Assembly (NCBI GenBank): GCA_023957315.1
Contig: JAMLHE010000014.1
Coordinates: 1 to 64,000, forward strand
DNA length: 64,000 bases
From: Candidatus Kapaibacterium sp.
GTDB taxonomy: Bacteria; Bacteroidota; Ignavibacteria; Kapaibacteriales; UBA2268
Reading direction: 5' to 3'
The translations under genes and the position numbers were made by a program. This document shows positions 1 to 64,000 of the stretch, piece after piece (position 1 is the first letter of the stretch; the number at the start of each line of letters is the position of its first letter). Below the pieces are notes generated by a model. That model had not been told where the DNA came from. It saw only the letters and a list, made by a program, of their open reading frames with translations, and ran no database searches.

Positions 1-4
1 TCCA

Positions 5-44
5 CAAAAATATAAAAAATGGCTGCCCTTATGAGACAGCCTCT
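5..44 (-). terminator. Orphan terminator-like hairpin
   Basis: Read on the minus strand, an imperfect stem (GGCTGTC / GGCAGCC, with a CATAAG-type loop) is followed by a T-rich tract. The nearest gene to the right, cinA, is on the plus strand, so no minus-strand gene visibly ends here. The stem closely resembles the terminator at 56295-56328. Confidence 0.4.
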
Positions 45-117
45 CGGGGTGAGGTCTCTTCGGTTTTGTCCTGAAATGTGTTTACTCCATTTAGTAAAAT
101 CATCTTCATCACATTAA

Positions 118-328
118 TCATATAAATCATAGTTCAGACAATTTCGCTCCGTCAGTTGTAACAACTGACGGGACATTTTAATTCATCCGATGACTCCCAC
201 TTGTCCCACAGCTTTAATAAATACAATTAATCTGAATATTCCAAGTCACCGGATGAATAAAAGAATTTAAGAGCTTCTTATTCATCATAATCACCAAAAT
301 CATGCAAATCATAGTTCAGACAATTCGT
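118..328. repeat. Non-coding palindrome/direct-repeat island upstream of cinA
   Basis: No gene is seen in 1-353. The stretch carries a direct repeat AATCATAGTTCAGACAATT (about 125-143 and 307-325), a hairpin CGTCAGTTGT/ACAACTGACG (150-170), and an inverted repeat ATTCATCCG..ACT / AGT..CGGATGAAT (181-195 and 245-259). The same AATCATAGTTCAGAC word recurs in reverse orientation at 56511-56546, so it is a dispersed element and not local noise. Confidence 0.6.
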
Positions 329-353
329 CATTACATTTTTATATTGGAAATGA

Positions 354-1601
354 ATGAAAGCATCTATTCTTACAATCGGAACTGAGATTTGCATTGGTCA
401 AATTGTCAACTCAAACGCTGCCACTATCGGAGCGAAATTAACACAATTAGGAATTTCGGTAATTGCCAATTCATCCATCCCTGATCATTTGTCGCAAATT
501 GTATCGGAAATCCGCAGATTGAGCGATAGTAGCGATTTGCTGATTATTACCGGTGGATTGGGACCAACTCAAGATGACATTACCAAAACTGCTCTCTGCC
601 AATTTTTTGAATGTGAAATGATTTTTGATGATTCCGTTTACCAAACTATTGATTATCTTTTCAAAAGCAAGGGTAGGGAAGTCACCGAGAGAAATCGTGC
701 CCAAGCATATATTCCGGCTAAAGCTGTTGCTATGACCAATTTAATCGGGACGGCACCGGGTTTGTTATTCGAAAATAAGGGTAAAATGATTGTAGCTTTG
801 CCGGGTGTGCCCTATGAAATGGAGTACATTTACGAAAATTCGCTAAAAGATAAAATCAAAAGCGTGCTCGAACAATCGAATTCGGAAATCGAACTTCACA
901 AAACAATTCGCACTTACGGTATTTTCGAATCTTATCTTGCGGATTTAATCGGCAATTCGGAGGATATTCCGCATTTATCGGGATTTGCGTATTTGCCATC
1001 TGCAAATGGTGTCCGATTGAGACTCACTGTGCAGTCTCCCGATTTTGTAACTGCTGAAATAAAAATCAAGGAAGCAATTAAATATCTCGAACTGAGAATT
1101 GGCAAGTACATTCAATCATACGACGAGCGCCCGATGATTGAGCATATTTCAAAATTATTGAATATGAGTGGCAAAACTGTGTCGGTTGCCGAATCTTGTA
1201 CCGCAGGTTTGCTTGGTGGTGAATTGACCAAATTGGCAGGTAGTTCGTCATATTTTCTTGGCGGATTTATGACTTATTCCAACGAAAGCAAGGCTAAATT
1301 GTTAGGAATTGATAGTGCTATAATTGATGAACATGGGGCTGTGAGCGAAGAAGTTGCGGAATTAATGGCAAAAAATGTCCGCTCAATTTTCAAATCGGAT
1401 ATTGGAATTTCAATCACAGGCATTGCAGGTCCGGACGGCGGGACTGATTCCAAGCCCGTTGGTACGGTTTGGTTCGGATTAGCCTACGGTGAGCGAGTTT
1501 TAGCATTTAAACAAATATTTCCCGGAAATCGTGATGCTATCAGGAATCGGGCAGTTTTTTATGCATTAAATATGTTGAATAATTTACTTTTAGAAAAATG
1601 A
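354..1601 (+). CDS. cinA: CinA family nicotinamide-nucleotide amidohydrolase
   Basis: CinA of 415 residues, the usual full length. The N-terminal molybdopterin-binding-like domain (about 1-170) begins with the ILTIGTEI motif and contains ITGGLGPTQDD. The C-terminal PncC domain (about 255-412) has the ESCTAG motif and GIAGPDGG. The family deamidates nicotinamide mononucleotide to nicotinate mononucleotide in pyridine nucleotide salvage, and in some bacteria hydrolyses ADP-ribose; it is cytoplasmic. The ATG at 354 follows a GGAAATGA purine run. Its stop overlaps the tsaD start (ATGA at 1598-1601), so the two genes are translationally coupled. A near-consensus TATATTGG lies at about 340, close to the start, as a possible -7 box. 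Confidence 0.95.
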   Translation: MKASILTIGTEICIGQIVNSNAATIGAKLTQLGISVIANSSIPDHLSQIVSEIRRLSDSSDLLIITGGLGPTQDDITKTALCQFFECEMIFDDSVYQTIDYLFKSKGREVTERNRAQAYIPAKAVAMTNLIGTAPGLLFENKGKMIVALPGVPYEMEYIYENSLKDKIKSVLEQSNSEIELHKTIRTYGIFESYLADLIGNSEDIPHLSGFAYLPSANGVRLRLTVQSPDFVTAEIKIKEAIKYLELRIGKYIQSYDERPMIEHISKLLNMSGKTVSVAESCTAGLLGGELTKLAGSSSYFLGGFMTYSNESKAKLLGIDSAIIDEHGAVSEEVAELMAKNVRSIFKSDIGISITGIAGPDGGTDSKPVGTVWFGLAYGERVLAFKQIFPGNRDAIRNRAVFYALNMLNNLLLEK

Positions 1602-2608
1602 AAATATTAGCAATAGAATCTTCGTGTGACGAGACTTCGGCATCTATCCTTGACGGGACAAAAGTTTGTACAAATATCATAGCATCGCAGTATTTCCATT
1701 CGAAATACGGCGGCGTCATCCCTGAACTCGCTTCACGGGCTCATCTACGCTCAGTAAATGAAATCGTTAATCGCGCCTTCGACGAGTCAGATGTTAAATT
1801 GGAAGATATTGATGCAATCGCTGTAACTCGAGAACCGGGCTTGATTGGTTCATTGATTGTGGGCTCAAACTTTGCAAAAGGGCTCGCTTTGCGTCTCGGC
1901 AAACCAATTGTCCCAATCAATCATATCGAAGGGCATATTTATTCGGGCTGTTTGCAAGATGAGAGCCTGACTTTTCCCTTTATTTCATTAGTTGTGAGCG
2001 GTGGTAATACTTCGATTTTCTTAGTCACTTCGTACATGAATTATGAAATAATCGGCTCTACGAAAGATGATGCGGCAGGGGAGGCTTTCGATAAAATCGC
2101 AAAATTAATCGGATTGCCATATCCCGGTGGTCCGCTTATTGACAAATTCGCTAAAGAAGGAAATCCGAGCACCTTCACTTTCCCCAGACCCATGCTACAT
2201 GATGATAATTTCGATTTCAGTTTTAGCGGGCTGAAAACTTCAGTCAGATATTTTGTGCACAAGCAATTTAGCAATGGCTTGCCGGAAGAAATTAAGGCAG
2301 ATTTCTGTGCATCTGTACAAGAAGCAATTTGCGATGTATTGACGGTAAAGACTGTAAAAGCTGCTCTGAAGCATAAGGTGAAGAACATTGTGATTGCCGG
2401 TGGAGTATCGGCAAATTCGAGATTGCGAGCTCTGATGATTGAAAGAGCAAACAAAAAGGGCATCAACGTTGTTGTGCCCCAAATGAGTTACTGTATGGAT
2501 AATGCCGCAATGATTGGATTTTTGGCGTACCACAAATTACTCGAATCCGAAGATTCCTTTTACGACTTTACTTACCAAGTCTCGGCTTCGTCTTTAAGAG
2601 CAAAATAG
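1598..2608 (+). CDS. tsaD: tRNA N6-threonylcarbamoyladenosine transferase TsaD
   Basis: TsaD (Kae1/YgjD/Gcp family), 336 residues. It transfers the threonylcarbamoyl group from TC-AMP to A37 of ANN-decoding tRNAs, with TsaB and TsaE, in the cytoplasm. Visible features are the ASKHA start MKILAIESSCDETS, the metal-binding HIEGH at residues 109-113, and the GGVSAN glycine motif near the C-terminus. It overlaps cinA by ATGA. Its stop lies only 3 bp from the stop of the convergent DUF5714 gene, so no separate terminator fits between them. tsaB and tsaE are not in the window. Confidence 0.97.
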   Translation: MKILAIESSCDETSASILDGTKVCTNIIASQYFHSKYGGVIPELASRAHLRSVNEIVNRAFDESDVKLEDIDAIAVTREPGLIGSLIVGSNFAKGLALRLGKPIVPINHIEGHIYSGCLQDESLTFPFISLVVSGGNTSIFLVTSYMNYEIIGSTKDDAAGEAFDKIAKLIGLPYPGGPLIDKFAKEGNPSTFTFPRPMLHDDNFDFSFSGLKTSVRYFVHKQFSNGLPEEIKADFCASVQEAICDVLTVKTVKAALKHKVKNIVIAGGVSANSRLRALMIERANKKGINVVVPQMSYCMDNAAMIGFLAYHKLLESEDSFYDFTYQVSASSLRAK

Positions 2609-2611
2609 CAA

Positions 2612-3385
2612 TTATACCAACGAAAAGCCTATATTATAGTATGTACATTCTTCATGCTGGCAAGTTCTGTTACGCATAGAAAAGGTGCATCTGGCTTGGC
2701 TGATTGGCAAATCTACAGCAAATCGGTCATGCAGGAATCCAATTGCTGCTTCGAGTGATATGTAAGTGTCGCGTTTGCAACATCTTGGTCCATCGCTTTC
2801 GGCAACCAATTTCAAGCTTTCCGCTACAATTAAATTAGTTATTGACCAAGCATCTTCGTGCTGATTTTCTCTATCCATGAATATGCTCAAAAATACTCCT
2901 GTTCCAATTGCAGCGCCGCATGTACCGATGCTGTAATTACAAACATTCGGTGTTTCGGCTTTTGCTCTACGCTCCGCAATTTCGAGTTTTTCGACCAATT
3001 CATCACGTTTGCCGGTTTTGTTTGCAATGCAGGTCAATAATACTGCCGGAACAATAAAATGATGCTCAGGACCGTGCATTTTGATAATAGGCGAATCCAT
3101 TATCATTACAGCCAATTCAATTGGACTATCACCTTTGTAGCTTAAGCATTTTTGCTTTACATGTTCGGTAATTGGAGTTTCAATGCAAGAGTCGCAAATG
3201 TAGTGCCCGTTGTCGCAATTGCTTGACGAGGTCTTGGTTTTACCGCAAAAATCGCAATGAAGTTCTTTTGGGGCATCAAGTTTATGTAAATCTTCCCCGC
3301 AAATGAAGCAAGTTTTTACCTCGCTCGAGTTGTATAATTCAATCTTAGCCATCATTTTCTCATAACAATATTCAACATTAGTCAT
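2612..3385 (-). CDS. DUF5714 domain protein with N-terminal Cys-rich metal site
   Basis: 257 residues. The N-terminal about 75 residues hold paired cysteines (CFICG, CDFCG, CDNGHYICDSC) that look like a zinc ribbon or treble clef. The rest carries the MHGPEHHFIVPA signature and later the NVCNYSIGTCGAAIGTG and GPRCCKRDTY segments that I associate with DUF5714, a family of unknown function. Conserved His and Cys suggest metal or cofactor binding; that is inference. The promoter region (3386-3503) holds an FNR/DNR-like palindrome nested in a longer inverted repeat. The gene is convergent with tsaD. Confidence 0.75.
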   Translation of the reverse strand: MTNVEYCYEKMMAKIELYNSSEVKTCFICGEDLHKLDAPKELHCDFCGKTKTSSSNCDNGHYICDSCIETPITEHVKQKCLSYKGDSPIELAVMIMDSPIIKMHGPEHHFIVPAVLLTCIANKTGKRDELVEKLEIAERRAKAETPNVCNYSIGTCGAAIGTGVFLSIFMDRENQHEDAWSITNLIVAESLKLVAESDGPRCCKRDTYISLEAAIGFLHDRFAVDLPISQARCTFSMRNRTCQHEECTYYNIGFSLV

Positions 3386-3432
3386 TTATGATATGAAATT
3401 TTTATGTTCAATCCAATTTGTCACATCATATA

Positions 3433-3488
3433 CCCCTAATATACTGAAAAGCTTGACATTGGTCAAATATTTTTTTTAATATTAGGGG
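3433..3488. promoter_or_regulatory. FNR/DNR-like palindrome inside a 10-bp inverted repeat
   Basis: TTGACATTGGTCAA (3453-3466) has the TTGAC-N4-GTCAA layout of CRP/FNR-family (DNR/NNR type) operators. It is enclosed by perfect arms CCCCTAATAT (3433-3442) and ATATTAGGGG (3479-3488). The site is 68-81 bp upstream of the DUF5714 start. Read on the plus strand, the same palindrome plus T8 could also form a weak hairpin terminator, but no plus-strand gene ends here. Confidence 0.45.
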
Positions 3489-3503
3489 ATAAATTCAATT
3501 TAT

Positions 3504-4427
3504 TTACTTTTTCATCATTTCTTGAGCACAAATTATCAAGCCTTCTCGATATTTTGTCGGTTGGAAAAATCTATTGTTGAATTTGCTACTGTCAAAATAA
3601 TAATCAAATTCCTGTTGATACATCATCTCGAGAATTTCCTTAACATCGGATTTGAACAAACCAACCATTTTCAGCATAAACATACTCAAAACATTGTATC
3701 GTGGTTCTACGCTAAATGCTTCCGCGGCAAGTTCGATAAATTGCTTTCCGGTTATGGGTTCAGGGTCAGTTGGTAAGTGCCAGATTTGATTATAAGCGTC
3801 AATTGTATTGCCGAGCAAAGCAGTCGCTTTGGCTGCATCGGGTGTGAAAGTTGCCGAATGTATTGCTTTGTCGTTTATTATCCAAGACGCTTTCTTTTTA
3901 TTTTTGAATTTATCGAGTATCAGCATATACGAAGCGGTATTTATTGCTTTTGGACCGTAAAAATCTGCCGAACGAGCTATTTGTGCATCAATTTCGCCAC
4001 TATCGGCTGCGTTCATCAGTATCTCAGCAATGTATGCTCTGATTTCGCCTTTTTTGCTGCATGGATTGATGGGTGTATCTTCAGTCATAGCTCCATCAAC
4101 TTTTCCGTACATATAGACATTATCGAAAAAAACGAGCTTGCATTTATTACGAATACAGGCTTCGATTACGTTATTCATTACGAGTTGCCATTGCGTTTGC
4201 CAAACACTTGTTTTGTATGGCAATCCTGCTACTAAATAAGCTATCTCCGAGCCCTCAAGCGACTTGTAAACTTGATGTTGGTCTCGTAAGTCTGCCTTGA
4301 ATAGTTCTTCATCTCCAACGACCTGTTTGGGGTTTCTGCCAACTAAGCGAACTTTATCTGTATATTTTGTCAATTCTATTGCAAGGTCTAAACCAATTGC
4401 TCCACCGGCACCTAATATTGTTTGCAT
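3504..4427 (-). CDS. NAD(P)-dependent epimerase/dehydratase-like (extended SDR) protein
   Basis: 307 residues, cytoplasmic Rossmann-fold protein. The N-terminus TILGAGGAIG is the GxxGxxG nucleotide-binding loop; ADLRDQ follows the second strand. A divergent active-site region is visible (FDNVYMYG, then RAYIAEILM in place of a clean YxxxK). Substrate is not predictable: such proteins often act as sugar epimerases or reductases. The ATG at 4427 has GGAGAA seven bases upstream. It lies on the same strand as porV but about 155 bp downstream of it, after the porV terminator (4526-4556), so it probably has its own transcript. Confidence 0.8.
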   Translation of the reverse strand: MQTILGAGGAIGLDLAIELTKYTDKVRLVGRNPKQVVGDEELFKADLRDQHQVYKSLEGSEIAYLVAGLPYKTSVWQTQWQLVMNNVIEACIRNKCKLVFFDNVYMYGKVDGAMTEDTPINPCSKKGEIRAYIAEILMNAADSGEIDAQIARSADFYGPKAINTASYMLILDKFKNKKKASWIINDKAIHSATFTPDAAKATALLGNTIDAYNQIWHLPTDPEPITGKQFIELAAEAFSVEPRYNVLSMFMLKMVGLFKSDVKEILEMMYQQEFDYYFDSSKFNNRFFQPTKYREGLIICAQEMMKK

Positions 4428-4525
4428 TTTATATTCTCCGATTAATAGTTTTAAATTGAATAAATAGGGTGATTACAATTAATAATTCCATCATATTACG
4501 TTTTGTATAAAACAAAGTTGCATCA

Positions 4526-4556
4526 TAAAAAAAGGGTCGCAAAATGCAACCCTTGA
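4526..4556 (-). terminator. Rho-independent terminator of porV
   Basis: On the minus strand AAGGGTTGC-ATTTT-GCGACCCTT, one G-U pair in the stem, is followed by a run of seven T. It lies 27 bp beyond the porV stop codon. Confidence 0.8.
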
Positions 4557-4582
4557 ATTTTTCAAATTTTTAGCTAATCTTC

Positions 4583-5692
4583 TTAGCGCCAATCAACAAG
4601 CATCGAGAACCTCATTGTGTTTGCAAGAGGATGATTTTCTTCGATTGTGTTAATGAAACTGAAATCAAGTTTGAAGATGTCGTATTTTACACCTGCACCA
4701 AAATTCCAATACTGACGATTGCCTTGTGCAGCAGGTTCGAGGAAATATCCTAATCTGAACGCCACGACTTTTTGGTACCAATATTCAGCGCCGAAAGCCC
4801 ATTCTGCACCGGGATTTTCCCAACCTGTAACTAATGATTTCGGAAGTGCATCCGAGCCAAGACTGTCTCTTTTGACTAACATTTTAGCCATGTCGAATGC
4901 AAAAACTAATTCGTTGAATTCATCACTATATGCTTTGAATGCAGTTCCAAGACGCAAGGTCGTTGGAATTGGGTCTGATTCCTTGATGTATGTGATTTTT
5001 GGACCTACATTTTTCAGGTTCAAACCGAGCGACAATCTGTCTTCGATTCCGAGGAATTCGATATCCTGTGGCTTCCATAAAATACCCAAGTCGAATGATG
5101 CACTTGTTCCGGTACCGGCTTCACCACCAGTTTGGACTGAGGTAGGAGTAAGATTTGAATGGATATATCGTAGTTGGAAACCTACGCCTAAATCAGGGGC
5201 TACAATTGTACCATACGAAAATCCGAAAGAGAATTCGTTGGAAATGAACTTACCTAATGTAGTACCATCATGGGCAGTACGAGTAAATTCGCCTAAATTC
5301 ATGAAAATGAAATTAAAGGCAAGCGTTCCGTCAAGACTTTCGAAATACTGACCTATAGTACCATAACTATAAAACAAGTCAGCGTTGAATTGGGGCAACC
5401 ATGGCGAAAATGCCAAAGCAACCTGTCTAAATGGAATTAGTTCATCGTCGCCAAAATCCGCATCATAATTCTCGAAATAATCTAAGAACCCCAATCCTGC
5501 GGGATTCCAATATATGGCATTGATATCATCTGCAATAGCAGTTCCGGTTTCGCCACGACCGCTCGACCGTGCATCGGGCGATATCAAAAGAAAAGGAACA
5601 GCAGAGCCGCCAGCTTGTGAGTACAACTCGGTTGGCAGTGTTGTTGACATTACTATAACAGCCATCAAAGCCATTTTGATTGATGATTTCAT
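4583..5692 (-). CDS. porV: Type IX secretion outer-membrane protein PorV
   Basis: 369 residues from the ATG at 5692, which is nine bases after a strong GGAGGA; a TTG one codon earlier is less likely. A signal peptide (about 1-26, ending near LYSQ) precedes the PorV/PorQ family start: PFLLISPDARSSGRGETGTA and IYWNPAGLGFL. The remainder is a beta-barrel of the FadL/OmpP1-like type ending MLVDWR. PorV is the outer-membrane shuttle that collects T9SS cargo from the translocon and delivers it to the PorU sortase. It lies directly downstream of porU on the same strand (55 bp gap), the arrangement known in T9SS bacteria. Confidence 0.9.
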   Translation of the reverse strand: MKSSIKMALMAVIVMSTTLPTELYSQAGGSAVPFLLISPDARSSGRGETGTAIADDINAIYWNPAGLGFLDYFENYDADFGDDELIPFRQVALAFSPWLPQFNADLFYSYGTIGQYFESLDGTLAFNFIFMNLGEFTRTAHDGTTLGKFISNEFSFGFSYGTIVAPDLGVGFQLRYIHSNLTPTSVQTGGEAGTGTSASFDLGILWKPQDIEFLGIEDRLSLGLNLKNVGPKITYIKESDPIPTTLRLGTAFKAYSDEFNELVFAFDMAKMLVKRDSLGSDALPKSLVTGWENPGAEWAFGAEYWYQKVVAFRLGYFLEPAAQGNRQYWNFGAGVKYDIFKLDFSFINTIEENHPLANTMRFSMLVDWR

Positions 5693-5747
5693 CAAATTAA
5701 TCCTCCAAAATCTTTATTCATTATATTTTTTGTTATCATTTCAAATG

Positions 5748-8700
5748 CTAATTAATTTTTACAACTTTAGTTCTTGCAACTGTTGTGCCACTCTCAGTAC
5801 TCGGCACTTCAATATGCACAATATATACACCCTGCGAAACAGGATTTCCGAGATTATCTTTTCCATCCCACATAATTTCAGATGTATGATACGTATTGAC
5901 TGACGTTTTAATGTCTCTTAGTGTAACACCGGTTAAAGAAAATATTTTCAAATTTACTTCAAATGGCGGCGGCATATTGTGATTTAAGACAATTGTTGTT
6001 TGCTCGGAAAATGGGTTAGGATAGTTATGCTTGACATTTCCATAAGAACCGTCACCATCAGGCGATATGAAGAAATATGTCTCAGCTATGCTGAAATTAT
6101 TATACACGTCCCAAGCTCTGACCTTGATAGTATGCTTTCCCGGAGCCAAACCGAACAAGAATGATTCGATTGAGCCACTGCGTGAATCTGTTAGTGATGT
6201 TGTAAATTTATCCGTCAAATCAATTGAAGTTGGTGATTCGTCAATCCAAGCTTCTATTTTATGCCCGATGCCAAGTCCGGTTGTATTTATTCCTGATTCG
6301 TCAAACAAATCAACAATCAGCTTTGGACTTGATGTCACTACATCACCTTGGATAAATTCTCGCGAATCCATGAACAATTCAATTTTTGGTCCTTCCATAT
6401 CTTGTATGTTTGTTGGGTCGTACCCATCAATCATTATATTATGGTAGGAACCTTTGGCAAATTCACCATCATCGGAATACGCATATACAAATAAGCGTCC
6501 CATGTTGGAACTGAAGCTAATGTCTTTCGGAATGATAAAATCTGCTGTAAATTTTCCGTTTTCAACTTTGTAAGAACTCCGATTCAATGCGGGACCCAAC
6601 TTGCTGAAATAGAATTGGTCTCGTTTGACACCCAAAAATTCTTCAATAATTTGGTATTCGGCATCACCGTCACGGAGCGTAACTAAAACTGTACCGTTAA
6701 AGTTGTCGTCGGCAGTTACTCCGTCAGGCATTGATATGCTTCCTTCAATTGTCATTTTCGATAGTGCCGGAAGTGTTATTGGTTCATCGCCATTTTCACT
6801 TAGTACAATCTCATTGATTTTATCAATATTAATTTGATTTTCAGGTATCGATAATTTCATTGTTGGGTCGCCAAGTAGGAAGTATTTTTTGTCATTAACT
6901 CCGGTGAAGGTCTGTTTCAATTGCCTTACCACGTCGCCCAATGTGTTATATCTATTTGTATTCGGATTACGCGTGAACAAGAACTCGTAGAATTTATATA
7001 AAAGATTGGCATTTAGTTGCGAGTAAACTATACGAGTCGAAGTAAAAACAGCTATTGCAGCACCTTTGCGACTTAAGAACATATCTTCAGCACCGCTTTT
7101 AGTTTCAGGATTATCATATCTGCCGAAATCACATGTGGCTGCAGTCAAAAAGAACATTTTGTCTAAATTTGTCATTTGTGGTATAGAAACGTCTCTATCT
7201 AATACCTGTTCGTGAGCCCATACTCTTGGATTTCCGTGTCCAATCCAATTCAAGACCAATCCGCCGGTGGTATTAATTTTGGTTAACATATCTTGGTTAA
7301 CTTTTGGCTTCAATCTACCATTAGGGATATTTTCGGTGGGATATTCTACCAAATAAATTTTGTCATATTGCAAATCCTTACCGTATTGATTAATCACGTC
7401 TCTCGTCAAAGTTTCAGATTGGTCATTATGCAATGTACCTTCGTATTTCTTTCCCTGTGTCGGTCCATCATCTGCCATTAGAATTAAGTTACATCGCCAT
7501 TGGTCTAATGATGAGTTGTTTTCGTAATGCTTCAATTTTTCGATAAAAGCCAATCCATCTTCATTGTTTTCGACTGTAATTCTTCCAATACTTATATCTA
7601 ATATTTCATCGTTGCCGACAATCAAACCGTAAAAATCATCAGATGACCATGCACTATGAATTTCGTCTAAATTTTTCAAATAGTAATCAAATGATTGATG
7701 AGCCGGAACATGATTGATTTTTGATGAAGATATGTTTTTCATGTCATAATGACCATCACCCCACAGAACAAGATATTGTGGTTTGATGTCCCAATTGTGC
7801 CAAGCATATGCAACGTAATCTCTCAATGCGGTTACATCCGGCATTCCGCATGAAAATTCATTATAAATATGGTCTGTGCGAACAATATGGATTTTCAAAT
7901 CTGAAACACTTTCACGATATGCTTTATATTCATTTGCCGAAATCATCAAATCGGGGTGAGTCAAAACAATCACATCCGCATTTACTTTGTCGGCTCGTAA
8001 ATTGATAAGTTCAGCAGGAGAAATTTTTGGTGATTTTACTTTTGAGGAGATATAATATTTGCGATAATTATTTTCAGGTAATTCGCTAACAAATTTGAAT
8101 ATACCACCCGTTACGGCAGTATTACGAAGTAACTGTGGATTGGACGGTGTCGTTACATCAAAACCATGAATAGTTTGACCTGAAAAGCCGTTTATCGTAA
8201 ATTCGCTTATGCCTTTTAAACTTGTGTCTGCTATAAATGACAATTCATTGTCAATCGCATAAAAACTGCGAGGATAATGAATCTCAAAATAATCAAAATA
8301 GGCAATCGAGCCTGTCAAATTCGTATTAGTATATTGTAAATTGATAATGCTGCGATTGTCATTGCCGATTTTTGATGCACTCATCGTGAGTTCTGCAAAA
8401 TCACGTATTGCCATTGTGTATGTTGGAAGTGAACGAAGATTTATTATGCCTAACTTCTCGTTATTGTCGAAAATATTGAACACACCCGGCGAATCGGATT
8501 TATGTGCTAACGCAAATCTGTAAAAAATATCGCCGCTTTTATCTAAATTATGTAGTAATACCGGATTGAATGGATTCGAAAAATATGTTCTGCCAAACCA
8601 AACTCTACCGGCTCCCGGGCTATACGGATTTGTTAATTCTTCATCTACAAAGACTCTATGAACATATGTTGTTGGGCGATTAACAATCTCACCGCTGACA

Positions 8701-9773
8701 TCAGTCGGGAACTGGGCTCTTTTGCCGGTTCTTCCGCCCCAAGTCAACAAATAATAACTTTCCTTAGAATAATGATTCTTATAATGTTGAATGTCACGTC
8801 CCACTTTTTCAAATGAAACTGTTGGAGCACCATAAAAGATTATATAATCCAACTTCCCGTCGGATTTGCTGACGACTTGTATTGATTGTTCGTCCAAGTC
8901 ATTTATCAGTGCATCGCTTACAAGCTCGGATAACTCTTTGCCGCCTTTGCTGAACATTTTCAGCGTACTGACATCAATGCTTGCAACGTTCGCACCTGAT
9001 GAAGAGAGTTGGTTAGCGTCTATTCTATAAATCCCTTCTTCGGACACTGAAACTTTGAGCCATGTTCCACTTGATATTAAGTTCAAATCTTTGATAATTT
9101 CATCATTCTGCAATCTTGGTTCATCTTTAAAAGCACTTTCTTGGTTGATGCCCCAGTTCTTAGCTTGAGCAAAGTTAACTGCACTTACGAAATTTGAACT
9201 AATCAATGAGTTACCAGATTTTGTTTCATCAAAATCAATTTTAACTGTAATGGAATCAAGCATGAACAAAATTCCATCTTCATATTTATATGGGTGAATT
9301 TGTAATTGAGCCAAGTGATGGTCTGATGAAATCCCCAAATATTCTAACTTGTAAAATTTTTCGGGAAATTTATAATTCGAATAAACAGCAGCTTCGATAG
9401 TCAATTCCGAGAAATCTTCGAATTTGTCAAAATTCATGTCAAATGGAATGATGTCGTATCCGCGAATAGGGCTGTAGTGCAAATCAAGTAATTCTGAACT
9501 GAATCCGTCCGGTGACGGTACAATGAATTTCACGGGTAAATATTGGTCAAGAGGTTGACCAAATTGATTTTCTTTCAAAATTGTAGATTCAAATTCAGGG
9601 TACAAGTAAACATCGCCCGAATTGCTCGTTACGAATTTGGAATTTGCAATAACAGGGATATACTTGACGACAACTGAATTGTTGTGATAGGAGACTTCTT
9701 GAGCATAGGACGTCATTGTGACATGAAGCAATATGATTACGAAGACGCAGTAGAGAAACTTATTTACTACCAT
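5748..9773 (-). CDS. porU: Type IX secretion sortase PorU (C25 family)
   Basis: 1341 residues with a signal peptide (about 1-24, ending at SYAQ). The central gingipain-like C25 peptidase domain has the catalytic dyad in place: His846 in WIGHGNP and Cys881 in AATCDFG. A beta-sandwich follows, and the C-terminus is a T9SS type A sorting domain (NYPNPF, GVYIVHIE, ending KVVKIN). PorU removes the C-terminal signal of T9SS cargo and attaches it to anionic lipopolysaccharide at the outer face of the outer membrane, working with PorV, PorQ and PorZ. The other core T9SS genes (porK-N, sov) are not in the window. Confidence 0.92.
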   Translation of the reverse strand: MVVNKFLYCVFVIILLHVTMTSYAQEVSYHNNSVVVKYIPVIANSKFVTSNSGDVYLYPEFESTILKENQFGQPLDQYLPVKFIVPSPDGFSSELLDLHYSPIRGYDIIPFDMNFDKFEDFSELTIEAAVYSNYKFPEKFYKLEYLGISSDHHLAQLQIHPYKYEDGILFMLDSITVKIDFDETKSGNSLISSNFVSAVNFAQAKNWGINQESAFKDEPRLQNDEIIKDLNLISSGTWLKVSVSEEGIYRIDANQLSSSGANVASIDVSTLKMFSKGGKELSELVSDALINDLDEQSIQVVSKSDGKLDYIIFYGAPTVSFEKVGRDIQHYKNHYSKESYYLLTWGGRTGKRAQFPTDVSGEIVNRPTTYVHRVFVDEELTNPYSPGAGRVWFGRTYFSNPFNPVLLHNLDKSGDIFYRFALAHKSDSPGVFNIFDNNEKLGIINLRSLPTYTMAIRDFAELTMSASKIGNDNRSIINLQYTNTNLTGSIAYFDYFEIHYPRSFYAIDNELSFIADTSLKGISEFTINGFSGQTIHGFDVTTPSNPQLLRNTAVTGGIFKFVSELPENNYRKYYISSKVKSPKISPAELINLRADKVNADVIVLTHPDLMISANEYKAYRESVSDLKIHIVRTDHIYNEFSCGMPDVTALRDYVAYAWHNWDIKPQYLVLWGDGHYDMKNISSSKINHVPAHQSFDYYLKNLDEIHSAWSSDDFYGLIVGNDEILDISIGRITVENNEDGLAFIEKLKHYENNSSLDQWRCNLILMADDGPTQGKKYEGTLHNDQSETLTRDVINQYGKDLQYDKIYLVEYPTENIPNGRLKPKVNQDMLTKINTTGGLVLNWIGHGNPRVWAHEQVLDRDVSIPQMTNLDKMFFLTAATCDFGRYDNPETKSGAEDMFLSRKGAAIAVFTSTRIVYSQLNANLLYKFYEFLFTRNPNTNRYNTLGDVVRQLKQTFTGVNDKKYFLLGDPTMKLSIPENQINIDKINEIVLSENGDEPITLPALSKMTIEGSISMPDGVTADDNFNGTVLVTLRDGDAEYQIIEEFLGVKRDQFYFSKLGPALNRSSYKVENGKFTADFIIPKDISFSSNMGRLFVYAYSDDGEFAKGSYHNIMIDGYDPTNIQDMEGPKIELFMDSREFIQGDVVTSSPKLIVDLFDESGINTTGLGIGHKIEAWIDESPTSIDLTDKFTTSLTDSRSGSIESFLFGLAPGKHTIKVRAWDVYNNFSIAETYFFISPDGDGSYGNVKHNYPNPFSEQTTIVLNHNMPPPFEVNLKIFSLTGVTLRDIKTSVNTYHTSEIMWDGKDNLGNPVSQGVYIVHIEVPSTESGTTVARTKVVKIN

Positions 9774-10087
9774 GATTATACCCTAAGTTAGTTTGCACAA
9801 CATTGCATTAACAACTGCAACACATTTTTGTTACAATTCAGGAAATTTTTTCCAAACTAAAGCAGTAAATATAATCTATAGTATCCTTCGTTTTTTTGTA
9901 ATAGACGAAACTAATAAAAAATCATGTAAATAAAAATTTTTTTTCAAAGTTTTCGTAAAAATTTTCAAAATATTTTAATGTTGACGTTTCAATCAATAGT
10001 TGAGTTTTATCTGAGTTTCCTTCTAATCTACCCCACAGTTTCCCGTAGGATAGATTGCCGGGATTTTAATCTTATACTACTACTTTA
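9774..10087. other. Intergenic stretch between subtilase and porU
   Basis: 314 bp, strongly AT-rich, with homopolymer A/T runs and no credible reading frame. At 10026-10057 there is a weak inverted repeat (AATCTACC / GGATAGATT), without a T-run downstream of the subtilase stop, so I do not call it a terminator. It should hold the porU promoter on the minus strand, but I see no clear TAnnTTTG box. Confidence 0.5.
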
Positions 10088-12652
10088 CTATTTTTTAACA
10101 AATGCTTTTGTTACTATTACATCATTTTTCATTCTTAAAACTATGTAATACATGCCCGTAGTCATAGATGATACATTGATTTCAAGCCGATTTGATTGCA
10201 ATCCGGTTATGTTGCTTATCATTACTTTTCCGCTAATGTCAACGATTTGCACTTCTGCCAAATTTGCTAAATTGTGAGTCAGAGTTAATTGCTCGTCAGT
10301 TGGGTTTGGCGTAATGCTTAGTTCGTAATTTGCATAATCTTCTACCGAAGATGTGGTCGAACCAAGCCCGACAAGCGGAACGTCAAGAGTTGCGGGGTCA
10401 GAATCGGAAATAATTCGCAATGTAGCTGTTCTCGTTTGGTAAACTTTAGGTTGGAATCTTACTGCTATACCAACTGTTTCACCGGGCGAAAGTTCTTCCG
10501 GTCTATTAAATACAAGACGGAACTCGCCGGGGTCCACACCTTCATCGGGAATAATTTCAAAGGAAGTGAAATTCAATCTCACATTGCCCTCATTTCGCAA
10601 ATCAACACGTTTAATAACATTTGCCGATGTATCCACTGAACCGAAATTTACGGGTGATTCATTCAAAACAGCGATATTCTTTTCAATATTTGTCGGAGTT
10701 ACTTCAAAGTCAAGGAATCCGATAGAAATCCTTCCGGCACTCCAAAGTCTAACAGATGCACCTTCGCCAAAACCGGTCCCGACTTGCAAATTTGTTGATT
10801 GTTTTGTAAGCTCGGGTTTAAGTGTCATACCCATATCATCCGAAGTGAAGACCGACCCATTAAAGGATGTTATTGCAAATTTACCTGCATCTCGAATTGC
10901 GAAAACTGATATTGGCATGATTGAATTTGAAGTGAAATTCTGCACTCTTTTTGTCCATGTCTTTCCGCCGTCACTTGTTGTAGCGAGAAATTGGTCGCCT
11001 GTCTGACCGGAAGCTACTTCCTGATAGACAACAAATCCATTTTTATCATCTAAGAAGTCCATTTTTGAGACTGTACCGCCGACATGCAGTACAGATACAT
11101 CCCAAGATTGTCCGCGATTTGTTGAGCGAAATACTCTACCTTTAGAAGTTCCAAACCATATGCTGTTTCCATGATAAGCCACAGATTCTACGTAGCCTGA
11201 TTCACCTGTCTCAGGGTTAGGAATATTGGTTAATTTTGTCCAATTAGCCCCACCATTGTTAGAAGCAGCAATTCCCCACGATGTGCCGATTGGGTCGCCA
11301 AGGAAAATTGCATTTTGGGAGTCATAGAAATGAATTGAATTGACAAAAGGAGTAATGGTGCTTACAAGTGTAGTACTCCAATTAGCTCCACCATCATTTG
11401 TTTTGAATATTTTTGCCGCACCATTAGTAGGACCGCTACCGGCGTATGCTACGTTCGCATCCAAGCCATGAATACAATAAACAGGTTCTGAGGTGAAAAT
11501 GCGAATTGTACCCCCAACTTTATAATAGACACTTCCTTGACCCGGTACTGTTCCTACAGACCAAAGTACATTCTTACTTGGAGTGTGGGCGCCGTACCAC
11601 GTTATCATAAAGGTATGGCTTAATGCTTGAGTTAACGAAAATTTGTTTTTACTTTGAATTTTGACAGGTATTGATAACATTTGATAATCAACATAATCGC
11701 CGCTTTGGTAAGTGACCAATAAATCCACATAACCATCAAACCATGGATTATTTTCCTTCAATTGCAATTCTACAATTATTTCTTTAGTTTCAAGCTGCCC
11801 GAAATCTCCTGCTTCTATTTCGTTGTTTTTCAAAGTTGCAATATCTCTGTACGGTGACAATATGATTTTAGAATTTGGTGCAGGAGAGAGGTAGTTAGTA
11901 ATGTTGAGTTTTATTTGAGTCATTTCATAATTAACTATTGCTCCAATATTGCCGTTTACAGTCATCGCGTCGCAATAGAAACCGGGGATATTTAATTCGG
12001 GAAAATCCGGATTATTGTATTTCACCGCTTTTTCGGCATTTGCTCTACCATAAATCAAAGGTCTTGAAGCCGGATTTTGAGTTGCCAATACATTGTCTGA
12101 TGTGCTTCTTATCTGGCGAGCAATTTGCATGGGCGACCATGTTGGATGAATTGATTTGACCAATGCAGCAAGCCCCGCAACGATAGGACCCGAAAATGAT
12201 GTTCCGTCAGCCTGAGTATAGCCGGTACCTATTGTTGTTGATAATATTCGCGAACCGGGTGCAAAAACGTTAACATTATGTCCATAATTACTGAAACCGG
12301 ACACTCTATCGTTTGCATCTGTCGCACCTACCGATAACACATTTATATAGTTACACGGATAGTAGTTAAAAATATCATTGTTTGAGTTGTCATTGCCTGA
12401 AGAAGCGACTACTAATGCTCCCATAGCAGTTGCTTGGTTTATAACATCTTGTTCGGCACCGCTTCTGCCGGGACCACCCCAACTACAATTTATTATATGT
12501 GCACCGGAACGCGCTGCATATAAAATTGCTTCGTAACCGCGTAAAATACCACGTACGGCAGGATTATCGGATGCACATTTTATTGACATGATTTTTGCAG
12601 AATATCCGAGTGATGCAATTCCTATCGAATTATTTGTAATTTGCCGATGCAC
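10088..12652 (-). CDS. Subtilase (S8) C-terminal part: Ser domain, BNR, anchor-D, T9SS sorting domain
   Basis: C-terminal 854 residues of a secreted subtilisin-like protease broken by frameshifts; the GTG at 12652 is only the first formal start and not a natural one. In order: the rest of the S8 domain with the catalytic serine (ADGTSFSGP), a linker, four or more BNR/YCF48-like repeats (SNNGGANWTKL, TSDGGKTWTKR), an ASH/choice-of-anchor-D domain (VNFGSVDTSA), and a T9SS type A sorting domain (PNPTDEQL, GMYYIVL, AFVKK). The missing Asp half is encoded upstream at 12676-13449. If the two indels are real the gene is a pseudogene; if they are sequencing errors, the protein would be about 1125 residues and PorU-processed. 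Confidence 0.85.
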   Translation of the reverse strand: MHRQITNNSIGIASLGYSAKIMSIKCASDNPAVRGILRGYEAILYAARSGAHIINCSWGGPGRSGAEQDVINQATAMGALVVASSGNDNSNNDIFNYYPCNYINVLSVGATDANDRVSGFSNYGHNVNVFAPGSRILSTTIGTGYTQADGTSFSGPIVAGLAALVKSIHPTWSPMQIARQIRSTSDNVLATQNPASRPLIYGRANAEKAVKYNNPDFPELNIPGFYCDAMTVNGNIGAIVNYEMTQIKLNITNYLSPAPNSKIILSPYRDIATLKNNEIEAGDFGQLETKEIIVELQLKENNPWFDGYVDLLVTYQSGDYVDYQMLSIPVKIQSKNKFSLTQALSHTFMITWYGAHTPSKNVLWSVGTVPGQGSVYYKVGGTIRIFTSEPVYCIHGLDANVAYAGSGPTNGAAKIFKTNDGGANWSTTLVSTITPFVNSIHFYDSQNAIFLGDPIGTSWGIAASNNGGANWTKLTNIPNPETGESGYVESVAYHGNSIWFGTSKGRVFRSTNRGQSWDVSVLHVGGTVSKMDFLDDKNGFVVYQEVASGQTGDQFLATTSDGGKTWTKRVQNFTSNSIMPISVFAIRDAGKFAITSFNGSVFTSDDMGMTLKPELTKQSTNLQVGTGFGEGASVRLWSAGRISIGFLDFEVTPTNIEKNIAVLNESPVNFGSVDTSANVIKRVDLRNEGNVRLNFTSFEIIPDEGVDPGEFRLVFNRPEELSPGETVGIAVRFQPKVYQTRTATLRIISDSDPATLDVPLVGLGSTTSSVEDYANYELSITPNPTDEQLTLTHNLANLAEVQIVDISGKVMISNITGLQSNRLEINVSSMTTGMYYIVLRMKNDVIVTKAFVKK

Positions 12653-12675
12653 AACCCGCCGACATAGTACCGTGA

Positions 12676-13449
12676 TTATTGCTTGTTGCGTGGATTGTTA
12701 TTTTCTCTGAATAAGCCTGAATAATACTCTTGAGTGGTAATATTACCAACAAAATCCCATCCACGAATATCATCTATTTTGCCATTCCCGTCATCATCTA
12801 TTCCGTTATCCGCTATTTCACCACTGTTTATCCAAATATTGCCGTCTAAATCAGGATGTTGCCAATCAGTTCCCGAATCAACAATTGCTATTACTATTTG
12901 GTCTGAACCTTTCGTTACTTCCCACGCTTCAGTTGCTTTCATCCGTGTTAAAGCATATTGTTCGCCTAATCTTGGGTCGTCGGGTGTGAATCCGTTTGAA
13001 TATCGAATATAGATTGGGGAGGCATATTCAACATTCGGATTTTGTTCGATTAACTCACAAATATCAAAGGGGTTAACGGTTCCTGAATAATGAATTTCAT
13101 AAATACGTGATACTCCATACATATCGGGAGCTAACAAATCGCTGTTCACATATTTTGCAAATGGTGCATCTATTTTGAAATCGCCGATGAATTGCATAAC
13201 ATCAAATCCAAGTATCGATGCCATATCTTTTTGCATTGTTATTTCGGAGAGTTGGTATTTGATTTTGACGTGAAGTGAATAAGGCATGTAATATTTTTGG
13301 TCAATGCTTTTGGGGTTTGAAGATATTTCGCTTTTAGCGACTTCATCTACGTTTTTGTAAAAGTTCGGTATGGTTGCCGAATATGATACTACACTAAAAG
13401 CCCAGAACAAAGCAATAACTTTAATAAACGTTTTTGTAGCTAACGACAT
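12676..13449 (-). CDS. Subtilase (S8) N-terminal part: signal peptide, prodomain, catalytic Asp
   Basis: 257 residues from the ATG at 13449, nine bases after TTGGAGAC; a TTG at 13476 would place the SD inside the gene, so I reject it. A signal peptide (about 1-24, AFSVVSYSA) is followed by a propeptide-like region and the start of the S8 domain with the catalytic aspartate (IVIAIVDSGTDWQHPDL). Reading ends in a TAA at 12678-12676 right before the catalytic-histidine segment. That segment, NNHGTMSAGCASA, is present at 12680-12642 but in a second frame, and the C-terminal part continues in a third. It lies 61 bp downstream of fcl, with no visible terminator between. Confidence 0.85.
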   Translation of the reverse strand: MSLATKTFIKVIALFWAFSVVSYSATIPNFYKNVDEVAKSEISSNPKSIDQKYYMPYSLHVKIKYQLSEITMQKDMASILGFDVMQFIGDFKIDAPFAKYVNSDLLAPDMYGVSRIYEIHYSGTVNPFDICELIEQNPNVEYASPIYIRYSNGFTPDDPRLGEQYALTRMKATEAWEVTKGSDQIVIAIVDSGTDWQHPDLDGNIWINSGEIADNGIDDDGNGKIDDIRGWDFVGNITTQEYYSGLFRENNNPRNKQ

Positions 13450-13510
13450 TAAAAAGTCTCCAATTATTTGTTTCAATACATCTTACAATAATACATGAAA
13501 ATTCAAAAAG

Positions 13511-14563
13511 TTACAAATTTAAATAATGTTTTTTTACACTTTTTATTCCATCAAAGAGTGAAATCTTACTTTTCCAACCCAAAGAATTTAGTTTAGAACT
13601 ATCTATCAATTTCCTTGGAGTGCCATCTGGCTTTGATGAGTCGAATCTAATTTCACCTGAATAGCCCACAATATTTTTAATCATTTCTACCAAGTCCTTA
13701 ATGCTGATTTCCTCACCCGTTCCGACATTGACAAATTCGCCTATTTCATTATACGAATATTTCTCCATTAAAAATATGCAAGCCGAAGCCATATCTTCAA
13801 CGTGCATGAATTCTCGCAAAGCTTTTCCCGTGCCCCATATTGAGACATAATCTTTACTTACGCCCAATTCGTCCAATTTAGCAATTATCGCATCAATATC
13901 ATTTGAATTCTCGAATCCAAATCCAATTGAATGCCGCTTCACATCTTTGATTATAAATTCGGTATCGCCTTCTCTAATCGCATCTGCAAGTAATATTTTG
14001 CGTAATAATGCAGGCAGGACGTGCGATTTTTCGAGATTGAAATTATCATTATTGCCATACAAATTTGTCGGCATTACCGAAATGAAATCAGTGCCATATT
14101 GCTCGTTGTAGTAACGGCAAAGTTTAATTGCTGCGATTTTAGCTATGGCATATGGCTCATTTGTGGATTCGAGCAGCCCTGTCAATAGTGCATCTTCATT
14201 AATCGGCTGAGGTGCAAATTTCGGATATATGCACGATGAGCCGAGATTGAGCAATTTTCGCACACCATTATTTTTTGCAGCGTGAATCACATTCGAGGCT
14301 ATCATTAAGTTGTCGTAGATGAATTCTGCTTTGTATGTGCTATTTGCTAATATCCCGCCGACTTTTGCAGCTGCCAGAAATACATAATCAGGTTTGTTTG
14401 ATTGGAAATATTCATTTGTGCGAGTTTGGTCCCGCAAATCAAGATTTTCAAATTCACCCCTGATTATATTTGTATAATCATATGCTGTCAATAATTTAGA
14501 TATTTCCGAGCCAACCATTCCTTTACTGCCGGCAACAAATATTTTTGCATTTTTATCTGTCAT
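13511..14563 (-). CDS. fcl: GDP-L-fucose synthase
   Basis: 350 residues, extended SDR. The cofactor loop is [12 protein letters not shown] at residues 10-21. The catalytic YAIAK matches YxxxK, preceded by [10 protein letters not shown] with the active-site Ser and Cys. It converts GDP-4-keto-6-deoxy-mannose to GDP-L-fucose (epimerase and NADPH reductase) in the cytoplasm. It is 30-40 residues longer than the enteric enzyme because of an insertion around [16 protein letters not shown], as in Bacteroidota-type Fcl. It overlaps gmd by 11 bp, so the two form an operon that makes fucose donors for surface polysaccharide. Confidence 0.93.
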
Positions 14564-15704
14564 CTAAGTTGCTCACATCAGTTGCAAAAGTGTTCCGAGT
14601 CCAATTAATATCGTTTGCCAGCATTATCTCTTTACCTTGCCCAATAGCATTCAGCCCGTTTTGAATCAAGTCGTGGTCCATCATAATTTTAACCAAATCC
14701 TTGAATTTTACTTTAGGCTCCCATCCCAATAATGTCTTAGCTTTGGAAATATCAGCCAACAAATGATGAACTTCGGTCGGTCTGTAATATTTCGGGTCAA
14801 TCTCGATTACTACACTGCCGATTTTTGGGCTATCGCTCAATAGAAAATCATTGCTTTTGATTCTGGCTTTCTCGTTTACACCTTCGCCAAACCATTCAAT
14901 TTCAATTCCGCAATATCGAAATGAAGATTCGACAAACTCACGTACTGAATGGCTTTCACCTGTGCCAATCACAAAATCATTCGGTTCGGGTTGTTGGAGC
15001 ATCATCCAAGTCATAACGATAAACTCCGGTGCGAAACCCCAATCCCTTTTGGCATCTAAATTCCCAAGATAAATCTTCTCCTGCTTGCCGGAAATTATTG
15101 CAGACACGGCACGCGTGATTTTGCGAGTTACAAATGTTTCGCCGCGTCTCGGGCTTTCGTGATTGAAAAGTATTCCGTTGCAAGCAAATATGTCATAAGC
15201 CGAGCGATAATTGTCCGTTATCCAATAGGCGTAAAGCTTTGCTGCGGCATAGGGAGATTGCGGTTGGAATGCAGTTAATTCGCTTTGCGGAGGAAGAGCC
15301 GACCCAAACAGTTCGGATGAAGACGCTTGATAAAACTTGATTTTATTTCCACTATTTCTTATTGCTTCTAATATTCGCAAAGTACCCAATCCCGTTACAT
15401 CACCTGTGTATTCGGGCATATCAAATGAGACTCTGACATGACTTTGTGCACCTAAATGATATATTTCGTCCGGTTTGATGTTGTAAACGATGTTGTTTAT
15501 TATTCCGGAATCTGTCAAATCACCATAGTGCAAGTGCAGTTTCGGCTTTTTGTCGTGTGGGTCGGAGTAGATATGGTCAATCCTGTGTGTGTTGAATGTG
15601 CTCGCTCTGCGGATAATTCCATGCACCTCATATCCCTTCGACAAAAGGAATTCTGCTAAATATGAGCCGTCCTGACCTGTAATTCCTGTTATTAATGCTT
15701 TCAT
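14553..15704 (-). CDS. gmd: GDP-mannose 4,6-dehydratase
   Basis: 383 residues, extended SDR with [20 protein letters not shown] at the cofactor site, HLGAQSHV, the catalytic serine/threonine region [10 protein letters not shown] and [10 protein letters not shown] for Yxxx[17 protein letters not shown] is the typical Gmd signature. It catalyses GDP-D-mannose to GDP-4-keto-6-deoxy-D-mannose, the first step towards GDP-fucose, and feeds the overlapping fcl. Length is normal for the family. A minus-strand TATATTTG (15739-15732) lies 28 bp upstream of the start and is the likely -7 box for gmd-fcl. Confidence 0.95.
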
Positions 15705-15731
15705 TAATCAAAACCATATTTTTGGAAACAT

Positions 15732-15739
15732 CAAATATA
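15732..15739 (-). promoter_or_regulatory. Putative -7 box of gmd-fcl promoter
   Basis: TATATTTG on the minus strand exactly fits the Bacteroidota TAnnTTTG -7 consensus and lies 28 bp before the gmd ATG. I see no good TTTG -33 box at the expected distance. Confidence 0.4.
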
Positions 15740-15842
15740 AACCTAATTTTAAAAAATAAAAAATGGATTCTGACTTCTTGCTAAAATAATAGGTAAATTT
15801 TTTGTTCGCACGTCCGATATATTTTGAAATAGGTTATGGAAA

Positions 15843-17096
15843 ATGGAAGAAACATCATTTATAAGTGGGCAAATTAATAGAATCGGCGGACAGGGAAAAT
15901 CGCCGGGCAATACCTATTACCCATATACCCAAGCTCAAAAAAGTAAACCTCAATTCACAAAAGTTAGAGCCGGAGAGATTGTTCAAGGGCGAATTGTAAA
16001 AATAACCGGCTACCAAACAGCTTTGGTGCGTTTGCCGATTGGAAATTTTCATGCCGAAATCCATGGCAAATTAAAAGCAGGTGACGAACTCTTTTTCTAT
16101 GTCATGGAGACACAACCCAACCTAATCATGAGAGTTTACTCAGTCAGTATTTACCATGCTAATACCCGCAGGGGAATTGATGAAATATTGCGTATTTTGG
16201 ATTTGCCCCATAGTAAAGAGTTCTTGAAAACTACTGAAATCGCCGCAAAATTCAATCACATGATTATCCGTGACGAAATATACAGTATTCTCCGCACTTA
16301 TGCCTCAATAGATAGTGAACAACTCGAGGGTTTTGATTTTGAAACAGCAATTGAAACCCTTTGGTTGATGAAAGAATCAAACATAGAATTCGATGAAGAT
16401 ATTTTCGCTAACGGTCTTAGTTTTTTGGGTGGAGTTAAGTCTTTAAACGCTGATTTGAGATTTATCTTCAGCTTTGGAACAATAAATTCTATTAGCAAAT
16501 TACACAAAGATTTGAGCAATTATGACAGCAGCACTGCAAGGCTTAAAGTCATATTTCAAAAACTCCGTGATATCGAAGCCACTATTGATGCCATCAAGTC
16601 AGATTTTAAGAAATCTAAGACAATAGACCCAAATATTCACGATGAATTTACGAAAAGAATTGAACGAATTCGGACTTTGTTCGTGAGTATGAATTATTGG
16701 AATACAATTGCTTTGCACAATGAAATCCCGATGAATATTTTATTACCAATGGCGCTTGATAATGAAATCAAGATAATTTATCTGACTTTTAAGTTCAAAC
16801 CCGAAACTGCAAAACAAATCCGGCACTTGGGAAAATCGTCCAAATCTGATGAATCTACTAATATATATGCAATATTTGAAAATTTATTATCAAAAAATGA
16901 TAAAGCTAAAAATAATAAGCAAACGCTTGAAATTGAATACTCCTTAGAACCAAAAATTTTAGAAATAGTTAATGTTTTATATCACTTGCCTATTGTAATA
17001 TTAAAACTCGTACTTTTGAATCAAGACGAAATGTTGATTTTAAAATCAGATTTTTTCCAAAGTATGAGAATGAAGAATATATCAGTGGTATTATGA
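15843..17096 (+). CDS. Uncharacterised protein with FliK-like N-terminal segment
   Basis: 417 residues, no signal peptide or membrane segment. Residues about 40-90 (RAGEIVQGRIVKI, AHALVRLP-like pattern, LKAGDELFFYVMETQPNLIM) resemble the small beta-domain found ahead of flagellar hook-length control (FliK) family proteins, but the FliK C-terminal domain is absent. The rest is mostly helical (ILRILDLP, FQKLRDIEATIDAIKSDFKK) with no motif I recognise. Its stop overlaps the purine nucleoside phosphorylase start by ATGA (17093-17096), so the two genes are coupled. No flagellar genes are near. Function unknown. Confidence 0.7.
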   Translation: MEETSFISGQINRIGGQGKSPGNTYYPYTQAQKSKPQFTKVRAGEIVQGRIVKITGYQTALVRLPIGNFHAEIHGKLKAGDELFFYVMETQPNLIMRVYSVSIYHANTRRGIDEILRILDLPHSKEFLKTTEIAAKFNHMIIRDEIYSILRTYASIDSEQLEGFDFETAIETLWLMKESNIEFDEDIFANGLSFLGGVKSLNADLRFIFSFGTINSISKLHKDLSNYDSSTARLKVIFQKLRDIEATIDAIKSDFKKSKTIDPNIHDEFTKRIERIRTLFVSMNYWNTIALHNEIPMNILLPMALDNEIKIIYLTFKFKPETAKQIRHLGKSSKSDESTNIYAIFENLLSKNDKAKNNKQTLEIEYSLEPKILEIVNVLYHLPIVILKLVLLNQDEMLILKSDFFQSMRMKNISVVL

Positions 17097-17926
17097 CATT
17101 GAAACTGAATCAGGAACTTGTAAACAAATACACTAAATCTGCCGAATACCTTAGAAATACAGTATTCGGAGATGCAAAAGTTTCACTTACCGCAGGTTCG
17201 GGTATTTCGCAATCATTTCTGCCTGAGGACATTCTGTCTTCAATTCCGTATGATGAGATTCCTAATTTCCCCACAACAACAGTAGAAGGTCATGCGGGCA
17301 ATCTTCTGCTCATAAATATTAATGACACCAAGGTGATGGTCTTTTCCGGCAGATTCCATCTTTACGAGGGCATTGAAGTCTCCGAATCTGTATCGCAAGT
17401 AATTGTAGCTCATTTGCTCGGAATACGTAATCATATCTTCACAAATGCTGCCGGTTCGCTCAATGAAACTTATTTGCCCGGTGATTTGATGTTAATAAAT
17501 GACACTCTCAATTTCACATATCGTAATTTATCTTCAGTTTTTGACGGAATGGAATACAGGCAAAATATGTCCAAACATACTCGTAATTTGGAAATATACA
17601 AAAAATTGAATGCCGTTCTTACAACTATCGGAATTAATCTTAAATTTGGAGTTTATGCCGGAGTGATTGGTCCATACTATGAAACACGCTCCGAAATCAG
17701 AATGCTCCGACGTCTGGGAGCAGATGCAGTAGGTATGTCAACAGTCTTGGAATTGGCTACTGCCGAACTTCTCGAAATGAATACAATTTCTTGCTCCTTA
17801 ATTACAAATACTGCTAAAGAAATCCCACAAAAAGTTTCCCACCAAGAAGTTATGGATTTGGCATTAAAATCACGACTTGATATAAGAGAGTTTATCTTTG
17901 CTGCCACTAATTTATTAATACGTTAA
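17093..17926 (+). CDS. punA: Purine-nucleoside phosphorylase
   Basis: 277 residues, trimeric PNP (NP-I, class I) type. Motifs in order: LTAGSGISQ phosphate loop, PNFPTTTVEGHAGNLL, FSGRFHLYEG, TNAAGSLNETYLPGDLMLINDTLN, YAGVIGPYYETRSEIRMLRRLGADAVGMST. It cleaves (deoxy)inosine and guanosine with phosphate into base and ribose-1-phosphate for salvage in the cytoplasm. LTAGSGIS replaces the more common LGSGLG. It is coupled by ATGA to the upstream unknown gene; the malic enzyme gene follows after 138 AT-rich bases. Confidence 0.93.
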   Translation: MTLKLNQELVNKYTKSAEYLRNTVFGDAKVSLTAGSGISQSFLPEDILSSIPYDEIPNFPTTTVEGHAGNLLLININDTKVMVFSGRFHLYEGIEVSESVSQVIVAHLLGIRNHIFTNAAGSLNETYLPGDLMLINDTLNFTYRNLSSVFDGMEYRQNMSKHTRNLEIYKKLNAVLTTIGINLKFGVYAGVIGPYYETRSEIRMLRRLGADAVGMSTVLELATAELLEMNTISCSLITNTAKEIPQKVSHQEVMDLALKSRLDIREFIFAATNLLIR

Positions 17927-18064
17927 TATTAAATTATTAATTTCACTACAAATCACGTTTAATATTATTTTATGTGACATATTTTGATTATTTTATAACT
18001 TTATAAATGTAAATTTTCAATAAATATAAATTAACATTTTATTCATATTTATGGAGTAAATCCT

Positions 18065-20326
18065 ATGAAGATCAACCGTCAAGAAGCTCTTGACTACCAC
18101 AGCATGGGTAGAAAGGGCAAAATTGAAGTTATCACAACTAAACCAACTGCAACTCAACGAGATTTGTCTTTGGCATATTCGCCGGGAGTAGCCGAACCCT
18201 GTCGCGAAATATTCGAGAATCCGGAAGATGTGTTCAAATATACAGCAAAGGGTAACTTAGTGGCTGTAATTTCCAACGGCACTGCCGTTTTGGGATTAGG
18301 CGATTTGGGAGCTATGGGCGGAAAGCCTGTAATGGAAGGCAAAGGAGTATTATTCAAAGTATTTGCTGATATTGATGTTTTTGATATTGAAATTGAATCT
18401 AAAAATGTTGAAGAAATTATCAGGACTGTCGAGCTAATTTCGCCAACTTTTGGTGGGATAAATCTTGAAGACATCAAAGGTCCCGAATGTTTTGTAATCG
18501 AAGAAGCACTCAAGAAAAAATTGGATATTCCGGTTTTTCATGACGACCAACACGGTACAGCTATCATAAGTGGTGCGGCATTATTGAATGCCGTCGAAAT
18601 AGTCGGCAAAAAACTTGAAGACATTAAAGTAGTTTATAATGGAGCCGGTGCATCCGGTGTTGCATGTGCAAAATTCCACATCAGTTTGGGTGTAAATCCA
18701 AAGAATGTTTTGATGTGCGATTCAAAGGGTGTGATTTACAAAGGCAGAACTTCCGGCATGAACGAATATAAGGAAGAATTTGCAATTGAAACCGATGCTC
18801 GCACACTCGAAGAAGCATTTGTCGGCGCTGATGTTTTTGTCGGATTATCTCAAGCTGATTGCGTTACACAAGAAATGCTCGTTTCGATGAACGACAATCC
18901 GATTGTGTTTGCGATGGCAAATCCTGACCCGGAAATAAGCTACGAACTTGCAATTGCTGCCCGAAAAGATTTAATCATGGCAACAGGAAGGTCTGATTAT
19001 CCAAATCAAGTCAATAACGTGCTCGGATTTCCCTTCATTTTCCGCGGTGCATTGGACGTACATGCCAGAGCAATCAACGAAGAAATGAAACAAGCTGCTG
19101 CTTATGCTTTAGCCGAACTTGCTAAGGAAGACGTCCCCGATAGCGTCAAAAGAGTTTATAACGTTGACACAATGTCATTCGGACCTGATTATATTATTCC
19201 CAAACCATTTGACCCGCGTGTATTGACAAGAGTTGCTCCCGCAGTCGCGAAAGCTGCTATGGATACAGGCGTAGCAAGACATGACATCGAAGATTTTGAT
19301 AAATATCGCCAAGAACTTGAAGTCAGAATGGGACGCTCTTTCGAAATTATGCATAGTATCTACCAAAAGGCAAAACGTACACCTAAGCGAATTGTATTCC
19401 CCGAAGGCGAAAATCCGAAAATTATCCAAGCTGCTATCATGAGTTTGGAAATGAAAATTGCTACACCAATTTTACTCGGAGACAAAACAGCAATTCAAGA
19501 ATTTTGTGATGAACATGGCTATGATTTAAGCGGCATAGAAATTATCAATCCTAAAGATTTTGCAGAGTTTGAAAAATATACCGAAGAATTTTACAAAATT
19601 CGCCAACGAAAAGGTGTTACTCGAGTCGCTGCAAGAGGAATTTTGCTGAATCAACCGAACTACTTCGGTGCAATGATGGTTAAACTCGGCGATGCTGACG
19701 GCATGGTTTCCGGATTGACTACGCATTATCCTCAGACAATTCGTCCGGCATTACAAGTCGTCGGCAAAAAAGATGAATATTCTGTCGTATCGGGTTTGTA
19801 TGTTGTATCAACAAAAACTAATACTTATTTCCTTTCCGACACTACAGTAAACATCGAACCGACCGGACAACATATATCCGATATTACTTTACAAGCAGCA
19901 AATTTTGTAAAACATTTCAACATTACACCAAGAGTAGCATTGCTATCTTACAGTAATTTCGGTTCTGCAGAAGGCGAAATTCCCAAGAAAATGCGCGAAG
20001 CGTTGAAAATCACTAAACAACGTGACCCCGAATTGATGATTGATGGTGAAATGCAAGCAGACACTGCAGTCGTTTCGTCAATCATCGAGTCCACTTTTCA
20101 ATTCTCTAAATTGAAGAGAGCAGCAAACGTGCTTGTATTCCCAAATCTTGCAGCCGGTAATATTGCTTACAAATTGCTTCATAGAATTGGCGGAGCTCAC
20201 GTTTTAGGACCGGTACTTCTCGGACTAAATAAACCAATCAGCGTTTTACAACGAGGTGATGATATCAGTCAAATTATTGATATGATTGCAATAACTGTTG
20301 TTGATGCGCAAGAAAAGGGTGATTAA
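18065..20326 (+). CDS. maeB: NADP-dependent malic enzyme fused to phosphotransacetylase-like domain
   Basis: 753 residues, the usual size for MaeB. The malic enzyme part (about 1-425) shows SLAYSPGVAEPCREI, the metal/substrate region VFHDDQHGTAIISGAALLNA and the cofactor loop YNGAGASGVACAKF. The C-terminal part (about 430-753) is a Pta-like domain beginning RIVFPEGENPKI, with a regulatory role in other MaeB enzymes (acetyl-CoA sensing). It oxidatively decarboxylates malate to pyruvate, giving NADPH. The ATG at 18065 has GGAG seven bases upstream. A strong terminator (20373-20405) follows and runs into the 3' end of the convergent kinase gene. Confidence 0.96.
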   Translation: MKINRQEALDYHSMGRKGKIEVITTKPTATQRDLSLAYSPGVAEPCREIFENPEDVFKYTAKGNLVAVISNGTAVLGLGDLGAMGGKPVMEGKGVLFKVFADIDVFDIEIESKNVEEIIRTVELISPTFGGINLEDIKGPECFVIEEALKKKLDIPVFHDDQHGTAIISGAALLNAVEIVGKKLEDIKVVYNGAGASGVACAKFHISLGVNPKNVLMCDSKGVIYKGRTSGMNEYKEEFAIETDARTLEEAFVGADVFVGLSQADCVTQEMLVSMNDNPIVFAMANPDPEISYELAIAARKDLIMATGRSDYPNQVNNVLGFPFIFRGALDVHARAINEEMKQAAAYALAELAKEDVPDSVKRVYNVDTMSFGPDYIIPKPFDPRVLTRVAPAVAKAAMDTGVARHDIEDFDKYRQELEVRMGRSFEIMHSIYQKAKRTPKRIVFPEGENPKIIQAAIMSLEMKIATPILLGDKTAIQEFCDEHGYDLSGIEIINPKDFAEFEKYTEEFYKIRQRKGVTRVAARGILLNQPNYFGAMMVKLGDADGMVSGLTTHYPQTIRPALQVVGKKDEYSVVSGLYVVSTKTNTYFLSDTTVNIEPTGQHISDITLQAANFVKHFNITPRVALLSYSNFGSAEGEIPKKMREALKITKQRDPELMIDGEMQADTAVVSSIIESTFQFSKLKRAANVLVFPNLAAGNIAYKLLHRIGGAHVLGPVLLGLNKPISVLQRGDDISQIIDMIAITVVDAQEKGD

Positions 20327-20353
20327 TTATTAGTACTTGATAAATCTGATGTG

Positions 20354-22576
20354 TTAATGTAATTGCTGAATGGAGCCACTCTCAATAGGGTGGCTCATTT
20401 TTTTGTTATGGTCGTGTAATTTGAGTGTAAAATGGAATTTGGTGAATTCGTATAGCGCACTTTCAGCCCAAATTCTACCATCGTTTTTCTCGACAAATTC
20501 ACGGCAGATAATCAAACCTAATCCTGAGCCTTGCTCACCCTGAGTACCTTTCTTGGATTTTTGCTGAGTAATGCGGAACAAACGATTCAATGTTTTCTTG
20601 TCCATACCCAATCCATTATCTTCGATTGTTATACAAATTTTATCGTCTTGTCCTGTTATTGCACTACTGCTAATGCGAACTACTCCACCGGTATCTGTGA
20701 ATTTAATTGCATTGGATAATAAATTTCTAACTACGGTATCTATCATATTGTAATCAAAATACGCTAAAATATCATCATCTACATCATTGATTATAGTGAT
20801 TTTCTTAGTAGTAACTTGTTCGCGTACTAATTCAAGGTTGTTTTCGATTAATTTATGTATTTCATGGGCAGCAGGAGAGAAATGAATCAGTCCGCGCTGA
20901 CTCCTTGACCATGTGAGCAAATTTTCCAAAAGCAAGAATAATTTTTTTGAAGAATCCTGAATCATCAAGACGAAATCTCGTTTCTCATTTTCAGTTAAAT
21001 CGGGGAAGTTATCGTGCAACAAATCGGACAAATTTTTGAAAGAACCCACAGCATTACGCAAATCGTGCGATAATACGGAGAACAATTTATCCTTAGTGTT
21101 GTTTAAATTTTCTAACTGAATATTCTTTTTGATTAATTCCTTGTTGTTTTGTTCTAATTTTTTCTCTGAAACGACCAATTTATCGTTAGTTTCAGTCAGG
21201 TCTTTATTTTTTTCTTTGAGCAATTCAGCGAAATTTTTACGCATACTATTTTGTCGAACATAGAAAATAGTAAGTACGATAAATACAGTTGCAAGAAGAA
21301 TGACCAACAATAACTGCAAATTTCTTTGAGATAATTCCGCTTCAATCAATCTGGCTTCTTTTTCCAAATCTTCAATAGTCTTTACTTTCTCGCTCATTCT
21401 TATATTCAATTCGGCATTTTCGATTGACCTCATCAAATAGTTTCTGAATAGCGAATCATTCATATTTCTATATTCTTTGAGATACTTGAAAGCCATAGCC
21501 TGATTGCCGGATGATTCGTAAAAATCACTAATCTTACGAGCAATAAACATACTGTTGAATATCAGAGAATTATCTTTCGATATCTTATATGCTTTCATTA
21601 AATATTGATATGCATTTGAACTGTATTTTTTATCGGACAATGCTTGGGCAAATTTTTCGAGAGATTTGACTAATGCCGTGAAATTCGAAGTTTTGGAATA
21701 TAGTTTTTCAGCTTCTGCAATATCTTCAATGGCTTTGTTTTGCTCGCCCAATGAAACGTACAATAAAGCTCTTTCTGTATATGCTTCGGCTTTTGTCATA
21801 GAGTTGGAAGTCAATTGCAAAGGGTCAGCTGATTTCTCTATGTTTTTATTTGTAAAAATCGAATCGTAATACAAAAATGCTTTGCCATGATGTTTGAGTT
21901 TTCCTTGGTTACGTGCCAGATGTCTGTATGCTTTATTGATTTGCAAGGGGTCATTGAGTTTACGTCTTATTTCGAGTGCAAGTTCAAATTCTTCAACTGC
22001 TTTAGTATTTTTGCCCATTCTCTCATAAGCCAAACCCATGTTAGCCAAAGATTGGGCTAAACCAATGATTTTAGGAATATTCGCTTTAGAAGTATCATTT
22101 ATATCTGTATTAAAACCCTGATACGCCTGTATATAATAATCAATTGCTTTGTTAAATTGGCGGTAATCATAGTAAATATGTCCAATTTCGGAGTAGTTGC
22201 TGTAAATTGAAAGCGAATCGTCGGCATCGTTATAAAATTTCTCACTCAAAAGCAAAAATTTCAAAGCATTTTCAGGTGAAAACATTGCCCGATGGTATTT
22301 GCCCAACCACGAATACATCATACCGTAGTAGTGGCTTCTGCCGGCAAAAACATTGTTGTTGATTAGCTTTTCGATAAATCCGATGCCGGACTTTGGGTCT
22401 GATAATTCGTAGAAGTTGGAAATATAGTCAATAGTTTCAAAAAGTTCAGCATCGAATTTCCCTGCGGCGATTGACTTCTCTATTACAGAATTCAAACTGT
22501 CAAGAGTCTGTTGCTCAGCACGAGCAACAGTTGCAGTTAATAGCACTAAAAATATTAGGCAGATTCTATTCAACAA
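20354..22576 (-). CDS. TPR-containing membrane sensor histidine kinase
   Basis: 740 residues. No ATG is available at the N-terminus; a TTG at 22576 preceded by GGGG (seven bases) fits the start and gives a signal peptide ending near TVARAEQQ. Periplasmic TPR repeats (about 90-380, e.g. NMGLAYERMGKNTKAVEEFE) are followed by a membrane helix (about 420-441), a coiled coil, a HisKA domain (H-box FSVLSHDLRN) and a HATPase domain (NLLSNAIKF, EDNGLGM, GSGLGL). It is an inner-membrane kinase of the type common in Bacteroidota; no response regulator is adjacent, so partner and signal are unknown. Its last 17 or so codons contain the malic enzyme terminator. Confidence 0.9.
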   Translation of the reverse strand: MLNRICLIFLVLLTATVARAEQQTLDSLNSVIEKSIAAGKFDAELFETIDYISNFYELSDPKSGIGFIEKLINNNVFAGRSHYYGMMYSWLGKYHRAMFSPENALKFLLLSEKFYNDADDSLSIYSNYSEIGHIYYDYRQFNKAIDYYIQAYQGFNTDINDTSKANIPKIIGLAQSLANMGLAYERMGKNTKAVEEFELALEIRRKLNDPLQINKAYRHLARNQGKLKHHGKAFLYYDSIFTNKNIEKSADPLQLTSNSMTKAEAYTERALLYVSLGEQNKAIEDIAEAEKLYSKTSNFTALVKSLEKFAQALSDKKYSSNAYQYLMKAYKISKDNSLIFNSMFIARKISDFYESSGNQAMAFKYLKEYRNMNDSLFRNYLMRSIENAELNIRMSEKVKTIEDLEKEARLIEAELSQRNLQLLLVILLATVFIVLTIFYVRQNSMRKNFAELLKEKNKDLTETNDKLVVSEKKLEQNNKELIKKNIQLENLNNTKDKLFSVLSHDLRNAVGSFKNLSDLLHDNFPDLTENEKRDFVLMIQDSSKKLFLLLENLLTWSRSQRGLIHFSPAAHEIHKLIENNLELVREQVTTKKITIINDVDDDILAYFDYNMIDTVVRNLLSNAIKFTDTGGVVRISSSAITGQDDKICITIEDNGLGMDKKTLNRLFRITQQKSKKGTQGEQGSGLGLIICREFVEKNDGRIWAESALYEFTKFHFTLKLHDHNKKMSHPIESGSIQQLH
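20373..20405 (+). terminator. Rho-independent terminator of the malic enzyme gene
   Basis: GAGCCAC-TCTCAATAG-GGTGGCTC followed by ATTTTTTT on the plus strand. It begins 47 bp beyond the malic enzyme stop and lies within the last codons of the convergent histidine kinase gene. Confidence 0.85.
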
Positions 22577-22711
22577 TTGACAACCCCAATTAATGAAATT
22601 TCATCATTTTAATAAATAACTTAACAGTTTATTTTCAAAAAACGATATATACATTATACAAAGATGCAAAGAAAAAATCAATTTATCAAATATTTATGAT
22701 AAAAAATTCAT

Positions 22712-23245
22712 TTATTGCATGTCCCCATATTTTTCAGGATAAGGAGGTAGTGGTAATGTCTCGGGAACGCCCATCAATGGGAAGTCCTTGCGTAAAGGGT
22801 AGATTGGTTCGCCGGTTTCGGGGTCAACATAATCTTCAGGCATATAAAAGCGTCTAAGGTCGGGATGCCCATCGAATATAATCCCATACATATCATAAGT
22901 TTCGCGTTCGTACCAATCGGCACTCTTCCATATTTCTACCACTGACGGTATATGTATGTCCTTTTCTGTCACCGGCACTTTCAATCTCAATCTATCTGCA
23001 TATTTAAGTGAGTATAGAAAATATACCACTTCAAAACGATGAGGGCGTTGTTTGAGCCAATCTATCGCTGTTACGTCTATTAACAATTCGTACGAAGTAT
23101 CAGGGTTATTCTTTAGCTCATTCGCTACTTCGATAAGATTTTCCCTCTGAATAATCAAAGAAAGTTGGTTCCGATGCTCGTAAATCTCTACGTCTGGAGC
23201 AATATTTTTTACTATTTCAACTATTGTATCTTTGTTGATTGCCAT
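22712..23245 (-). CDS. nuoC: NADH-quinone oxidoreductase subunit C, isolated
   Basis: 177 residues from the ATG at 23245 (MAINKDT), with GGA seven bases upstream; a TTG four codons earlier is a poorer start. The 30-kDa subunit signature is clear: [20 protein letters not shown], then FYMPEDYV and PLRKDFPL. NuoC is part of the peripheral arm of complex I, next to NuoD. Here it stands alone between a histidine kinase and MscS, with no other nuo gene in 64 kb. Its -7 box (TATATTTG, 23284-23277) is back to back with that of mscS. Confidence 0.93.
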
Positions 23246-23276
23246 ATCAATTTCCAATTTAGTTTGTACATTTCTT

Positions 23277-23296
23277 CAAATATATTTATAAATTTG
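23277..23296. promoter_or_regulatory. Divergent -7 boxes for nuoC and mscS
   Basis: TATATTTG on the minus strand (23284-23277, about 32 bp before the nuoC ATG) and TAAATTTG on the plus strand (23289-23296, about 49 bp before the mscS ATG) both match TAnnTTTG. A TTTG at 23263-23266 is 22 bp upstream of the mscS box. Confidence 0.45.
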
Positions 23297-23344
23297 TAAA
23301 TGCAATTATGCAAAATAATAAAAAAAAGGATTTAAACATAAAGT

Positions 23345-25015
23345 ATGATTAGAACTTCAAGACAAAAAATACAAAACACGCTTAAGATTACTAAGATTTT
23401 CCAAATTTTCTGCATTCTTCTTATATTTCTTTCCCATATCAATTATAGCAATGCCCAAGATATTACTCCTGTAGAGGAGATACGAAGCTCTTTGGAATCG
23501 CCGTATGATGCTGTTTATACTCATATTCGTTACCTGCAAGATGATATGTACGAACCTGAAATATCTGCTACCACTTTTGATATTAGCGGTTCTTCAGAAG
23601 CTGAAGCAGATGAAATTGCCTTGATGTTGCTCCATATTTATAAATCTAAAAATTTAGATGGCAAACTCGAAAATATTCCCGACGACCCCGATTATATTGA
23701 TTCAGCTTCCGGCAAGCATAAGTATGCACCATTCCCCCAATTTCCGGAGATTTACTTAGTCAAAAAAGGCGATAAGTGGGTTTATTCGCGCGAAACTGTC
23801 CGAAAAATTCCCGAACTTTATGATTCGACTCATTTAATTGACATGACTTCATTTATCGGCGGCTTGTCTGATACTTGGAGCCGAAAATTCATGGGACTTA
23901 AAGTATGGCAATGGGTCGGCGTTGCAATTTTCATCCTTGTCGGAATCATGGTATATTACCTTTTGAAATTCTTCTTTTCGATTTTGCTATTTAGAATGTT
24001 CAGTAAATTTCAGCGAAAAAACCTCTTCCAAAAGTATGTCAAACCAATTTCCGGACCGTTCAGCATTTTCGCAGTGATATTTTTGGTTGATATTTTCTTG
24101 ATTATGCTGCAATTACCGCCCAAATTAGCTTATTACATTTCAGTAACAATCAAGGTTCTTCAACCGATAGTCATCACACTGATGATTTTGAGGATTTCCA
24201 ATTTCATAGGTGATTTGCTCGAACGAATGGCGAGTAAGACGGAAACGAAATTAGACGACCAACTTGTGCCTTTTGCTCGCACAGCAATGAAATTTGTTGT
24301 GCTAATCTTAGGTGTTTTCTACGTTTTGACAAATTTGGGAATTGACATCACCCCATTGCTTGCAGGTGTCTCAATTGGTGGTTTAGCTGTGGCATTAGCC
24401 GCCAAAGATACAGTCCGCAATTTGTTCGGTTCGGTTACAATTTTTGTGGATAGCCCCTTCGAGATAGGGGATTGGATAATATTCGACGGAGTCGAAGGAA
24501 CGGTGGAAGAAGTGGGAGTCCGCTCTACACGTGTTCGCACATTCTATAATTCAGTGATTTCCATTCCAAACGGAAATCTTGCCGATATAAAAATTGATAA
24601 CATGGGGAAGAGGCAATATCGCAGATATGTTTCACGCATTTCGATAACTTACGACACACCACCTGATTTGATAGAAGCATTCGTCAAAGGGCTCCGTAAA
24701 ATTGTAGATGTGCATCCGCATACACGCAAAGATTTTTACCAAATTCATCTTAATGATTTAGGAGATTCGGCTATTGTTGTGCTATTCTATATTTTCTTCG
24801 ATGCACCGGATTGGACAAAGGAATTGGAAGCTCGCCACGAGGTCATCTCCGAAGTCATTCGTTTAGCACACGATTTGGGAGTAAGGTTTGCATTCCCAAC
24901 ACAAACCATTCATATTGAAGATTTCCCCGAGAAACAATCTCTTACTCCATCTTACACCGAAAGCTCAAATGATTTCATGAGCAAGGTCGAAAAACGCAAG
25001 TATTTTTCGAAGTGA
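23345..25015 (+). CDS. MscS family mechanosensitive ion channel
   Basis: 556 residues. An N-terminal signal or anchor helix (about 18-38) leads to a periplasmic domain of roughly 150 residues. Then come membrane helices near 190-215, 235-255, 265-285 and the pore-lining TM3, which has the Gly/Ala pattern LLAGVSIGGLAVALAAKDT. The cytoplasmic beta domain follows (DSPFEIGDWI, VGVRSTRVRTF, ISIPNGNLAD). The family opens under membrane tension on osmotic downshift. It is larger than E. coli MscS (286 residues), more like the YbdG/YnaI type. Divergent from nuoC, transcribed alone; a hairpin lies just after the stop. Confidence 0.92.
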   Translation: MIRTSRQKIQNTLKITKIFQIFCILLIFLSHINYSNAQDITPVEEIRSSLESPYDAVYTHIRYLQDDMYEPEISATTFDISGSSEAEADEIALMLLHIYKSKNLDGKLENIPDDPDYIDSASGKHKYAPFPQFPEIYLVKKGDKWVYSRETVRKIPELYDSTHLIDMTSFIGGLSDTWSRKFMGLKVWQWVGVAIFILVGIMVYYLLKFFFSILLFRMFSKFQRKNLFQKYVKPISGPFSIFAVIFLVDIFLIMLQLPPKLAYYISVTIKVLQPIVITLMILRISNFIGDLLERMASKTETKLDDQLVPFARTAMKFVVLILGVFYVLTNLGIDITPLLAGVSIGGLAVALAAKDTVRNLFGSVTIFVDSPFEIGDWIIFDGVEGTVEEVGVRSTRVRTFYNSVISIPNGNLADIKIDNMGKRQYRRYVSRISITYDTPPDLIEAFVKGLRKIVDVHPHTRKDFYQIHLNDLGDSAIVVLFYIFFDAPDWTKELEARHEVISEVIRLAHDLGVRFAFPTQTIHIEDFPEKQSLTPSYTESSNDFMSKVEKRKYFSK

Positions 25016-25037
25016 GATGAATTAGCATATAACAAAT

Positions 25038-25062
25038 ATGCCACACTTGGTAGGTGTGGCAC
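25038..25062. terminator. Hairpin between convergent mscS and repeat/PKD gene
   Basis: TGCCACAC-TTGGTAG-GTGTGGCA is a perfect 8-bp stem in the 76 bp between two convergent stop codons. No long T-run follows on either strand, so terminator function is only probable. Confidence 0.45.
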
Positions 25063-25091
25063 ATCTTATAAGAGCATTTTGTACATAAGTC

Positions 25092-26753
25092 CTAATTCTC
25101 CGGATATACCAATGTGTCGCTATTAAGTATGAAAATCTGATAACCCTGGCCGGGGAGCATATTGCCTATCATATTGATTTCAAAAGCAGGGTAGTAAACG
25201 TTGCCGAAATTGTCTTTCGCGATTAGAAGATTGTCGTCGTCAGTCAGCGATGCCAATGCAAGCTCAATATCCATGGGACTATCTCGCAGATATGCTATCA
25301 TATTCCAGCCGCTACTCAAATTAATTGTTTCATTTTCGGGGATGATTTGCACTCCGAGTATTGATAGCGTATCTGATTGATTCATATAGACTTGATAGCC
25401 TTGTTTCATATCCCAATCGCCGATGTCGTTGATACCAAAAGCAGGGTAATAAATCTGTCCTGCATTGTTCTTCATTATTACTGTATTATCCCCAATTTCC
25501 GAAAAAATGGAGTCGATATCGAATTCATCGGGAATTACATAGGTCGAAATCATGTTCCAGCCTTGCGAAAGTAGGATTTCGTTTGTGACAAGCGTAATCG
25601 TTACTTGCTCAATCAATGTGTCTTTGATACTTGGAGTTCCACGCGTCAATATTAGCCTTACGTCAAAAGTTCCGCCCTTTTTGTAAACATGAGTAGGATT
25701 AGGCAAAGTTGAAGTATTGCCATCACCAAAATTCCACGAATATTGATAAGCAGCAATTTCAGGAACATCAAAAGTCACGACATTTTTATCAACTACATAA
25801 GAAAAGCTATTTGTGAAGTCAAATGTAATCGGTAAACTCTGGTATCCTGCACTGTCAATAGCATGTATGAAAATTGTCCGATTTCCGATAATATTATCCA
25901 CATCAATATCTTGCTCGATATTTAATTCATAAGCAAGACTATCATGATAATAAATATAGTATTTATCAGTATCTCCATCGAACCAATACTTCAATCCGAG
26001 TAAATAGTTGGAACTGTCAGGCTGTAGAAAGTTAACAGGATTGAAAAAATATTGCCTTAGCGGTGCAATTTGAAAATCAGTATCTGTCCGAAATCTGAAT
26101 CCCAAAGTGTGTAGCCCTTCACATAAATGACTTACATCAATCAATTTTAACAAATCAATCGAATCCGACTCACTTATAGAAATAGTATTTCTATTGTCAA
26201 AATCATCATCAAACCAATAATCATATTCAACTAAACTATAATTTGAGACTGTATCAAATTGATATGGTATCAAAAAGTAAAATGACTCAGGTGGGCTCCA
26301 AATGCCGCCCGAAGATTTGAAACGTTGACGAAAAAAATGGAATCCGGGCAGTAAATGGCTAACATCAATCATTTGGTTCAAAGTTAGAGTATCATCAGCT
26401 TGAACTTCCACGTTTACTCTATTTTCGAAATCATTATTGAACCAATATTCACAGGCAGTTATAGTATTCTCAGTACTGTCCTGGAAATTGTACGGTATCA
26501 AAAAATACGATACAATCGGTGGGCTCCAAATGCCGTTACTGTCCATAAACATCATATGAATAAAATGAAAACCGGGAAGTAATGAATCTATATTCAGTTG
26601 CAATTCAACTTCTGATGTATCAATCGCATCAATATCAATAATAACTCTTTGGCTGAAATCACTATTGAGCCAATATTGGTATTGGACTATTTCATTGCTT
26701 ATTAAAAATTTTGGCAAAAAAGCAATGATAACCGCAATGTAGAACATTTTCAT
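25092..26753 (-). CDS. Secreted repeat/PKD/GWN-domain protein, copy 1
   Basis: 553 residues with a signal peptide (about 1-19). Four repeats of about 73 residues follow (pattern YxYWFNxDFxNR ... DVSHLLPGFHF ... RFKSSGGIWSPPE ... YFLIPY; the fourth is degenerate). Then a PKD domain (YSWNFGDGNTSTLPNPTHVY) and two C-terminal repeats of about 75 residues (LSQGWNMISTYV...YYPAFGINDIG...QGYQVYMNQSDTL and LSSGWNMIAYLR...). No canonical T9SS sorting domain is seen. The ATG follows GGGAGCAG. The beta-helix gene lies upstream, 23 bp away. The C-terminal 40% is nearly identical in DNA to copy 2 (27974-29863). Function unknown; surface or matrix protein is an inference. Confidence 0.85.
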   Translation of the reverse strand: MKMFYIAVIIAFLPKFLISNEIVQYQYWLNSDFSQRVIIDIDAIDTSEVELQLNIDSLLPGFHFIHMMFMDSNGIWSPPIVSYFLIPYNFQDSTENTITACEYWFNNDFENRVNVEVQADDTLTLNQMIDVSHLLPGFHFFRQRFKSSGGIWSPPESFYFLIPYQFDTVSNYSLVEYDYWFDDDFDNRNTISISESDSIDLLKLIDVSHLCEGLHTLGFRFRTDTDFQIAPLRQYFFNPVNFLQPDSSNYLLGLKYWFDGDTDKYYIYYHDSLAYELNIEQDIDVDNIIGNRTIFIHAIDSAGYQSLPITFDFTNSFSYVVDKNVVTFDVPEIAAYQYSWNFGDGNTSTLPNPTHVYKKGGTFDVRLILTRGTPSIKDTLIEQVTITLVTNEILLSQGWNMISTYVIPDEFDIDSIFSEIGDNTVIMKNNAGQIYYPAFGINDIGDWDMKQGYQVYMNQSDTLSILGVQIIPENETINLSSGWNMIAYLRDSPMDIELALASLTDDDNLLIAKDNFGNVYYPAFEINMIGNMLPGQGYQIFILNSDTLVYPEN

Positions 26754-26776
26754 AATTCTGCTCCCATATGTTGGTA

Positions 26777-27790
26777 TTATTTTGTTTGACTTACTGCGGT
26801 TGCATTGACTTGAATCTTACCATCAACCGGATTTCTTGAGACACTGAATTCTTTTATTTGTGGTGTAAAAGGTAATCCATTTTCTTTGAATGGTGAGTCG
26901 CCGCCGTAAATGCCAATATCTTTTCCGTCAGTGCCTGCATCTTTTCCGGGTGAATCTGCATCCAAATGATAATCTGATGTGTATGAAAACTCCGCACAAT
27001 CACTATCCACAAAAATATCGTTACAACTTTGACCTAATATATTGTTATCGCCACTATTTGAGCCCCAATTCACAGTTGCAGACACGAATATACAATTGTT
27101 TATTATGCTTGATGATAAATTCGTGAAATGGTCAGCTTTAGCCCCTGTAAAAATACAATTCTCAATTAATAAATTTTTTGAAGCACCGTATTGAAAATTA
27201 TTATTAGGTCCAATGATATTGTTTACAAAATATATGTTTTGTCCATCAAATCCACCAATGTAATCAATGTAACAGTTCGTGACGACAATGTTCTGTGGAG
27301 CTTTTGCTGAATAAGTAAATAAGGCTTGAATTGCACATTCTTTGATAATATGGTTGGTCGTAGAAACTATTCCCCAAGTGGCTAAGTTTAGTGCCCCAAT
27401 CTTACATCGTAAATAATAATGATGTTTACTGGCACTATTATGTAACAATGTACCATCAATAATTAGTCCTTGAATTACTGTGGAATCATTGTCGCCAGAA
27501 AATGTTATCGAACTGACCCGACTTGTACCCGGGCTAACCGGACTTGAGTTTGGAAAATGTCCAACACCATAAATTGTAAGTCTTTTTGAAATTGTTACGT
27601 TTTCATTCCAATATCCTGCCGGCAAATAAATAGTGGCACCATGATTTGCCGTATTGATTGCAGATTGAAAGGACTCGTGAAGCGAGCTGCCTCCATCAGT
27701 GTTTTCTACTAAAATTCTTCCGATATTTGCCATAAGAATCATGGGGATGAAGACAAACATCGCTATCGAGGTAAAAAGAACATTTTTCAT
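26777..27790 (-). CDS. Secreted right-handed beta-helix protein, copy 1
   Basis: 337 residues from the ATG at 27790: AGGA is six bases before it, while the ATG two codons earlier abuts the AGGA. A signal peptide (about 1-22, ending ILMAN) is followed by a pectate-lyase-like solenoid: GATIYLPAGYWNENVTISKRLTIYG is the typical entry coil (split here by position 35-60), then Asn/Cys-rich coils (NCYIDYIGG, NCIFVSATV). The C-terminus LDADSPGKDAGTDGKDIGIYGG is common at the end of such helices. No polysaccharide lyase catalytic residues are recognisable. It precedes the PKD protein gene by 23 bp; the pair is repeated at 27974-30915. Confidence 0.82.
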   Translation of the reverse strand: MKNVLFTSIAMFVFIPMILMANIGRILVENTDGGSSLHESFQSAINTANHGATIYLPAGYWNENVTISKRLTIYGVGHFPNSSPVSPGTSRVSSITFSGDNDSTVIQGLIIDGTLLHNSASKHHYYLRCKIGALNLATWGIVSTTNHIIKECAIQALFTYSAKAPQNIVVTNCYIDYIGGFDGQNIYFVNNIIGPNNNFQYGASKNLLIENCIFTGAKADHFTNLSSSIINNCIFVSATVNWGSNSGDNNILGQSCNDIFVDSDCAEFSYTSDYHLDADSPGKDAGTDGKDIGIYGGDSPFKENGLPFTPQIKEFSVSRNPVDGKIQVNATAVSQTK

Positions 27791-27911
27791 GGTCATTCCT
27801 GTAAAAATTGTAAAATGATTTATTGTTAAGCCATAATAAACAATCGAAAGAGCATAAGAAAAATAATATGTAACATAGTTATTCTATATGAGAATACCAA
27901 ACAAAATTTTA

Positions 27912-27950
27912 ACAAAAAAAAGTCCCGCAACAATATTGCAGGACTTTTTG
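27912..27950 (-). terminator. Terminator between the two duplicated cassettes
   Basis: AGTCC-GCAA / TTGC-GGACT stem (one mismatch), flanked by A8 on the left and T5 on the right of the plus strand, so it can work in both directions. It lies 24 bp past the stop of the copy-2 PKD gene and separates the cassette transcripts. Confidence 0.75.
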
Positions 27951-27973
27951 TTCAAATATTACTAATCTACAAA

Positions 27974-29863
27974 TCAATTCTCCGGATATACCAATGTGTC
28001 GCTGTTAATTATGAAAATCTGATAGCCCTGTCCGGGGAGCATATTGCCTATCATATTGATTTCAAATGCCGGGTAGTAAACATTGCCAAAATTGTCTTTT
28101 GCGATTATAAGATTGTCGTCGTCAGTCAGCGATGCCAATGCAAGCTCAATATCCATCGGGCTATCTCGCAGATATGCTATCATGTTCCAGCCGCCACTCA
28201 AATTAATTGTTTCATTTTCAGGGATGACTTGAACTCCGAGTATCGAAAGCGTATCTGATTGATTCATATAGACTTGATAGCCTTGTTTCATATCCCAATC
28301 GCCGATGTCGTTGATACCAAAAGCCGGGTAATAAATCTGTCCTGCATTGTTCTTCATTATTACTGTATTATCCCCAATTTCCGAAAAAATGGAGTCGATA
28401 TCGAATTCATCGGGAATTACATAGGTCGAAATCATGTTCCAGCCTTGCGAAAGTAGGATTTCGTTTGTGACAAGCGTAATCGTTACTTGCTCAATCAATG
28501 TGTCTTTGATACTTGGCGTACCGCGTGTCAGAATCAGCCGAACGTCGAAAGTTCCGCCTTTTTTGTAAACATGAGTAGGATTAGGCAAAGTTGAAGTATT
28601 GCCATCACCAAAATTCCACGAATATTGATAGCTTCCAATCTCGGCAATTTCAAATGTTACAATATTTGCATCAATTGTATGAGTAAAGCTATTTGTAAAA
28701 TCAAATGTAATCGGTAAACTCTGGTATCCTGCACTGTCAATAGCATGTATGAAAATCGTCCGATTTCCGATAATATTATCCACATCAATATCTTGTTCGA
28801 TATTTAATTCGTAAACGAGACTATCATGATAATAAATATAGTATTTTTCACTTTCTCCGTCGAACCAATATTTAATTCCACGAACATAATTGGATGAATC
28901 AACCAAATTATATTTAAATGTGTTATTGAAATAATCCGTTATCGGAATACTCCAATTACCATCGTCTGCTCGGACTCGATAATTGAACAAATGAATACCA
29001 TTAGGCAAATTATCAATATCAATTAATTCCGCAAATTCCAAAGTATCAGTTGCAGCAACTTCGATATATTGACGGTTTGCGAAATCTGAATTGAACCAGT
29101 ATTCATAGCCAATCAAATCATAATCGGTATTTCCGGCAAATTCAAATGGAACTATGAAATAAGTAGTTTCGGCGACGCTCCACGTGCTGTCCGATGTCTT
29201 AAATCTTTTCGACAGAAGGTGCATTCCTTGCGACAAATGTCCGACTTCCAATTCGAAATCCAATTCTAATGTATCTGTCTCAGCGACTTCAACAAATTGA
29301 CGGTTTGCAAAATCCGCATTTAGCCAATATTCATAAGCTACAATTTTGTAATCAACTGTAAAATCTAATTGAATCGGTATGACGAAATAATTCGTTTCAG
29401 GCACACTCCACAAACTGTCTGAGCTACGATAACGAATATTTATGAAATTCAAACCACGAGTTAAATGGCTTACATCAAATTCCAAATCCAGTTCCAGAGT
29501 GTCTTCTTCGGATGTCTGAATATATTGCCTATTAGCAAAATTATCATTGAACCAATATTCGTAGCCAACTATTTTCGAATTTTCATAATCCGGTATAGTA
29601 TATGGTATGAGAAAATACGTAGCTTCCGGAGCACTGTATTTACCCGATTCATCTTCAAACATGACATGAAGGAAATGAAATCCCGGTGGTAAATCCGAAA
29701 TTGGCAGCTCGAAATCAAGTTCTAAAGTATCAGAAGGTGTAACTTCGATAACTACTTTATTCGCATAATTGTTATTGAACCAATAATGATACTTGACTAT
29801 CTGGTTAGCCGCAAGTGTAGTAGGCAAAATTGCCAATAAAAACAGTAAAACAAACTGTTTCAT
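27974..29863 (-). CDS. Secreted repeat/PKD/GWN-domain protein, copy 2
   Basis: 629 residues, paralogue of 25092-26753 with the same order: signal peptide (about 1-18), five YW..N..F repeats (one more than copy 1, which accounts for the 76-residue difference), a PKD domain, and two GWNMI repeats. Residues from the last degenerate repeat to the end are almost identical to copy 1, while the earlier repeats differ strongly. The ATG at 29863 has GGAGAA seven bases upstream. It follows the copy-2 beta-helix gene by 23 bp, the same spacing as in copy 1, and is followed by a terminator. Confidence 0.85.
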   Translation of the reverse strand: MKQFVLLFLLAILPTTLAANQIVKYHYWFNNNYANKVVIEVTPSDTLELDFELPISDLPPGFHFLHVMFEDESGKYSAPEATYFLIPYTIPDYENSKIVGYEYWFNDNFANRQYIQTSEEDTLELDLEFDVSHLTRGLNFINIRYRSSDSLWSVPETNYFVIPIQLDFTVDYKIVAYEYWLNADFANRQFVEVAETDTLELDFELEVGHLSQGMHLLSKRFKTSDSTWSVAETTYFIVPFEFAGNTDYDLIGYEYWFNSDFANRQYIEVAATDTLEFAELIDIDNLPNGIHLFNYRVRADDGNWSIPITDYFNNTFKYNLVDSSNYVRGIKYWFDGESEKYYIYYHDSLVYELNIEQDIDVDNIIGNRTIFIHAIDSAGYQSLPITFDFTNSFTHTIDANIVTFEIAEIGSYQYSWNFGDGNTSTLPNPTHVYKKGGTFDVRLILTRGTPSIKDTLIEQVTITLVTNEILLSQGWNMISTYVIPDEFDIDSIFSEIGDNTVIMKNNAGQIYYPAFGINDIGDWDMKQGYQVYMNQSDTLSILGVQVIPENETINLSGGWNMIAYLRDSPMDIELALASLTDDDNLIIAKDNFGNVYYPAFEINMIGNMLPGQGYQIFIINSDTLVYPEN

Positions 29864-29886
29864 AAAATGTTCTCCATGAAATTTAA

Positions 29887-30915
29887 TTATTCAGTTTGGC
29901 TGACTGCTGTTGCTTGAACTTGAATTTTACCGTCCACCGGATTTTTCGATACACTGAATGTTTTTATGCTCGGGATTACCGGCAATCCTCCCGTCTTGAA
30001 TGGCGAACTTCCACCATAAACCCCGATGTCAGTTCCGTCAGTTCCGGCATCTTCGCCCGGTGAACCTGCTTTCAGACGATAGTCTCCCGCGTAGGAAAAG
30101 CTTGTACAGACGCCAGATTCGAAAGTTCCGGCACAATTTTGGTTCAATATGTTGTCTTCTCCGGCATTTGAACCCCAAGTAATGGTAGGTGACAAAAAGA
30201 TACAATTGTTGACTATGCTTGATTCAAGATATACAAAACCGTCTGCGGTAGTACGCATGAAAATTGAATTTTCGATAAGCAAATTTCTGCTTGTACCATT
30301 TTGAAAATAGTTGTTACTCCCGAAAATACAATTAGTAAAATAAATGTTCGAACCGCGAAGATTGCCAACAACAGAGAAAAAACAATTTGTGAATATGATG
30401 TTATTGGGAAGTGTTGCATTGGAAGCTGTCAAAGAATTTATGATGCACTCTTTAAATACATGATTGGAAATTGCATTTGTGCCTGAAACGGCAATATTAA
30501 ATGAGCCTCCAATGTTGCATCGTAAATAATAGTGATTTCTCACCGCAACAGAACTTCCATTCCCGTAAGACAGCCCGTTTGATATTATTAAACCTTGTAT
30601 AGTAGTTGAGTCCGTATTGTTAAGAAAAGTCAGAGAATTAATCCTGCTTGTTCCCGGAGTTATCGGGCTGGAGTTAGGATAATGACCCACACCGTATATA
30701 TTCAGGCGTTTGGAAATCGTTACATTTTCTTCCCAATACCCTGCAGGCAAATAAAGCGAAGCTCCGGATTGGGCGGCTGAAACAGCCGCTGCAAAAGTTA
30801 TGTGCAATGAGCTGGTACCATTAGGATTCTCGACTAATATCTTGCCAAGATTAGCAGACAAATACAGTGGTAGGCATACAATTAATGCTACCGTAAGGAT
30901 TAAGAAATTTTTCAT
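29887..30915 (-). CDS. Secreted right-handed beta-helix protein, copy 2
   Basis: 342 residues, clear paralogue of 26777-27790: signal peptide (about 1-22, LYLSAN), GKILVENPNGTSSLH, LYLPAGYWEENVTISKRLN, HYYLRCNIGG, and the C-terminal GIYGG-type end (DIGVYGGSSPFK, NPVDGKIQVQATAVSQTE). Unlike the PKD partners, the two beta-helix proteins have diverged evenly along their length. The ATG at 30915 has GGAG eight bases upstream. It is the first gene of the copy-2 cassette; 269 AT-rich bases separate it from the divergent PLP enzyme gene. Confidence 0.82.
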   Translation of the reverse strand: MKNFLILTVALIVCLPLYLSANLGKILVENPNGTSSLHITFAAAVSAAQSGASLYLPAGYWEENVTISKRLNIYGVGHYPNSSPITPGTSRINSLTFLNNTDSTTIQGLIISNGLSYGNGSSVAVRNHYYLRCNIGGSFNIAVSGTNAISNHVFKECIINSLTASNATLPNNIIFTNCFFSVVGNLRGSNIYFTNCIFGSNNYFQNGTSRNLLIENSIFMRTTADGFVYLESSIVNNCIFLSPTITWGSNAGEDNILNQNCAGTFESGVCTSFSYAGDYRLKAGSPGEDAGTDGTDIGVYGGSSPFKTGGLPVIPSIKTFSVSKNPVDGKIQVQATAVSQTE

Positions 30916-31154
30916 ACAGACACTCCATTAAAATTAAAAAAAACATTTGATTCTTATGAAAAGCAATATATTTTTTGAAAGACTAATAAAAAGATTATAT
31001 AAAAATAAACAATGTTCATTAGCAAATCAAAATATATTTTAGTTAAGACAAAATAAATTTTTGCAAAAGAACTATCATCATTGGTTTGAATATCGTAAGA
31101 AACTGAATTCTACTTCATATTGTGAATTTGTTTCAGTATTTGCTTATAAATCCG

Positions 31155-31162
31155 TAATTTTG
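31155..31162 (+). promoter_or_regulatory. Putative -7 box of the class V PLP enzyme/pyk transcript
   Basis: TAATTTTG matches TAnnTTTG and lies 22 bp before the ATG at 31185. A TTTG at 31127-31130 is 24 bp upstream, somewhat far for a -33 box. Confidence 0.4.
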
Positions 31163-31184
31163 AATATAAATTTATGAGCAAAAT

Positions 31185-32663
31185 ATGACAAAACTTGAAG
31201 AACACTTTTTAAAGTTCAGAAACAATATTTCGGGGATTGATGCCGAATTTGAATCTCCATACGGCACGAAGCAAATCATTTATGCTGATTGGACTGCAAG
31301 CGGTAGAATGTACAAGCCTATCGAAAAATTCTTCATGGAGCAAATTTCACCTTTTGTAGCTAATACGCATACTGAAACGAATTTCACCGGTTCAACTATG
31401 ACGATTGCTTACAAAGAGGCTCTGAAATATATCAAAAGGCATGTCGGGGCTTATGAAACTGATGTGATTATCTCAGCTTATTCGGGAATGACGGGCGTGG
31501 TGAACAAGTTCCAGCGAATGCTCGGCTTTAGAATTCACGAAAGCTATACCGAATTGATTAATCAAGCATTGGATGAAAAGCCTATTGTTTTTATTACTCA
31601 TATGGAGCATCACTCTAACCAAACTTCGTGGCTCGAAACAATTGCCGACCTTGAGATTATTCGACCAGATAATGAAGGTTTGCCGGACTTGGGGCATTTA
31701 GCGGAGATGCTCGAAAAATATTCCGCCCGTAAAACAAAAATTGCAGCCGTAACATCTTGCTCGAATGTTACCGGCATTTGTACTCCTTTTCATGACATCG
31801 CCGAGATGATGCACAATGCAGGCGGTCTTTGTTTTGTAGATTTTGCAGCATCAGCGCCATACATTGACATTAAGATGCGTCAGGACAATCCTGAGCGTTC
31901 GCTTGATGCAATTTACTTTTCACCGCATAAATTTCTTGGTGGTCCGGGTTCAACCGGAATTTTAATTTTCGACCCAAAGCTATATCACAATAAGATTCCC
32001 GACCAACCCGGTGGTGGAACAGTTGAATGGACTAATCCATGGGGCGAACATAATTACATCGAAGATATCGAAACACGCGAAGACGGAGGAACTCCTGCTT
32101 TTTTGCAGACAATCAAAACTATTTTCGCTATTAAATTAAAAGAGGAGATGGGAGTCAATAATATTTTAGCTCGAGAACATGAAATGCTTGAAATTATATT
32201 CGATAGATTGACTAAAATTCCTAATCTGAATATTTTAGCCTCTAACAATCAAGACCGACTCGGGATAATTTCATTCTACATGATTGATATTCATTATAAT
32301 TTGATTGTCAGATTGCTCAACGACAAGTTCGGAATTCAAGTTCGCGGTGGGTGTTCTTGTGCCGGAACTTACGGACATTATTTGTTGGGCGTAACTTTTG
32401 ATAAATCTCATTCAATCACTTGCAAAATAAACGAAGGCGATTTATCCGAGAAGCCCGGTTGGGTACGAATGTCTATCCATCCAACAATGACCAATTCAGA
32501 GATTGAATACATCTGCGATGCTATAAAGCAAGTGGCACAATATGCAAACGAATGGCAAAATGATTACGAATACAATACACATATGAATGAATTTATTCAC
32601 AAAAATCATTCCAATCCCGAGAAAATTCTCGTAGCGGAATGGTTTAATAAACAATTGAATTAA
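31185..32663 (+). CDS. Class V aminotransferase / cysteine desulfurase-like PLP enzyme
   Basis: 492 residues, cytoplasmic fold-type I PLP enzyme. IYADWTASGRMYKPIE opens the domain, THMEHHSNQTSW binds the cofactor ring, VDFAASAPYIDI supplies the Asp, and SPHKFLGGPGSTG contains the PLP lysine. A cysteine motif RGGCSCAGTYGHYLLG occupies the place of the catalytic loop of SufS/NifS enzymes. It is longer than SufS (about 410). Substrate is not predictable: selenocysteine lyase or desulfurase-like activity is possible. It is separated from pyk by one base, so the two are co-transcribed. Confidence 0.85.
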   Translation: MTKLEEHFLKFRNNISGIDAEFESPYGTKQIIYADWTASGRMYKPIEKFFMEQISPFVANTHTETNFTGSTMTIAYKEALKYIKRHVGAYETDVIISAYSGMTGVVNKFQRMLGFRIHESYTELINQALDEKPIVFITHMEHHSNQTSWLETIADLEIIRPDNEGLPDLGHLAEMLEKYSARKTKIAAVTSCSNVTGICTPFHDIAEMMHNAGGLCFVDFAASAPYIDIKMRQDNPERSLDAIYFSPHKFLGGPGSTGILIFDPKLYHNKIPDQPGGGTVEWTNPWGEHNYIEDIETREDGGTPAFLQTIKTIFAIKLKEEMGVNNILAREHEMLEIIFDRLTKIPNLNILASNNQDRLGIISFYMIDIHYNLIVRLLNDKFGIQVRGGCSCAGTYGHYLLGVTFDKSHSITCKINEGDLSEKPGWVRMSIHPTMTNSEIEYICDAIKQVAQYANEWQNDYEYNTHMNEFIHKNHSNPEKILVAEWFNKQLN

Positions 32664-32664
32664 A

Positions 32665-34101
32665 ATGAATTTAAGAAAAACAAAAATCGTTTGCACAATT
32701 GGTCCGGCATCTTCCGATATTAACGTATTGGTCAAGATGATTGAGACCGGAATGGACGTAGCACGTCTGAATTTTTCGCACGGTACTCACGAACAACACA
32801 ATGAACTGATTAATACAATTCGGAAAGCTTCGGAAATAGCAGGCAAAAAGATTGCAATTCTGCAAGATTTACAAGGTCCGAAAATCAGAACTGAACAAGT
32901 TGAAAACGGTTGCGTGATTCTCAAAGACGGTGATGAATTTACCATAACTACTGACAATATCGGATTTGGCACATCACAAATAGTTTCTACATCCTACAAA
33001 GATTTGCCGTCCGACCTCAGCAAAGGGGCAACTTTGCTTCTTGATGATGGTTACTTGATTTTGAAAGTGAATTCAATCCAGGGAAACAATATCATCACCA
33101 CAATCATCAAAGGCGGCGAACTCAGAAATAACAAAGGAATCATCGCTCCGGGCATTTCATTTTCAGCTCCTTCGCTCAGCGAAAAAGATTTAGAGGATTT
33201 GAAATTTGGACTGAGCAGTGATATTGATGTTGTGGCTCTTTCTTTTGTTCGCTCAGTTAGAGACATTCTGGAATTGAAAACCACAATGAAAATTTTTGGC
33301 AGAATTGTACCCATTATCGCCAAAATTGAGCGCCCCGATGCAGTATTGGATATTGACAATATAATCGCCGAAGTTGATGCGATTATGGTTGCGCGTGGTG
33401 ATTTGGGGCTTGAGATGCTGCCGGAACAAGTGCCAATTATTCAAAAAGAGTTGATTAGAAAATGTAATCACTTCGGCAAACCCGTAATTACTGCTACTCA
33501 AATGCTCGAATCTATGATTAAGAACCCGCGTCCATCGAGAGCAGAAGCAAGTGATGTAGCCAATGCGGTAATAGACGGCACAGATTGCGTTATGCTTAGT
33601 GGCGAAACAAGCGTCGGCAGATACCCAATCGAAGCGATTGACTATATGAGCAAAATAATTAAAAATGTTGAAAACAAGTACTACACTAAGGAATATGGTT
33701 ACAGTATTTTCGAGGCTTATACAACTGAAATGTCCGATTCTTTGGGCAAAGCTGCTTGTATTATAGCTGACGAAATCAACGCTGTAGCAATTGTCACATT
33801 CACAAGTTCTACGACCACAGCCAAAAACGTAGCCAAATACAGACCGCGAGTTCCAATAATTGGACTTACAGACGATTTGCGAGTTCACCGAAGACTCAAT
33901 TTTGTATGGGGCGTTCGCTCAGTATTAGTCCAACCGGCAGAAAATGAGCTACTAATCCCGGATTCTTACGTCGAAGATTTGCTCAAACTCGATTTTATCA
34001 AACCCGATGACAATCTTGTTTTCGTGTCAGGATTATCCCGCGGCAACATCCGCGAACAAAACATGATAAAAATATTCAAAGTGCCCAATCACGATTATTA
34101 A
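32665..34101 (+). CDS. pyk: Pyruvate kinase
   Basis: 478 residues, normal bacterial length. Motifs: KIVCTIGPASSD at the start, ARLNFSHG, LQDLQGPKIR, IIAKIERPDAV with the catalytic lysine, VARGDLGLEM and TATQMLESMIKNPRPSRAE. It transfers phosphate from phosphoenolpyruvate to ADP in the last glycolytic step in the cytoplasm. It starts one base after the PLP enzyme stop. It ends 33 bp from the convergent DUF1858 gene stop, with no terminator visible between. Confidence 0.97.
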   Translation: MNLRKTKIVCTIGPASSDINVLVKMIETGMDVARLNFSHGTHEQHNELINTIRKASEIAGKKIAILQDLQGPKIRTEQVENGCVILKDGDEFTITTDNIGFGTSQIVSTSYKDLPSDLSKGATLLLDDGYLILKVNSIQGNNIITTIIKGGELRNNKGIIAPGISFSAPSLSEKDLEDLKFGLSSDIDVVALSFVRSVRDILELKTTMKIFGRIVPIIAKIERPDAVLDIDNIIAEVDAIMVARGDLGLEMLPEQVPIIQKELIRKCNHFGKPVITATQMLESMIKNPRPSRAEASDVANAVIDGTDCVMLSGETSVGRYPIEAIDYMSKIIKNVENKYYTKEYGYSIFEAYTTEMSDSLGKAACIIADEINAVAIVTFTSSTTTAKNVAKYRPRVPIIGLTDDLRVHRRLNFVWGVRSVLVQPAENELLIPDSYVEDLLKLDFIKPDDNLVFVSGLSRGNIREQNMIKIFKVPNHDY

Positions 34102-34134
34102 GAGATTTAAGCATCATAAATTATTGAACTAATC

Positions 34135-34647
34135 TTAATTCCTAAAATATGTCCTTACCAAATCTTCACTTTCTTTGATGTAGCGTACAGACAGACCTCG
34201 GTTTTTGCCGATTTCGATTAGTGGTATTGGCACAAAAGGTGTGATTAGCTCGAGAATCTTGCCTTTATCTAAGGCATTCATTTTGGCTATCACGTCGTGC
34301 ATTGGGTGTTCGCCTGTAGCAATAATAGGGCGAGCGTCAAAAGTTTCCTGAATTGCATCAGTGCTGATTTCAAATTCATCAAATTGCATGGGTTTTCCTT
34401 CTTTTATTTCAATAATATCTTCTATTCCTGCTTTTTTACGCAGTCTGTTTATCACTTGGCTAATTTCCAATCCGGCAATACGAGCGGCTTGCTCTAAAGT
34501 TGCCACTTTCGCAACAGTTTTGCGAAGTATTGGATTTTTCAATTTCACAAATTCGGGAGCAATGGCAATAAGTTCATCTTCAAGTTCGGGAAAATTATCC
34601 AATAGCTCGGCAACTTTGGTTTTGGGTGTTATGGTGTGTTTTGACAT
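34135..34647 (-). CDS. DUF1858-DUF2249 domain protein
   Basis: 170 residues, cytoplasmic. The first about 70 residues are DUF1858 (TKVAELLDNFPELEDELI, NPILRKTVAKVATLEQAA); the C-terminal about 65 are DUF2249 (FDARPIIATGEHPMHDVI, GKILELITPFVPIPLIE). Proteins with these domains accompany hemerythrin/DUF438 proteins linked to nitric oxide or di-iron stress (ScdA/RIC-like context); the role here is inferred. Its ATG shares an A with the stop of the upstream DUF438 gene (TAATG at 34649-34645), so translation is coupled. Confidence 0.85.
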   Translation of the reverse strand: MSKHTITPKTKVAELLDNFPELEDELIAIAPEFVKLKNPILRKTVAKVATLEQAARIAGLEISQVINRLRKKAGIEDIIEIKEGKPMQFDEFEISTDAIQETFDARPIIATGEHPMHDVIAKMNALDKGKILELITPFVPIPLIEIGKNRGLSVRYIKESEDLVRTYFRN

Positions 34648-35882
34648 TACTTTTTATCTCCATAGCTCAACAATCGTTGCTCGCCCTCTAATTGACGGTG
34701 CGTTGTAAGGTCTTGAGTAACTTCGAGAGTTCCGAGATAATCTCCGTTTTTGTCGCGAACGGCATAATATTCGATGAAAACGAATTTGCCTTGAAAATTA
34801 ATCCAGAACGCAGTTTTATCTTCACGTCCGGAACGGAAATCTTCGATAATTTTGTCAACTATGTGCATACTCGATGGGGGATGGCACAATCGCACATCGC
34901 GGAGTAAAATAGCACGGCTTCTATCGAAGACTCTGTCTTTGCCTTCGGAGAAGAATTTGACTTTATCGTCTTTGTCCACGAAAGTAATGTCAACGGGAAG
35001 TGTGCTCAAAATGCCCAACATTTCTTCATAATTCAATCTGCCTGTAGGGAAATTGATGAAATCATCTTTTACATTTTCGGTTTTTTCGGTGTTCAAAGAG
35101 ACTTGCGGCTTCCATTCAATTTTTGGGTCGTAAAGGCAATACCCGTATTCGCCCGTTTGTTGGTAAATTTCGTACCAATCAATTTCAGTCAATTTGTCCA
35201 AAGTCATCGGCAGTAGAATTTTTTCCTCTTTCACAATCATATCGAGTATTGCAAATAGTGCAGGCTCAATCAATGTTTTATTAATTATCGCGAAATCTCC
35301 GGCATCATCAATCACAACGAGTGAATCTAAAATCCCTTTGAGTTGCTCGCGAATTTCGTCGTGTTTGCCCCACATTACCTTTGGTGGCGCGGTGATGCCG
35401 ATTTTTTCGAGATAGGGGAAAATCAAAAATTCTTTGCGTTTGTAGTGTTTGTCAATATCCATGAGTGCATTGAAGTTGCCTTTCAATGCCATCATTTGCT
35501 TTTTCAAATCATCAACTGCTATTTCCGGAGCGATTTCGCCAATTTGCTTTTTGATTTCAGCTATTAAATTCTCGATTTCACGATTTTCTTTCTTCATGGT
35601 ATCAACCGGGTGCCCGGGCAATACAATTTTTACTGCCGAGAGGTCAATTCTACCTTGCAGCACGAAGCTGTGAATATCGCATAGTTTTTGAATTTCATCT
35701 ACGGGCAATCCTTCGGCTACGAGTTCTTGCTCTACTTCGACGACTTCGCCGTAAGGAATGTTGGTCAAAGTAGCTTCCAATTCCGCACGGACTTGTTCGG
35801 GATTGTCACCCTTGTGTAATTTTAATATTAGCTCTTTAAGAATGCTTTTACGATTTTCAGAATTATTTATCAACTCACTCAT
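34647..35882 (-). CDS. DUF438-hemerythrin-PAS domain protein
   Basis: 411 residues, cytoplasmic. DUF438 spans about 15-85 (LILKLHKGDNPEQVRAE, EGLPVDEIQKLCDIHS). A hemerythrin-like four-helix region follows (about 85-235) with candidate iron ligands in LPGHPVDTMKKEN, DKHYKRKEFLIFPYLE and WGKHDEIREQL. A C-terminal PAS_10 domain (about 285-405) has LPVDITFVDKDDKVKFFSEG and VRLCHPPSSMHIVDKII. Likely an O2/NO or di-iron redox sensor. It overlaps the DUF1858-DUF2249 gene (TAATG). Confidence 0.88.
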   Translation of the reverse strand: MSELINNSENRKSILKELILKLHKGDNPEQVRAELEATLTNIPYGEVVEVEQELVAEGLPVDEIQKLCDIHSFVLQGRIDLSAVKIVLPGHPVDTMKKENREIENLIAEIKKQIGEIAPEIAVDDLKKQMMALKGNFNALMDIDKHYKRKEFLIFPYLEKIGITAPPKVMWGKHDEIREQLKGILDSLVVIDDAGDFAIINKTLIEPALFAILDMIVKEEKILLPMTLDKLTEIDWYEIYQQTGEYGYCLYDPKIEWKPQVSLNTEKTENVKDDFINFPTGRLNYEEMLGILSTLPVDITFVDKDDKVKFFSEGKDRVFDRSRAILLRDVRLCHPPSSMHIVDKIIEDFRSGREDKTAFWINFQGKFVFIEYYAVRDKNGDYLGTLEVTQDLTTHRQLEGEQRLLSYGDKK

Positions 35883-36061
35883 TGCATCTACCTAAATTAT
35901 GTTTTGTAAAATTTGAATCAACTTTCATAACAGACTAATTAATCCGATTTCTATTTTAAAGAATCTTACAAATTTTTCTCAAAAAATGAAATAAAATTTT
36001 GGGCATAAGTAAATGTACTTATATTTCAACAACTTAAAAAAGCCATATTGCATATAGCAAG

Positions 36062-36253
36062 ATGAACAATAGTAAGAAAACATATCGCAACAAAATTGAC
36101 GGACAATCTGAATCATATTCGGAACGAAAAGTCATTGCCGAAAAAATCATCATCAAACTTGGCGATTTCTACTATGACAAGAACGGTCTAATCAAAATTT
36201 TCAGCCAAACCAACAACAACAAGAGCGGCATAGTCTTCAACCAAAAAGTGTAA
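36062..36253 (+). CDS. Small hypothetical protein
   Basis: 63 residues, very basic and polar (MNNSKKTYRNKIDGQSES..., KSGIVFNQKV), no membrane segment or known motif. It stands alone in the 470-bp gap between the divergent DUF438 gene and the sialidase-fold gene, with only a weak AGCAAG upstream. It could be a chance reading frame, but Lys/Asn-rich composition with few rare residues is compatible with a gene. Confidence 0.35.
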   Translation: MNNSKKTYRNKIDGQSESYSERKVIAEKIIIKLGDFYYDKNGLIKIFSQTNNNKSGIVFNQKV

Positions 36254-36313
36254 AAAATTTGTAACCAAATCAATCGTTATGGTTTATAGTATTAAAGATT
36301 GATACTATTTTGT

Positions 36314-36321
36314 TAAATTTG
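36314..36321 (+). promoter_or_regulatory. Putative -7 box of the sialidase-fold gene
   Basis: TAAATTTG matches TAnnTTTG, 33 bp upstream of the ATG at 36354; no clear TTTG at the -33 position. Confidence 0.35.
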
Positions 36322-36353
36322 TAATCATTAATTATAAACATTAAGGTTTTGTG

Positions 36354-39300
36354 ATGAAATTAAGATTCGTACTATTTGCTTTTGCTCTTCTACCTTTGTT
36401 CATTGTAGATGCTTATTCCCAGATAGGCAGAGACTACGTCCCGTATTATATTGATAGTGAGTATCTGCACAACTATCCCCAATTTAAGAACTTACCACTA
36501 TATACCAGATTAAGACACAACCCTGACCACCCAATACCTAAGGACAACTTTATAGCACCTGAAAGATTTATGTCTGAAGATGGAATTGAAATCGTCAATG
36601 TCTCTTCGACATGGAGAAATGCCCAAACTGAAACATGGATAGCTGTTAATCCACTGAATCCTCAAAATATAATTGCTACTTCGAATGATAATGAATATAT
36701 AGCCGGTTTTGACGGATTCAAGATGTCTGCGTTTGTTACCGATAATGGAGGCAAAACATGGAGACACAGCCCAACACCACGCAATTCCGGACAATGGTTT
36801 ACCCCAAAAGGTAGCCAAGCAACAATTTTTGACCCGGGAATCGCATTTGATTCCAAAGGTCATGCATACTATGTTTATGGCTTTGCAAGTACAGAAGGTA
36901 GTGAAGAAGAATCCGACAAAAGACAAAACGGAGTTTTTGTTGTCAAATCTACTGATGGCGGCTCCACTTGGGATGCAATTAAAGACGGCTCTCCAAATGG
37001 TATCAATGCTGTAACGCTTGATGCTTTTAGTGCTGCCGGCAACCCATTCCACGACAGATATTCGATAGCTTGCGATTTCAGTCCCAATTCACCTCATAAA
37101 GATAATGTTTATATTTCTTGGCGTGTGTTCCGCGGTATTAATGGTATAGTGTTTTCGCGTTCAACCGACGGCGGAGAGACCTTTTCTAGCTATAATAAAA
37201 TAGCAGATAACGGACAAGCACCCGTACCGGCTGTTGGACCAAATGGCGAAGTTTATTTGGCTTGGATTGACAGAGGGGCTAATAACTTAGCGTATGCTAT
37301 GTTTGCACGTTCGACAAACGGTGGACTATCTTTCTCGTCGCCAATTGAAGCACAAAGAGTTACCAGTATTGGTGACCTAAATGCTTCTAACGGCAGAAAC
37401 GAATTGGTTGATAAAAGAAACATTAGAGTTTCATCTCCGCCACAAATTGCGGTTGATATATCAGGTTCTGCTTACAGCGGTAACATTTACATCGTCCAAG
37501 CCGGGCGTGAAGCAAGTAGCCTTAATTATGGAATTTATTTGTCTAAATCAACAAACAATGGCACAGTTTGGCAAAAAAATATTCGCATTGATAACTCCCA
37601 AATCCGAAACGATATGTATTTCCCGAGTATTTCTTGCGACCCCGTTACTGGAATGATTGCTGTATTGTATTATTCCTCACAAGACCAACCGTCTAATAAA
37701 CTTGTTGATGCTTATGTTGCCATTTCGATGAATGGCGGTGACACATGGAGACATATTAAGGTATCTCCTTTCGCTCATTCATTTGAACACAACAATAGTG
37801 TATTCCCACAAGGTCCGACAGGGGGCGTCTATTGGGGAGATTATACAGGCATAAGTGTGTATAATAGCCGCATTTATCCATTGTTCTGGATGTCAGCTCA
37901 TCAAAATTCACTCTATTATTATAATGACCTCTATACAGCATTGCTTTCTCCTGCTCCTAAGCCTCCAACAAATCTATCTACTGATGTTGTAATGGAGCCT
38001 AAAGTGGCAATTAAAATTAATTGGGTCAATCCGACTCATAGTTTATTGGGAGATGAATTAGACGAATTCAAAATTAACATTTTCCGAAATAGCGTAAAGA
38101 TTGGCGAAGTTCCAAATTCTCAAGCCGCTTCATATGTTGATAATGATGTTGTTTCGGGTGTGAATTATTCATATAGTTTGCAAGCTGAAATGCCAAACGG
38201 ACTTACGAGCACATTAGCATACATATCGGCAATAGGAGGTGGTAGTCCGAAATCAATGCCTCCGACTGAAATTTCATGGCGTCCCAATACAGACGGAATT
38301 TTAATTTCATGGCGTAATCCCTCTACCAATATTCACGGAAATGATTTGCACGACAAACTCAAATTTGTTGTTCTGGATTATAACACCGAAGCTGTTTTGG
38401 GAACATTTGAAGATAATCTTGCTGCGGGCGAGATTTCGACAGCTTTGATTAGTTTGCCGAAGGAACAATTTCACAGATTACGTTTCAAATCTATGACTGT
38501 TCGTGGTTCGATTGAAACATTGAGCGATTACTCGCAAGAGTCAGTTTTAGCTTATTCCGGCGCTCCACTTGATGATTTATCCGAAAATTTCGACAATGCA
38601 AGTTCACTAACACCACATTACAAAGAAGGCACTTGGGGCATTACAAATAAGAAATCATCAAGCCCACCAAATTCATTTACTGACTCACCTGACGGTGATT
38701 ACTTAGCTCGTACAGACGATGACCTTATTTTTGCTCCTGTTGTGATTAAAGCCGGCAAATCAACATTTTCATTCGAGCATATTGCTTTGCTTGATACTGT
38801 GACACAAACCATTGATGGAATTGTATGGTATGATGTTGGAGCAGTCTCTTGGTCAAATGATTTCGGTAAGACTTGGAATTACTATCATTTTTGGAATGCA
38901 GCAAGTTCGTCTAAATTCATTTTGAATGATTTGGCTAATAGCCAATGGGAACAAGTTGCCAAAGATATGAGCCAATATATTGGCGATACAATTATCTTCA
39001 GATTTTCGATGCGAACAAACAACATTCGCCAAGCTGAAGGGTGGTTTATTGACAATATTGAGCTAAACGACTCTCCTGCAGGAGTGGACAGTGACATAAT
39101 CACTCAATCGTTAATTTTCACCTATCCAAATCCTGTTAGCGATGCTTCACAATTGCAAATTGATTTGACACGTTCGGCTAATATCAACGTTTCACTTTAT
39201 AATTCGCTCGGTATCAAAATCATGGATTTAACCGACGAATTTGCAACTCAAGGACGCAAAATTATGAAATACGACCTATCGAGCATAAATTCCGGATTGT

Positions 39301-39362
39301 ATTTCTATCGTATCAATATGGACGGAATCACTAAGACTATTCCGATTTCGATTGTAAGATAA
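36354..39362 (+). CDS. Secreted sialidase/BNR-fold protein with T9SS sorting domain
   Basis: 1002 residues from the ATG at 36354, which has AAGG seven bases upstream; the GTG just before it is less likely. A signal peptide (about 1-23, VDAYSQ) is followed by a six-bladed sialidase-like propeller with several BNR Asp-box motifs (STDGGSTWD, STDGGETFS, STNGGLSFS, SMNGGDTWR). Then come fibronectin-III-like domains (PPTNLSTDV, PPTEISWRPNTDG), a MAM/jelly-roll-like region (GWFIDNIELND) and a T9SS type A sorting domain (YPNPVSDASQL, GLYFYRINMDG). Probably a surface-bound glycan-binding or glycosidase-like protein; catalytic residues were not identified. A terminator follows. Confidence 0.85.
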   Translation: MKLRFVLFAFALLPLFIVDAYSQIGRDYVPYYIDSEYLHNYPQFKNLPLYTRLRHNPDHPIPKDNFIAPERFMSEDGIEIVNVSSTWRNAQTETWIAVNPLNPQNIIATSNDNEYIAGFDGFKMSAFVTDNGGKTWRHSPTPRNSGQWFTPKGSQATIFDPGIAFDSKGHAYYVYGFASTEGSEEESDKRQNGVFVVKSTDGGSTWDAIKDGSPNGINAVTLDAFSAAGNPFHDRYSIACDFSPNSPHKDNVYISWRVFRGINGIVFSRSTDGGETFSSYNKIADNGQAPVPAVGPNGEVYLAWIDRGANNLAYAMFARSTNGGLSFSSPIEAQRVTSIGDLNASNGRNELVDKRNIRVSSPPQIAVDISGSAYSGNIYIVQAGREASSLNYGIYLSKSTNNGTVWQKNIRIDNSQIRNDMYFPSISCDPVTGMIAVLYYSSQDQPSNKLVDAYVAISMNGGDTWRHIKVSPFAHSFEHNNSVFPQGPTGGVYWGDYTGISVYNSRIYPLFWMSAHQNSLYYYNDLYTALLSPAPKPPTNLSTDVVMEPKVAIKINWVNPTHSLLGDELDEFKINIFRNSVKIGEVPNSQAASYVDNDVVSGVNYSYSLQAEMPNGLTSTLAYISAIGGGSPKSMPPTEISWRPNTDGILISWRNPSTNIHGNDLHDKLKFVVLDYNTEAVLGTFEDNLAAGEISTALISLPKEQFHRLRFKSMTVRGSIETLSDYSQESVLAYSGAPLDDLSENFDNASSLTPHYKEGTWGITNKKSSSPPNSFTDSPDGDYLARTDDDLIFAPVVIKAGKSTFSFEHIALLDTVTQTIDGIVWYDVGAVSWSNDFGKTWNYYHFWNAASSSKFILNDLANSQWEQVAKDMSQYIGDTIIFRFSMRTNNIRQAEGWFIDNIELNDSPAGVDSDIITQSLIFTYPNPVSDASQLQIDLTRSANINVSLYNSLGIKIMDLTDEFATQGRKIMKYDLSSINSGLYFYRINMDGITKTIPISIVR

Positions 39363-39386
39363 GGACAAAATTATTGCTTTTTATAA

Positions 39387-39419
39387 TGGGATTTCAATAA
39401 ACGAAATCCCATTTTTTTA
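39387..39419 (+). terminator. Terminator of the sialidase-fold gene
   Basis: TGGGATTTC-AATAAAC-GAAATCCCA followed by seven T, 25 bp past the stop. Confidence 0.85.
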
Positions 39420-39470
39420 TATAAATAAAATACTGCCTTAAGCAATTGAAATATAAGAAAATAATAATAT

Positions 39471-39508
39471 AAAAAAAATGGATTGACATAAATATGCCAA
39501 TCCATTTC
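39471..39508 (-). terminator. Terminator of the Cys/Met PLP gene
   Basis: On the minus strand AAATGGATTGGCAT-ATTTATG-TCAATCCATTT then eight T, 20 bp past the stop. It is separate from the plus-strand terminator at 39387-39419. Confidence 0.8.
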
Positions 39509-39527
39509 TATTATTGTTAGAATTTTA

Positions 39528-40775
39528 TTAATTCATATTATCTGCGATTTGATGCGCTTTCATGAGAGAGTCTTCATTTACTAAGCCGACTTCTGCCAAA
39601 CATTCTACCAATCGTTCAAATGTTCGCCCGATTTCAAAATCCAAACCGAATGAAAAGCGAATCAAACTGCCCGACATTCCGATTTCATGCTGCATATCCT
39701 CAGGTATTTCCGATGATGTACTGTGGCTTGGCGAACTGAACAAAGTCTTATAAAAGCCCAGGCTGACAGCAAAATAACCGACCAAATTGTTTTGCATGAG
39801 CGGCAATAATTTGTTGGCAATTTCATCAGATTGAACATCAATTGTCACCATGCCGCCCCATCCGAAACCCGGATTTAGGAAACGTCTCATCAGTTGATGT
39901 TGCGGGTGTGAACGAAGCCCTGGATAGACGACTTTGATTCCGATGCGCTCGAGTTGGCGTGCAATAAATGATGCATTTTTGGAATGCTGGTTCATCCTGA
40001 CGTGTAAAGTGCGGAGATTTTTCAAGATACTCGCTGCTCGCAAACTGTCCAACGTTGGACCAAGCAACATAATAGCACCTGAATTGACATCTTTGAGGCT
40101 CGCAATGAAATCGTGGTCGGCACAAACTGCTCCACCAACTGCATCGCTGGCGCCATTGATAAACTTAGTCAAACTGTGTACTACAATATCGGCACCGAGA
40201 TTTTTCGGGGAAATTAGCATCGGAGTAAAAGTGTTGTCAACGATAAGTTTGCAATTATGACGCAATGCAATTTCCTTCAAAGCCGGAATATCAGCAAGTT
40301 CGAGCATTGGGTTGCTCATTGTTTCGCAATAAATTACTTTCGTATTGGCAGTGATTGCCGATTCGACTTCTTCCAAATCCAAAATATTCACAAAATTCGT
40401 ATTGATTCCCAAGCGTGGGAAAAAGTTTTTCATCAGTGCAAATGTGCCCCCGTAAATCGTACGACTTGACACGATTTCATCCCCTTGTTGGCAAATTTGC
40501 AACAATGTTGTGCTGATAGCGCCCATACCACTTGCTGTGACGTGAGCCGATTCCGTATTTTCTAATAATGCCAATGCATCCGACAAAAATTTGTTCATCG
40601 GATTCATATGTCGTGAATATAAATAGCAACCTTCGATTTCTTGTTGGAAAATTTCCGCCATTTTCTCGGCGCTCATAAAGGTAAAAGTTGATGAATCAGT
40701 AATGGACGGATTGACGCCGCCGAATTCACCAAATACAAGATAATCTTGTATCCTACTTGCCGGTTTATCTTTCAT
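39528..40775 (-). CDS. Cys/Met metabolism PLP-dependent lyase/transferase
   Basis: 415 residues, cystathionine gamma-synthase / methionine gamma-lyase superfamily, cytoplasmic. Visible: YSRHMNPMNKFLSDALALLE for the substrate/PLP-phosphate Tyr-Arg region, TASGMGAISTTLL, CETMSNPMLELADI, VDNTFTPML with the PLP Asp, and HSLTKFINGASDAVGG with the PLP lysine. ISTTLL and the FVFGEFGGVNPS-like start set it slightly apart from MetB; exact activity (gamma-lyase, O-acetylhomoserine sulfhydrylase or cystathionine lyase) cannot be decided. It is transcribed alone, with its own terminator. AGGA precedes the ATG by nine bases. Confidence 0.88.
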   Translation of the reverse strand: MKDKPASRIQDYLVFGEFGGVNPSITDSSTFTFMSAEKMAEIFQQEIEGCYLYSRHMNPMNKFLSDALALLENTESAHVTASGMGAISTTLLQICQQGDEIVSSRTIYGGTFALMKNFFPRLGINTNFVNILDLEEVESAITANTKVIYCETMSNPMLELADIPALKEIALRHNCKLIVDNTFTPMLISPKNLGADIVVHSLTKFINGASDAVGGAVCADHDFIASLKDVNSGAIMLLGPTLDSLRAASILKNLRTLHVRMNQHSKNASFIARQLERIGIKVVYPGLRSHPQHQLMRRFLNPGFGWGGMVTIDVQSDEIANKLLPLMQNNLVGYFAVSLGFYKTLFSSPSHSTSSEIPEDMQHEIGMSGSLIRFSFGLDFEIGRTFERLVECLAEVGLVNEDSLMKAHQIADNMN

Positions 40776-40986
40776 ATTTGTATCCTGCTTTTAACAGTTG
40801 AATTAATAATTATTCAAAATTGCACAAAATTTTCCATATATACAACAAAAATCGTAATGAATTCGAGCAATCATATCGTTTTTCCATTCAAAAAATCACA
40901 ATTTCAAGAACAATCTCAGTATTAATAGTAAGCAACATTTTGGTTACAGAATTTCAAATAATTTCATTATTAGGTGCATACAACTT

Positions 40987-40994
40987 TATATTTG
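40987..40994 (+). promoter_or_regulatory. Putative -7 box of the TonB receptor gene
   Basis: TATATTTG, exact TAnnTTTG match, 53 bp upstream of the ATG. A TTTC at 40962-40965, 21 bp upstream, is a one-mismatch -33 box. Confidence 0.45.
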
Positions 40995-41047
40995 TATGCA
41001 ACTGATTTGCAATATTGTTTAAAGTAATTATTTAATAAGGTGTACAT

Positions 41048-43210
41048 ATGTCAAAATCAATAAATTCGATTCTGTTAATAGTCTTCTTGCTTTTCGTCTC
41101 AGCAATAGTCACAAAAGCTCAGGATACAACTAAGTACAATTTCCCCTCAGTCAATATTTTGGGAGTAAAATCAAGCTCAGTTGATTACACGCCGGGCACT
41201 GTCAATATAATCAATAGTAAAGTTCTCCAAATGACTCGTGGACTTAACGGTACTCAAGCATTCGAGACTATCCCCGGAGTAAACGTGGTGGACGAAGAGG
41301 GCGTCGGGCTACGGATGAATATGAGTATTCGCGGTTTAGACCCCGATAGAAGTCGTTCTATTCTTGTGCTCGAAGACGGGATGCCTACTGCACTCGCACC
41401 ATACGGTGAACCTGAAATGTATTACACGCCTTTGATGGACAAAATGTCGAGTGTGGAAATCCTGAAAGGCTCGGGCTCGATTATTCACGGTCCTCAAACA
41501 ATTGGCGGAGTCATCAATTTCCTTACAAATGAGCCAAATGATATTCCCGGTCTTGGCTTCAAATTCAATGGTGGAAGTGGTGGTTTTGTCAATTCCAAAA
41601 TTGCTTACGGCACAACTACATCCGATCACGGATTCTTAGTAGAATACAATCACAAATCCGCAGACAAAATCGGCGTTACCCAATTCGGCGTCAATGATTT
41701 GATGTTCAAATTCAACGTGGCATTCAATTCACGTTCGAGCATTAAATTCAAACTTGGATTTTACGACGAAGAATCAAATTCGACTTACGTTGGCATAACT
41801 CAAAATATGTTCGATAACGGCGACTATTTCACACACGTTGCTCCCGACGATATTTTGGCGATTAGACGTTACTCGGCTCAATTATCGCATCAATACATTG
41901 TGAACAATAATATGTTTTTCGTGACAAATTTTTACGGCTATACAACTACTCGTAATTGGAATAGACAAAATTTCTCGTCATCGAAACCCTCAGACTGGAC
42001 AGGTGATGTTTACGGAGATACTACGATTTCCGGCGGTGCTCTTTATATGCGAAATTCGACAGGAAATCGCGACAGACAATTTGAAGTAATGGGCGTGCAG
42101 CCGCAAATTTACTACAATTACGACTTAGGCGGATTGAAAAATGAAATGACCGCCGGAGTGAGAATGCACTACGAGCGCGCTTTCGAGCAAACTATCAATG
42201 GCAAAGTTGCGGGCGCAATCAAAGGTGATTTGGTCGCCGACGAAGTTCGGACTGGTTATGCCGGAAGTGCATTCATCCAAAATCGATTCTTCGCTTTGGA
42301 AAATTTGATAATTACTCCGGGCGCAAGATTTGAGCAATTCAATTACGAACGCGTTATCAATCGTGTTTCATCGAAGGATACAAATATAGTTGGCAATAAC
42401 GATGTCTCGGCGATTATCCCGGGGATTGGTGTCAATTATAATTTTCATCCCGGACTTGGTTTATTCGCAGGAATACATAAAGGATTTGCGCCACCGCGTA
42501 CCAAAGATGCTATCAATAATTCAGGAGTATCCATTGACCTTGAAGCCGAACTCAGTTGGAATTCAGAAATTGGATTCCGCGCCGATTTCGACAAATTGGT
42601 CAACATCGAAGTAACCGGATACCAGCTGAACTTCAGCAATCAAATTATACCAATCTCCGAATCATCCGGTGGTCTCGGTACTGACGTAGGCTATGTGAAC
42701 GGTGGCTCGACATTGCATTGGGGCATTGAATCCGCAATTGGCTTCAATATTTCGCAAATGCTCAAAACTGATTATGCAATCAATCTCAGCACCACTTTCA
42801 ATTACGGAAAATCCACTTACGATGCCGATAGATTCATTCCCGTTGCAGAAGGTGCAGTGAACGTCAAAGGCAATGAATTGCCATACGCACCAAATTTCAG
42901 CTTTAGTACGAGTTTGCTCGTTGCCACTCCATTCGGCACAAGTTTCTACGTCACCGGGAAATATCTCGACAAGCAATTTACCGATGAACTAAACACCGTC
43001 GCACCTTCCGCAAATGGCAGAGCAGGAGTGATTGATTCGCGCTTCATCATCAATGCAACCATCGAACACAGGTTAGACAATCCAAACTTGACCTTGTTCG
43101 TTTCATTGAAAAACATCACCGACGAGCGCTATATTTCGAGCCGCCGTCCGCAAGGAATCAAAGTCGGCTTACCCCAAATGTTCGTTGCCGGAGTTGACTT
43201 CAGAATCTAA
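41048..43210 (+). CDS. TonB-dependent outer-membrane receptor (FecA-like)
   Basis: 720 residues. A signal peptide (about 1-24, VTKAQ) precedes a plug domain (about 45-155: MTRGLNGTQAFETIPGVNVV, SIRGLDPDRSRSILVLEDG, VEILKGSGSIIHGPQTIGGV) and a 22-strand barrel ending with FVAGVDFRI, an aromatic-type last strand. The barrel has the TonB-receptor C-terminal block YISSRRPQGIKVGLPQMF. Plug features fit the ferric-citrate/metal receptor group; the true ligand is unknown. No ExbB/D-TonB or regulator genes are adjacent. AAGG precedes the ATG. Its last about 35 bp and terminator are part of a 145-bp direct repeat. Confidence 0.9.
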   Translation: MSKSINSILLIVFLLFVSAIVTKAQDTTKYNFPSVNILGVKSSSVDYTPGTVNIINSKVLQMTRGLNGTQAFETIPGVNVVDEEGVGLRMNMSIRGLDPDRSRSILVLEDGMPTALAPYGEPEMYYTPLMDKMSSVEILKGSGSIIHGPQTIGGVINFLTNEPNDIPGLGFKFNGGSGGFVNSKIAYGTTTSDHGFLVEYNHKSADKIGVTQFGVNDLMFKFNVAFNSRSSIKFKLGFYDEESNSTYVGITQNMFDNGDYFTHVAPDDILAIRRYSAQLSHQYIVNNNMFFVTNFYGYTTTRNWNRQNFSSSKPSDWTGDVYGDTTISGGALYMRNSTGNRDRQFEVMGVQPQIYYNYDLGGLKNEMTAGVRMHYERAFEQTINGKVAGAIKGDLVADEVRTGYAGSAFIQNRFFALENLIITPGARFEQFNYERVINRVSSKDTNIVGNNDVSAIIPGIGVNYNFHPGLGLFAGIHKGFAPPRTKDAINNSGVSIDLEAELSWNSEIGFRADFDKLVNIEVTGYQLNFSNQIIPISESSGGLGTDVGYVNGGSTLHWGIESAIGFNISQMLKTDYAINLSTTFNYGKSTYDADRFIPVAEGAVNVKGNELPYAPNFSFSTSLLVATPFGTSFYVTGKYLDKQFTDELNTVAPSANGRAGVIDSRFIINATIEHRLDNPNLTLFVSLKNITDERYISSRRPQGIKVGLPQMFVAGVDFRI

Positions 43211-43233
43211 TTTCCGCCTCGCAAAATAAAATG

Positions 43234-43262
43234 GCTACCCCGCAAGGGTAGCTTTTTTTTTC
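43234..43262 (+). terminator. Terminator of the TonB receptor gene
   Basis: GCTACCC-CGCAA-GGGTAGC stem followed by nine T, 24 bp past the receptor stop. Confidence 0.9.
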
Positions 43263-43275
43263 TCAAATTTTTATA

Positions 43276-43283
43276 TATATTTG
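43276..43283 (+). promoter_or_regulatory. Putative -7 box inside direct repeat copy A
   Basis: TATATTTG directly after the receptor terminator, 75 bp before the ATG at 43358; an identical box lies in copy B (44077-44084), about 105 bp before the DUF695 gene. Confidence 0.4.
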
Positions 43284-43357
43284 CATATTACTTATTGAGT
43301 AGATGTAGGTAAGTGATGGGGGAAGCTTTGCCGGACAGAAAACCGGACAGAAAAAAT

Positions 43358-43972
43358 ATGGACAAAAAACTATTCATGGGACTATTTTTTTCTTTCATCG
43401 CTTCGACAATTATTGGGACTTTATCTCACGAATTCGGACACTACATAGTTGCCAAATATCAAGGTTACGACGCGCGAATTAATTATAGTGCGACATTTTG
43501 GCAATCTCCCGACCCTGAGAATCCGATAATTCCAAGCTGTCCCATCGCAATGGCACTTGGCGGACCTGTTCAAACTATGCTCACCGGGACAATTGGTCTT
43601 GTTCTACTTTTTTTGTATCGCAAAAGCTTCTACCAAGCAGACAAACTTTCATTTGGGCAATGGCTAATTATATTTCTTTCTCTTTTTTGGCTAAGGCAAA
43701 CGGCAAATTTTTGCATGTGGCTTGCTGGCTATTTCTTAAACGGTAAGTTTTCTATGGGCGGTGACGAAATACGTATTGCAAATTATTTCGACCTTCCAAT
43801 TTGGTCAATAACCTCCATAACTGCAGTTATCGGAGCTTTCGTTTTGGCAATAATTACTTTCAAATTTATTCCTCCAAGACAACGAACTACGTTTTTAATG
43901 GCAGGACTATTAGGTGGAATAGCAGGTTTTTACTTATGGTTAATACAATTTGGTAAATACATACTGCCATAA
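43358..43972 (+). CDS. M50-like (site-2-protease-like) membrane protein
   Basis: 204 residues from the ATG at 43358 (MDKKLF); an ATG at 43316 would add 14 polar residues (including a duplicated CCGGACAGAAAA stretch) ahead of the first helix. The first membrane helix ends with HEFGH (residues 24-28), the HExxH zinc motif of intramembrane M50 peptidases. About five hydrophobic segments follow (LTGTIGLVLLFLY, WLIIFLSLFWL, SITAVIGAFVLAIITF, GLLGGIAGFYLWL). It lacks a clear second motif (NxxPxxxLDG), so activity is uncertain. The gene sits exactly between two 145-bp direct repeats, suggesting acquisition or duplication. Confidence 0.7.
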   Translation: MDKKLFMGLFFSFIASTIIGTLSHEFGHYIVAKYQGYDARINYSATFWQSPDPENPIIPSCPIAMALGGPVQTMLTGTIGLVLLFLYRKSFYQADKLSFGQWLIIFLSLFWLRQTANFCMWLAGYFLNGKFSMGGDEIRIANYFDLPIWSITSITAVIGAFVLAIITFKFIPPRQRTTFLMAGLLGGIAGFYLWLIQFGKYILP

Positions 43973-43976
43973 TTCA

Positions 43977-44124
43977 CAAATGTTCGTTGCCGGTAACTTC
44001 AGAATCTAATTTCCGCCCTCGCAAAATAAAAATGGCTACCCCAAAAGGGTAGCTTTTTTTTTCTCAAATTTTTATATATATTTGCATATTACTTATTGAA
44101 TAGATGTAGGTAAGTGATAGGGAA
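43977..44124 (+). repeat. Direct repeat, copy B
   Basis: Second copy of 43175-43320. It retains the receptor-end sequence out of context (no receptor gene upstream), a terminator GCTACCCC/GGGGTAGC-type hairpin with T9 (44034-44063), and the TATATTTG box (44077-44084). In this copy ATG at the position of 43316 is ATA. Confidence 0.85.
44034..44063 (+). terminator. Terminator of the M50-like gene (in repeat copy B)
   Basis: GCTACCC-CAAAA-GGGTAGC then a T9 run; 60 bp past the M50-like stop. Confidence 0.85.
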
Positions 44125-44189
44125 ATGGGAATGGGGTGGAGAAGGGTTGTTAGCAGTAACTTTAAACGAAACCATAATTAGAAAATGCT

Positions 44190-44720
44190 ATGAAAAAACA
44201 AATAAGGATATTAATACTCATGGGACTTTTAACAACTCTATTTGGTTGCATAAAAAACAACAAGACTGAAAATATAGATATATTTCCAAAGGAAAGTTTT
44301 TCAGTAGTAGAAGCACAAATTGGAGACAAACCAGTTGTAGGTTCGTTTAATATGGCTTATAAAACTTACAACAAGAAAGCAAACTATCCTTGGTGCCTTA
44401 AAATAGCAATTGGACTTGACCTTGATAACTTGTATGAAAACGGACTACCAAAAAATGAAGAAAGTGCAATCGCAAATAAACTTGAAGACGAATTATTTGC
44501 TGAAATTCAAAAAATTACAACAGCACATTACATTGGACATCTCTTTAACGACACTTTTTTAGACATTTACATTTATCTTGATGCCCCTGAAGAAGTTCAT
44601 CAATATTTGCAGAGCCAAATAAACAAAGAAGATTTAATTCGTGGGTTTGGTTACGAAATCAGCGAAGACCCTAATTGGACAACAGTCGAAGGATTACTGA
44701 TTGGAGAAACAAGCAACTAA
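44190..44720 (+). CDS. Putative DUF695 family lipoprotein
   Basis: 176 residues. The N-terminus is a lipoprotein signal with lipobox LFGC (Cys20). The mature part (SVVEAQIGDKPVVGSFNMAY, YPWCLKIAI) resembles DUF695, a family of unknown function. The upstream 65 bp (GTTGTTAGCAGTAAC...) differ in style from other intergenic DNA in the window. No terminator is seen; the REP-type palindrome field starts 58 bp downstream. It may be a transferred accessory gene. Confidence 0.6.
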   Translation: MKKQIRILILMGLLTTLFGCIKNNKTENIDIFPKESFSVVEAQIGDKPVVGSFNMAYKTYNKKANYPWCLKIAIGLDLDNLYENGLPKNEESAIANKLEDELFAEIQKITTAHYIGHLFNDTFLDIYIYLDAPEEVHQYLQSQINKEDLIRGFGYEISEDPNWTTVEGLLIGETSN

Positions 44721-44777
44721 ACTACAACTCCTCAATTTCTTTGGAACGGTTAAAACCTGTGTATGGGTTGAATCACA

Positions 44778-44931
44778 AAACATAGCCCACGAATTTATTC
44801 GTGGGTCACAAAATGCAAATTAAATCATAAACCATTTTAATGGTTGGAGAACATATAATTTGTAAATGGATAAATCCATTTATCAAATGTCCGCAAAACT
44901 TTCTCCACGGTTAAAACCGTGGGCTATGTTT
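44778..44931 (+). mobile_element. MITE-like, transposase-less derivative of the IS200-like element
   Basis: 154 bp bounded by AAACATAGCCCACG (44778-44791) and its exact reverse complement CGTGGGCTATGTTT (44918-44931). It has, in order, the same three hairpins as the full element at 45165-45762: CCCACGAATTTATTCGTGGG, AACCATTTTAATGGTT, ATGGATAAATCCAT and CCACGGTTAAAACCGTGG, but the transposase gene is missing between the second and third. Confidence 0.65.
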
Positions 44932-44952
44932 CTTTTGCTCGTGTTTTTTTTT

Positions 44953-45115
44953 CACGATTAAAACCGTTGGCTATGTTTGTCATTCTCGTGTTTTTTTTTC
45001 ACGATTAAAACCGTTGGCTATGTTTGTCATTCTCGTGTTTTTTTTTCCCCCCACGGTTGAAACCGTGGGCTATGTTTGTCATTGTCGTTTTTTTTTTACG
45101 GTTTAAATATTGTTT
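44953..45115. repeat. Array of REP-like hairpins with T-runs
   Basis: Three further units of the right-end hairpin (CACGATTAAAACCGTTGG at 44953-44970 and 45000-45017, and CCACGGTTGAAACCGTGG at 45051-45068), each followed by GCTATGTTTGTCATT and an 8-9 base T-run. The first two are tandem with a 47-bp period. No coding sequence in 44721-45248. Confidence 0.8.
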
Positions 45116-45164
45116 ATATCATCACAATAAAAAATGATTATCCAATTCATATAACATATCAAAA

Positions 45165-45762
45165 AAACATAGCCCACGAATTTATTCGTGGGTCACAAAA
45201 TGCCAATGAAATGATAAACCATTTTAATGGTTTGAAAAGGGAAATGTTATGCCACATTCATTCAATAAAATATGGATACATTCAATATGGTCAACCAAAG
45301 ATAGGATGCCCCTAATTGATTTGAGTTTTGAAAATAATTTGTACCAATATATTTCTGAACAACTACTCGAACAAACGTGTCCCGTAAGAATTATCAACGG
45401 AACGTCCGACCATATCCATTGTTTGTTTTTATTAAACCCACAGAAATCAATTGTGGATGTTATCAAACAAATTAAAGGGAGCAGTTCACATTTTGTAAAT
45501 CAAAACAATTTTATTAAAGAGAAATTCGTATGGCAAACAGGTTATGCAGCCTATTCGATTTCGGAGTCAGTTGTGGAAAAGGTTTTCCAATACATTCAAA
45601 ATCAAAAACAACACCATAAAAAGATAACATTTCAGCAAGAATTCGACGATTTTTTGAAAATATATGGGTTTATGAATAAAACGACATGAGCAATGAAAAT
45701 GGATAAATCCATTTATCAAATGTTCAAAAATCGTCCCCACGGTTAAACCGTGTGCTATGTTT
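45165..45762 (+). mobile_element. IS200-like / REP-associated transposon, full element
   Basis: Left end AAACATAGCCCACG with hairpin CCCACGAATTTATTCGTGGG (45173-45192), a second hairpin AAACCATTTTAATGGTTT (45216-45233), the HUH transposase gene, then ATGGATAAATCCAT (45698-45712) and the right-end hairpin ending CGTGTGCTATGTTT (45749-45762, one mismatch to the inverted left end). Subterminal hairpins instead of classical inverted repeats fit IS200/REP elements. Confidence 0.75.
45249..45689 (+). CDS. IS200-like HUH transposase (REP-associated tyrosine transposase)
   Basis: 146 residues, Y1 transposase family. The HUH motif is His55-Ile-His57 (SDHIHCLF) and the nucleophile is Tyr115 (QYIQNQKQHH). 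WSTKDRMPLI and VWQTGYAAYSISES are typical blocks. The protein cuts and joins single-stranded DNA at hairpin ends. The SD AAAAGGGA lies 8 bases before the ATG, directly behind the AAACCATT..AATGGTTT hairpin, which could expose or hide it. It is intact and full length for the family. Confidence 0.9.
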   Translation: MPHSFNKIWIHSIWSTKDRMPLIDLSFENNLYQYISEQLLEQTCPVRIINGTSDHIHCLFLLNPQKSIVDVIKQIKGSSSHFVNQNNFIKEKFVWQTGYAAYSISESVVEKVFQYIQNQKQHHKKITFQQEFDDFLKIYGFMNKTT

Positions 45763-45905
45763 TCGTTCATTTTTTCCCCACGGTTAAAACCGTGGGCTAT
45801 GTTTGTCTTTCTCGTGTTTCTTTTCCCACGGTTGAAACCGTGGGCTATGTTTATTTTTCTTGTGGTTTCTTTGTTTCCCCACCGTAGAAATCGTGGGCTA
45901 TGTAA
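45730..45905. repeat. REP-like hairpin array right of the transposase
   Basis: Four right-end-type hairpins: CCCACGGTTAAACCGTG (45736-45752), CCCACGGTTAAAACCGTGGG (45778-45795), CCCACGGTTGAAACCGTGGG (45825-45843) and a decayed CCACCGTAGAAATCGTGG (45880-45897), each followed by GCTATG. They end a few bases before the stop of the ABC transporter gene. No gene between 45690 and 45911. Confidence 0.75.
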
Positions 45906-45911
45906 TCCCCC

Positions 45912-47660
45912 TCACAACTCCTCAATCTCCTTCGCTAATTGTTGGAGGCGGAATATGTTGGCGTATTTGCCGTTTAATGTGACTAATTGCTCGTGGTTGC
46001 CCGATTCGGCGATTTTGCCTTTGTCGAGCAAGATAATGTTGTCGGCATTCATCACGGTTGAAATCCTGTGCGAGATAATAATTGTGGTGCGGTCTTTCAT
46101 GAATTCCTTCAAATTGCCCAATACGAACGATTCTGTCGCCGAATCCACGGCTGAGAGCGAATCATCGAGTATCAGAATCGATGGATTGGTAATCATGGCG
46201 CGTGCTATCGAAACTCGTTGCTTCTGCCCACCCGAAAGTGTGATGCCACGCTCGCCAAGCATTGTGTCGTAGCCGTTTTGGAAAGTCAGGACTTCCTCGT
46301 GCAACTTGCATTTTTCGGCAACGGCAATAATTTCTTCCATCGTAGCTCTGGGATTGCCAAAACTGATATTGCCCTTGATTGTATCCGAAAACAGGAATGG
46401 CTCTTGCGGCACGACCGAAATATGCTTTCTTAGCAAATCAATCGGAATACTTTTCAAATTATGTCCGTCAATTTTAATTGCACCGGAATTCGTTTCAAAA
46501 AGCCGCAAAAGCAAATTAATAATCGTTGATTTGCCGGTGCCAACCGAACCCACGATACCCAAAGTTTTCCCCTTAGAAATTCGGAACGAAATATCATCTA
46601 ACACTATGTTTTCAGTGCTCGGATATTTGTAATTAATTGAATCGAACTCGACTTCGCCCTCAATTTTCTTAATCGAATTATCAGTTTCGCTGTTGTTGGC
46701 AATCTCCGGAACCTCTTCGAGCAACTTGCCGAGACGCGCTGAGGAAGCCGCTCCCCGTTGAATTAGGTTCGTAACCCAACCAATCGCTGCCACGGGCCAC
46801 ACCAAAAGCTCGAGATAAATGAAAAATTGCGCCAAATCTCCCAAAGAAGCCCGCCCATCAATAACCAAATTACCGCCATAAGCAAGAACTGCAATATGAG
46901 ACAAGCCTACAAGCACCATCAGCAAAGGCATGAATATGGCTTCGATACGTGCAAGACGCAGATTTTTGAACAAATACTCTTTGCTCATTGCTGCAAATCG
47001 AGTGTATTCGTAAAATTCGCGCGTGTATGCCCTGATTACTCGAACTCCGGAAATACTTTCCTGTGCTTGTGTGGTAAGTTCTGCAAATTTCGACTGCACA
47101 TCTTTAAATGCAATATGAATTTTCTTGCCAACTAAATAAGTCGCATACGCTATGAATGGCAGCGGAATCAGACCTATCATCGTTATTTCGGGATTCAGAG
47201 TAAGCATGAAATACAGTGCAAAAGTAAAAGTTGTGACCGTATTTGCGGAATACATGATTGCAGGACCCAGAAATTCCCTCGCCGCCGGAATATCGTTTGT
47301 AGCGTGAGCCATCAGATTCCCCGTCGGATTTTTGTGAAAGAAATTCATAGATTGGCTCTGAATCGAATTGAGCAAATCTTTCCGCAAATCATACTCGATT
47401 TCACGCGATGCTACAATTATCATTCGACGAGTTAGGAACATGAAATATCCCGCAAACGCCGTCAGCAGCAATATGTACAAAATATTGAGCAATATTTTGT
47501 TCATATCATAATTGCCGTCAACAATCATGTCAATCGTTGTACCGACCAATCTCGGCACGTATGTGGCGCAAAGATTAGCAATCGTTACAACAATCAAACC
47601 CAAAATCAGCTTTTTCTTGTAGCGCTTCAAATATGGTATTAATCTGTATAACTCCTTCAT
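45912..47660 (-). CDS. ABC transporter, ATP-binding and permease fusion (MdlB/MsbA type)
   Basis: 582 residues, half transporter. The N-terminal ABC_membrane domain (about 1-310) has six helices (start YLKRYKKKLILGLIVVTI). The nucleotide-binding domain has Walker A GSVGTGKSTI, the signature LSGGQKQR, Walker B SILILDDSLSAVD and the H-loop ISHR. It acts in the inner membrane as a homodimer or with a second half; such proteins export lipids, glycan precursors or drugs. Its ATG overlaps the stop of the UDP-glucuronate decarboxylase gene (TAATG at 47662-47658), hinting at a role in surface glycan export. Confidence 0.9.
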   Translation of the reverse strand: MKELYRLIPYLKRYKKKLILGLIVVTIANLCATYVPRLVGTTIDMIVDGNYDMNKILLNILYILLLTAFAGYFMFLTRRMIIVASREIEYDLRKDLLNSIQSQSMNFFHKNPTGNLMAHATNDIPAAREFLGPAIMYSANTVTTFTFALYFMLTLNPEITMIGLIPLPFIAYATYLVGKKIHIAFKDVQSKFAELTTQAQESISGVRVIRAYTREFYEYTRFAAMSKEYLFKNLRLARIEAIFMPLLMVLVGLSHIAVLAYGGNLVIDGRASLGDLAQFFIYLELLVWPVAAIGWVTNLIQRGAASSARLGKLLEEVPEIANNSETDNSIKKIEGEVEFDSINYKYPSTENIVLDDISFRISKGKTLGIVGSVGTGKSTIINLLLRLFETNSGAIKIDGHNLKSIPIDLLRKHISVVPQEPFLFSDTIKGNISFGNPRATMEEIIAVAEKCKLHEEVLTFQNGYDTMLGERGITLSGGQKQRVSIARAMITNPSILILDDSLSAVDSATESFVLGNLKEFMKDRTTIIISHRISTVMNADNIILLDKGKIAESGNHEQLVTLNGKYANIFRLQQLAKEIEEL

Positions 47661-48601
47661 TATACTAAATTTAGCCTCTTTTTGAAGTCAGCAATTGTGC
47701 GCATGAGCCCTGCTTTGCGTTCTACTTTTGGTTCCCAATTCAATATCTCACTCGCCCGAGTAATATTCGGTTGGCGAACTTTTGGGTCGTCGGAAGGCAA
47801 ATCTTCGAAAACAACTTTACTTCGGGAGCCTGTCAGTTCGATAATTTCTTTGGCTAATTCAAGCATTGTCAATTCTGCCGGATTGCCGATGTTTACCGGG
47901 TCTGTCTCATCACTCAGCAACAGGCGATAAATCCCCTCAATCAAATCGTCCACATAGCAAACCGAGCGTGTTTGGGCGCCATCACCGTAAACAGTTACGT
48001 CTTCATTTTTTAGCGCTTGATTGATAAAATTGGGAATTGCTCTGCCATCTTGCAATCTCATTCGTGGTCCGTAAGTATTGAAAATGCGCACAATGCGGGT
48101 TTCGACGCCATGATAGCGGTGATAAGCCATTGTCAGCGCTTCGGCAAACCGCTTTGCTTCGTCATAAACGCCGCGATAGCCCACAGGATTGACATTTCCC
48201 CAGTAATCTTCGGGTTGCGGGTGAATCAACGGGTCGCCATAAACTTCGCTGGTGCTTGCTAAAAGGATTCTCGCATTTTTAGCTTTTGCCAATCCAAGCG
48301 CCTTATGAGTGCCAAGCGAACCTACTTTGAGCGTCTGAATGGGCAACTTCAGGTAATCTATAGGCGAGGCGGGAGACGCAAAATGCAAAATATAGTCCAA
48401 ATCGCCTTCTACATATACGTAATTTGTAACATCGTGGAGTATGAATTTGAAATTGGGATTGCCCATCAAATGAGCTATGTTGTCTGGTGAACCGGTCACG
48501 AAATTGTCCATACACACTACTTCGTAACCCTCTGCTATAAATTTGTCGCACAGATGCGAGCCCAAAAATCCTGCTCCACCTGTAATTAATACTTTTGCCA
48601 T
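47660..48601 (-). CDS. UDP-glucuronate decarboxylase (UXS-type SDR)
   Basis: 313 residues, cytoplasmic extended [20 protein letters not shown] is the NAD-binding start, [32 protein letters not shown] and [17 protein letters not shown] (catalytic Tyr and Lys) are the UXS blocks; [10 protein letters not shown] is conserved. It oxidises and decarboxylates UDP-glucuronate to UDP-xylose. Length is typical. It is first in a two-gene operon with the ABC exporter. UDP-glucose dehydrogenase, its supplier, is not in the window. Confidence 0.9.
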
Positions 48602-48742
48602 TAAAAATCCGAAATTATATTACAATTTTAAGAAAATCTACACCAAAAATCAATAAAAATTTGAATATCACCGAAAATATATACAAATTTGCTTAGAGTA
48701 ATTTTTTCGTTTAATATTGTATTTTTTCCGAAATGTAATTTG

Positions 48743-50953
48743 ATGAACGCAAACGAGATTCAATATATAAAAGGTGTCGGACCCAAAAGAGCCGAAATAC
48801 TTGCAGAAGCAGGAATTTTGGCACCTGACGATTTGGTCACATACTTCCCGGCATCGTACATTGACCGCAACGCTCGGACTACAATCAGCAATCTGTTTCG
48901 CGAGCTTGGTAGCCACGATATGATTGATGTGGAATTGACAAGTAGCGTAGGATTTCGGTCTATTTCTACAATCGTAGCCAAAATTATCAAAAAGTCCGAA
49001 AATTCATTCGGCAAAAAACGCAAATTTCTGAAGCTGACTTTGAGCGATGGCAGTGGAACTAATGCAAGCATTTTCTTTTGGAATTATGTCCAATATTATT
49101 CCAAGCATTATCAGGAAGGGCAGATTCTCGCGGTCAGTGGCAAAGCCGAGATTGACAAGTATAATTCCGTAAACTTTTCTCATCCCGAGATTGACATTTT
49201 GGAATCGGACGATGCGCGTATGTACGAGAGCGGGATGATTTTGCCGAAATACCGAATTACGGAGAAGATGGCAAAAGGCGGCATCACGAACAAAATGCTC
49301 AGTAATATCATCAATCAACTGCTCGAAGCGAACACTATCAGGCTTTCAGAATCTTTACCGGACACAATCCGAAAAACTTTGAATATGCCTGATATAAAAT
49401 CTACCGTGCTGAATCTGCATTTCCCGCAATCGGAGGATTTGCTCAATCGTGCAAGGTGGCGAATCAAATTTGAGGAGATATTTTATTTTCTGATGAAAGT
49501 AGAAAGCATCAAGCACAAGTCTAAAACGAGCGAAAATGCTTATCTAATCGAAGGGAAGAGCAAATTGGCTCGGCAACTATACGATAGTTTGCCATTTGAA
49601 TTGACGTCCGACCAAAAGAAGGTGCTGAATGAAATCGCCGGTGATTTTCGCTCCGGGCAAGCTATGAATCGCTTGCTGCAAGGCGATGTCGGCTCGGGCA
49701 AAACGATTGTAGCCGCATTGTCAATTTTGATGGCGATAGATGCAGGCTTTCAATGCGGATTGATGGCGCCGACGGAAATTTTAGCCGAGCAACATTACAG
49801 CAACTTGAGCAAAGTATTCGAGCCGCTGGGTCTGGAAATTTTCAGACTTATGGGTGGGCAAACAGGCAAACAACGAAAATATGCACTCGAAAAAATTGCT
49901 GATGGAACAGCACATCTCATCATCGGCACTCATGCCATGTTTAGCGAAAATATTATGTACAAAAATTTAGCATATTTGGTAATTGACGAGCAGCACCGCT
50001 TCGGCGTCAAGCAAAGGGGTGATTTGATTAATCTGAGCAAAAATTCATCCGAATCGAAAGTGATGCCGCACGTTTTGGTGATGTCGGCGACACCGATTCC
50101 GCGAACGCTGACTATGACTGTTTACGGCGATTTGGACGTGTCAATCATTAAGACTATGCCCAAAAACCGGATTCCAATCAAGACCTATGTATCGTTCGAC
50201 AGCAAAAGGGAGGAAATTTACGATTTTGTCCGGCGAAACGCAAGCGATGGCGGTCAGGCATTCATCGTGTTCCCTTTGGTCGAAAAATCCGAGAAAATGG
50301 AAGAATTGAAATCGGCAACCGAGCATTTTGAATTTTTATCAAAGGATATTTTCCCCGAATTGCAGTGTGGTTTGGTTCATGGGCAAATGCACTGGAGCGA
50401 GAAAGAGGACGCTATGCAAAAATTTTTGGCAAAGGAATATGACATTTTGGTGGCGACGACTGTGATTGAAGTCGGCATTGATATTCCGAATGCAAATATA
50501 ATGTTAATTGAAAATGCCGAACGCTTCGGATTGTCGCAATTGCACCAACTTCGGGGCAGAGTGGGGCGCGGTACTCGCGAATCCTATTGCATTCTGATGA
50601 CCAAGGACAACTACCAATACAGCATGAAACGCGGGACTGATTCGACTGACGAGCGAATAACAGCGATTGCGAGATTGAAAACGATGGTGCAAACCACCGA
50701 CGGATTTGAAATTGCCGAAACCGATATGAAGCTGCGTGGTCCCGGCGACATAATGGGAACCAAGCAATCGGGACTGCCGGAGTTCAAATACCTAAGTCTT
50801 GCGGAAGACGGCGAAATCATCGCTCAAGCCAAAAAAGCAATCGAATATTTGCTCCGCGACGACCCAAAATTGAACAAAACACAGAATTTGCAAGTGCGCG
50901 CCAAATTAGTGAAGCTACTGCGTGGCAGCGACAATTATTTCGAGATAGCGTAA
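48743..50953 (+). CDS. recG: ATP-dependent DNA helicase RecG
   Basis: 736 residues from the ATG at 48743 (MNANEIQYIKGVGPKRAEIL), the conserved family start; a TTG 18 codons upstream adds only hydrophobic non-conserved residues. The N-terminal wedge OB domain (about 60-180) recognises branched DNA. The helicase core has Walker A GDVGSGKT, the DEQH box, VMSATPIPRTL, and motif VI QLRGRVGRG. RecG reverses stalled forks and processes Holliday junctions and R-loops. The stop adjoins the stop of a convergent MATE remnant with no gap. Confidence 0.96.
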   Translation: MNANEIQYIKGVGPKRAEILAEAGILAPDDLVTYFPASYIDRNARTTISNLFRELGSHDMIDVELTSSVGFRSISTIVAKIIKKSENSFGKKRKFLKLTLSDGSGTNASIFFWNYVQYYSKHYQEGQILAVSGKAEIDKYNSVNFSHPEIDILESDDARMYESGMILPKYRITEKMAKGGITNKMLSNIINQLLEANTIRLSESLPDTIRKTLNMPDIKSTVLNLHFPQSEDLLNRARWRIKFEEIFYFLMKVESIKHKSKTSENAYLIEGKSKLARQLYDSLPFELTSDQKKVLNEIAGDFRSGQAMNRLLQGDVGSGKTIVAALSILMAIDAGFQCGLMAPTEILAEQHYSNLSKVFEPLGLEIFRLMGGQTGKQRKYALEKIADGTAHLIIGTHAMFSENIMYKNLAYLVIDEQHRFGVKQRGDLINLSKNSSESKVMPHVLVMSATPIPRTLTMTVYGDLDVSIIKTMPKNRIPIKTYVSFDSKREEIYDFVRRNASDGGQAFIVFPLVEKSEKMEELKSATEHFEFLSKDIFPELQCGLVHGQMHWSEKEDAMQKFLAKEYDILVATTVIEVGIDIPNANIMLIENAERFGLSQLHQLRGRVGRGTRESYCILMTKDNYQYSMKRGTDSTDERITAIARLKTMVQTTDGFEIAETDMKLRGPGDIMGTKQSGLPEFKYLSLAEDGEIIAQAKKAIEYLLRDDPKLNKTQNLQVRAKLVKLLRGSDNYFEIA

Positions 50954-51180
50954 CTACACCACCTCTCTCGACACTTTAACGAATCTGAAAAAGAGCAAGA
51001 CGACGGCAGTGCCAAGCCCAAATAAATAGCCGAGCCAAACGCCGTAGGCGCCGTAGTCAAAGACAAATGCTAAGGTGTAGCCCGTTGGTATGCCGACGCA
51101 CCAATAAGCTATTAATGCAGTCAAAGTCGGGATTTTGACATCCTTCAAGCCACGCAATGCACCCAAAGATACTACTTTCG
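50954..51180 (-). pseudogene. MATE efflux protein, C-terminal remnant
   Basis: About 70 codons equal to the last 69 residues of the MATE protein at 56959-58296, with only about six substitutions (GALRGLKDVKIPTLTAL, AYWCVGIPTGYTLAFVF, FFRFVKVSREVV). Similarity stops sharply at about 51180; upstream there is no continuation. The DNA copies are about 85% alike by eye. Not expected to be functional. Confidence 0.85.
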
Positions 51181-51740
51181 CCTTATGCTTTACGCGAAGA
51201 CATAATCCTAAACCAATTTTAAACCAAGCAAATTTCCAAGAAATACCTCATAAGTTAGAAGTTAAGAAAAAATTTTATTATTTTTTTTTCCAAAAAAATT
51301 AATAAAATTCTGTTATAAGTGTTAAACTATCTCTTGGATATTTTTCGCTTTTATACGATGCTATCCATGAAGCATTTAGTGAATGTAATTAATAGCATGA
51401 ACTTTTTTACAATCCATATTGTCTATAATCATCTAAATCACAGGTGAATCAAAGCGATACAGCTATTCATAGCAGAATGTTATTATGTAGTTTTATTCTT
51501 CAGGTGATAATTTATATGAAGCTAAAATGTATGCAAGCCTAATAATTATATTAAGTGATTGATTTTGATTAATATTAGTTCATTAATCATGAAATTGACC
51601 ATGAACACTAACAAAAAAAAATCAAAAAAATCAAAAAAAAAATGTAACAAATCAAATTTTCACTTGTTTTTTGCATATAGAAAGAGTACTGAAATTTAAA
51701 AACATTTCATATTTATTGACATATTAAGATTGGAGGATTT
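51181..51740. other. AT-rich gap between MATE remnant and the 1510-residue gene
   Basis: 560 bp without a credible gene. It includes A/T homopolymers (A-rich at 51611-51645) and presumably the promoter of the following gene; no clean TAnnTTTG box is seen. The left edge is the breakpoint of the MATE remnant. Confidence 0.5.
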
Positions 51741-54700
51741 ATGAAAACCAAAATTACCCTATTGATAATCATGGGTATATTTCTTGCAGGATTTATTCAC
51801 AATAGCGCAGTCGCCCAAGACGATTTGGTAGATTCGTTTAAAGAGAATCTGCCACAATTATTGAATTCGAACAATGCAGGGACATTGTTCTGGGTTACAT
51901 TTCATCCATGTTGGGAAGATCCTGGTCCGAACAACGCACTCCGGCTTTATGTTTCTTCCTCAGTTGCTACAACAGTAACTTTAGAAATACCGGGGTTGGC
52001 TATTTTTAGACAAAAAGTCACCATTCCAAATGACGTAATTGAGTTTCCTCTGCCCCCAACTGAAGGTCAAGCTTATTCAAAAGGCAGTGGAGGTTTGCCA
52101 ATTAGACCCCAACCCGCTCAGGTATGGGAAGGGAGAGCAATCAGGATTAGTGCAGACTATCCGATTATTGTCTATGGTGTAACTCGTTACCAATATACTT
52201 CAGATGGTTACTTAGCACTTCCTGTTAGTTCGTTGGGGAAAAAATATCAGGTTGCTTCTTATGAAGACCCTACTAATAATACAGGTCAATTCCTACCATC
52301 ATATACAAGTATTGTAGGTGTTTATGATAACACAAAAGTAACATTTCGTCTTGGTGGTTACGAGAATGCGCGGGTTCCACTTTTAGATGGGTCAGAACTC
52401 AGAGCAAATGAAGTAATGAGAACTACAATAAACGAAGGTGACATTTGGTTAATTCCGGGTATAGGGGCTTTCAATGACCTAACCGGTAGTACAATTAATG
52501 CTACAAAACCTGTCAATGTGCTTTCCGGGAATTTCTGTGCTTACATACCCTCACATATTGGTTATTGTGACTTCATAATTGAACAAGAATTGCCCGAAAA
52601 TGTTTGGGGTAAAAAGTACCACGTCACCCCAATTCAAGGCAGAAAAAAATATACACTTATAAAAATCTTTGCTAAAAAGCCCATGACTCAGTACTTTTTT
52701 GATGGATTACCTTCCGGTACAATTCAAAGTGCAGGTGGTCTGAGAGAAAGAGGTTGGATGGAAACTCGTGCAGGAGCTGATGACAATCCGAGACCTGTGG
52801 TAGTTTCGTCTAACGAAGCAATCAATGTAGTTCAGTATAATCCCGGACAAGATGATGACGGTGTCTCGAATGACCCCTTCCAATTGCAACTTTCTCCAAT
52901 ACAGCAATATCAGACTGAAATCGTATTCAACACCCCCGGTATTCGTGGTGGGTTTGGTTTTAAAGATAATTTTATCAATATTGCATACAAGGCTACTATT
53001 GATAACGGACTTCCACAAGATATGGAAATAGCAGAAGTTATTGACGGACAATTCAGATGGATTCCTCTCGAAGCATTTTCCGGCAATCCGGGAACTCCAT
53101 TTAATGATTATGATGAAGACGGTAGAAGATACTATTCCAAAACTGTCAAATTGTTGTATGACGGCGTTTACAAACTTCGTGCAAATGACCCATTCGTGGC
53201 ATATGCGTATGGTTATGATAATTATGACTCATATGGTTTCCCGACTTCAGTTGCAACTGCTGACTTGGAAACACCCGATACTTTAGCACCTTATGTTTCT
53301 TTCATGCAAGACTGCTCCGGTGATGTTGCGGGCGAAGTCATTGACGAACCGCGTATTGACCCGGAAAATCGCTCGAATCTCGGTTTGATTTTCATGGATG
53401 TTTCAAAAAGTTATAATTTCAAATTTAATGTCGAAGAATATATAATGGGTACTTCACCAAGAACTACATGGACTTTAAAAGTAAATGATGAAACTTTGAA
53501 TGGTGTAGCCCATCTTGTATTCATGGATAGAGCCGGTAATAGAAAAGACACTGTTATCGAACACTATGCTCTAAGCCCTACATTATCTCCATATAAAGAG
53601 AATTACGGTACATTCAAACTCGTTAATCCACCGACAACTGAAAGCAGGACTTTTACTTTACGTAACGACGGTGAAAGAGAAATCGGAGACAGATACAGTA
53701 TATACGTCACTCTTGATTCAAAAGTAAAAGAAGAAAAACCAAGCGACATTTTCGGATATCAAAACTTCGATTTGATTGGGTATGAAAATGTAAACTTAGC
53801 ACCATTGGCTGTAGGTCAAGAAGTGAAATTTGACGTAATCTTCACAGCTAACGAAGAAGGCTATTTCAAAGATTCAGTAGGAGTAATTGTTATAGAAAAC
53901 TCAACAGGCGACACTTGCGTATTTACATACTTCGCTTTAGTTGAAGCATTCATTGGCAATCCTTATATTAATGCTACCGACCACGATTTCGATTTACAAG
54001 TCGTTAATTCCCGCTCCAATACTGTTGATTTGATTTTAGAGAATCCGAATGTTGGAGCTTATAAAGCAACAACTTCTTTGAAAATCACAGGAATTGAATT
54101 GACAGACGGAATCGGTATCAAAGGTACTGATGAAATTTTTGAGTTCGAGTTACCTGAATTTGACATTAGCAAACTTAGCGAATCAAATCCGATTCTACTC
54201 GAACCAGGTGAATTACTCACAGTTAGAGTTAGTTTCAAACCCGCTTTAGTTCAAGACTATACCGGTACAATCACATGGATTGCCGATACTCAAATTCCTG
54301 ACCATTTAACTGAATTACGCGGTCGCGGTATCCAACCCGGTTTGATTGTAAATGGAGAAAATTGGCAAGAAAGACTTGTTGACCCCAACTCTTATATTAA
54401 TAAAGGTGGAGTTTACGCATTTGACCCATATCCTTCTGCCAATAACGCAATTACTTTAGAAAACAATGGTTCTGCTGAAGTTACGATTAAAAGTGTTACT
54501 ATAACAGAGAATATTCTCGGAAGTGCTTTCAAAACAGATGCAGGGCAAGATTTGTCAAACCCGAATATTTTATCAGGTATATTTGGAAATATGAAAATTG
54601 CTCCAAATTCTAAACGCACAATTCCTGTGTATTTCCACCCAACTACAAATGGCAATCATAACTTAGTCCTTACATTCAATAGCGATGCACCGGATGACCC

Positions 54701-56273
54701 GACAAGCACTTTACGCGGTATTGGTGTGTTCCCACGCACAAGCACCGAGGACTTTGATTTCGGTCATATGATTGTCGGTACAGATAAGAAGACGGGTTCA
54801 GTTAGATTCACAAACAATGAATGGGAAAACGACCACGATGTTGTTATTACAGATTTTGTAACTAATGCAGTTGGCGGTGCTACATTCTCCGAATTTGGCG
54901 GTAATGGCATCTTCCGCTGGGATAGAGAAGGGCTAACAGACCAAAATGGTAATTCTATCACATTACCTTATACTTTAAGCCCCGGCGAATATATCAATGT
55001 ACCCGGTGAGTTTGAAGCAGTAACATTTGGGTCATTCGAAGTAAGTTTGACTACTGTTTCTGATGCTGAATTTGAAGTAACTTCAGTTTGGACAGGCACA
55101 GCAGAAGTCGAAGCTTGGAGTTTGCAAGCTGCTGAAGTAGTTACCTGTATCAACCGTCCTATACTTATGAGAGCCTCAATCACAAACGAAGGTTCGGAAG
55201 AACTAACTGTAACCGCGTTAACTGTTACAAATGATTATGGACTACAGAATGTATCTCTTCCGGACTTCAGCATTTTGACTGTTCCTCCATTCACTTTAGG
55301 ATCCGGTGATACAAGAGAAATCGAAATAGTTTTCACTCCTACTGTCACATACGACAATGCTGACTTATTTTTAAAAGTTAAGACCTCCTCTACTACCAAA
55401 CCGGATGATGAAACAACATTGACAGTTACAGCCACTGAAGTCGAATTGTTGAGCAGAAGCTTAATCTCGAAAGGTGGTGGCAAGGGTACAGAAACAGAAG
55501 TTAATGTGGCACCCGGCAAAGTAGATGCAATTGGATACTCAGTTTATATCCAAAGCGACAGAGCAGTTGAAAATAGCTACAACACAGAATTTACAGTCGA
55601 AGTCTCCTATAGCAAGGACTTCTTGGGTATCGGGCATAATCCCGGCAATCAAGCGAAAATCTTCGTTGGTGACGATTTTGCAGCTATGGGCTACATCATT
55701 ACAGGTACCACATATTCATTCAACCGTATAAGTAACCGCGAAACAGTTCGCATTACATTGCAAGGTACTCAAGATTTAGCAACTAATTTCAACCGTGACC
55801 TCGAAATGGTACACATCAAATTTGACTCGTATTTGCCGATTTACACAGATAATGACGGCAACATGGTAATCAAAGCGAAGGAAACTATAATCGAACATGC
55901 CATATTTGAAGATGACCATTGTGTAAAATTCAACTATGCTTATTCTAAAGTTACTTTGGACGATGTCTGTGTTGATTTTATGCGACCGATTCAAATTTCA
56001 TCTGCTAAATACAACTTAGGTCAAGTCAATCCTAATCCGGTTGGCAGCGAAGGCGCCGACATAGTATTCTCCGTTGGAGGTAAAAACATACCAACGGAAA
56101 TCCGCTTGTACAATGCACAAAGTGAATTAGTATCAGTACCATTCACAGGCGTATTGAATAGCGGTGAATATAGCGTACGTATCCCTGTTGAAGAGCTTTC
56201 AAGTGGTGTTTACTTCTACGAAATGGTAAGCGGACCTTTCAAAGACACCAAGAAGATGATTATTGTTAAATAA
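51741..56273 (+). CDS. Giant secreted IgGFc-binding-like / choice-of-anchor-D protein with T9SS sorting domain
   Basis: 1510 residues; GGAGGA lies six bases before the ATG. A signal peptide (about 1-25, NSAVAQ) is followed by an IgGFc-binding N-terminal-like region (about 50-400: TLFWVTFHPCWEDPGPNNA, RISADYPIIVYGVTRYQ). The middle has several ASH/choice-of-anchor-D repeats (DHDFDLQVVNSRSNTVDL, EDFDFGHMIVGTDKKTGSV, LVRVSFKP-like ends), a cohesin/dockerin-type region near 1230-1400, and a T9SS type A sorting domain (LGQVNPNPVGSEGADIVF, GVYFYEMVSG, KKMIIVK). It is probably anchored by PorU on the outer membrane. A strong terminator follows. Confidence 0.88.
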   Translation: MKTKITLLIIMGIFLAGFIHNSAVAQDDLVDSFKENLPQLLNSNNAGTLFWVTFHPCWEDPGPNNALRLYVSSSVATTVTLEIPGLAIFRQKVTIPNDVIEFPLPPTEGQAYSKGSGGLPIRPQPAQVWEGRAIRISADYPIIVYGVTRYQYTSDGYLALPVSSLGKKYQVASYEDPTNNTGQFLPSYTSIVGVYDNTKVTFRLGGYENARVPLLDGSELRANEVMRTTINEGDIWLIPGIGAFNDLTGSTINATKPVNVLSGNFCAYIPSHIGYCDFIIEQELPENVWGKKYHVTPIQGRKKYTLIKIFAKKPMTQYFFDGLPSGTIQSAGGLRERGWMETRAGADDNPRPVVVSSNEAINVVQYNPGQDDDGVSNDPFQLQLSPIQQYQTEIVFNTPGIRGGFGFKDNFINIAYKATIDNGLPQDMEIAEVIDGQFRWIPLEAFSGNPGTPFNDYDEDGRRYYSKTVKLLYDGVYKLRANDPFVAYAYGYDNYDSYGFPTSVATADLETPDTLAPYVSFMQDCSGDVAGEVIDEPRIDPENRSNLGLIFMDVSKSYNFKFNVEEYIMGTSPRTTWTLKVNDETLNGVAHLVFMDRAGNRKDTVIEHYALSPTLSPYKENYGTFKLVNPPTTESRTFTLRNDGEREIGDRYSIYVTLDSKVKEEKPSDIFGYQNFDLIGYENVNLAPLAVGQEVKFDVIFTANEEGYFKDSVGVIVIENSTGDTCVFTYFALVEAFIGNPYINATDHDFDLQVVNSRSNTVDLILENPNVGAYKATTSLKITGIELTDGIGIKGTDEIFEFELPEFDISKLSESNPILLEPGELLTVRVSFKPALVQDYTGTITWIADTQIPDHLTELRGRGIQPGLIVNGENWQERLVDPNSYINKGGVYAFDPYPSANNAITLENNGSAEVTIKSVTITENILGSAFKTDAGQDLSNPNILSGIFGNMKIAPNSKRTIPVYFHPTTNGNHNLVLTFNSDAPDDPTSTLRGIGVFPRTSTEDFDFGHMIVGTDKKTGSVRFTNNEWENDHDVVITDFVTNAVGGATFSEFGGNGIFRWDREGLTDQNGNSITLPYTLSPGEYINVPGEFEAVTFGSFEVSLTTVSDAEFEVTSVWTGTAEVEAWSLQAAEVVTCINRPILMRASITNEGSEELTVTALTVTNDYGLQNVSLPDFSILTVPPFTLGSGDTREIEIVFTPTVTYDNADLFLKVKTSSTTKPDDETTLTVTATEVELLSRSLISKGGGKGTETEVNVAPGKVDAIGYSVYIQSDRAVENSYNTEFTVEVSYSKDFLGIGHNPGNQAKIFVGDDFAAMGYIITGTTYSFNRISNRETVRITLQGTQDLATNFNRDLEMVHIKFDSYLPIYTDNDGNMVIKAKETIIEHAIFEDDHCVKFNYAYSKVTLDDVCVDFMRPIQISSAKYNLGQVNPNPVGSEGADIVFSVGGKNIPTEIRLYNAQSELVSVPFTGVLNSGEYSVRIPVEELSSGVYFYEMVSGPFKDTKKMIIVK

Positions 56274-56294
56274 TCCGATTCGCAAACGTATAAA

Positions 56295-56328
56295 AGAGGC
56301 TGTCCATATGGGCAGCCTCTTTTTTTTG
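56295..56328 (+). terminator. Terminator of the 1510-residue gene
   Basis: AGAGGCTGTCC-ATAT-GGGCAGCCTCT (one mismatch) then eight T, 22 bp past the stop. The stem resembles the orphan hairpin at 5-44. Confidence 0.9.
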
Positions 56329-56343
56329 TTTTGTCTCTACCTA

Positions 56344-56931
56344 AAACATAGCCCATGAATTTATTCGTGGGTTATTAAGGACAATGACAATCCACCCCGT
56401 CTGCTGGCGCATCCACCCCTCAAGAGGGGAATTAAAGCATTGATATTTCGCATCTTCCTCGAGGTGTGTATTATGTTCGTATTGGTAGTCGGAAGCAAAT
56501 GTTTGTGAAAGTCTGAACTATGATTTATTTGTCTGAACTATGATTTGTGTGAATTGAATGATTAACCTTCCGAAGGTTCGAAACCTTCGGAAGGTTTCGT
56601 CTATTGTAGCACCGGACGGGACGAAAGGATAATACTTTGATTCTTTCCCCGCATTTCATACGGGGTTATTCATATTTAACCACTTCGTGGTTTGTTGAAT
56701 ATGTCGCGATTTCTTCCCCGCATTTCATACGGGGCTATTCATATTTAACCACTTCGTGGTTTTCGATAATAAAATCTTGTCCATCCTGAAATCTTGATAA
56801 TCTTGTTCAAGATGAAAAGGACAGAACGCTGTTCTGTCCCTACGACTTAAATTCCTATCTTGAGGGGTGTCTGCGAAGCAGACGGGGTGGATTGTTTTGA
56901 TTTTCACACGAATAAATTCATTGGCTATGTT
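56344..56931. repeat. Nested palindrome island
   Basis: Outer arms are REP left-end-like: AAACATAGCCCATG with hairpin (56344-56371) and the inverted copy CATTGGCTATGTTT (56905-56931). Inside lies a 46-bp inverted repeat with AATCCACCCCGTCTGC (56388-56433 and 56850-56894), a doubled GTCTGAACTATGATTT (56511-56526, 56531-56546), AACCTTCCGAAGGTT palindromes (56563-56597), a twofold 47-bp unit with CCCCGCATTTCATACGGGG and AACCACTTCGTGGTT (56647-56693, 56716-56762), and GGACAGAACG/CTGTTCTGTCC (56819-56839). No protein gene fits in 56274-56958. Confidence 0.8.
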
Positions 56932-56958
56932 TTCTTGGAGGGTCGGGTGAGGTGCTTT

Positions 56959-58296
56959 CTAAACAACCTCTTTCGACACTTTAACGAATCTGAAAAAGAG
57001 CAACACGGCGGCGGTGCCAAGCCCGACTAAGTAGCCTATCCATACGCCGTATGCACCATATCCAAAGACAAATGCTAAGGTGTAGCCCGTTGGTATGCCG
57101 ACGCACCAATATGCCATCAGTGCAGTCAATGTCGGGATTTTGACATCCTTCAAGCCTCGCAATGCACCTAATGCTACTACTTGCGTTCCGTCGAACATTT
57201 GGAATAATGATGCTATGATGATTAAACCGGAAGCGAGTTCGATTACTTCCCGCTCATTTACAAAAATCAAGGGCAAATGATTCCTCAGCAATATGAATAG
57301 GATTGCCGTAACGAACATAAACATTGCTGCCATCAGAAAAGTAGAAAATCCCGCGCGGCGCATTTCCTCAAATTTTCCGGCTCCAATCAATGTGCTGATG
57401 CGAATCGTTGCCGCCGAAGCAAGCCCACCCGCCGCCAAATATGTTGTAGCCGCGAGACTGATTGCGATTTGGTGAGCCGCCAATGGGTATGCACCAAGCC
57501 AGCCAATCATAATCGCTCCAAACGAGAACGAAGCGATTTCCAAAATCAGCTGAAAACCGATTGGGATTCCAAGTTTCAAAATTGAAATTATTCGTTTCCG
57601 AGATATTAACTTATCGCCGAAATGCTTGATGTAGCCTTTGAAAATCTTGTTTGAAAAAACATAATATCCAAACGCCAAACCCATGTATAGTCGCGCTACC
57701 AATGTCGCCCAACCCGCTCCATCCAACTCAAGTCTCGGGAATATCCAGACTCCGTAAATCAAAAAGTAGTTCAAAACTATGTTTAGCAAATTCCCCGAAA
57801 TGCTGAAGAACATTGCGGGTTTGGTTAGCGAGAGACCTTCGGTGAATTGCTTAAATGTCAGAAAAAGCATTCCCGGGAACATTGAAAAAGCTGTAATAAT
57901 GTAGTATGGTTGCGCCAATTGGAGCACTACATCAGTTTGCCCCATATATTTCAGGAATGGGTAAACGGCTAAGATAATCGCTGTGAGTGCTATTCCGGCG
58001 AAAATCCCCAAAATTGTACCATTAGAGAGCAATCTTCCACATTCACGACTGTTATTTTCACCTTTTGCAACCCCAACTAATGGCGTCAAGCCAGTGGATA
58101 AGCCCACTCCGAACACGAAAAACATAATAAAAATGTTGTGAGCAAAAGATGCAGCTGCAAGATATTCACTTCCAACCTGCCCTACCATGATTGAATCTGC
58201 CATTCCGGTCATAATATGACCCACCTGACCAATAATAATCGGGTAGGCTAATTTGATATTTATCTTATAGTGGTTTCGGTAATCTTTGCTGAACAT
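56959..58296 (-). CDS. MATE family efflux transporter
   Basis: 445 residues from the ATG at 58296 (MFSKDYRNHYKIN); a TTG 18 codons upstream would add a Cys/Phe-rich stretch unlike the family. Twelve membrane helices are evident, with LAYPIIIGQVGHIMTGMADS in helix 1-2 and VALGALRGLKDVKIPT in the C-lobe, NorM-like. It exports cationic compounds in exchange for Na+ or H+ at the inner membrane. The last about 210 bp are duplicated as a remnant at 50954-51180. No SD is apparent. Divergent from ftsQ. Confidence 0.92.
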   Translation of the reverse strand: MFSKDYRNHYKINIKLAYPIIIGQVGHIMTGMADSIMVGQVGSEYLAAASFAHNIFIMFFVFGVGLSTGLTPLVGVAKGENNSRECGRLLSNGTILGIFAGIALTAIILAVYPFLKYMGQTDVVLQLAQPYYIITAFSMFPGMLFLTFKQFTEGLSLTKPAMFFSISGNLLNIVLNYFLIYGVWIFPRLELDGAGWATLVARLYMGLAFGYYVFSNKIFKGYIKHFGDKLISRKRIISILKLGIPIGFQLILEIASFSFGAIMIGWLGAYPLAAHQIAISLAATTYLAAGGLASAATIRISTLIGAGKFEEMRRAGFSTFLMAAMFMFVTAILFILLRNHLPLIFVNEREVIELASGLIIIASLFQMFDGTQVVALGALRGLKDVKIPTLTALMAYWCVGIPTGYTLAFVFGYGAYGVWIGYLVGLGTAAVLLFFRFVKVSKEVV

Positions 58297-58500
58297 GTTA
58301 AAATCAAAATCTGTATTGACGAAAGCACAAAAAAATATGTTGCAATACAATTTTTTATTTATCAGAGCTTAAATTTTGGGAATCCTTGTGTTGGAAAGTA
58401 TCTTGACCTAAAATTCAATTATAATCATGACAAATTATGTCTTTTAAACTCATAAGATATAAAAAAAAATGAAAAAAAAACTAAAAAAATGTAAAAAATA

Positions 58501-58532
58501 TTTGTTAATGTTGTGAAAGTAATATATCTTTG
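58501..58532 (+). promoter_or_regulatory. ftsQAZ promoter, Bacteroidota -33/-7 type
   Basis: TTTG (58501-58504), 20 bp spacer, TATCTTTG (58525-58532): both boxes match the Bacteroidota consensus. The start at 58574 is 41 bp downstream. The rest of 58297-58573 is AT-rich intergenic DNA between the divergent MATE gene and ftsQ. Confidence 0.65.
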
Positions 58533-58573
58533 CCATTGCAGCAAGTGAAAATTTTTCACAAAAAGAGGAAGAA

Positions 58574-59425
58574 ATGCAACATTTTCTTCCATGTAGGTTT
58601 TTAATTCAGGGTAGTGCAGACTCTAAGTCGTGTACTTGTATTATAAGTGTAAGCATAGACATGGAACGACAAGAAAAAAATGAAGTCCCTAAGCGTGGTT
58701 CTTTTTTGAGAGCCCTTCCTATTGGTTTGATTGTAATAGCAGTCATACTGATAGGCATAGTAGCGCTTACCTACAAGTCCGGCGAGTGGTACTCAGAGCA
58801 ATCCATAAGCAAAATCGAAGTCGAAGGCAGCAACATTTTGAGCGAATCAGAAATCATGATTATGCTCAAAGACTCTGTGCTCGGCAAGACCTATTCCGAA
58901 ATTGATATAGCAAACATTGATAAAATGCTCTTGCAAAATCCATACATCATAAAAACAATAATCACACACGACGGCAAAGGCAAAATCCACGTCGAAGTAT
59001 TCGAGCGTCAACCTACGGCAATTTTAATCAAAGCAGACGGCAATTTAGCTTATAGCGACGATTCCGGGTTTACTTTTCCTTATGTGCCGCTCGAAAATGT
59101 TGACAATATTCCAATCTTAGGCAATTTATACTTAAGCGGTAGATTGAATATGAAAGCACTCAAAATGGCATTGAAAATAGTTGATGAAATCAGCAACACT
59201 GATTACGACATAATCATATCGCGAATCAATTTCAAATCAGGAACAAGCTTTGAAACCATCACATCGGATTACGGAGTGAAGTTGATTGTAGATGCCTCAT
59301 ACCAATTAGATGAACAACTTAAGAAATATGTAAGATTTGCGGCTAAGAACGAACGTACAATGATGTTGTCGGAAGTAAAATATTTAGACCTGCGATGGAG
59401 CAATAGGCTTGTGGCGGGTTATTAA
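58574..59425 (+). CDS. ftsQ: Cell division protein FtsQ/DivIB
   Basis: 283 residues from the ATG at 58574, which is preceded by GAGGAAGAA; the ATG at 58661 (MERQEKNEVPK, 254 residues) has no SD but gives a more typical short cytoplasmic tail. One membrane helix (LPIGLIVIAVILIGIVAL, about 48-66 in the long form) is followed by a POTRA domain (ISKIEVEGSNILSESEIM, ...NPYIIKTIITHDGKGKIHVEV) and the FtsQ beta domain. It bridges FtsA/Z to the FtsB-L complex in the periplasm. ftsA follows after 38 bp. The usual mur genes upstream are absent. Confidence 0.9.
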   Translation: MQHFLPCRFLIQGSADSKSCTCIISVSIDMERQEKNEVPKRGSFLRALPIGLIVIAVILIGIVALTYKSGEWYSEQSISKIEVEGSNILSESEIMIMLKDSVLGKTYSEIDIANIDKMLLQNPYIIKTIITHDGKGKIHVEVFERQPTAILIKADGNLAYSDDSGFTFPYVPLENVDNIPILGNLYLSGRLNMKALKMALKIVDEISNTDYDIIISRINFKSGTSFETITSDYGVKLIVDASYQLDEQLKKYVRFAAKNERTMMLSEVKYLDLRWSNRLVAGY

Positions 59426-59463
59426 AATAGAGAATCATAATAAAAACAAAAGAGATTAGATTG

Positions 59464-60816
59464 ATGACAGAAACACAACAGCATATAGCAGTCGGATTGG
59501 ACATAGGCACAACCAAAATTTGTGCAATTGTCGCTCAAAAAGACCCTGACAGCAACATCATCAAAATACTCGGTATGGGTGTTGCAGACAGCGAAGGATT
59601 GAACCGCGGTGTTGTAGTAAATATCGATAAAACTGTAAGTGCAATTAAGCGAGTAATCGTTGATGCCGAACAACAATCGGGCATTACAATCAAAGAAGTA
59701 GTAGTCGGAATCGCCGGTGACCATATAGAATCATTCCAATCGCGTGGTATCGTCGGGATTTCGTCACCAACAAATGAAATTTCAAAAAAAGATGTTGACA
59801 GATTATTAGAAGAAACACGCAAGATTTCCATTTCTGCGGACAAAAAAATCATCCACATTATTCCCCAAGATTTTACAATTGACGGACAAGACGGTATCAT
59901 AGACCCGGTCGGGATGAGTGGAGTGAGGATGGAAGCAAACGTTCATATCGTAACCGGACTAAGTACAGCAATTCAAAACCTTTACAAATGCGTCGAAAGA
60001 GCAGGACTTAATATCAAAGACCTTGTTCTGGAGCCATTAGCCTCAGCTATGGCAGTACTGACACCTGAAGAAAAAGAAGTTGGCGTCGCATTGGTAGATA
60101 TTGGTGGTGGTACAACGGACATTGCAATTTTTGAAGAAAATCTTGTTCGATATACTTCTGTATTTGCAATTGCCGGAAAGCAAGTCACCGACGACGTTCG
60201 CAAAGGACTTGGAATAATACAGTCTCAAGCCGAAAGGCTCAAGAGGGATTACGGGCATTCTTTCGGAGCTTCAATCGAAAATGATGAAGTAATAATGGTA
60301 CCCGGCGTTGGTGGCAGAGCCCCAAAGGAGATAACCAAAAATTATCTTTGCAATATATTACAACCACGAATGGAAGAGATTTTCGAGTTTATACAAGCTG
60401 AAATTATGAAGTCGCAATTCGGTAGCCAACTTGGTGCCGGAGTTGTAATCACAGGCGGCACGAGTTTACTGCGAGGAACAGATGAATTAGCCCAACATAT
60501 TCTGCAAATGCCTGTGAAAATAGGTATTCCATCAGGATTTACATATTCCGGATTAGTTCCGGAAATCGAAAACCCGATGTATGCAACTTCAGTGGGTCTT
60601 GTTTTGTGGGATATTCACAATTATGGCGGTTCCTCGCTAAATACAACTATTTTAGAAGGCGAATCGGTACAGACTGAAACAGAAGAAAGCGTTAAAATGG
60701 AAGCAGAAGTGGAAGAAAAAAATGACACAGAAGCAGGCGACAACTGGTTAAACAAAGTTATGGAACAAATGAAAAAAGGCATTAGCAACATCGGAAGATT
60801 TTTGAAAGAACTCTAA
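59464..60816 (+). CDS. ftsA: Cell division protein FtsA
   Basis: 450 residues from the ATG at 59464; a TTG one codon earlier is disregarded. Actin fold: VGLDIGTTKICAIV phosphate loop, ALVDIGGGTTDIAIFEE phosphate-2 motif, and VVITGGTSLLRGTDELA adenosine motif. A long acidic linker (TETEESVKMEAEVEEKNDTE) leads to a C-terminal amphipathic membrane helix (WLNKVMEQMKKGISNIGRFL). It tethers FtsZ to the inner membrane. Middle gene of ftsQ-ftsA-ftsZ; 29 bp to ftsZ. Confidence 0.97.
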   Translation: MTETQQHIAVGLDIGTTKICAIVAQKDPDSNIIKILGMGVADSEGLNRGVVVNIDKTVSAIKRVIVDAEQQSGITIKEVVVGIAGDHIESFQSRGIVGISSPTNEISKKDVDRLLEETRKISISADKKIIHIIPQDFTIDGQDGIIDPVGMSGVRMEANVHIVTGLSTAIQNLYKCVERAGLNIKDLVLEPLASAMAVLTPEEKEVGVALVDIGGGTTDIAIFEENLVRYTSVFAIAGKQVTDDVRKGLGIIQSQAERLKRDYGHSFGASIENDEVIMVPGVGGRAPKEITKNYLCNILQPRMEEIFEFIQAEIMKSQFGSQLGAGVVITGGTSLLRGTDELAQHILQMPVKIGIPSGFTYSGLVPEIENPMYATSVGLVLWDIHNYGGSSLNTTILEGESVQTETEESVKMEAEVEEKNDTEAGDNWLNKVMEQMKKGISNIGRFLKEL

Positions 60817-60845
60817 TATTTTTTATAAATTAATAGGATTAAATT

Positions 60846-62138
60846 ATGCCAATTGGGATTGATACTACTATTTCGACCGGAGCAAGGATTCGCGTAATTG
60901 GAGTTGGTGGTGGCGGTGGAAACGCTATCAACAACATGATTTCGAGCGGTCTCGAAAGTGTTGATTTTATTGCAGTCAACACTGACGCACAAGCTCTTGA
61001 ACATAATCTTGCTAAAACCAAGATTCAAATAGGTGACGGCACTACTCGAGGCTTAGGCGCGGGTGGTAATTGGGAAGTTGGACAAAAAGCTGCAGAAGAA
61101 AGTATTACGGAATTGAAGGAAGTTATCAAAGGCAGCGACATGGTCTTTGTAACTGCCGGAATGGGTGGCGGTACAGGAACCGGAGCGGCGCCTGTAATCG
61201 CTCAAACTGCTAAAGAAATGGGTGCTTTGGTCGTGGGGGTGGTTACTAAGCCTTTCCAATGGGAAGGCATCAGAAGAAGTAAAAGTGCCAAAGATGGCAT
61301 TGCACGATTGAAAGAAGGTGTTGACGCACTTATTATTATCCCCAACCAAAGATTACTTGAAATTATTGACAATAACACATCATTCAAAGAAGCTTTCAAA
61401 ATAGTTGACGGCGTTTTGTTGAATGCTACAAGAGGAATTTCCGAAATCATCTCATGCCACGGTACTGTAAACGTTGACTTTGCAGACGTTAAAGCAATTA
61501 TGTCCGGTATGGGTGATGCTATCATGGGTATCGGTATTGCAAAAGGTGAAAACAGAGCAGAGAAAGCTACTGCAATTGCGCTTAATTCGCCATTGCTTGA
61601 CGGCGTATCAATCAAAGGTGCACAAGGCGTACTTGTGAATATTACCGGTGGCGATGATTTGACTATGAATGAAATCGCTCGCGCTGTGACTATAGTCGAG
61701 CAAGAAGCCGGCGAAGACACTAACTTGATTCACGGTGTGGTACAAAATCCGAATATGAACGAACAAATCATGGTGACAGTGGTTGCGACTGGATTCAACC
61801 ATGAAGAAGAATCAGTCCCTGAAGTTGAAATAGCAGTTGAAATGAATACAAAGGAAAAATCTAAACCGATTGAAATTCCATTTCCAAAAGCACCTGTAGC
61901 CCCAAAGTTTCCTGTTACTAAGGTTCCAAGAGGATTCTATCACGAAAAAACAGGAGTTGTGCCTACGAATTTTGTTCCCTCAAGTCCGCGTGGTGAAATT
62001 CAACTCAAAAAGTTTGATATGCCTGCATATCAACGAAGAGGTGTCGAGCTCAGTGTAACAACTAACACACCTGAGAATGATTCAGAAGCAAGCCACGAAA
62101 TGCCGGATGTACAATTAAACGGTACAACAAGATATTAG
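60846..62138 (+). CDS. ftsZ: Cell division protein FtsZ
   Basis: 430 residues, tubulin-like GTPase forming the Z-ring. [16 protein letters not shown] opens the GTP site, [12 protein letters not shown] is the tubulin signature, and [11 protein letters not shown] is the T7 catalytic loop. The C-terminal conserved peptide is [13 protein letters not shown] (about residues 391-403), which binds FtsA, followed by a further 27-residue tail; the peptide is not at the very end, as in other Bacteroidota FtsZ. AGGA lies eight bases before the ATG. A bidirectional terminator follows. Confidence 0.98.
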
Positions 62139-62144
62139 AGAAAT

Positions 62145-62187
62145 AAAAAATGGGCGATGATTAATATCAGCGCCCATTTTTTTAGAA
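62145..62187. terminator. Bidirectional terminator between ftsZ and DUF1573 gene
   Basis: A6-TGGGCG-ATGATTAATATCAG-CGCCCA-T7: the stem has a T-run on the right for ftsZ and an A-run on the left that serves the convergent DUF1573 gene. Confidence 0.85.
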
Positions 62188-62199
62188 TTTTGTATAGTT

Positions 62200-62946
62200 C
62201 TATCTGTTTTGACCTGTCTTAGGTTCTTCTTTGGGGTCCACAATATTGCCCCATCCCGAAATTTCAATCAATCCTGATTCTTTGCTGTCAGTTTTGATTT
62301 TCACGCTCGAAGATAATCTACCTGTTGACTTTGGCATAAGTGTGGCTTCGACTGTATAAGGTACTTTAGGATTTAAAACATCACCAACTTTGACGTTGAC
62401 TTTCATAGTCGCTTCACCATCAGTTGCACCGGCAATAACTCTTGCCGACACATCTACTCCGGTCACTGTTACCGGCTTATCGGTATTGTTTGTGATTACA
62501 ACCTTTCCGACACTTTCTTCATTAATAAAAAGCTTTGGAAAGCTCAAAAATTTCGGAAAAACTGTTATCGGACGCATTACATTCGCCTTAATCATCAGCA
62601 TTGTTCTTTCTTCGGGTTGGTTTGTAAAGATACTTATGCTCTTCGTAACCGGTCCGTCATATGTTGAAACATTTAGCGTAACTTCCAACGTGGCATATTT
62701 ACCGGGAGCGATAATATTAGTGTCAAGCGGTGCTGTGGTGCAACCACATCCGGGTTTTACTCGCTTAATCTCAAGTGTTTTATCCCCTTTGTTGTGAAGT
62801 TTTATACTTGCCTTAAGTGGGTTTTGCTCAGGTGTTACTCTGCCCCAATCGTAAGTAGTTCCGCCCTCTATTTCGAGCTTCGGTTGTGCTAACATTGTAG
62901 AAAAAGCAAACGCAAAAATCAATAATGCTGAGTAAAAGATTCTCAT
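62200..62946 (-). CDS. DUF1573 domain protein, exported
   Basis: 248 residues. A signal peptide (about 1-20, STMLAQ) and the DUF1573 core (YDWGRVTPEQNPLKASIKL, KPGCGCTTAPLDTN, PGKYATLEVTLN) form an Ig-like ASH-type fold; a second beta-sandwich domain with INEESVGKVVITNNTDKPV follows. The family is widespread and uncharacterised in Bacteroidota; the CGCTT motif hints at a disulfide or metal. AAGGAG lies eight bases before the ATG. It faces ftsZ across a shared terminator. Confidence 0.88.
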   Translation of the reverse strand: MRIFYSALLIFAFAFSTMLAQPKLEIEGGTTYDWGRVTPEQNPLKASIKLHNKGDKTLEIKRVKPGCGCTTAPLDTNIIAPGKYATLEVTLNVSTYDGPVTKSISIFTNQPEERTMLMIKANVMRPITVFPKFLSFPKLFINEESVGKVVITNNTDKPVTVTGVDVSARVIAGATDGEATMKVNVKVGDVLNPKVPYTVEATLMPKSTGRLSSSVKIKTDSKESGLIEISGWGNIVDPKEEPKTGQNR

Positions 62947-63160
62947 TTTATATACTCCTTGTATATTGTTTGTATATTATTATGTAAAAATAACAAAAAT
63001 ATCAATTCAGTCAAACATACATTATATTAGAACGTTTAAAACAATAAAAGTTGCATATTTTGAACGAATGATTTCGAAAAATATGTAGCTTGTTTTGTTT
63101 TTTTTGTTAATTTCATAGTTGAAATAGTTGACGATATAAGAAAAGTATTGGAGAGAAATT

Positions 63161-64000
63161 ATGATTAATTTTGAATTGAACGAAATTCAAATGCAAATAA
63201 AAGACACAGCCGCAAAATTTGCACAAGAGGAAATGGCACCGGGCGCAATCGAGCGAGATATTCATGCTACATACCCAAAAGAAATATTATCGAAATTGGG
63301 CGAACTCGGCTTCCTCGGAATGATGGTGGACCCTGATTGGGGCGGCTCCGGATTGGATGCTATTAGTTATACATTAGCAATGGAAGAATTTGCCAAAGTA
63401 GATGCCGCAACAAGTATCGTGATTTCTGTCCAAAATTCTTTAGTTTGCTGGATTTTGGAAAATTATGGTACAGATGAGCAAAAGGAAAAATTTCTCCGCC
63501 CATTAGCCGAAGGCAAACATATTGGGGCTTACTGTTTGAGTGAACCCGAAGCCGGCTCCGATGCTCGCCAACAGAGCACCATCGCAGTTAAAGAAGGCGA
63601 TTATTGGATTGTAAACGGTATGAAAAATTGGATTTCTTCCGGTAGCAACGCCGATACTTATATCGTTTTTGCACAAAGCAACCCCGAACTCAAGCACAAA
63701 GGAATTCTTGCTTTCGTTATCCCAAAAGATACGCCCGGTTTTGAACCTGCCAAAAAGGAAGATAAAATGGGAATGAGAGCATCCGACACATGTTCAATAG
63801 GATTAACTAACGTTAAATTGACTGATGAAAATCTTATCGGCAAAGTTGGCGAAGGATTTTATATCGCCATGAGAGGTTTGAATTGTGGTCGAATCGGTAT
63901 CGCAGCTCAATCTGTGGGAATAGCTCAGGGTGCATTTGAAGCCGCTCTAAAATATTCGAAAGAACGTAAAACTATGGGAATCCCAATTTGCGAACACCAA
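63161..64000 (+). CDS. Acyl-CoA dehydrogenase, 3' end outside window
   Basis: The first 280 residues are visible; the gene is cut by the window edge (full length would be about 380). The ATG has GGAGAG eight bases upstream. The N-terminal helical domain (FELNEIQMQIKDTAAKFAQ), the FAD/substrate block (AYCLSEPEAGSDA) and NGMKNWISSG fit short/medium-chain acyl-CoA dehydrogenases such as butyryl-CoA dehydrogenase. LNCGRIGIAAQSVGIAQGA and KTMGIPI precede the C-terminal domain. It makes trans-2-enoyl-CoA, passing electrons to ETF. The catalytic Glu is beyond the edge. Confidence 0.93.
   Translation, partial: MINFELNEIQMQIKDTAAKFAQEEMAPGAIERDIHATYPKEILSKLGELGFLGMMVDPDWGGSGLDAISYTLAMEEFAKVDAATSIVISVQNSLVCWILENYGTDEQKEKFLRPLAEGKHIGAYCLSEPEAGSDARQQSTIAVKEGDYWIVNGMKNWISSGSNADTYIVFAQSNPELKHKGILAFVIPKDTPGFEPAKKEDKMGMRASDTCSIGLTNVKLTDENLIGKVGEGFYIAMRGLNCGRIGIAAQSVGIAQGAFEAALKYSKERKTMGIPICEHQ

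Follow-up and report, generated by a model that had tools for sequence, protein, structure and literature searches.

In the DNA analysed here, a stretch of 64,000 nucleotides from Candidatus Kapaibacterium sp. (contig JAMLHE010000014.1, positions 1 to 64,000; hereafter the window), a short element with an intact transposase gene lies beside a relative of 154 bp that lacks the gene. The two elements are built of the same tails and hairpins (H1 to H4), both are followed by additional hairpins of the right-end type, and solitary copies of the end occur about 11 kb away. The features are as follows.

44778..44931, + strand: gene-less element, 154 bp, tail-H1-H2-H3-H4-tail, from the alignment to the full element; folds as a single long hairpin
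44830..44845, + strand: H2 of the gene-less element, hairpin
44864..44881, + strand: H3 of the gene-less element, hairpin
44953..44978, - strand: extra right-end hairpin 1 after the gene-less element
45000..45025, - strand: extra right-end hairpin 2 after the gene-less element
45050..45077, - strand: extra right-end hairpin 3 after the gene-less element
45165..45762, + strand: full element, 598 bp, of REPIN-like build, its transposase gene enclosed by hairpins 2 and 3, in the order also found in G021, L188 and L189 (see below)
45165..45172, + strand: left tail of the full element, AAACATAG, with the ATAG foot; conservation among the genome copies ends 8 nt outside the hairpin
45173..45192, + strand: H1 of the full element, CCCACGAATTTATTCGTGGG, hairpin with paired changes between species
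45217..45232, + strand: H2 of the full element, AACCATTTTAATGGTT, hairpin
45249..45689, + strand: Y1/HUH transposase gene, intact, 146 aa, with H55-I-H57 and Y115---Q119--H122H123; putative subclass 1.2 by motif
45697..45714, + strand: H3 of the full element, AAATGGATAAATCCATTT, hairpin
45736..45762, + strand: H4 and right tail of the full element, CTATGTTT, hairpin plus tail
45777..45804, - strand: extra right-end hairpin 1 after the full element
45825..45852, - strand: extra right-end hairpin 2 after the full element
45879..45903, - strand: extra right-end hairpin 3 after the full element, matched by a degenerate counterpart at the orthologous position of sister species G001
56344..56372, + strand: solo REP of the window family, from the end-motif matches in the window
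56902..56934, - strand: second solo REP of the window family, degenerate, from the same matches

The product of the gene matches the Pfam profile Y1_Tnp (PF01797, E=5.6e-25), contains the motifs DHIH, WQ and YIQNQKQHH, and scores 65.7 bits with the NCBIfam IS200 model (above the cut-off of 55) and 30.8 bits with the REP_Tyr_transpos model (below the cut-off of 80). Its catalytic residues match those of the ISHp608 transposase in the alignment, and by this sequence match the predicted fold and catalytic residues are fixed. The Y1_Tnp domain, the HUH motif and the catalytic tyrosine place the protein in the TnpA-Y1 (HUH) superfamily. The preliminary description, which had been made from the sequence alone, spoke of an HUH transposon beside a gene-less relative, and the PF01797 match together with the shared ends and hairpins bears this out.

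Within the superfamily, subclass 1.2 was described by Quentin et al. (2018) as occurring mostly in Cyanobacteria and Bacteroidetes, with a median length of 148 aa and a low copy number. No REP sequences were reported for it, and IS200 end structures were said to be generally absent, where the word “generally” leaves room for exceptions (PMC6006769). Subclasses 2.1 and 2.3 were likewise reported to lack REPs. The window protein has the motifs of this subclass (Y---Q--HH, WQ and DH[IV]H) and nearly its length (146 vs. about 148 aa), the assignment being based on motif and length and not on the published HMM. Note that Y---Q--HH is present in all 88 rows of the tree described below, partly by construction of the search pattern. 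Subclass 1.1, in contrast, is marked by Y[IV]ENQ, W[TS] and several near-identical copies, on average 4.8 at 99.4% identity (PMC6006769), whereas the window protein has WQ, --HH and one copy. RAYTs, i.e., the TnpA-REP proteins of class 2, have Y---NP where the window protein has Y---Q, and its score with REP_Tyr_transpos is too low for them. By its motifs, the predicted enzyme fits neither the classical IS200 transposases of subclass 1.1 nor the classical RAYTs.

Then, could the locus be an ordinary IS200/IS605 insertion sequence of subclass 1.1 with a PATE- or MITE-like deletion derivative? The score with the IS200 model and the position of the gene between the ends would agree with that, and a study of haloarchaea reportedly describes gene-less derivatives of the IS200/IS605 family. 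However, Y---Q--HH and WQ fit subclass 1.2 and not 1.1, there is a single full copy against the subclass-1.1 average given above, and the inverted repeats at the ends have an ATAG foot on just one side. This explanation is weakened further by relatives with GTAG-footed doublets (see below), and we regard it as unlikely.

The gene-less element has the same ends and the same order of four hairpins as the full element, and its ends, AAACATAGCCCACG and CGTGGGCTATGTTT, are exact reverse complements, just as had been described with correct coordinates. The right end of the full element (45749-45762, CGTGTGCTATGTTT) has one mismatch. With ends in common with an autonomous element and no coding capacity, the 154-bp element is MITE-like. 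It had also been presented as a direct picture of a MITE arising by internal deletion. The direction of that proposal, loss of the gene, is upheld by homologues elsewhere that carry the gene between H2 and H3, but the direct picture is not, because the left 74 bp of the pair are 93% identical (7% divergence) and the right ~70 bp only 86% (~14% divergence), and the gene-less form predates the species.

Behind each element stand three further right-end hairpins, which extend the field to 45903. These right-end hairpins form short tandem arrays in steps of 47-53 bp (44952-45077 and 45777-45903). Similar arrays adjoin two other Y1 genes of the genome, on contigs C25 and C5, and are also found in Arcicella, in steps of 74 bp. 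The two arrays of the window bear on the origin of the pair, which might have arisen by tandem duplication of a segment from the left end through the right end and its three hairpins, followed by loss of the gene in one copy and without transposition. In keeping with such a duplication, three hairpins follow both elements with spacings of 47/47/52 and 42/48/53, the arrays align at 156 of 190 positions, and H3 of the window pair is common to these two elements only. On the other hand, unit-by-unit comparison revealed no preference for in-register pairing, units within an array being equally alike. We consider the duplication quite possible, though short of likely; it concerns the origin of the pair only and not the system. 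The pair need not be a parent and its fresh offspring, as tandem duplication and subsequent loss also fits.

The ends are not confined to this field. The genome-wide search proposed in the preliminary description, for which an absence of other copies would have been fatal, gave 87 copies of the 14-mer AAACATAGCCCACG with no more than one mismatch in the 3.55-Mb genome, vs. 2 for the reversed control. In the window, the 12-nt end motif has 14 matches vs. 2.1 expected, and none of 100 shuffles reached as many; chance is ruled out as the source of this abundance. A search without the foot found 39 hairpins of the form CCCACGNNTNNANNCGTGGG in the genome, and in 37 of them ATAG stands on just one side, as read directly for 32 and from exact ATAG end-motif matches for the other 5. 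Across the genome copies, conservation outside the hairpin comprises AAACATAG only and ends after 8 nt, so that extended flanks beyond the tail (TCTGTCC and TTGACAA) were rejected as a general feature. A one-sided foot on a short palindrome is the anatomy of a REP.

Apart from this family, other repeats are present. The window region 56340-56935 is a mixed repeat field, where the two solo REPs of the window family occur with two hairpins of the type found at the C25 Y1 gene (56676 and 56745). In the genome-wide contexts, a second palindrome, ACAGAACAGCGTTCTGTCC, immediately adjoins many of the ACATAG REPs, and the repeats CCACCCCGTCTGCT... and CCACACCTCGGAGGTGTG are nested with ACATAG REPs into mosaics of several palindrome families.

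Counting the copies with and without the transposase, as had also been suggested, yields one full element and at least five gene-less units in the genome, namely the 154-bp element of the window, C2:261324, C15:55191, C1:7531 and C1:7361-7484, the last with a decayed left tail. The other four have a common left end, which consists of the tail, H1, about 24 nt and H2 (AACCATTTTAATGGTT). In the four units measured, a spacer of 18-19 nt separates H2 from H3, followed by H4 and the tail. The gene-less units fold as one long hairpin. Inverted footed hairpins, a long-hairpin fold and a genomic population are among the hallmarks of a REPIN.

The genome contains three Y1 genes only, each inside a field of its own hairpin type. 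The gene on C14 goes with the hairpin family of the window, that on C25 with ATAACCACTTCGTGGT (22 matches), and that on C5 with TATTTAAGCCCTTCGGGCTT (23 matches), which is inverted on opposite sides of the gene. The other two proteins are 27-36% identical to the window transposase.

The age of the system can be read from related genomes. At the orthologous locus of the sister species G001, with both flanks matching, the left end is retained together with codons 1-38 of the gene at 97%, followed by unrelated sequence and then a decayed last hairpin, which is a wrecked full element. Therefore, a full element was there before the two species split. In G002, a DNA-methylase module resembling a restriction-modification system occupies the site between the flanks of the window element (G002:C12:71000-76500), and this site is an exchange hotspot. 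The window transposase has no homologue in G002, which nevertheless has 59 exact end copies, so the hairpins persist without the enzyme. The gene-less unit on C2 is 97% identical in G002, where the right-side similarity ends 3 nt past the element end, and remnants of a unit are found at the C1 locus in all three species. Since some of the gene-less units occupy shared loci in sister species, the miniature form is older than these species and has been vertically inherited.

In G021, which belongs to another genus, a transposase of 61% identity with one stop is located between the same H1 and H2 and an H3 and H4 of similar design. As the gene lies between H2 and H3 in G021 as well as in Bacteroidota relatives, this arrangement is the older state in this lineage and the gene-less units are best read as losses; for the window pair, too, gene loss is the better direction. 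The empty-site check called for in the preliminary description was made in G001 and G002 at the loci orthologous to four of the elements. Every one of these sites, which bear on a target-site duplication as well, was rearranged or contained a partial copy, and no clean empty site was found. Consequently, we infer the movement of the elements.

Is the association of enzyme and hairpins specific to this lineage? Here, 80 subclass-1.2 relatives with their flanks, all from one scan, were explored. Over these 80 loci, the hairpin density is 4.07/kb within 200 bp of the gene vs. 0.37/kb far away, that is, about 11-fold, and the density of locally repeated hairpins is 3.05/kb near the gene vs. 0.02-0.05/kb. 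About half of the 80 relatives are without two locally repeated hairpins within 700 bp. A left and a right hairpin have their stem in common at 18 of 72 loci, whereas 1000 permuted pairings gave a mean of 0.44 and at most 4, and none of 304 control ORFs from the same contigs shows such a match. Neither the loop bases nor the foot were used in hairpin selection. Among loops of two nucleotides, TC or TT prevails upstream (28 of 32) and GA or AA downstream (31 of 41), as befits an inverted pair. The foot trinucleotide seen most often is TAG, upstream as well as downstream, and pairs that share a stem often have an NTAG foot.

These figures also bear on whether the hairpins are regulatory RNA or terminator structures with no tie to the transposase. 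They do lie between genes, two-ended hairpins can serve as terminators, and in G002 they persist without the enzyme. However, stems matched between left and right occur at transposase loci and at none of the control genes, the foot and the loops are polar, and each transposase has one cognate hairpin type, all of which makes this reading very improbable.

Chitinophagales (L188) and Salinimicrobium (L189) clearly show the order foot-H1-H2-gene-H3-H4-foot, which, with variations of the foot, also occurs in loci of Ignavibacteriota and Cloacimonadota. Across species, pairing is 100% in H1, where both partners of five pairs have changed, and 94% in H2, where this applies to three pairs, a covariation that is supporting only, because the hairpins were chosen as good palindromes, which favours pairing. 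A clean population is that of a Sediminibacterium MAG (G067, locus L208), with about 15 near-identical inverted doublets of CAACGGATTTTAATCCGTTG at a spacing of 110-115 bp, with GTAG...CTAC feet and two nested inner hairpins; note that MAG assemblies may misplace repeats. Three of the doublets surround the single subclass-1.2 gene; here a REPIN population and a subclass-1.2 enzyme are found side by side. In the tree, which comprises 88 proteins, hairpin-field loci occur in both main halves but are clustered (18 changes vs. 26.6 with shuffled labels). Subclass 1.2 is spread over Bacteroidota, Ignavibacteriota, Acidobacteriota, Planctomycetota and others. The reported absence of REPs and end hairpins does not hold for the window enzyme and many relatives, and in the literature searched, outside of which subscription journals lie, no report of REP-associated subclass-1.2 proteins was found. 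We conclude that many subclass-1.2 genes are REPIN/REP systems and that in the window such a system carries its gene within the REPIN.

Based on the anatomy, the genome-wide population, the order found in another genus and in Bacteroidota relatives, the covariation of the ends, the polarity of foot and loops and the G067 doublets, the locus is probably a REPIN-like single-strand mobile system, with an association of enzyme and hairpins that many other subclass-1.2 genes share. Its unit may be written as ATAG-H1-H2 ... H3-H4-CTAT, with the footed hairpins (REPs) as outer ends in inverted orientation. As single-stranded DNA, the whole unit can fold into one long hairpin, whose apex between H2 and H3 is formed by the subclass-1.2 TnpA-Y1 gene in the full element and by the 18-19-nt spacer in the gene-less ones. 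A long-hairpin fold and transposition of REP doublets have been proposed for REPINs (PMC3116915), and TnpA-REP requires the foot for recognition and is probably guided by it in cutting (PMC8266576). By analogy, a TnpA dimer most likely binds the footed hairpins on single-stranded DNA and would cut near the tails through Tyr115, the expected nucleophile, with the ATAG foot as a guide, and it may move or copy full and gene-less units alike. Binding, cutting, mobility and the service of this enzyme to these hairpins are what we infer. The gene-less units would have originated by gene loss and then formed a long-lived population of their own, most copies of which would later decay to single hairpins.

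Compared with REPIN/RAYT systems (Bertels and Rainey, 2011; PMC3116915), the window system also has two inverted footed hairpins in one long-hairpin unit, and units that populate the genome with a Y1 transposase among them. Unlike those systems, the window gene is inside the unit, the motif is Y---Q--HH and not the Y---NP of class-2 RAYTs, and the foot differs, being ATAG here and GTAG in G067. The window enzyme resembles subclass 1.2 as published (PMC6006769) in Y---Q--HH, WQ, DHIH, its 146 aa, low copy number and Bacteroidota-type hosts, but the window gene and many relatives are flanked by footed hairpins. IS200/IS605 elements (IS608, ISDra2) and their PATE derivatives likewise have a Y1 HUH transposase, hairpin ends and gene-less copies, whereas in the window system there is one full copy, each of the inverted, footed ends contains two nested hairpins, and solo hairpins form a large population. 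The double-foot REPs and REPtrons of subclass 2.4 also place REPs around a TnpA gene and are found in Bacteroidetes, but their proteins are of class 2, with about 194 aa and Y---NP (PMC6006769).

Whether subclass 1.2 constitutes a second REP-mobilising lineage that is independent of the class-2 RAYTs, including a form with the gene inside the REPIN as a possible intermediate from IS200 to a domesticated REP transposase, seems to us evenly balanced. REP sequences rank with the most common repeats of bacteria, and it is the class-2 RAYTs that are credited with moving them. Should subclass 1.2 move REPs as well, this lifestyle would have arisen more than once in the superfamily, and a candidate mobiliser would be at hand for many of the hairpin repeats found in Bacteroidota and neighbours. 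Elements such as the present one, whose genome has units of one design both with and without the gene, would then offer a direct test of the passage from insertion sequence to REP system.

In addition, some observations concern the other Y1 genes. The 9.7-kb contig C25 is 98.8-99.7% identical to part of C2 (compared over 108000-121000) outside one swap (2.7 kb vs. 1.7 kb), which takes in the C25 Y1 gene and may be strain variation in the assembly or a duplication. Being a larger haplotype swap, it was rejected as an empty site for that gene. A cluster of C5-type hairpins, three on one strand and one on the other, is located at C8:137857-138129 without a transposase. In G021, a second Y1-like gene adjoins the homologous element (G021:C14:40500-46000) and is flanked and interrupted by ATTCATCCGATGACTC(T/C)AAGTCATCGGATGAAT palindromes; the same palindrome is an orphan repeat beside several REPs of the window genome, among whose three Y1 genes there is no such enzyme.
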